Origin: a virus
Virus record (IMG/VR): IMGVR_UViG_3300020385_000065
Coordinates: 1-22,916 of that record
Reading direction: 5' to 3' (one strand)
DNA length: 22,916 nt
Shown here in pieces: positions 1-22,916 of this stretch. The notes under the pieces are model-generated. The model made no database searches. It had not been told where the DNA came from and worked only from the letters and a program-made list of their open reading frames with translations. The position numbers were made by a program, and so were the translations under genes. How positions within the stretch are numbered: the first letter of the stretch is position 1; each line of letters begins with the position of its first letter.

Positions 1-101
1 GGTCATCCGAAGGCTCGTTTTTCATTTAGCGCCAGAAGTTAACCGCTGTTAACGTGGATCCCGATAGAGTTAACAAGCGAGTTAACAAGAGAGGAACGCT
101 G
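1..101. other. Leader upstream of terS; no complete gene
   Basis: The first 101 bases hold no complete gene. One forward frame is open from base 1 to a TAA at 40-42 and another to a TAA at 49-51. Either could be the last dozen or so codons of a gene lying mostly outside the window, but neither short tail is recognisable. The notable content is a cluster of GTTAAC hexamers (annotated separately) and a ribosome-binding site, AGAGAGGA, just before the ATG at 102. In lambda this position, immediately before the small terminase gene, holds cos. Confidence 0.5.
38..86. repeat. Cluster of four GTTAAC sites, candidate terminase-binding region
   Basis: Palindromic GTTAAC occurs at 38-43, 48-53, 69-74 and 81-86, with start-to-start spacings of 10, 21 and 12 bases, close to whole turns of the helix. 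The last two lie in a perfect 11-base direct repeat, GAGTTAACAAG, at 67-77 and 79-89. A fifth copy lies inside terS at 204-209. In lambda the small terminase subunit binds repeated R sites in cosB just upstream of its own gene, and this array has the equivalent position. That it is a packaging or autoregulatory site is inference. The repeat itself is plain in the sequence. Confidence 0.5.
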
Positions 102-599
102 ATGTTTGTGACGTTTGCAAAGTTTGCCGAGATCAAAGGTGTATCAAGGCCAGCGGTCACAAACGCTGTGAAATCTGGAAGGCTTGAAGGAGCTGTTAAG
201 GAGGTTAACGGGCGTCGGATGATTGACGATAAAATGGCTTTGGAGCTGTGGCAGCTCAACTCACAAGACACGAAAGGGATTCAAAAACCTGCGGTGATTC
301 CACAGGTTGAAAAGATGGCAGAGGATGAGATTCCGCTGCTGAATGTGAGTCGAGCGAGGAAAGAGTTTTACGACGCAGAGCTGGCGAAGATCAAGATGGA
401 TCAGCAGTTGAAGGATTTGGTGCCTGCTGATCTTGTGCAGAAGGAAAGCTTTGCGATGGCGCGAGCGGTGCGCGAATCGTTGGCGAACCTTGCTGATCGT
501 TTGAGCAATGAGTTGGCTGGGGAGAGTGATCCGTCACGCATCCATCAGATGTTGGTGCAGGAGCACAGGCAATGTTTGATTGAGCTGTGTGATGCTTAA
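102..599 (+). CDS. Terminase small subunit (Nu1-like)
   Basis: This is probably the DNA-recognition subunit of the packaging motor, which selects phage DNA and delivers it to the large subunit encoded next. From ATG 102 the protein has 165 residues. Residues 3-32 form a helix-turn-helix (TFAKFAEIKGVSRPAVTNAV) of the MerR/Nu1 type, followed by a short wing around VNGRRMIDD. Residues about 80-165 are charged and helical, as in the dimerisation and TerL-contact region of the family. An in-frame GTG at 54 would add 16 residues (181 in all). ATG 102 is preferred because AGAGAGGA sits about 7 bases upstream and the extra residues merely translate the GTTAAC repeats. The 3' end overlaps terL by 8 bases. 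Family assignment rests on the HTH, length and position. Confidence 0.8.
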   Translation: MFVTFAKFAEIKGVSRPAVTNAVKSGRLEGAVKEVNGRRMIDDKMALELWQLNSQDTKGIQKPAVIPQVEKMAEDEIPLLNVSRARKEFYDAELAKIKMDQQLKDLVPADLVQKESFAMARAVRESLANLADRLSNELAGESDPSRIHQMLVQEHRQCLIELCDA

Positions 600-2442
600 T
601 CCGTACCGCGAAGGTTTTTTAGAAGGGCTGCGACCTGAGCAACCACTGACTGTTTCTGAATGGTCTGATAAGTATCGAAGGCTGAGCAGTAAGGCGAGTG
701 CAGAGCCTGGGTTGTGGCGTACGGATCGAACGCCGTACTTACGCGAGCCGATGGATTGTCTGTCTAGTGATCACCCTGTGCAACGCGTGGTGATGATGTT
801 CAGCGCACAGTCTGGGAAGACTGAAGCGGGCAGCAACTTTTTGGGCTATGTGATCGACCATGCACCGGGGCCGATGTTGTGCGTACAGCCAACGATTGAG
901 ATGGCTAAGCGTCTGTCAAAGCAGAGGCTTGAAAGCATGATCCAAGACACGCCAAGGTTGGCCAGAAAGATTGCACCGGCCAGGTCAAGGGATAGCGGCA
1001 ACACGATGTTTGCCAAAGAGTTTCCTGGCGGGATCATGCTGCTGACGGGTGCCAATTCTGCGACTGGTCTTAGGTCTGCGCCTTGTCGATTCTTGTTTAT
1101 GGATGAGATTGACGCGATGCAGGAGATCCAGGGGGAGGGTGATCCTGTGAGCCTTGCGGAGAGGAGAACGACGACATTTGCGCGGCGGAAGATCTTGTTG
1201 ACATCAACGCCGACGGTCAAAGATTTCAGCCGTATTGAGACTGAGTTTCTTAATTCTGATCGGCGTTACTACTACGTGCCTTGTCCAGCCTGTGGAGAAT
1301 TTCAACATCTGCAGTGGCCGCGGCTGAAGTGGGACAAGGGCAAACCTGAAACGGCGAAATATGAGTGCGAGCATTGCAAGGAGCGTTTTGAAGAGCACCA
1401 CAAAACTCGATTCTTGCCACAGGGCGAGTGGCGGAACCATGCACCGTTTGACGGGAAGACTGCAGGCTTTCAGCTAAATGGCTTGTATAGCCCGCTTGGC
1501 TGGGCTAGCTGGAGCCAGCTTGCTGAGGATTTCTTGCGGGCTAAGACTGACCCGGCAGCCTTGCGAACCTTTGTCAATACGAGGCTGGCGGAAACGTTTT
1601 CTGAAGACTTTGCGGCACAGGTTAACGCTGATGGCCTGATGGCTAAGCGTCTGCAGTACAAGCCGGGCATTTGCCCTGAAGGGGTTGTGCTGTTGACGGC
1701 TGGTGTTGACGTACAGGACGATCGTCTTGAAATATCTGTGTGGGGATGGGGTGCAGGTGAAACAGGTTGGTTGATCTGGCATCAAAAATTGATGGGTGAT
1801 CCAACTGCTGTTGAGGTTTGGGGCCAGCTAGATCAAGTTCTTAAAACTGAATGGGACACAGAAGGCGGTAAGCATTTGACGATTGCTCAGATGGCAATTG
1901 ACTCAGGAGGCCACTGCACGCATGAGACATATAACTATGTGCGCGACAGATTGCGCCAAGGTGCTGTGCCGATTAAAGGCAGCAGCAAACGCAACAGCGC
2001 GGCGTTAGGTAAGGGCAGCAAAGTCGACGTGAGCTGGCGCGGGAAAACGATTAGGAAGGGCGTGACCTTATACATGCTTGGCACTGACACGATTAAGACC
2101 ACGTTGTTTGGCCGTATGCGTCACAAGGAAGGCTTAGGCAGCATTAACTTTGGCTTAGCTGCTGATCATGAATACTTCGAGCAACTAACTAGCGAAAAAA
2201 TGCGGTTGCGTTTTCACAGAGGCTTTCCGATCAGGGAATACGTCAAGAAAGCATCAGCAAGGAACGAAGCTCTTGACTGTTTTGTTTATGCCTATGCCGC
2301 CATGCTGTTGTATTCCAGGCGCTTGCCTAAGTTGACGATGTGGGAAAACTTACGCGAGAAACTGGAATCAGGGGGCAAGAGGCCGCTAAAATCAAGCAAT
2401 AAGCCGGCGAAGCCGGTGAAGTCGTTCGTGAACACTTGGTGA
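592..2442 (+). CDS. Terminase large subunit, GpA family
   Basis: ATPase and endonuclease that cuts concatemeric DNA and pumps it through the portal. From ATG 592 (616 residues) the N-terminal ATPase shows a Walker A-like SAQSGKT (about 71-77), Walker B FLFMDEID (167-174) and a coupling motif LLTSTPT (202-208). A four-cysteine cluster, CPAC (231-234) and CEHC (259-262), looks like a zinc ribbon and is typical of GpA proteins. The C-terminal RNase H-like nuclease shows acidic residues in GVDVQDDR (D373), AIDSGG (D437) and EALDCF (D562). Length matches the family. In-frame TTG 580 and GTG 589 are alternative starts. ATG 592 overlaps the terS stop and implies translational coupling. No motif is damaged. 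Confidence 0.95.
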   Translation: MLNPYREGFLEGLRPEQPLTVSEWSDKYRRLSSKASAEPGLWRTDRTPYLREPMDCLSSDHPVQRVVMMFSAQSGKTEAGSNFLGYVIDHAPGPMLCVQPTIEMAKRLSKQRLESMIQDTPRLARKIAPARSRDSGNTMFAKEFPGGIMLLTGANSATGLRSAPCRFLFMDEIDAMQEIQGEGDPVSLAERRTTTFARRKILLTSTPTVKDFSRIETEFLNSDRRYYYVPCPACGEFQHLQWPRLKWDKGKPETAKYECEHCKERFEEHHKTRFLPQGEWRNHAPFDGKTAGFQLNGLYSPLGWASWSQLAEDFLRAKTDPAALRTFVNTRLAETFSEDFAAQVNADGLMAKRLQYKPGICPEGVVLLTAGVDVQDDRLEISVWGWGAGETGWLIWHQKLMGDPTAVEVWGQLDQVLKTEWDTEGGKHLTIAQMAIDSGGHCTHETYNYVRDRLRQGAVPIKGSSKRNSAALGKGSKVDVSWRGKTIRKGVTLYMLGTDTIKTTLFGRMRHKEGLGSINFGLAADHEYFEQLTSEKMRLRFHRGFPIREYVKKASARNEALDCFVYAYAAMLLYSRRLPKLTMWENLREKLESGGKRPLKSSNKPAKPVKSFVNTW

Positions 2443-2443
2443 C

Positions 2444-3016
2444 GTGAACATCCCAAAACAAATTTATGCAGGGACTACGGTCAAGTGGCGGGACGATGCA
2501 GCTGTCGGCCCGTTAAACGAAAGCATTACAAGTGGCACCGGAAATTATTCGCTTGTTTACTACCTAAGAACAAACACTAATCATGAGGGCCATACAGTTA
2601 CCGGCACGTCTTATGGGACAGGATGGGAGTTCAGTATTAGCGCGACTGATAGTTCTGGTTTTGATGCCGGGAATTGGTTCTTTTACGCTGAAGCATCTAA
2701 AGGCTCGGAAAAGTTTACGCTTGGCAGCGGACGACTAGAAGTCTTTGCAAGCCTGGCTTATACCGGGCAGCCTGGGGCGTTTGATGGGCGCACTCAGGCC
2801 GAACAAGATTTGGATGCAGTTACAACAGCGATCCGCGCAATCATTAGTGACAAGGCTGCTGAATACTCAATCGGCAACCGCACGTTTAAACGGATTGATC
2901 TTGCTGAATTAAGAGTTCGCGAAAGTCAACTTAAAGCTATTGTTGTTCGAGAGCGCAAGGCCGCAATGATTGCAAACGGTTTGGGCGATCCACATTCTCT
3001 CTACGTGAGGTTCTGA
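2444..3016 (+). CDS. gpW-like head-tail connector with N-terminal beta domain
   Basis: The protein has 190 residues from a GTG one base after the terL stop. Two parts are visible. Residues 1 to about 110 are beta-rich, beginning KQIYAGTTVKWRDD and including GNWFFYAEASKG and FTLGSGRLEVF, which looks like an Ig-like sandwich. Residues about 120-190 contain an alpha-helical segment then YSIGNRTFKRIDLAELRVRE, resembling lambda gpW, and end in LGDPHSLYVRF. A gene between terL and portal is where gpW sits in lambda, where it joins the filled head to the tail. I recall prophage proteins with the same two-part plan and a similar ending. The role of the N-terminal domain is unknown. No strong ribosome-binding site precedes the GTG, so coupling to terL is likely. 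Confidence 0.7.
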   Translation: MNIPKQIYAGTTVKWRDDAAVGPLNESITSGTGNYSLVYYLRTNTNHEGHTVTGTSYGTGWEFSISATDSSGFDAGNWFFYAEASKGSEKFTLGSGRLEVFASLAYTGQPGAFDGRTQAEQDLDAVTTAIRAIISDKAAEYSIGNRTFKRIDLAELRVRESQLKAIVVRERKAAMIANGLGDPHSLYVRF

Positions 3017-3017
3017 C

Positions 3018-4601
3018 ATGGGCGTTCGATCTGCATGGCGTGAATTGTGGCGCTCAAATCCTGAGCCAATGCCGCGGCCTAAGTCCCGCATGTTTGGCGC
3101 TGCGCAAGCAAGTCGTCTTACGAGTGATTGGGTCACTTCTGTAACTTCTGCCGACCAAGAGATAAAAGGCAGCCTTAAGCGTCTGCGGTCTCGCTCGCGT
3201 CAGCTTGTTCGAGATAACGATTACGCCAAGTCAACTGTTCGCGTTGTTCGCAATTCTGTTGTTGGCACTGGCGTCAGATTGCAGGCGCAGATTAAAAGAC
3301 AACGTGGCGGAAAGCTAGATACAAGGATTAACGAACAAATTGAAAAGGCTTGGTCTGATTGGGGCCGTAAGGACAGTTGCAATACGGCAGGTCAATTGTG
3401 CTTTGCCGATGTTGAAAAGCTTGCTGTTTCGTCAATGTGCGAAAGCGGCGAAGTTTTTGTACGCATCGTTCGTCAAAAGTTTGGTCGTAGCAAGGTCAAC
3501 TTTGCCCTTGAAGTTCTTGAGGCCGATCAACTAGACGAGGATTATCAAAGTCCTGCTCGCACGGCTGGGTCTGTATGGCGGATGGGGATTGAAATTGACC
3601 GTTTTGGTCGAGCCCTTAATTATGCGTTTTTAAGCCATCACCCTGGGGACACTGCATTTCCAACGCAAGCAAAAGAACGCCGGCACATAATTGTCCCTGC
3701 CAAAGATGTTGTCCACTTGTTTGACCGTGCATCTGGTCGCCCTGGTCAGACCCGTGGGGTGCCTTGGCTTGCAAGCGGAATGCAGCGGATGCACCACCTA
3801 GATGGATGGGAGCAAGCAAGCGTTGTGCGTGCTCGCGCCAGTTCTGCATTGATGGGATTTATTCAATCGCCAGAAGGTGAGCTTGATCCAGGCGGTGAGG
3901 TTTATGACGGTGAGCGTGTTTCAGGGTTTGAGCCTGGGCAGTTCAAGTATTTGCAGCCCGGCGAAACGGTGACGATTCCAGACATGGACTCGCCAACTGG
4001 AGAGTACGAACCATTTCTTAGAGCACAGCTAAGAGCCCTGGCCTCTGGGGTTGGGTGCAGTTACGAAACGATTAGTAACGATTATTCACAAAGCAATTAC
4101 AGCTCATCACGGTTGGCCTTGCTGCAGGATCGCGACAACTGGCGGTCGATTCAGCAATTGATGCGTGAGCAGTTCTATCAGCCGATCTATGACGCTTGGC
4201 TGGAGATGGCGGTGCTTAGCGGTGCCTTAAGTCTGCCTACTTACGAAACTGAACCTGAACGATATGAGGCCGTTCGCTGGGTTTTCCGTGGATATTCTTA
4301 CGTTGATCCGCAAAAAGAAATCAACGCACAAAAGGATGCAGTGCGCAGCGGATTTAAAACTCTTGCTGATTGTGTCGCTGAAAACGGCGGCGATCTCGAT
4401 GAATTGCTTGTTGCTCGTCAGGCAGAGCTAGCCAAGCTTGATGAGATGAACATCATTACGGACACTGACCCTTCAGCGGTTAATGGTTCTGGCGCTAGCC
4501 AGTACAAACCAGTTAATACAGTTGACGCTTTTGGAGACACTCCGCCTCCATCAGGAGCTGATGCTGAAAACGTAGGTGAGGAAGAAAGCGGAGACTATTA
4601 G
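3018..4601 (+). CDS. Portal protein, lambda B type
   Basis: Dodecameric ring at the capsid vertex through which DNA enters and to which the tail attaches. The 527-residue product matches the lambda portal family. It has an N-terminal LRSRSRQLVRDNDYAKSTVR block followed by NSVVGTGVRLQ, a central block around RASGRPGQTRGVPWL and LDGWEQASVVRAR, and a later block YLQPGETVTIPDMDSP leading into SYETISNDYSQSNYSSSRLA, which is close to the family consensus. The last 50 residues are acidic, Pro/Ser-rich and probably disordered. ATG 3018 has GTGAGG about 7 bases upstream. It ends 25 bases before the ATG of the protease-capsid gene, and the gap is filled by a palindrome. Confidence 0.95.
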   Translation: MGVRSAWRELWRSNPEPMPRPKSRMFGAAQASRLTSDWVTSVTSADQEIKGSLKRLRSRSRQLVRDNDYAKSTVRVVRNSVVGTGVRLQAQIKRQRGGKLDTRINEQIEKAWSDWGRKDSCNTAGQLCFADVEKLAVSSMCESGEVFVRIVRQKFGRSKVNFALEVLEADQLDEDYQSPARTAGSVWRMGIEIDRFGRALNYAFLSHHPGDTAFPTQAKERRHIIVPAKDVVHLFDRASGRPGQTRGVPWLASGMQRMHHLDGWEQASVVRARASSALMGFIQSPEGELDPGGEVYDGERVSGFEPGQFKYLQPGETVTIPDMDSPTGEYEPFLRAQLRALASGVGCSYETISNDYSQSNYSSSRLALLQDRDNWRSIQQLMREQFYQPIYDAWLEMAVLSGALSLPTYETEPERYEAVRWVFRGYSYVDPQKEINAQKDAVRSGFKTLADCVAENGGDLDELLVARQAELAKLDEMNIITDTDPSAVNGSGASQYKPVNTVDAFGDTPPPSGADAENVGEEESGDY

Positions 4602-4602
4602 A

Positions 4603-4620
4603 ATCAGAAATATTTCTGAT
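4603..4620. promoter_or_regulatory. Perfect 18-bp palindrome between portal and protease genes
   Basis: ATCAGAAAT followed by ATTTCTGAT is an exact inverted repeat with no central spacer. It starts two bases after the portal stop and ends six bases before ATG 4627. As DNA it is a possible operator for a dimeric protein. As RNA it could form a 7-bp stem with an AUAU loop next to the start codon and affect initiation. No Shine-Dalgarno sequence precedes ATG 4627. Function is inference. Confidence 0.45.
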
Positions 4621-4626
4621 CGAACA

Positions 4627-6804
4627 ATGACCGACGATCTGACAAGCAGGGCAGCGCCTGACGGTTTAAGCGTCGGTGATTTTGTTCAATGGGACAGTTC
4701 TGGTGGCACTGCCAAAGGCAAGATTGACAGCATTGAACGCGATGGTTCAATTAATGTGCCTGGCTCTGAGTTCACTATTAATGGTGACGAAGATGATCCT
4801 GCAGCGTTAATCACTGTTTATCGCGAAACAGACGAAGGTTTTGAAGCAACAGACGTTAAAGCCGGTCATCGTTTTTCAACGTTGACCAAAATTTCTGCAT
4901 TGCGTTCTGCTACTTCATTGCTGAAACGGGCTGGGGAAACTCAGTTTGAGGAGCAGGAGGACCGAGTTATGGAGTTTAGCTTTAGCTCTGAATATCCAGT
5001 TGAACGCTCTTTTGGTTCAGAGGTCTTAAGCCATGACAAAGACGCCGCAGATTTGAGCAGATTGAACGACGGCGCACCGCTTTTGTTTAATCACGACATG
5101 GACCGGCCAATTGGTGTTGTTGAGCGTGCTTATCTTGACGACGACAAAAAGAAAGGCGTAAGCCGTGTTCGCTTTAGCCGCAACTCTTTTGCGCAAGAAA
5201 TTTTAGCGGACGTTAAAGACGGAATAATGCGCAATATCTCCTTTGGTTATCGGATCAAAGAGATGGAAGAGCGCAACAACGAATTTGTGGCAACTTCGTG
5301 GGAGCCCTACGAAATCAGCGTCGTAAGTGTCCCCGCTGATCCAAACATTGGCGTGGGGAGATCTTTGCTTTCAGACACTACAATGGACAAAGAAACAGCC
5401 TCTGAGGTTGATTCTGCGGCTCGCGTCGCACCACTCACACAACCCGATTCTGAGAATCAAATGTCCACAGCACCCGATCTCAACGTGGTGCGCGATGAGG
5501 CTTCCAAAAAGGCTGCCTCTTCAGAGCGTACCCGCATCAAAAACATCCAAGAGCTTTGCGGCAAGCACGAAATGCGTGACCTTGCTGAGCAGCTGATTGA
5601 TAACGGCAGCAGCATTGATGTTGCCCGTGCAGCTGTTCTCGAAAAGATTGGCTCCAAGCCTGTTGAAACTGTTGCTCCTGTTGACCTTGGTCAGCAGACC
5701 CAAGAGCGTTATCAGCTGATCGATGGCGTCCGCGCTTTGATCACTGGTGATTGGTCATCGCATGGCGCTGGTCTTTGCCGTGAGCTGAGCCAAGAAGTTC
5801 AGCGCAGCTCTGGCATTGCTGCCACGAGTGAGCGTTCCTTCTTTGTTCCTTTCTCTGCGCTGTCACAACGCGCCACCTACGTCACTTCTGGCGCAACGAC
5901 CGGCGGCAACCTTGTTGCGACCGATCTGCTGGCTGATGACTTCATTGAAGCCCTGCGGAATGCTTCACCTGTAGTTGGCCTGGGCGTTCGCACACTGACC
6001 GGCTTGGTTGGTGATGTTGCAATCCCTCGCCGCTCTGGTGTTTCCAGCACCTACTACCTGTCTTCTGAGACAACCGCGATCACACAGTCGGAATCTACTT
6101 TCGACCAGATCACGATGAGCCCCAAGAACCTTGCGGCTCTTTCCAAGTACAGCCGTCAAACCTTGCTTCAGGGCACACCTGGCATTGAAGAGCTTGTGCG
6201 CCGCGATCTGACCGATGGTCTCAACGCTGCTGTTGATGCTGCGATTCTGAACGGTTCCGGTTCTTCCGGTCAGCCAACAGGCATCCGCAACACTTCTGGC
6301 ATTGGATCCGTTGCGATGGGAACCAACGGTGGTTCATTGACCCTTGAAAAAGTGGTTGATCTAGAAACTGCCATCACAGAGGACAACGCCTTTGGTCCAA
6401 ACATGGCTTATGTCACCAACGGCAAGGTCGTTGGCGGGCTGAAGAAACTTCGCGCTGGTGGTTCTTCTGCAACTGATGGTGCTTTCCTCTACAACTCGGA
6501 TCTTTCCGCTATTGGTCGTGGCCCAACGCCTTTGACCCTTAACGGTTATCCCTTGGCAGTAACCAACGCTGTCCCTTCTAACTTGACAAAGGGTTCTGCT
6601 TCCAGCGTTTGTTCTTCCTTGGTTGCTGGTGACTTCAGCCAGGCCATGATTGGTTTCTATGGCAACGGCCTGGAAATCACTGTTGGCACCGATGGAGATG
6701 ACTTCTCCAAGGCGTTGTCATCTGTCCGCGGCATCATTTCATTCGACGTTGCAGTTCGCCAAGCATCGGCATTTGCATCGATCGAAGATATCACCACCGC
6801 TTAA
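4627..6804 (+). CDS. Tudor-like domain / prohead protease / major capsid protein fusion
   Basis: One 725-residue polyprotein. Residues about 15-89 (SVGDFVQWDSSGGTAKGKI ... DDPAALITVYR ... GHRFSTLTKI) resemble small Tudor/SH3-like modules found in phage proteins. Residues about 113-250 are a U35-type prohead protease, with probable catalytic His156 in LFNHDMDRPIGVV, Ser205 in RNISFGYRI and an acidic residue near 226-229 in SWEPYEISVVSVPADP. After a polar linker, residues about 293-350 are a helical, scaffold-like delta region. Residues about 360-725 are an HK97-fold capsid protein (VTSGATTGGNLVATDLL, TDGLNAAVDAAILNGSGSSG). The expected outcome is shell assembly, then self-cleavage releasing protease and delta region. 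An in-frame GTG at 4576 inside the portal gene would add 17 residues. ATG 4627 is preferred because the longer form would encode the palindrome. Codon use in the capsid part is visibly GC-richer than in the distal tail genes. Confidence 0.93.
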   Translation: MTDDLTSRAAPDGLSVGDFVQWDSSGGTAKGKIDSIERDGSINVPGSEFTINGDEDDPAALITVYRETDEGFEATDVKAGHRFSTLTKISALRSATSLLKRAGETQFEEQEDRVMEFSFSSEYPVERSFGSEVLSHDKDAADLSRLNDGAPLLFNHDMDRPIGVVERAYLDDDKKKGVSRVRFSRNSFAQEILADVKDGIMRNISFGYRIKEMEERNNEFVATSWEPYEISVVSVPADPNIGVGRSLLSDTTMDKETASEVDSAARVAPLTQPDSENQMSTAPDLNVVRDEASKKAASSERTRIKNIQELCGKHEMRDLAEQLIDNGSSIDVARAAVLEKIGSKPVETVAPVDLGQQTQERYQLIDGVRALITGDWSSHGAGLCRELSQEVQRSSGIAATSERSFFVPFSALSQRATYVTSGATTGGNLVATDLLADDFIEALRNASPVVGLGVRTLTGLVGDVAIPRRSGVSSTYYLSSETTAITQSESTFDQITMSPKNLAALSKYSRQTLLQGTPGIEELVRRDLTDGLNAAVDAAILNGSGSSGQPTGIRNTSGIGSVAMGTNGGSLTLEKVVDLETAITEDNAFGPNMAYVTNGKVVGGLKKLRAGGSSATDGAFLYNSDLSAIGRGPTPLTLNGYPLAVTNAVPSNLTKGSASSVCSSLVAGDFSQAMIGFYGNGLEITVGTDGDDFSKALSSVRGIISFDVAVRQASAFASIEDITTA

Positions 6805-6811
6805 TGATCAC

Positions 6812-6840
6812 AGGGGCCGGAAACGGCCCCTCTTTTTTTT
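6812..6840 (+). terminator. Rho-independent terminator after the capsid gene
   Basis: AGGGGCCG (6812-6819) pairs perfectly with CGGCCCCT (6824-6831) across a GAAA tetraloop, followed by C and eight T (6833-6840). It begins 8 bases after the capsid stop. It is the only strong intrinsic terminator I see in the window, in the middle of an otherwise continuous late operon, so it probably lowers expression of the downstream genes relative to capsid, or is overcome by antitermination. Confidence 0.92.
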
Positions 6841-7023
6841 ATGAAAGTCACTTGCACCAAAGCAGTTATGGCAAGCGGCCAAGCCCTTGAGGCTGGCCAA
6901 AGCTATGACCTAAGCAACGCCGATGGTGATCTTTTGATCCGCATGGGCAAGGCCGTTAAGGCTTCTGAGGAGGCACCAAAGCCAAAAGCAAAACGCAAAC
7001 CAAAAGCAAATGCCGCTAGCTGA
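6841..7023 (+). CDS. Small head-completion-region protein (unknown function)
   Basis: A 60-residue product begins MKVTCTKAVMASG, continues with GQSYDLSNADGDLLIRMGKAV and ends in a Lys/Pro/Ala-rich basic tail (PKPKAKRKPKA). I know similar short proteins with a conserved beta core and a lysine-rich tail directly after capsid genes in other siphophages, at about the place of lambda FI, but their role is not established. The ATG at 6841 follows immediately after the terminator T-run, so there is no Shine-Dalgarno sequence, and the hairpin covers the region where a ribosome would bind. ATG 6868 (MASGQAL) is a possible alternative start. The 3' end overlaps the next gene by 14 bases. Confidence 0.65.
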   Translation: MKVTCTKAVMASGQALEAGQSYDLSNADGDLLIRMGKAVKASEEAPKPKAKRKPKANAAS

Positions 7024-7303
7024 TTTTTTATCAGATGACCTAGGGGTTTTTCTTGATGATCCTTTCGGTGTGTCTGCAACGTCAGGCTTTACAACCGCCA
7101 AAGTCTTGTTGGATCAGCCCAGTCAGGTTTTAGCTGGTGACATGGTTTTGCATACCGACTACCAGATCACCGCCAAGGCTTCTGACTTTGGCACCCTTAC
7201 AGCAGGCACCAGCATCACCGTCGATTCTGTTGCCTACACAGTGCGTGAGACACGCTTGATTGATGACGGGTTGCTTTGTGAAATCTCGCTGCAGAAAACA
7301 TGA
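7010..7303 (+). CDS. Head-tail joining protein, FII-like
   Basis: The 97-residue product begins MPLADFLSDDLGVFLDDPFGVSAT, the typical opening of the short FII-like joining proteins, and continues with a beta-rich C terminus (DFGTLTAGTSITVDSVAYTV ... LIDDGLLCEISLQ). In lambda, FII completes the portal vertex after DNA packaging and forms the surface to which the tail binds. The start overlaps the previous gene and the stop overlaps the next gene's ATG (ATGA), so expression is probably coupled. Assignment rests on the opening motif, size and gene order. Sequence is usually poorly conserved in this family. Confidence 0.72.
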   Translation: MPLADFLSDDLGVFLDDPFGVSATSGFTTAKVLLDQPSQVLAGDMVLHTDYQITAKASDFGTLTAGTSITVDSVAYTVRETRLIDDGLLCEISLQKT

Positions 7304-7731
7304 CGACACTGCGCGAAAACATTCTTGAAGACATCATGAGCAGCCTGAGCGGCACCACAGGCGTGGGCGCTCGGATCTATCGCAGCCGTGTTGTTCCATT
7401 GCAGCGCGGCGAAAGCCCTGCATTAGTTGTTGAGCCTGTAAGTGATACGCCAGAACAGAACACAAGTTTGCCGACCTTGGATTGGTCGCTTGTTGTGCGT
7501 GTGTCTGTGATTGTGCGAGGTGAAAAGCCTGATGAAGTTGCCGACCCAATAGTTGAAAGCCTGCACAGCAAAATCATGGCTGATTTAACTCTTGGTGGTT
7601 ATGCCATTGATGTTCAGCCACAAGGCGTAAGTTTTGAAATGGTTGATGCAGATCAACCAGCAGGTGTAATAGGTTGCGATTATCTAGTTCGTTACCGAAC
7701 TCGATTAGCTGATCTGACGCAAGGCCCTTAA
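7300..7731 (+). CDS. Tail terminator / minor tail protein U-like
   Basis: The 143-residue product carries an N-terminal helix (MTTLRENILEDIMSSL), IYRSRVVPLQRGESPALVV, a beta-strand core (DWSLVVRVSVIVRG), ADPIVESLHSKIMADLTLGG and a final YLVRYRTRLADL. This order of motifs is usual for gpU-like proteins, which form a hexameric ring that stops tail tube growth and joins the tail to the head. Its place between FII-like and tube genes agrees. No separate lambda Z equivalent is seen. The start is coupled to the previous gene through ATGA. Confidence 0.72.
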   Translation: MTTLRENILEDIMSSLSGTTGVGARIYRSRVVPLQRGESPALVVEPVSDTPEQNTSLPTLDWSLVVRVSVIVRGEKPDEVADPIVESLHSKIMADLTLGGYAIDVQPQGVSFEMVDADQPAGVIGCDYLVRYRTRLADLTQGP

Positions 7732-7732
7732 G

Positions 7733-7900
7733 ATGGAAGATGAAAACTTGGGTCAAGGGGGTGCATACCTTGTTGACCCAAAAACCGGCAAACGAAAGCT
7801 CATTGAGCGGACTCAGCCGGCTCAACCTACTAGCCCCAATTTTGAGGTTGTAACCGATGACACTGAGGACGAGTCAACGCCTATTGCTGGCGAAGATTGA
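7733..7900 (+). CDS. Short 55-residue protein upstream of the tail tube gene
   Basis: A 55-codon frame runs from ATG 7733, one base after the preceding stop, to TGA 7898-7900. The product starts MEDENLGQGGAYLVDPKTGK, then RKLIERTQPAQPTSP and an acidic end (TDDTEDESTPIAGED). Short proteins with a GGxYxxDPxTGK-like opening occur just before tail tube genes in other siphophages, in my recollection, without a known role. It has AAGG about 8 bases upstream, and its coding sequence holds the tube gene's ribosome-binding site (GAGG at 7844-7847). It overlaps the tube gene by 44 bases in another frame. The function is unknown. Confidence 0.6.
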   Translation: MEDENLGQGGAYLVDPKTGKRKLIERTQPAQPTSPNFEVVTDDTEDESTPIAGED

Positions 7901-8789
7901 AAGTAGCTACGGGTCTGACCCAACAGCTGCAGGCACTGATGCGGTTTTAGTCCGCAACATGGAAATCACTCCGCTGCAAGCTGATGCTGTTGAGCGTGAA
8001 TTGATCCGTGGCTACATGGGCAACTACGACATTTTGCTTGCCAACCAGCGAGTTGAGATCTCGTTTGAGGTTGAGCTGGCAGGCTCTGGGGCTGCAGGCA
8101 CAGCACCTAAGTGGGACGCAATTATCCGTTCTTGTGGCAACTCGGCAACAGTGGCGGCTGGCACATCGGTCACTTATGCGCCAATCAGTGCATCATTTGA
8201 AAGCTGCACCCTTGAGTATTTTGTCGATGGGGTTCGTCACAAGTTGACTGGCTGCCGTGGCAGCTTTGCAATCACAGGCGAAGTTGGGCAGATCCCTGTG
8301 ATTAATTTCACGATGACGGGATTGTTTAACGCGCCAACTGACACAGCAAACCCAAGCACGACTTACGCAAACCAGGCCGCGCCGGTCATTTTCAAAAACG
8401 GCAACACCACAAGCTTTACCTTGTTTAGCTACGCAGGTGCCTTGCAGTCCTTCAGCTTTGATCAGTCCAATGCGATTGTTTATCGCGAATTGGTTGGTAG
8501 CACTAAGGCGGTTGAGATTACTGACCGACGGCCCAATGGCACGATTGTGCTTGAGGCTGAGTTGCTTGCCACGCATAACTTCTTTACTGATGCAACTGGA
8601 ACTAGCACCGGAACAAACACGTTCCAGCATGGTCAATCGGCTGGCAACATTGTCACCTTTAGCGCCCCACAAACTGACCTAGGTTCACCAACCTATTCAG
8701 ATTCTGACGGCATCCAGATGTTGAACTTGCCTTACAACGCAACGCCAACAACTGCAGGGAACAATGAGTACAGCATTGTCTGCACTTAA
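7857..8789 (+). CDS. Major tail tube protein
   Basis: The 310-residue product forms the stacked rings of the non-contractile tail tube. It begins TLRTSQRLLLAKIESSYGSD and has the family pattern PLQADAVERELIRGYMG, then EISFEVELAGSGAAGTAPKW and ITGEVGQIPVINFTMTGLF, strongly like long tube proteins of siphophages. Ala/Thr/Ser-rich beta segments fill the C-terminal third. ATG 7857 has GAGG nine bases upstream. Tape measure and chaperone genes follow, as expected. A 34-base gap ending in six T separates it from the chaperone gene, without a convincing hairpin. Confidence 0.88.
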   Translation: MTLRTSQRLLLAKIESSYGSDPTAAGTDAVLVRNMEITPLQADAVERELIRGYMGNYDILLANQRVEISFEVELAGSGAAGTAPKWDAIIRSCGNSATVAAGTSVTYAPISASFESCTLEYFVDGVRHKLTGCRGSFAITGEVGQIPVINFTMTGLFNAPTDTANPSTTYANQAAPVIFKNGNTTSFTLFSYAGALQSFSFDQSNAIVYRELVGSTKAVEITDRRPNGTIVLEAELLATHNFFTDATGTSTGTNTFQHGQSAGNIVTFSAPQTDLGSPTYSDSDGIQMLNLPYNATPTTAGNNEYSIVCT

Positions 8790-8823
8790 TCGTGCGCTAG
8801 TCTGACGGCGAATTACCTTTTTT

Positions 8824-9168
8824 ATGGCATTCGTCCTTAAGAAGTCAAATACTTACAAGTGGCCTGTTTCTGTGGATGTTCCTGTTGATGGGGGCAAACA
8901 CGAACGGGTCACTTTTGATGTTGAGTTTAAAGACTTGACTCAGAGCAGGCTTTTGGAAATTGCGGAGCTAAGCGCAGAGGGCAACCTGACGGATGTTGAG
9001 ATTGCCCGTGAAGTAATTATGGGCTGGATTGGTATTGAGGACGAGGACGGCAAAGAACTTCCCTACAGCATTACAAAACGAGACGAGCTGTTAGATGTGC
9101 CAATGCTGGCTACAGCAATTGCTGGAGCTTATTTGGAGAGCAAACAGGGAGCCAAGAGAAAAAACTAA
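8824..9168 (+). CDS. Tail assembly chaperone (lambda G-like)
   Basis: The 114-residue product (MAFVLKKSNTYKWPVSVDVP ... VTFDVEFKDLTQSRLLEIAEL) is the short form of the tail assembly chaperone, which coats the tape measure and recruits tube protein before release. It lies between tube and tape measure genes and its last sense codons form an A AAA AAC slippery site followed by TAA, the hallmark of the G/G-T arrangement. ATG 8824 is preceded directly by TTTTTT with no Shine-Dalgarno sequence. The exact family is not otherwise recognised, but role and position are strongly supported. Confidence 0.88.
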   Translation: MAFVLKKSNTYKWPVSVDVPVDGGKHERVTFDVEFKDLTQSRLLEIAELSAEGNLTDVEIAREVIMGWIGIEDEDGKELPYSITKRDELLDVPMLATAIAGAYLESKQGAKRKN

Positions 9169-9198
9169 GCGAGGCCGTTGAGTATCTGTTCAGCGGTC
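9159..9198 (+). promoter_or_regulatory. -1 programmed ribosomal frameshift signal
   Basis: The heptamer A AAA AAC (9159-9165) is in the zero-frame phase required for tandem -1 slippage (codons AGA AAA AAC), followed at once by the stop TAA. Bases 9166-9172 are a 7-nt spacer. Bases 9173-9182 (GGCCGTTGAG) can pair with 9189-9198 (TTCAGCGGTC) in a 10-bp stem with three G-U pairs and a six-base loop. Slippery site, spacer length and stem all fit known -1 signals. The downstream frame is open across the site. Confidence 0.9.
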
Positions 9199-9488
9199 CA
9201 AGAGACCAAAGCCAATTAAAGGCAGACGCCAAGGCGTTTGGATTGGTGCTGCCTGAGATAAAAGAAGAGCACTTTGAGGTATGGGAGGAAAATTGGCCCG
9301 CTGTCGAGATGTTCTTGCGTTGCCAAACCCAGTGGCGCACCACAATGTCTGGCGTTTGCGGGTTGGACTATACAGCTGTGCAATGGCTGTTTAAACTGTA
9401 TGAAGTCAAGGATCAGCCAGCCGTGCTAGAGGACTTGCAAATCATGGAATCGGCTGCGATGAAAATTTTGAACAAGGAGAGCAAGTAA
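9165..9488 (+). CDS. Frameshift extension of the tail chaperone (G-T fusion, DUF1799-like)
   Basis: These 107 codons are read in the -1 frame after slippage, giving a G-T protein of about 221 residues (8824-9165 joined to 9165-9488). They begin LSEAVEYLFSGPRDQSQLKA. The core VWEENWPAVEMFLRCQTQW, then MSGVCGLDYTAVQWLF, matches the DUF1799-type proteins usually found at this position. In lambda the T part binds the tube protein and the G part the tape measure, and a fixed G to G-T ratio is needed. No ATG begins this reading frame near its start. The first initiation codon is a TTG at 9243 with no clear ribosome-binding site, so independent translation is less likely than frameshifting. It ends one base before the tape measure ATG. 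Confidence 0.85.
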   Translation, partial: LSEAVEYLFSGPRDQSQLKADAKAFGLVLPEIKEEHFEVWEENWPAVEMFLRCQTQWRTTMSGVCGLDYTAVQWLFKLYEVKDQPAVLEDLQIMESAAMKILNKESK

Positions 9489-9489
9489 T

Positions 9490-11340
9490 ATGACTGCCAA
9501 GTTTGGGATGCTGATCAGCGCCAAAACGACTGGTGCAAACGATATAAAACGCCTTGGAAACTCCATGCAGGGCGTGCAGGGCAAGGCCAAAAACCTTGGC
9601 ATGGCGGTCAAAGGCGTTGGCCTTGCTTTTAAAGCAATGTTTGCCGCTGCTGCCATTGGTGGTATTACGGCGTTTGTGAAAAGCTCTATTGATGCGGCCG
9701 ATGCTCTTGGAAAGCTTGAAGTAAGAACTGGCATTGCTGCTGCAAAATTGCAGTCTTATGTCAACGCCGGCAAGCTTGCAGACGTTTCACAAAAGCAATT
9801 GGCTACGGGATTAAAAACGTTGGCCCGTACGCAACTTGAAGCCGCTGATGGTGTGGCCACCTATGCAGACGCTTACAACAAGCTGGGAATAAACGTTAAA
9901 AATTCTGACGGCACTATTAAGCAAAGTGATCAGCTGTTGGGCGAAATTGCTGACACGTTTGCAACCCTGCCTGACGGGCCAGAAAAGACCGCTATTGCTT
10001 TAGACATTTTTGGCAAGTCTGGCGCTGACATGATTACCATGCTCAACGGCGGCAAAGCAGCACTTGAAGAGTTTAACTATCAATTAAGCGACAGATTTGC
10101 TCAAAATGCAGAATATTACAACGATCAAATTACCAAACTTGGGTTTAAATTTGAAGGCTTTAGAATGCAATTAGCAGATGCTTTGCTTCCTGCCTTAAAT
10201 GCAATAACAGAAGTTTTTGCCGATCTGTTTGCTAGTGGGCAAGATTTTACGCCGTTGTTTAAAGTAATTGAAGGTGGGGTTAGAGGGGTGTCTTCGGTTG
10301 TGCTTGGATTAGTGCAATCAATGAAATTTTTTATAAGGGTTATTCGTGATTTAGTTAATATTGCAACATTGGTAGGTCAACGCAAATTTGGAGAAGCGTT
10401 TGACGTAGCAAAGACTGGACTGGCTGATACAGGCGCTCAATTTTTTATTGATTTAGAGGCTCAGCGAAAAGTTTTATTTGGCACTTCTGAAGCTCCAGAT
10501 GGATATGGCAGAAGGACTGGACGGACTTTGCAGACTTTGCCGTCAAATGATGACGAAAAAAGCACAAGTAGTAATAAAAAACAACAAAAACAACAAGTGC
10601 AAGCTTCAGACGCATTGCTTGAACTAACAAAACAAATTAATTTAGAAAAAATTAAAGGCAACGAATTTGCTTTGGCAAATTTAGAATATGACAAGGCAAT
10701 ATTAAAAATTCAAGAAGATGGGTTAACAGGCAACAACAAAGAAATTGCTTTGTTAAACGCACAATCAAAACTTAACGAAAACAAATTACAACTTCTTAGC
10801 GGATCAGTTGATAAAACAAAAGAGTTAAATAAAGAAACTGAAAAAACTAACGGTCTTTTTGAGTCAATTAAAAGCACTGTTGCAACAGGACTTGCCAACG
10901 CCATTGAAGGTTTAATTGATGGCACAAAATCATTAAGTGAATCTTTGTCTGGTGTATTAAGGCAAGTTGCGTCTTTGTTCTTACAAGCTGGAACAAGCTC
11001 TTTGTTTGGTTCAATCTTCCCTTCAGCCAACGGCAACGTATTTGCTCAGAACGGCATAGTCCCTTATGCCAAAGGCGGTTATATAGGCCGCCCAACAATG
11101 GCGTTAATGGGGGAGGCAGGACCTGAAGCCGTGTTGCCTTTACGGCGTGGAGCTAACGGGAAACTTGGTGTTGAAGCTTCTGGCGGTGGTGTGGGTAACG
11201 TAGTGGTGAACGTTGATGCTTCTGGCTCTAACGTGCAAGGAAATCAGGCTGACGGTAAAGCTCTTGGCTCTGCAATTGGTGCAGCCGTACAGGCTGAGCT
11301 GATCAAACAAAAACGACCTGGAGGACTTTTGGCAGGCTAA
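9490..11340 (+). CDS. Tape measure protein
   Basis: The 616-residue product sets tail length and sits inside the tube until ejection. AAGGAG lies about 10 bases before ATG 9490. The N-terminal 60 residues include hydrophobic stretches (AMFAAAAIGGITAFV), and a further hydrophobic region lies near 255-300. Residues about 360-470 are Lys/Gln/Asn-rich and likely coiled coil. The C terminus (about 530-616) shows GYIGRPTMALMGEAGPEAVLPL followed by Gly-rich sequence, the lambda-type tape measure C-terminal domain. At roughly 0.15 nm per residue, this predicts a tail near 90 nm. Bases 10621-10860, within the coiled-coil part, are only about 28% G+C against about 52% in a sampled part of the capsid gene. 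Confidence 0.93.
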   Translation: MTAKFGMLISAKTTGANDIKRLGNSMQGVQGKAKNLGMAVKGVGLAFKAMFAAAAIGGITAFVKSSIDAADALGKLEVRTGIAAAKLQSYVNAGKLADVSQKQLATGLKTLARTQLEAADGVATYADAYNKLGINVKNSDGTIKQSDQLLGEIADTFATLPDGPEKTAIALDIFGKSGADMITMLNGGKAALEEFNYQLSDRFAQNAEYYNDQITKLGFKFEGFRMQLADALLPALNAITEVFADLFASGQDFTPLFKVIEGGVRGVSSVVLGLVQSMKFFIRVIRDLVNIATLVGQRKFGEAFDVAKTGLADTGAQFFIDLEAQRKVLFGTSEAPDGYGRRTGRTLQTLPSNDDEKSTSSNKKQQKQQVQASDALLELTKQINLEKIKGNEFALANLEYDKAILKIQEDGLTGNNKEIALLNAQSKLNENKLQLLSGSVDKTKELNKETEKTNGLFESIKSTVATGLANAIEGLIDGTKSLSESLSGVLRQVASLFLQAGTSSLFGSIFPSANGNVFAQNGIVPYAKGGYIGRPTMALMGEAGPEAVLPLRRGANGKLGVEASGGGVGNVVVNVDASGSNVQGNQADGKALGSAIGAAVQAELIKQKRPGGLLAG

Positions 11341-11681
11341 TGGCTTTTTTCCCTAACATTGCTCCTGACTATGGGGCGTCAAAAACATCAAAACCTAAAA
11401 CGCGTATATCTGAATTTGGCTCAGGTTATTCGCAAAGAGCTGTTTTTGGCATTAACCAAGATCCAAAAGTTTGGAGTCTTTCTTGGCAAAACAGATCTGC
11501 AACTGATGCCAACACTATTGAAAATTTTTTAGAAGCTCGTAAAGGGGTTGATACCTTTGATTGGTCACCTCCTGATGAAACAAACTCTTACAAATGGATT
11601 TGCAGGTCTTGGACCAAAACAATGCCATATTCAAATTTGTTTAATATTACAGCCACATTTGAAGAGGTTTTTGAAGCATGA
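11340..11681 (+). CDS. Minor tail protein, lambda M-like
   Basis: The 113-residue product begins MAFFPNIAPDYGASKTSKPKTR, then ISEFGSGYSQRAVFGIN, KVWSLSWQNRSATDAN, a helix-breaking IENFLEARKGVDTFDWSPP and a final YKWICRSWTKTM. This is a clear match to the gpM-like minor tail family, which joins the tube to the tip complex. Its ATG shares one base with the tape measure stop (TAATG), and its own stop overlaps the next ATG (ATGA). Confidence 0.88.
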   Translation: MAFFPNIAPDYGASKTSKPKTRISEFGSGYSQRAVFGINQDPKVWSLSWQNRSATDANTIENFLEARKGVDTFDWSPPDETNSYKWICRSWTKTMPYSNLFNITATFEEVFEA

Positions 11682-12535
11682 GCGATAACATCCCTCAGTT
11701 TGTTGACGACTTACGGGAAGCAGCACCTGATTATTTTAAGGAGCTGCAAAAGCTTGCACCAACAGCAATCATTGATTTGTTTGAAGTGCGGCTTGCTGAG
11801 GGAATTAATGGGGATGGGACTTTTTTTAACAATGGCACTGGTCAGTCACCAAACAGAGTTGTTACTCTTAGATATCACGCTGGGACAAACAGATTAGTTA
11901 ATAATATTATTTTTAATGGCAAAACATATTCTGCCGTTCCTGTAGAAATGACAGGGCTTGAAACGTCAGGCAAAGGTATTATCGCAAGACCTACGCTAAA
12001 AGTGGCCAACGCTAATGGCGCGATTAGTTCGCTGCTTGTTGACCAAGCTATAACCCCGTTAAAGGCACAAGTTGTTCGTATTCGTACGTTTAAGAAATTC
12101 TTAGACGCTTCTAATTTTAGTGGTGGCAATGGAGCTGCCGACCCAGCAGCAAAGACGGAAGAGACTTGGTATATCGACAGGGTGGCTAGTGAAAACTTGG
12201 AATTTGTGGAGTTTGAGCTGACAGCAAAACTTGATTTAACAAATCTTGAATTGCCGCGACGCCAGGTTACTGAGTTTTGCCCATGGAAGTACAGGGGTGA
12301 TGAGTGTGGTTATGTAGCTAAAAGGTATTTTCAGGTTGATGACATTGAGATTTCTAAGGATTTAATGCAGTCGTTAGCCACTACCAATGGGCTGACCTTT
12401 AATCGGGCTGTGGACAAATTTGACGTGTGTGGCAAACGAATCACTAGCTGCAGGCTTCGATTCCCAGAAAATGAAGGGAAAAACGGTGAGGGCCTTCCAT
12501 ACGGAGGATTTCTTGGAACAAGAGTTCAGGCTTAA
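11678..12535 (+). CDS. Minor tail protein, lambda L-like, probable Fe-S protein
   Basis: The 285-residue tail-tip protein corresponds to lambda L in order and sequence. The N-terminal two thirds are beta-rich (IIDLFEVRLAEGI, VTLRYHAGT, YSAVPVEMTGLETSGKG, RPTLKVANANG). The C-terminal part has four cysteines, C201 (TEFCPWKYRG), C210 (DECGY), C251 (FDVCGK) and C258 (TSCRLRF), with pair spacings x8 and x6, then LPYGGFLG. Lambda L is reported to bind a [4Fe-4S] cluster through C-terminal cysteines, so the same is likely here. The ATG follows GAAGAGG at 11661-11667. The JAMM gene begins inside its 3' end. Confidence 0.88.
   Translation: MSDNIPQFVDDLREAAPDYFKELQKLAPTAIIDLFEVRLAEGINGDGTFFNNGTGQSPNRVVTLRYHAGTNRLVNNIIFNGKTYSAVPVEMTGLETSGKGIIARPTLKVANANGAISSLLVDQAITPLKAQVVRIRTFKKFLDASNFSGGNGAADPAAKTEETWYIDRVASENLEFVEFELTAKLDLTNLELPRRQVTEFCPWKYRGDECGYVAKRYFQVDDIEISKDLMQSLATTNGLTFNRAVDKFDVCGKRITSCRLRFPENEGKNGEGLPYGGFLGTRVQA
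12502..12507 (+). promoter_or_regulatory. Ribosome-binding site favouring the TTG start of the JAMM gene
   Basis: CGGAGG lies five bases upstream of TTG 12513, the best Shine-Dalgarno match near this gene and the reason for preferring TTG over the upstream ATG 12471 and GTG 12486. Confidence 0.55.
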
Positions 12536-12824
12536 AGCAGAAGGCCACGCAATTCTTGAGTATCCGAAAGAATCTTGCGGGTTGCTTGTTGATGGGAAGT
12601 ATTGCCCTTGTAAAAATGTTGCAGACAGTCCGGAACAAGATTTTATCCTCAATCCTGCTGACTACATGGAAGCGATGTTATCTGGAACGATTGAAGCCGT
12701 GGTGCATTCTCACCCGTTAGGCGGGCAAGCTAGTGAGCTGGATCGCAAAAGCTGCAGTCAAACTAAGCTTGTGTGGCACATCTATTCTGTTCCTGAAGGC
12801 GAATGGTTAACTATCAATCCTTAA
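12513..12824 (+). CDS. JAMM/MPN+ metallopeptidase, N-terminal half of lambda K
   Basis: The 103-residue product from TTG 12513 begins MEQEFRLKAEGHAILEYPKE, with the family's catalytic Glu in the segment YPKESCGLLV and the zinc ligands in HSHPLGGQASELD. It ends WHIYSVPEGEWLTINP, typical of phage JAB-type tip proteins. These metallopeptidases lie in the tail tip, and their substrate is not firmly known. The start is chosen because CGGAGG (12502-12507) sits five bases before this TTG. An ATG at 12471 would give 117 residues but has no ribosome-binding site. It overlaps the L gene by 23 bases and the NlpC gene by 22 bases. In lambda this domain and the next are one protein. Confidence 0.82.
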   Translation: MEQEFRLKAEGHAILEYPKESCGLLVDGKYCPCKNVADSPEQDFILNPADYMEAMLSGTIEAVVHSHPLGGQASELDRKSCSQTKLVWHIYSVPEGEWLTINP

Positions 12825-13192
12825 CGGGCAAAGAGTTTGTGTATGGAGCGCAGGATTGCTTCACGCTGATCTGCGATTACTACAGGTTGATGGGGGTTTT
12901 ATTGCCAGATTTTGAGAGGCCAAAGGATCTTGAGACAACGAGCAGCATATTTTTAGAGCAAGCCGAGGCGTATGGGTTTCATGAGATTGATATTGCGGAA
13001 CGCAGGCCCGGCGACGTATTGATTATGCGGCTAATGACTAGGACGCCAATGCACGCAGCAATTTACGTTGGGGCGGATAAGATCTTGCATCAGCGGTTTA
13101 ACAGCTTGAGTGCAATAGAGCCTTTTGGGCGGTACTATAGGCAGAGCGTTGCCGCCGTCTATCGCTATGCAACTGGTGATGTTAGCCGGTGA
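12803..13192 (+). CDS. NlpC/P60 peptidase, C-terminal half of lambda K
   Basis: The 129-residue cysteine peptidase is predicted to cut peptidoglycan stem peptides during DNA entry. The catalytic Cys19 lies in FVYGAQDCFTLICDYY. A histidine follows in TPMHAAIYVG (His84) and another in KILHQRF (His96), the usual Cys-His-polar arrangement with the RRPGDVLIM block between. Length fits a bare NlpC/P60 domain. The ATG lies inside the end of the JAMM gene, and the stop lies inside the start of the I-like gene, so translation is probably coupled throughout. Confidence 0.87.
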   Translation: MVNYQSLTGKEFVYGAQDCFTLICDYYRLMGVLLPDFERPKDLETTSSIFLEQAEAYGFHEIDIAERRPGDVLIMRLMTRTPMHAAIYVGADKILHQRFNSLSAIEPFGRYYRQSVAAVYRYATGDVSR

Positions 13193-14432
13193 GCTGGGCG
13201 AAAAATACGGCACACAACACGAGTATTACGATTTAAGGACGCCAGCAGACGCGATCAAGCTGTTGTGCATCAATTATCCTGGGCTCCAAAAGGATTTAAT
13301 GACAGCGCACCAGAACGGTGTCGGCTACAAGCTGATCCAATCTGGAGCGGCGATGGGATATGACGAACTGCATTTGCCATTTGGCAGCAAGCCGATGATG
13401 CTTGTGCCGGTGATTAGCGGCAGTGGCGGTTCAGCTGGTCCTGGTCAAATTTTGCTTGGGGTTGGACTGGTTGCGGCGTCGTTTTTGCTTCCTGGCGCTG
13501 GGATGTTTGGAGCTGGAGCAGGTATTGCCGCGTTTGCTGGCGTATCAGCGTCTGTAGGCACAGCAGTTAGTGCTATTGGAGCAAGTTTGATTCTTGGCGG
13601 TGTAGCCAATATGATTTCGCCCCAGCCAGAACTACCAAAACTTGGCAGTCGTCGCATGGACGGCACTAACTCTCGTGGCCCAGGTCCACAAGGCGTAACC
13701 CGCGGGGCAAGTGGTCAGCAATCTTATGCGTACACCGGGCCAGCTAATACTGTTGGGAATGGCGTAACAATCCCTGTCGTATATGGTCAAGCGATGGTCG
13801 GTGGTCACATGTTGTCAGTAGCTGTTGATGTAACAGATGTTTCCGACCCTCTTGCAACCGCAATCAAAGCGCCAGGGTTAGAAACTATTTTAATCAATGG
13901 CAGCCAAGTAGACAGAGTTTTTAATGACGAAAGCGGGGTTAAGACAAAAAGACTTACTAGACGTGAGGCTAAACGCTGGCGAACTAGCAAAAATAATAGG
14001 AGACGAGTTATTAGCTCGGATGTAGGGTTTGGCTCTAATCTAAATAAGGATCTTAAAGAAAACGCTGAACAGGAGATTGGGCAAGTTGATACCAAAAACA
14101 AGTACGAAGAAGAGTTTGATGTAATTTTTCAAATTGATAAAGGGCTTTATAGCAGGGCTGGAGGTGAAAATTCAACAAAAATTGATGGTTTTATTCAATA
14201 CCGCATAGAAGTAACACACACGTTAAGCGGTGATGATGCGGTCGTAGCTTTAACTGAATCCACCGTTCAAGGGTATTTAGAGGAGACGGATGATTTTTTC
14301 TATGCTCAAAGGCTTGTTTGGAGAAAGATTGAAAGCAATGAGCAGCTAAAATTAAAAATTACTATTATGGACGTTGACACCGACGCGTCTACCCAGTTCC
14401 GCGTTCTTGTTTTTGGGTACAAATTATGTTGA
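13167..14432 (+). CDS. Tail assembly protein, lambda I-like, with long C-terminal extension
   Basis: From ATG 13167 the product is 421 residues, about twice the lambda I length. Residues 1-80 (MQLVMLAGELGEKYG ... TPADAIKLLCINYPGLQ) match the ubiquitin-like N-terminal part of the family. Residues 93-149 are Gly/Ala-rich and hydrophobic (GAGMFGAGAGIAAFAGVSAS), followed by a low-complexity Gly/Pro linker. NTVGNGVTIPVVYGQAMVGG (about 194-213) is the usual end of family members. The remaining 200 residues are an extra region, first very basic (RLTRREAKRWR, NNRRR), then beta-rich (FDVIFQIDKGLY, GFIQYRIEVTH, LKLKITIMDVDTD). An upstream ATG at 13125 adds 14 residues that do not fit the family. This start overlaps the NlpC gene by 26 bases. 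The I-like assignment is good and the extension is unexplained. Confidence 0.78.
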   Translation: MQLVMLAGELGEKYGTQHEYYDLRTPADAIKLLCINYPGLQKDLMTAHQNGVGYKLIQSGAAMGYDELHLPFGSKPMMLVPVISGSGGSAGPGQILLGVGLVAASFLLPGAGMFGAGAGIAAFAGVSASVGTAVSAIGASLILGGVANMISPQPELPKLGSRRMDGTNSRGPGPQGVTRGASGQQSYAYTGPANTVGNGVTIPVVYGQAMVGGHMLSVAVDVTDVSDPLATAIKAPGLETILINGSQVDRVFNDESGVKTKRLTRREAKRWRTSKNNRRRVISSDVGFGSNLNKDLKENAEQEIGQVDTKNKYEEEFDVIFQIDKGLYSRAGGENSTKIDGFIQYRIEVTHTLSGDDAVVALTESTVQGYLEETDDFFYAQRLVWRKIESNEQLKLKITIMDVDTDASTQFRVLVFGYKLC

Positions 14433-14439
14433 GTAATTC

Positions 14440-16827
14440 ATGGCACTAAACTCCGAGTCATCAATTAATTTAATCGACCTTTTGTGTGAAGGTCCAATTG
14501 GTGGCATAGTTGGCAACCGTAAAGGCGTTTTTCTTGATGAAACTTCTGCTAATAAAAAAGGCGTTAGTTCGTCTGATTTTGAGTTACGCAGGGGCACAGA
14601 AAAGCAAACTCCAATTGAACTTAGTGACAAATTTGCAGACTCTAACACGACCATAATATCTGTCGACACGCAAGTTGGAGAAAATTACAGCGAAACACTT
14701 GACGCGAACAACCAAGTAGTAGAAGCAAAATTTGGCAATGGAAGCATTACTCAGACAATTGCTGACACAGAGGTTGACTATGTAAGATTGCTATTTACAA
14801 TCCCAAAATTATTTTCTACAGCCGTTGAAGGGCTAGCGAGAGGGCAGTTGTTCCCTGCAAAGATACGCATACGTGTTAGGATTACAAGTAAGTCTAAAAA
14901 AACTCTTACAATAAACTTTGACGGTCAAGATTACAAAGAAATTGCTGGGATTTCTACTTCAAACTATCAGTATCAAACCCCAAAAATTAAGCTGCGAGGG
15001 GAAGGGCCTTGGGTTGTCAAGGTTAGCAAGCTATTGTTTAAAGACTCCATTTCGGGAGACGATTTTGAAGGAGCGTTTGAAATAAGAACTTTTGACTTTG
15101 AAGAAACACCTAAAAATACACCCTTAGCGAATGGCAGAGGTGACACGATTATTTGGACATCAATCATTGCTGGCAAAGATGTTAAAACGACTTACAAGCA
15201 CACAGCTTGCGTGGGCCTAAGCCTTTCAGTTGATCAATTTAACACTGTCCCTTCTCGTGCGTATGAAATAAAAGGCATGAAAGTGCGAATCCCAGAAAAT
15301 GCAATAGCGGAAAGCAACGGAAGGCTTAGCTATGATTCAAGAAAAGCATTTAATGGCAAATTAAAGTCACGTCACTACACAACATGCCCTGTCTGTTGTT
15401 TTTATGATATGGCCACAAATACTCGCTATGGAGCCGGCGATTTTATTTCAAAAGACGAGTTGAGCTGGGTTGACTTGATTGAATTGTCTAAATACTGCAA
15501 CGAATTAATTACAAACAGCGATGGCACGCAAGAGCCGCGTTTTGCGATCAACACGGTGATTGCGTCACAAGCAGATGCTTTTAGCGTTTTGCAGGACTTG
15601 GCAAGCGTTTTTCGGGGGATGGTTTATTGGAAGTCAGACACCATTCAGGTAGCTGGCGATCACGGTGTTTTGGGTGATAAAGAAGCGGCTCTTGATCCGG
15701 TGCATCTATTTACCAACTCAAACGTTGTGGGTGGCGGATTCAGCTATAGCGGTTCTTCTTTAAAGACAAGAAGCACTAGGGTGCGTGTTCGTTACAACGA
15801 CCCAAACAATTTCTACCGTCCTGACTTTGTTGTTATTGAAAACAAAGAGTTAGTCAATAAATACGGTTTTCAGATCCGTGAAATTATTGCGTTTGGCTGC
15901 ACATCTAAGTCTCAGGCTCAACGAATGGGGAAATGGGTTCTTGCCTCTGAAGAAACAGAAGGCGAGACCGTTACGTTTACTGTTGGCCTTGAAGGCTTGA
16001 TGGTAATGCCTGGCCAAGTCTTTGCTGTTTCGGACGCAATGCGTCAAGGCGCAAGGTTGGCAGGTCGTATTTCAGCATCAACAACAACATCTGTTACGGC
16101 AGATCAAGCCATTATCTTGCCTGCGGGCACCAATCCGCAGTTAAGCTGTGTTTTGGCTGATGGGACGACAGAAACTAAGACAATTAGTAGTGTTGCGGAT
16201 AATGTCATTAATGTTTCTGCTGCGTTCAGCTCTGCTCCACAAGTGCAAACCGTTTATTCCATTGAGGCTAGTAATGTTAAGCATCAAAAGTTTAGGTGTC
16301 TTGCAATTGGCGAGGGAGAGGATGGAACGTATTCAATCACAGGCGTTCAGCATGTAGACGGTATTTACAACGTTGTCGAAAGCGAAAATGCGTTATTGCA
16401 ATTTGCAGATATTACTTTATTTGATGAAGCACCTTCAGCACCTGTTGACCTAGTTTTTACTGCTGCTGAGGTCGTAAAAGACCGCAATACAACAATTCGT
16501 TTGACGGCGTCTTGGAGCCGGGGCAGCTCAATCACTTCTGTTTCCTTTTTTGTAAAATATAAAATTGGAGATGGTAATTTCGTAGAAGCAACCACAACTA
16601 ACACAAGCTTTGACGTTGAAAATGTCCCGGTGGGAACCTTGGTTACTTTTAAAGTCAGAGGAGTTGGCCCAGCGCCACGCAATAAAAGATCAGCATTTGC
16701 AACAACACAAATAAAAGTTCCTCGCCCAAAACGAAAATGTCCAAACCCAAAGAATGTGACAATTGACGCAGATGGCAAAGGCAAAGCGACCTTGCGCTGG
16801 CAGATTGACTTTACAGGAGTCGAATAA
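14440..16827 (+). CDS. Tail tip protein, N-terminal part of lambda J
   Basis: The 795-residue central tip protein has resemblance to lambda J across its length. Recognisable blocks are NLIDLLCEGPIGGIVGNRKG near the N terminus, NTRYGAGDFISKDEL (about 324), a Phage-tail_3-type region around VRVRYNDPNNFY (about 450), FGCTSKSQAQRMGKWVLA and LEGLMVMPGQVF (about 485-530), and FRCLAIGEGEDGTYSITGVQ (about 617). A fibronectin-III domain spans about 664-760. The protein stops after KGKATLRWQIDF, apparently the first strands of a second FN3 domain. It is shorter than lambda J, and the missing part appears in the next gene. In lambda the far C terminus binds the receptor. Confidence 0.92.
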   Translation: MALNSESSINLIDLLCEGPIGGIVGNRKGVFLDETSANKKGVSSSDFELRRGTEKQTPIELSDKFADSNTTIISVDTQVGENYSETLDANNQVVEAKFGNGSITQTIADTEVDYVRLLFTIPKLFSTAVEGLARGQLFPAKIRIRVRITSKSKKTLTINFDGQDYKEIAGISTSNYQYQTPKIKLRGEGPWVVKVSKLLFKDSISGDDFEGAFEIRTFDFEETPKNTPLANGRGDTIIWTSIIAGKDVKTTYKHTACVGLSLSVDQFNTVPSRAYEIKGMKVRIPENAIAESNGRLSYDSRKAFNGKLKSRHYTTCPVCCFYDMATNTRYGAGDFISKDELSWVDLIELSKYCNELITNSDGTQEPRFAINTVIASQADAFSVLQDLASVFRGMVYWKSDTIQVAGDHGVLGDKEAALDPVHLFTNSNVVGGGFSYSGSSLKTRSTRVRVRYNDPNNFYRPDFVVIENKELVNKYGFQIREIIAFGCTSKSQAQRMGKWVLASEETEGETVTFTVGLEGLMVMPGQVFAVSDAMRQGARLAGRISASTTTSVTADQAIILPAGTNPQLSCVLADGTTETKTISSVADNVINVSAAFSSAPQVQTVYSIEASNVKHQKFRCLAIGEGEDGTYSITGVQHVDGIYNVVESENALLQFADITLFDEAPSAPVDLVFTAAEVVKDRNTTIRLTASWSRGSSITSVSFFVKYKIGDGNFVEATTTNTSFDVENVPVGTLVTFKVRGVGPAPRNKRSAFATTQIKVPRPKRKCPNPKNVTIDADGKGKATLRWQIDFTGVE

Positions 16828-18152
16828 TGACAAATCTTCAGAATCAACCTATAAACAAAAACAGCACAGAGGGATTGCGGTCAATTATCCGTCACAGCTC
16901 AGACACGAGTGAAAACGCAACTTGGTCAAATACGACATTATTACGTGTTGGATTGGCTAGTACAACGTCTCAAATTTTGCCGCAAATAGATGGCACTTAT
17001 TTTATTAAATTTGAAACAACTGCTGGAGACAGAAGCCTCCTTGCAGGAAGAGTTGCACTTGTTGTCCCTGACTCAATACCTGCTTTTAACTTTGAAACCA
17101 TTCGGGAAGACGTTCCAGCGCCGGGACTTCATCCGTTTTTAGGGCAAGGCTTTGGCGCTTATTATGACAGCGAATACGATGGTTTAGTCCTTGACGGCAA
17201 CGCCAGAATTGATGAAATTTCTGGAACGTTTGACGACTTAACGTCAGTTGATTTTATTGGCACTCGTGGAATTTTCGGCGTTTATTATTTTCAAAAAATA
17301 CTTGATTTAGGCGACTCATATAGCGCTACGTTAAAACGTGTCTTAACTAATCGTGGCCTCTATCCTCTTGACACGATAGATAATCGCACGGCCCTTATTG
17401 ACACCTGGACTGATATTGACGGCGACGAAATTGACGACACTACTGCAGACATTTATTTTCGCACCACAAATCAAGCAACAGAAGACACGTATTTCTTGAC
17501 AGAAGACGGCGATCATTTGCTGTTTGGCGATACGGTTTTGCCTGACCAGAATCTTTTCACACAGGCTGGCGATCAGTTAATTACGCAAGGCGGAGATATT
17601 ATTCAGACAAACCAAACAACATCTGGATTTGTTAAAACACTTAAGGCTCAAGACGACAATACGTTGATTACGCAAAGCGGTGACACCTTGATTGCAAATG
17701 ATGTGACAAGTCCCGTTGCGGCTGGCGACGATAAAATTATTTATGAATCGAATTTAGTTTTTGGCGATTGGATTCCACTGGAAAACGGTGAAGCTTCTGG
17801 TAGGCAATTTCAATTTAAAGTAGAGCTTAACGCTCTCCACCCTGATCAAACACCAATTGTAGATAAATTAGGTGCACTTATTCAAATGGAACGGAGAGTA
17901 GAAAGCAGCAACGTATTGACCAGCGAGACTACTCAATCCCTTCAGGTCAACTTTTTAAATCCGTTTTATGTAGACAATGACACAAAAGTTGTCGTTGCAA
18001 TTACTGCGTATGATTTAGAAACAACTGATAAATTTAGGATTACAGAGCCAACATCAACAGGGTTTGCCATTGTGTTTAGTGATGCAAGCAATCAACGTAT
18101 CCGTAGGCGATTTCAGTACACTGCGATAGGATATGGAACAAAGCAGTCTTGA
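16827..18152 (+). CDS. C-terminal part of a split lambda J-like tip protein
   Basis: The 441-residue product has an N terminus (STEGLRSIIRHSSDTSENAT ... LPQIDGTYFIKFETTAGDRS) that reads like the second half of the FN3 domain begun at the end of the preceding gene. Residues about 220-292 contain imperfect repeats of the form L-x-T-Q/E-x-G-D-x-L (FLTEDGDHLL, LFTQAGDQLI, LITQSGDTLI). The C-terminal 120 residues (GEASGRQFQFKVEL ... TDKFRITEPTSTGFAIVF ... RRFQYTAIGYG) match the beta-sandwich that ends many marine-phage J proteins. CAGGAG (16814-16819) precedes ATG 16827, which shares a base with the stop of the first part. I read the two genes as one functional protein divided in two. Confidence 0.75.
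   Translation: MTNLQNQPINKNSTEGLRSIIRHSSDTSENATWSNTTLLRVGLASTTSQILPQIDGTYFIKFETTAGDRSLLAGRVALVVPDSIPAFNFETIREDVPAPGLHPFLGQGFGAYYDSEYDGLVLDGNARIDEISGTFDDLTSVDFIGTRGIFGVYYFQKILDLGDSYSATLKRVLTNRGLYPLDTIDNRTALIDTWTDIDGDEIDDTTADIYFRTTNQATEDTYFLTEDGDHLLFGDTVLPDQNLFTQAGDQLITQGGDIIQTNQTTSGFVKTLKAQDDNTLITQSGDTLIANDVTSPVAAGDDKIIYESNLVFGDWIPLENGEASGRQFQFKVELNALHPDQTPIVDKLGALIQMERRVESSNVLTSETTQSLQVNFLNPFYVDNDTKVVVAITAYDLETTDKFRITEPTSTGFAIVFSDASNQRIRRRFQYTAIGYGTKQS
17491..17702 (+). repeat. Imperfect LxTQxGDxL coding repeats in the tip protein
   Basis: Within residues about 223-292 of the J C-terminal gene, three units share the pattern hydrophobic-x-T-(E/Q)-x-G-D-x-(L/I)(L/I). FLTEDGDHLLFGD, LFTQAGDQLITQGGDIIQTN and LITQSGDTLIAND are the clearest. 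The second contains two half-units back to back. Units are divergent at the DNA level, so this is a protein-level repeat, probably a short beta-solenoid or beta-arch stretch. Confidence 0.6.
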
Positions 18153-18163
18153 CTTAATTCCTC

Positions 18164-19120
18164 ATGGCTCAGGCCGATGGTAGTTGCGCTAACGCTAGCG
18201 GTTCAGCATTTAGAGCCGATCTAAACACCCAGCTTGCGGCTGTCTTTACAAACCACAGTGGGGCGACTGCGCCATCTACGACTTTTGCGTATCAATTCTG
18301 GGTAGACGAGTCAACAGATGAGTTAAAAATTCGGAACTCGTCTAACAATGCTTGGGTCACGTTGCGATCAGTGGCAACGGGCGGGATTACGTTTGAAGCG
18401 GGCAGCATAACAAATCCATCGCTGACCTTTGGCAGTGACGGCCCAGACTATGGTTTTTACCGTTATGGCATTGGTCAAGTTGCTTACGTCACTCAATTAA
18501 GCGGTGCCGATCATACGCTTTTTACTCTTGGTAAAGATGCTGGTGACGGTCCATCTTTGTACTGGAATGAGCAAGTTACCGGTACTAGTACTGCTGACAA
18601 CGCCGCAAATACAAGCACTCTTGAAGGCTTACAACTTCAACGAAGAGGAAGAATAAATATTGCGTTTAATGGTGGCCCTGGCTTAAAGATTAACAGGCTT
18701 GGTTCTGGAGGAACAGAACTTGGCTCTGCCATTCAGATTCATTCCAACGGTGCGCAAGCCGGTCGGATTGGCATTGTCACCTCGTCAACTGTCGCTTTAA
18801 TTGATAGTTCTGACCGTCGTTTAAAGGACAATATTACTGACATGCCGGAGGCTAAATCTCGAATCAATCAGATTCAGATGCACCGTTTTCGCATGATCAA
18901 GTCAGGTAATTACGAGGAAGGCTTTATTGCACAAGAACTCAAGACGGTTGTGCCTGATGCCGTTATGGGGTCTGAGACTGATATTGACGATGAAGGAAAT
19001 GTTGAATATATGGGAGTTGGTAAAAGCGAATTAGTTCCGTTGCTGATGAAGGGATTGCAAGAAGCTTATGCAGAAATCACTGCACTAACTGCTCGCGTTG
19101 CAACCCTGGAGGCAGGCTGA
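18164..19120 (+). CDS. Tail fibre with C-terminal S74 autoproteolytic chaperone
   Basis: The 318-residue product has an N terminus (ADGSCANASGSAFRADLNTQ, then APSTTFAYQFWVDESTDELK) common to marine-phage fibres that anchor on the tip. The middle is Gly/Ser/Thr-rich beta sequence. Residues about 215-318 form a peptidase S74 intramolecular chaperone. The SSDRRLKDNI motif supplies the catalytic Ser216 and Lys221, followed by HRFRMIKSGNYEEGFIAQEL and VGKSELVPLLMKGLQ, and it ends in a heptad-like coiled coil. Such domains trimerise the fibre and then cut themselves off just before the serine. No Shine-Dalgarno sequence precedes the ATG. The preceding bases are TTAATTCCTC. Confidence 0.88.
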   Translation: MAQADGSCANASGSAFRADLNTQLAAVFTNHSGATAPSTTFAYQFWVDESTDELKIRNSSNNAWVTLRSVATGGITFEAGSITNPSLTFGSDGPDYGFYRYGIGQVAYVTQLSGADHTLFTLGKDAGDGPSLYWNEQVTGTSTADNAANTSTLEGLQLQRRGRINIAFNGGPGLKINRLGSGGTELGSAIQIHSNGAQAGRIGIVTSSTVALIDSSDRRLKDNITDMPEAKSRINQIQMHRFRMIKSGNYEEGFIAQELKTVVPDAVMGSETDIDDEGNVEYMGVGKSELVPLLMKGLQEAYAEITALTARVATLEAG

Positions 19121-20217
19121 TGGCTGATCGCAAAATATCCCAGCTCACCGAATTAACTGCACCAGCAGCAGATGATGTATTCCCTGTTGTTGATGTTGAT
19201 GCGGCATTAAGTGCTGATCGCAATAAAAAAATCACTTACAAGACGTTATTTAATGCGTTAAACGATGGGACAGCATCAGCCCCAACCGTCAGTTTTTTAA
19301 GCGGTTCAAACACTACTGGGCTTTTTTATGCAGGTACAAACGAGCTAGGTTTTACTGCCGCTGGAACGTATGTTGCCAAGGTCACAACAGCAGGCTTTCA
19401 GCTAGGCACTGGGACGGCAGCAGCGCAATTGCATTTGTTTAGCAATGACACAACTGATCAGGTCATCATTGAAAATAATGATGCCGGTGGGGACACTGCT
19501 CCTGATTTGGTGTTGTATCGCAACAGCGCAACGGCTGTAAATGATGACAGCCTTGGCAATATTGTTTTCCGTGGTAAGTGCAATATTAATGTTGAACATG
19601 ACTACGCTGGCATCCTTGCAGACATTAAAGACAACACGCATGGTTCAACTGATGGCAGGTTGAATCTGCAAACTGCTGTTGCTGGAACGGTTGCGACTCG
19701 TCTTCGTATTGATGGCGAAAACGTTGGCATTAAGGAAACCGCTCCACAACATCCTTTGCATATCACGGAATCTGTTGCCAATACAGCGTTATTTCTTGAG
19801 TCAAAGGAAGTTGTTGCTATTAGTGCGGCTGATGTGGTGTTGTATCACCATCGCAACGGTGCTGCTGGTGTTGCCGCTGATGCTCTTAGCTCTGTAGTTT
19901 TCCAGGGCAATGATGATGCTGCAACGCCTAACACTCTGAATTATGCAGTTATTGAGGCGTCAATTGTTGATCCGACCGATACAGAGGAAGACGGCAAGCT
20001 TGATTTTCAGGTCCAGGTTGCTGGAACGTTGACGAGTGCTGCAGCAATTACGGCTGCAAATGTAACGCTTGGCGTGCGACCTGTATTGCCAACGCATACA
20101 CCAGCTTCAGCTACAGCAACGGGTGTGGCGGGTGAGATTGCATGGGACGCCAATTATGTCTACGTTTGCACTGCGACTAACACTTGGAAACGAGTTGCAA
20201 TCAGCACTTGGACCTAA
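19120..20217 (+). CDS. Tail fibre with duplicated internal domain
   Basis: The 365-residue product opens with ADRKISQLTELTAPAADDVF and NKKITYKTLF, an anchor module shared with the next gene. Residues about 102-203 and 212-318 look like two copies of one beta-rich domain: APDLVLYRNSATAVNDDSLG and GRLNLQTAVAGT in the first align with AADVVLYHHRNGAAGVAADA and GKLDFQVQVAGT in the second. The C-terminal cap (ASATATGVAGEIAWDANYVY, then NTWKRVAISTW) is widespread in marine-phage fibres. ATG overlaps the previous TGA. The receptor is unknown. Confidence 0.8.
   Translation: MADRKISQLTELTAPAADDVFPVVDVDAALSADRNKKITYKTLFNALNDGTASAPTVSFLSGSNTTGLFYAGTNELGFTAAGTYVAKVTTAGFQLGTGTAAAQLHLFSNDTTDQVIIENNDAGGDTAPDLVLYRNSATAVNDDSLGNIVFRGKCNINVEHDYAGILADIKDNTHGSTDGRLNLQTAVAGTVATRLRIDGENVGIKETAPQHPLHITESVANTALFLESKEVVAISAADVVLYHHRNGAAGVAADALSSVVFQGNDDAATPNTLNYAVIEASIVDPTDTEEDGKLDFQVQVAGTLTSAAAITAANVTLGVRPVLPTHTPASATATGVAGEIAWDANYVYVCTATNTWKRVAISTWT
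19423..20073 (+). repeat. Tandem domain duplication inside a fibre gene
   Basis: Two protein-level repeats of about 100 residues, encoded near 19423-19728 and 19753-20073, share the order L(H)xx..x(I/L)xE, (A)xD(L/V)VLY, LxxxVFxG, GxLxxQxxVAGT. DNA identity is low, so the duplication is old. Confidence 0.6.
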
Positions 20218-20256
20218 TTGCTGGTTGACGTAGAATCTCTGTATTGATCGGATCTC

Positions 20257-20727
20257 ATGGCCAACGTCAAGATCACAGAGCTAGCAGCTCTAACAACAAC
20301 CGATGACGCAACAGACGTCATTGCAGTTGTTGACGTTTCGGCTGATGCGACAAAGAAGATTTCAGTTGCGAACCTAGTAACTGCACAGGCGAGAACTTAT
20401 ACGGCAGCACAGCGCGGCGAGATTACAACGTTGACCGATGGGGCCAATGTGAGCGTCGATTTATCAGCAAGTAACAACTACTCGTTAACGCTTGCCGGAA
20501 ACCGAACTTTAGATAATCCAAGCAATATTGTTGCTGGACAAAGCGGATCAATCTTTATTGTTCAGGACGGTACGGGCAGTCGCACTTTGGCTTATGGCAG
20601 CTATTACGACTTTGCTGGTGGCACCGCACCAACCTTGAGTACAGCTGCAGCGGCTGTAGATCGGATTGATTATCTGGTTCGTAGCGCGACATCAATTCAT
20701 TGTGTATTCACCGCTAATTACTCATGA
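20257..20727 (+). CDS. Small fibre-associated protein with shared anchor module
   Basis: The 156-residue product starts MANVKITELAALTTTDDATD, then VIAVVDVSADATKKISVANL, clearly the same N-terminal module as the preceding fibre gene. The rest is beta-rich: VSVDLSASNNYSLTLAGNRT and QSGSIFIVQDGTGSRTLAYG resemble the repeating beta blades of phage tail spikes, and it ends DRIDYLVRSATSIHCVFTAN. It may form a short appendage or an adaptor for the large adhesin that follows with an ATGA overlap. The 39 bases upstream of its ATG carry no clear terminator or promoter. No enzymatic motif is seen. Confidence 0.7.
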   Translation: MANVKITELAALTTTDDATDVIAVVDVSADATKKISVANLVTAQARTYTAAQRGEITTLTDGANVSVDLSASNNYSLTLAGNRTLDNPSNIVAGQSGSIFIVQDGTGSRTLAYGSYYDFAGGTAPTLSTAAAAVDRIDYLVRSATSIHCVFTANYS

Positions 20728-22916
20728 GCGTCATTGGTTCTAACGTTCTTGCTGGCGCTAGTGGTCAGTCTGCTGGTGGTGGTAGTGGCTACCAGATTGA
20801 ACGTAGTCTTAGGTTTAACTCAGGAGATTCTGCGTATTTAAATAGAACACCAAATTCTGCAGGTAATTCAAAAACCTGGACCTTATCTTTTTGGGTTAAA
20901 CGAACTGGATTTAGTGCAGCTAATTGTTTGTTTATGTCATACAATGGGTCATCTATTGCCGAAGAAAATTACGCCACGCTTGAGTTTTCAACTGATGAAA
21001 GTTTCAGGGTAGGATATGCGTATGCTTCATACAAAAAAACCACAAGAGTTTTTAGAGACCCATCTGCTTGGTATCACATAGTAGTCGTAATAGACACAAC
21101 AAATTCTACTGCAGGCGATAGGGTACAGATATATGTAAATGGCACAAAAGAAACCTCATTTAGCGCGACACACGATCCCGACCTTAATCAAGAGCTAGCC
21201 TGGAACAAGGCATCTTTTATCCACAGACTAGGCTCAGAGTACAATCAACAGTATTGCAATATTTACCTAGCCGACGTACATTTCATCGATGGTCAAGCAT
21301 TAGCGCCAACAGATTTTGGTGAGACTAACACCGACAACCTGTGGGTGCCCATTGCATACGCTGGAACATATGGAACAAATGGTTTCCACCTAGACTTTGC
21401 GGACAACAGTTCAAACGCTGCGCTTGGTACGGACACAAGTGGAGTCAGCCCCGCCAATAACTGGACTGTTAATAATTTAAGTGCTGCAGGCTCTGCTTGG
21501 AATCAAAGTCAGACGTGGAGTAACGGAAAAGATGGTGATCGAGCTAGTTACCCCGTTACAAATGTGTTTGATGCTTCCTTGTCAACACTTGGGTATGGCG
21601 ATACTAATCAATTAATTACTGTAACCTTGCCGGGTGGTTCTATTGCAATGACAAGTCTAAGAGTTAAGGCTGACAGAGCAGGAGCCGCTACCGGTAAATT
21701 TTATGTTAACGGCAATGATTATACTTCTCAAATCGCCTACGGTACCAATTGGAATACAATTACTGGCGAAACATCAATTACAAGTATTGGTTATGCCTCT
21801 GACACTGGTAGTAACTATGTCGGTTTATATGCTGTAGAAGTCAACGGAATCCAGCTTGTTGACTCCGGCATTTCTGATCCGCTGGCTGCAGGCATCGACT
21901 CCCTAGTTGACTCCCCAATTAACGGCGATCCAGCAGACGATACCGGATTGGGCGGAGAATTAGCGGGCAATTATGCGACGTTAAACCCTTTAGATCGGCA
22001 AGCGTCTAATGGCACCCTTTCTAATGGAAATTTAGACCTTACAAGTACCGGCGCGAATTGGGCCATGTATCGAAGCACAATGTTTGTGTCTTCTGGTAAA
22101 TGGTATTGGGAATGCACTCTTGGAAACAATCAGTATTCAACTCCTGGCATTTGCACTGATGTTTATCAAATGGCAAGTTCTAGCGGTAACTGGGTGAATG
22201 GAAGCACTGAAATGTATGGTTTATACATGTATAACGGGAAAAAATACAATGGCGATGCAGGTGTAGCTTATGCAACTGCAGACACGACAGCAGCAGGTTC
22301 TGTTATTGGACTTGCTTTAGATCTGGATAATGGCACGCTTACATTTTACAAAGATGGAACAAGTTTAGGGACAGCTTATTCTGGGCTTACCGGCAAAAAT
22401 ATAAGCCCGACTCACTGGGTTTATCAGCACAGCGGGATCGGCAATGCAGATGTTTACAACTTCGGCCAACGTGCCTTCGCGTATCCTCTCAGTGGCTACA
22501 AGAGTTTAAATACCGCAAACTTACCTGAGCCAACGATTGCGGATGGCAGTAAGTATTTTGATACGAAATTATATTCTGGTACGAGCTCATCACAAGCCTT
22601 GACTATGGCTAATTCTGAGCTATCACCAGATTTTGTGTGGATAAAAAATAGAAATTCGACATACGATCATGCTCTAACTGATGTTGTAAGAGGCGCAGGC
22701 AAAGTTCTTTTTAGTAGCGGTACTTACGCAGAAACTACTTATGCAACTTCATTAACATCATTTGATAGTAATGGTTTTACATTAGGAAGTGATGCGTTTG
22801 TTAATGGTTCATCTAATCAATTTGCCGCCTGGGCCTGGAACGCCGGAACATCGACGGTAACTAACAACGACGGCAGCATTGCTTCACAAGTAAGAGCCAA
22901 CCCAAGTGCTGGGTTC
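20724..22916 (+). CDS. Large tail fibre / adhesin with LamG and SPRY domains (3' partial)
   Basis: A single frame is open from ATG 20724 to the end of the window (731 codons, no stop). It begins MSVIGSNVLAGASGQSAGGG. Residues about 25-220 look like a laminin-G/concanavalin-type lectin domain (RSLRFNSGDSAYLNRTPNSA, KTWTLSFWVKR, WYHIVVVIDT, VQIYVNGTKE). Residues about 457-590 look like a SPRY domain (GKWYWECTLGN, GSVIGLALDLDNGTLTFYKDG, then DVYNFGQRAF). From about 605, DGSKYFDTKLYSG, SPDFVWIKNR, VRGAGKVLFSSG and FAAWAWNAG match a domain frequent in marine-phage adhesins. This is probably a receptor-binding or side fibre. The true length is unknown. Confidence 0.85.
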   Translation, partial: MSVIGSNVLAGASGQSAGGGSGYQIERSLRFNSGDSAYLNRTPNSAGNSKTWTLSFWVKRTGFSAANCLFMSYNGSSIAEENYATLEFSTDESFRVGYAYASYKKTTRVFRDPSAWYHIVVVIDTTNSTAGDRVQIYVNGTKETSFSATHDPDLNQELAWNKASFIHRLGSEYNQQYCNIYLADVHFIDGQALAPTDFGETNTDNLWVPIAYAGTYGTNGFHLDFADNSSNAALGTDTSGVSPANNWTVNNLSAAGSAWNQSQTWSNGKDGDRASYPVTNVFDASLSTLGYGDTNQLITVTLPGGSIAMTSLRVKADRAGAATGKFYVNGNDYTSQIAYGTNWNTITGETSITSIGYASDTGSNYVGLYAVEVNGIQLVDSGISDPLAAGIDSLVDSPINGDPADDTGLGGELAGNYATLNPLDRQASNGTLSNGNLDLTSTGANWAMYRSTMFVSSGKWYWECTLGNNQYSTPGICTDVYQMASSSGNWVNGSTEMYGLYMYNGKKYNGDAGVAYATADTTAAGSVIGLALDLDNGTLTFYKDGTSLGTAYSGLTGKNISPTHWVYQHSGIGNADVYNFGQRAFAYPLSGYKSLNTANLPEPTIADGSKYFDTKLYSGTSSSQALTMANSELSPDFVWIKNRNSTYDHALTDVVRGAGKVLFSSGTYAETTYATSLTSFDSNGFTLGSDAFVNGSSNQFAAWAWNAGTSTVTNNDGSIASQVRANPSAGF

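Follow-up and report, generated by a model that had tools for sequence, protein, structure and literature searches.

A probable lambda G/GT-type tail-assembly chaperone gene with a stop-adjacent programmed -1 ribosomal frameshift signal in an IMG/VR-type virus record

Do the two overlapping reading frames at 8824-9488 of this virus encode two separate proteins, or one tail-assembly chaperone that a minority of ribosomes extend by a -1 frameshift? The window, i.e., the whole stretch of DNA analysed here, comprises the 22,916 bases of an IMG/VR-type virus record and carries a lambda-type morphogenesis module in the order of terminase, portal, protease-capsid, tail terminator, tail tube, G/T gene, tape measure and tail tip proteins. 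All features described below are on the forward strand. The upstream neighbour of the locus (7857-8789) encodes the major tail tube protein (PF18906 Phage_tube_2, E 1.8e-20), and the downstream neighbour (9490-11340) encodes the tape measure protein (phrog_8462 tail length tape measure protein, 4.3e-43). The locus was assigned to the G/GT tail-assembly chaperones because it lies between these two genes, and tail tube, G, T and tape measure is the gene order characteristic of such chaperones. Judging from its sequence, the region 8824-9488 is very probably a lambda G/GT-type tail-assembly chaperone gene with a programmed -1 ribosomal frameshift signal. A -1 frameshift into a DUF1799 extension had been read here by the first-pass annotation, and it is still the best reading when sequence, phase, gene order, conservation and covariation are taken together. 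The closest named relatives of G are the Synechococcus phages S-CBS1, S-CBS3 and S-LBS1, and the host of this phage is probably a cyanobacterium. In the same module, a single ORF (4576-6804) contains both the Peptidase_S78 prohead serine protease and the Phage_capsid major capsid protein, which appear to be fused within one reading frame, and its N-terminal part matches the Hva1_TUDOR domain.

The zero-frame ORF, 114 aa plus stop (8824-9168), ends with the codons GGA GCC AAG AGA AAA AAC TAA. Together, A (9159), AAA (9160-9162) and AAC (9163-9165) match the X XXY YYZ pattern exactly and in the phase of this ORF, and the zero-frame stop TAA (9166-9168) abuts the heptamer. There are 28 in-phase XXXYYYZ heptamers in the CDSs of the contig, of which the one at 9159-9165 is the sole AAAAAAC and the sole one abutting a stop. 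The -1 frame is open from this in-phase heptamer near the end of G to 9488, which is the arrangement of the T frame in G/GT genes. The complete cassette described in the first-pass annotation, i.e., phase, heptamer, immediate TAA and a stem of 9173-9182 with 9189-9198, was recovered in full, and the stem distance that was called ideal there is a 7-nt spacer including the stop codon (9166-9172), within the usual range of 5-9 nt (PMC5009743). Upstream of the slip site, AGGGAG (9146-9151) is a possible Shine-Dalgarno-like stimulator. Its motif is completed by the Gly codon at 9148-9150. Relatives have GGA there in 94 of 100 cases, although GGA accounts for a minority of the Gly codons of the contig; the energy of the Shine-Dalgarno-like duplex is 0.9-1.3 kcal/mol better than in synonymous shuffles, with a standard deviation of about 2.

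The slip site and its adjacent stop are strictly retained among relatives. IMG/VR was queried with both parts, G and T, and 160 loci had a readable junction, some of them sharing a contig. AAAAAAC was in place with the stop directly adjoining in 160 of 160 loci, which represent 89 distinct 81-nt segments with near-duplicates included; the search patterns are degenerate at the DNA level and partly overlap the junction peptides, so that relatives with similar residues may have been favoured. The stop itself varies among TAG, TAA and TGA while its adjacency is constant, which indicates that adjacency rather than a particular stop is kept. Two sets of named phages, chosen for homologous T parts, were also inspected for either A AAA AAC or G GGA AAC abutting the stop. 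The first set was positive in 12 of 13 (S-CBS1, S-CBS3, S-LBS1, RcapMu, RcWaterboi, Vibrio ZX4290, Pelagibaca P1, Rhodovulum P1, RC1, Susuwatari, HK639 and PS-1) with Kp3 as the exception, and the second in 9 of 10 (T1, phiES15, MED16, Sloth, EcoS-2004III, R656, Kenya-K19, phiAH14a and mar001J1) with Snyder as the exception. Most of the prophages found in bacterial genomes also have one of these two heptamers adjacent to the stop. A disrupted heptamer with an intact frame, which the first-pass annotation had named as the observation that would speak against it, was absent from the 160 close and intermediate relatives; it was seen solely in a few distant phages with DUF1799, such as Snyder and Kp3, which are T1-like relatives. 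Klebsiella phage Snyder (L307, 640-669) reads GCA AAA GTT TAA with no standard heptamer, and a frameshift product is still annotated by its depositors. Kp3 (L173, near 1504) reads CAA AAG CAC TAA, a TAA-adjacent junction without a standard heptamer. Two atypical junctions were also seen just upstream of DUF1799 matches, GGG AAA ATC TAG in Candidatus Nitrotoga (L291) and, in Photorhabdus australis (L289), eight consecutive A followed by CTAA; the latter might be a decayed copy or another kind of slippage.

The hairpin downstream of the slip site consists of a 5' arm (9173-9182), a loop (9183-9188) and a 3' arm (9189-9198), with ten consecutive standard pairs of which three are G-U. RNAfold returns exactly the hairpin of 9173-9198 at -13.6 kcal/mol, and the RNAalifold consensus adds one pair, leaving a loop of 4 nt. 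Folding z-scores are -4.15 when 32 nt are folded and -2.98 with 40 nt, and they weaken to -1.28 once the context is lengthened to 86 nt; 2.4% of the 40-nt windows of the contig fold equally well. Perfect stems of at least 10 bp with a loop of 3-8 nt start at 16 of 45,772 positions on both strands of the contig. The hairpin region has no match in Rfam even at E 1. As compared to synonymous-codon shuffles of the window sequence alone, the hairpin is marginal and unremarkable (p = 0.10), and for this reason the case for a hairpin beyond chance rests on the relatives. Compensatory changes in the stem, which had been proposed as a check on the first reading, were found once the far clade was included. 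The near clade alone gives weak covariation with one double change, and its score is reached by 34 of 500 shuffles. With the near and far clades combined into 59 sequences, pairing in the 7-bp core amounts to 97.8% and doubly changed cells number 31 versus 4.4 in shuffles. In all 500 shuffles, the paired percentage, the double-change counts and the covariation score stayed below the observed values. Pairing falls to 20-77% when the partner is slid by 1-3 columns. Synonymous change is also reduced, with pS of 0.33 in the hairpin codons versus 0.62 just downstream. The stem-loop starts within 5-9 nt past the heptamer and is kept via compensatory change, as in dnaX-type signals.

The position of the stem edge is also shared among distant phages. 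In 30 diverse loci the stem edge is at nt 8 past the heptamer, the combined folding z-score is -6.6 and the pair-opening probability goes up sharply between nt 7 (0.33) and nt 8 (0.78), numbers which are descriptive because these loci were picked for a stop-adjacent heptamer and are related by descent. The step between nt 7 and nt 8 is 0.45, as compared to a maximum of 0.25 among 300 synonymous-shuffle replicates, and it is 0.48 versus 0.24 without the window clade and the cyanophages. In loci L047 and L065, the stem is rebuilt from a different sequence at the same place (p 0.003 for L047, synonymous shuffles). These two loci (about 1940-2000) are apparent recombinants; their G part is about 85% identical to that of the window and their T part about 65%, and they have extra codons near the junction and keep the heptamer.

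It could be argued that the frameshift is real and that the hairpin is not its stimulator but a by-product of coding or an element of some other RNA role, the heptamer and the stop setting the rate. The marginal single-sequence significance and the weak covariation of the close clade fit this explanation, and so do several lineages which keep heptamer and stop without a hairpin: among DUF1799 phages and prophages, no good hairpin was found in Janthinobacterium, Rugamonas, Massilia, Thorsellia or PS-1 despite their stop-adjacent heptamer. Among the cyanophages, S-CBS1 and S-LBS1 have strong hairpins, and no comparable local hairpin was found in S-CBS3 within 40 nt. We nevertheless consider a hairpin without a stimulating role unlikely, as this is opposed by the covariation across clades, by the stems rebuilt in the two apparent recombinants, by the reduced synonymous change, and by a stem edge that is fixed at nt 8 in distant phages, inside the 5-9 nt spacer range (PMC5009743). 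Since the hairpin is missing in some lineages, it cannot be universally required, and a lineage-dependent stimulator is the reading we prefer. Across the DUF1799 family, a few lineages are without a stop-adjacent heptamer and some are without a hairpin.

The heptamer of the window contains six consecutive A, and since slippage is known to occur at poly-A runs, the polymerase might add or drop an A and some mRNAs would then encode the fusion without any shift of the ribosome. Six A are short for efficient polymerase slippage. The eight A of the Photorhabdus relative would suit such a mechanism, but the run is no longer than six in any of the 160 loci, and GGGAAAC replaces AAAAAAC at the same place in RcapMu, RC1, PS-1, phiAH14a, R656 and Massilia, which keeps the two-tRNA rule without a long homopolymer. 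This replacement fits ribosomal slippage of two tRNAs, not polymerase slippage. Given the constant length of the A run and the GGGAAAC substitutes, transcriptional slippage was rejected as very improbable.

Both parts of the predicted ribosomal frameshift product are homologous to known chaperone parts. The G part is similar to Phage_TAC_4 (E 0.0018, weaker than the family cut-off), phrog_569 (6e-17) and phrog_313 tail assembly chaperone (1.1e-4). It is 46% identical to the S-CBS1 homologue, 30-46% across S-CBS1, S-CBS3 and S-LBS1, and similar to RcWaterboi gp47, which is annotated as a chaperone. The extension in the -1 frame (9165-9488) is 107 aa plus stop, and its DUF1799-like nature, suggested by the first-pass annotation, was borne out by PF08809 (E 2.4e-19) and phrog_680 (7e-33). 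The predicted fusion consists of 114 zero-frame residues followed by the -1 frame, which would give a gpGT of about 221 aa. The DUF1799 domain is likewise carried by the frameshift product in the Snyder annotation, and DUF1799 occurs in 1,095 phage records. In 71 near relatives, codons 1-26 past the heptamer have a pN/pS of 0.25 in the -1 frame versus 1.26 and 2.42 in the other frames; the corresponding values in the far clade are 0.25, 1.33 and 1.79. In several public records a separate DUF1799 gene is assigned, and a large part of the constrained region lies before its assigned start. No start codon position in the -1 frame common to all relatives was found. A fusion is therefore favoured over reinitiation, and two separate genes with the DUF1799 ORF translated by reinitiation or coupling after the TAA, as annotated with a downstream start in the S-CBS1, S-CBS3, RcapMu and T1 records, were rejected as scarcely credible because the -1 frame is constrained from the first codon past the heptamer, no start is shared, and the invariant heptamer, phase and adjacent stop would be superfluous for reinitiation. 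Some public labels on homologues are likely misannotations: both phrog_569 (G) and phrog_680 (T) carry the label 'tail length tape measure protein', and in S-LBS1 the G chaperone (L162, 1501-1881) goes under the name of ABC cobalamin/siderophore transport ATPase.

Under the frameshift reading, the majority of ribosomes would read AAA AAC and terminate at the TAA to give gpG of 114 aa. The 10-bp hairpin at the mRNA entry, its edge 7 nt past the heptamer, would hold a minority of ribosomes, which would slip back by one base, and tRNA-Lys and tRNA-Asn would re-pair on AAA AAA. The shifted ribosomes would then read CTA AGC GAG and onwards to 9488, giving gpGT, whose C-terminal part would be the DUF1799 (T) domain. 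If the proteins act as in lambda, gpG would coat the tape measure protein while tail-tube subunits would be recruited by the T domain (PMC5009743). Termination at the stop adjoining the heptamer is probably in competition with slippage and probably helps to set the G:GT ratio. In bacterial as well as human cells, -1 frameshifting at the HIV-1 slip site is lowered when the next codon is replaced by a stop, and it is modulated by release factor (PMC4373837); by the same token the adjacent stop may tune the G:GT ratio here. A point against the frameshift reading is that A_AAA_AAC is much less slippery than A_AAA_AAG in E. coli constructs (PMC5009743); this lower slipperiness may be the reason that the stimulator is kept or regained. 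Tentatively, and with more doubt than confidence, we propose that the DUF1799 chaperones derive from one ancestral stop-coupled cassette with an AAC-ending two-tRNA heptamer, a stop as the codon that follows, and a stem whose edge is fixed at nt 8. In such a cassette, competition of the release factor would set gpG:gpGT, and the hairpin would have been lost and rebuilt by lineage.

The frameshift is a well-known phage device, and -1 frameshifting between G and T is widely conserved (PMC5009743). A_AAA_AAC is used by the archaeal virus HCTV-2 (PMC5009743), AAAAAAC and GGGAAAC have been noted for phiCbK-like phages and Colossus (PMC3556154), and 6-7% frameshifting was reported in the HK97-related chaperone cluster (PMC3711429). 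Slip site and stop are on average 26 nt apart for the SEA-PHAGES set, and 36 nt apart for the Xu phages (PMC10885494). Frameshift annotations are carried by the RcapMu and Snyder records. A literature search for DUF1799 together with frameshifting retrieved nothing from the texts accessible, the survey of Xu et al. 2004 being represented through citing papers, and the accessible parts of the literature held no statement that a stop-adjacent heptamer with a stem edge at nt 8 is family-wide in DUF1799 chaperones. The arrangement has already been reported for the single phages Loki and KL1; the fresh part, for which no priority is claimed, is the strict retention of slip site, stop and hairpin spacing across distant phages. 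For this phage and its uncultured relatives, the result allows the tail chaperone to be entered as a single frameshifted gene, and homologues labelled tape measure protein or ABC transporter ATPase can be corrected. The family-wide stop at the slip site with the stem edge at nt 8 also offers a testable case of termination versus frameshifting in setting stoichiometry.

As compared to lambda G/GT, the locus is likewise placed between the tail tube and tape measure genes, a -1 shift late in G adds the T domain, and the fusion product is presumed to be made at a low level (PMC5009743). It differs in that the heptamer is A AAA AAC and not G GGA AAG (the lambda heptamer according to the first-pass annotation), the stop abuts the heptamer, a conserved hairpin follows, and the T domain is DUF1799. 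In Acinetobacter phage Loki (and IME_AB3), AAAAAAC also adjoins the chaperone stop, as noted in PMC5313236; unlike here, an HK97 gp10-like gene lies between the chaperone and the tape measure, and a hairpin is not discussed in the passage concerned. In gp18/gp19 of Burkholderia phage KL1, the slip site is immediately before TGA and a downstream stem-loop is predicted (PMC3483164), whereas its heptamer is GGGAAAC, a tail gene intervenes before the tape measure, and the stem-loop came from one sequence without covariation. The cyanophages S-CBS1, S-CBS3 and S-LBS1 have AAAAAAC TGA at the same place, but are annotated as separate genes. E. coli dnaX shares the A-rich heptamer, the downstream hairpin and a possible upstream Shine-Dalgarno-like element (PMC3711429); its heptamer is A AAA AAG and its shift shortens a subunit, whereas the shift predicted here would extend the protein past the adjacent stop.
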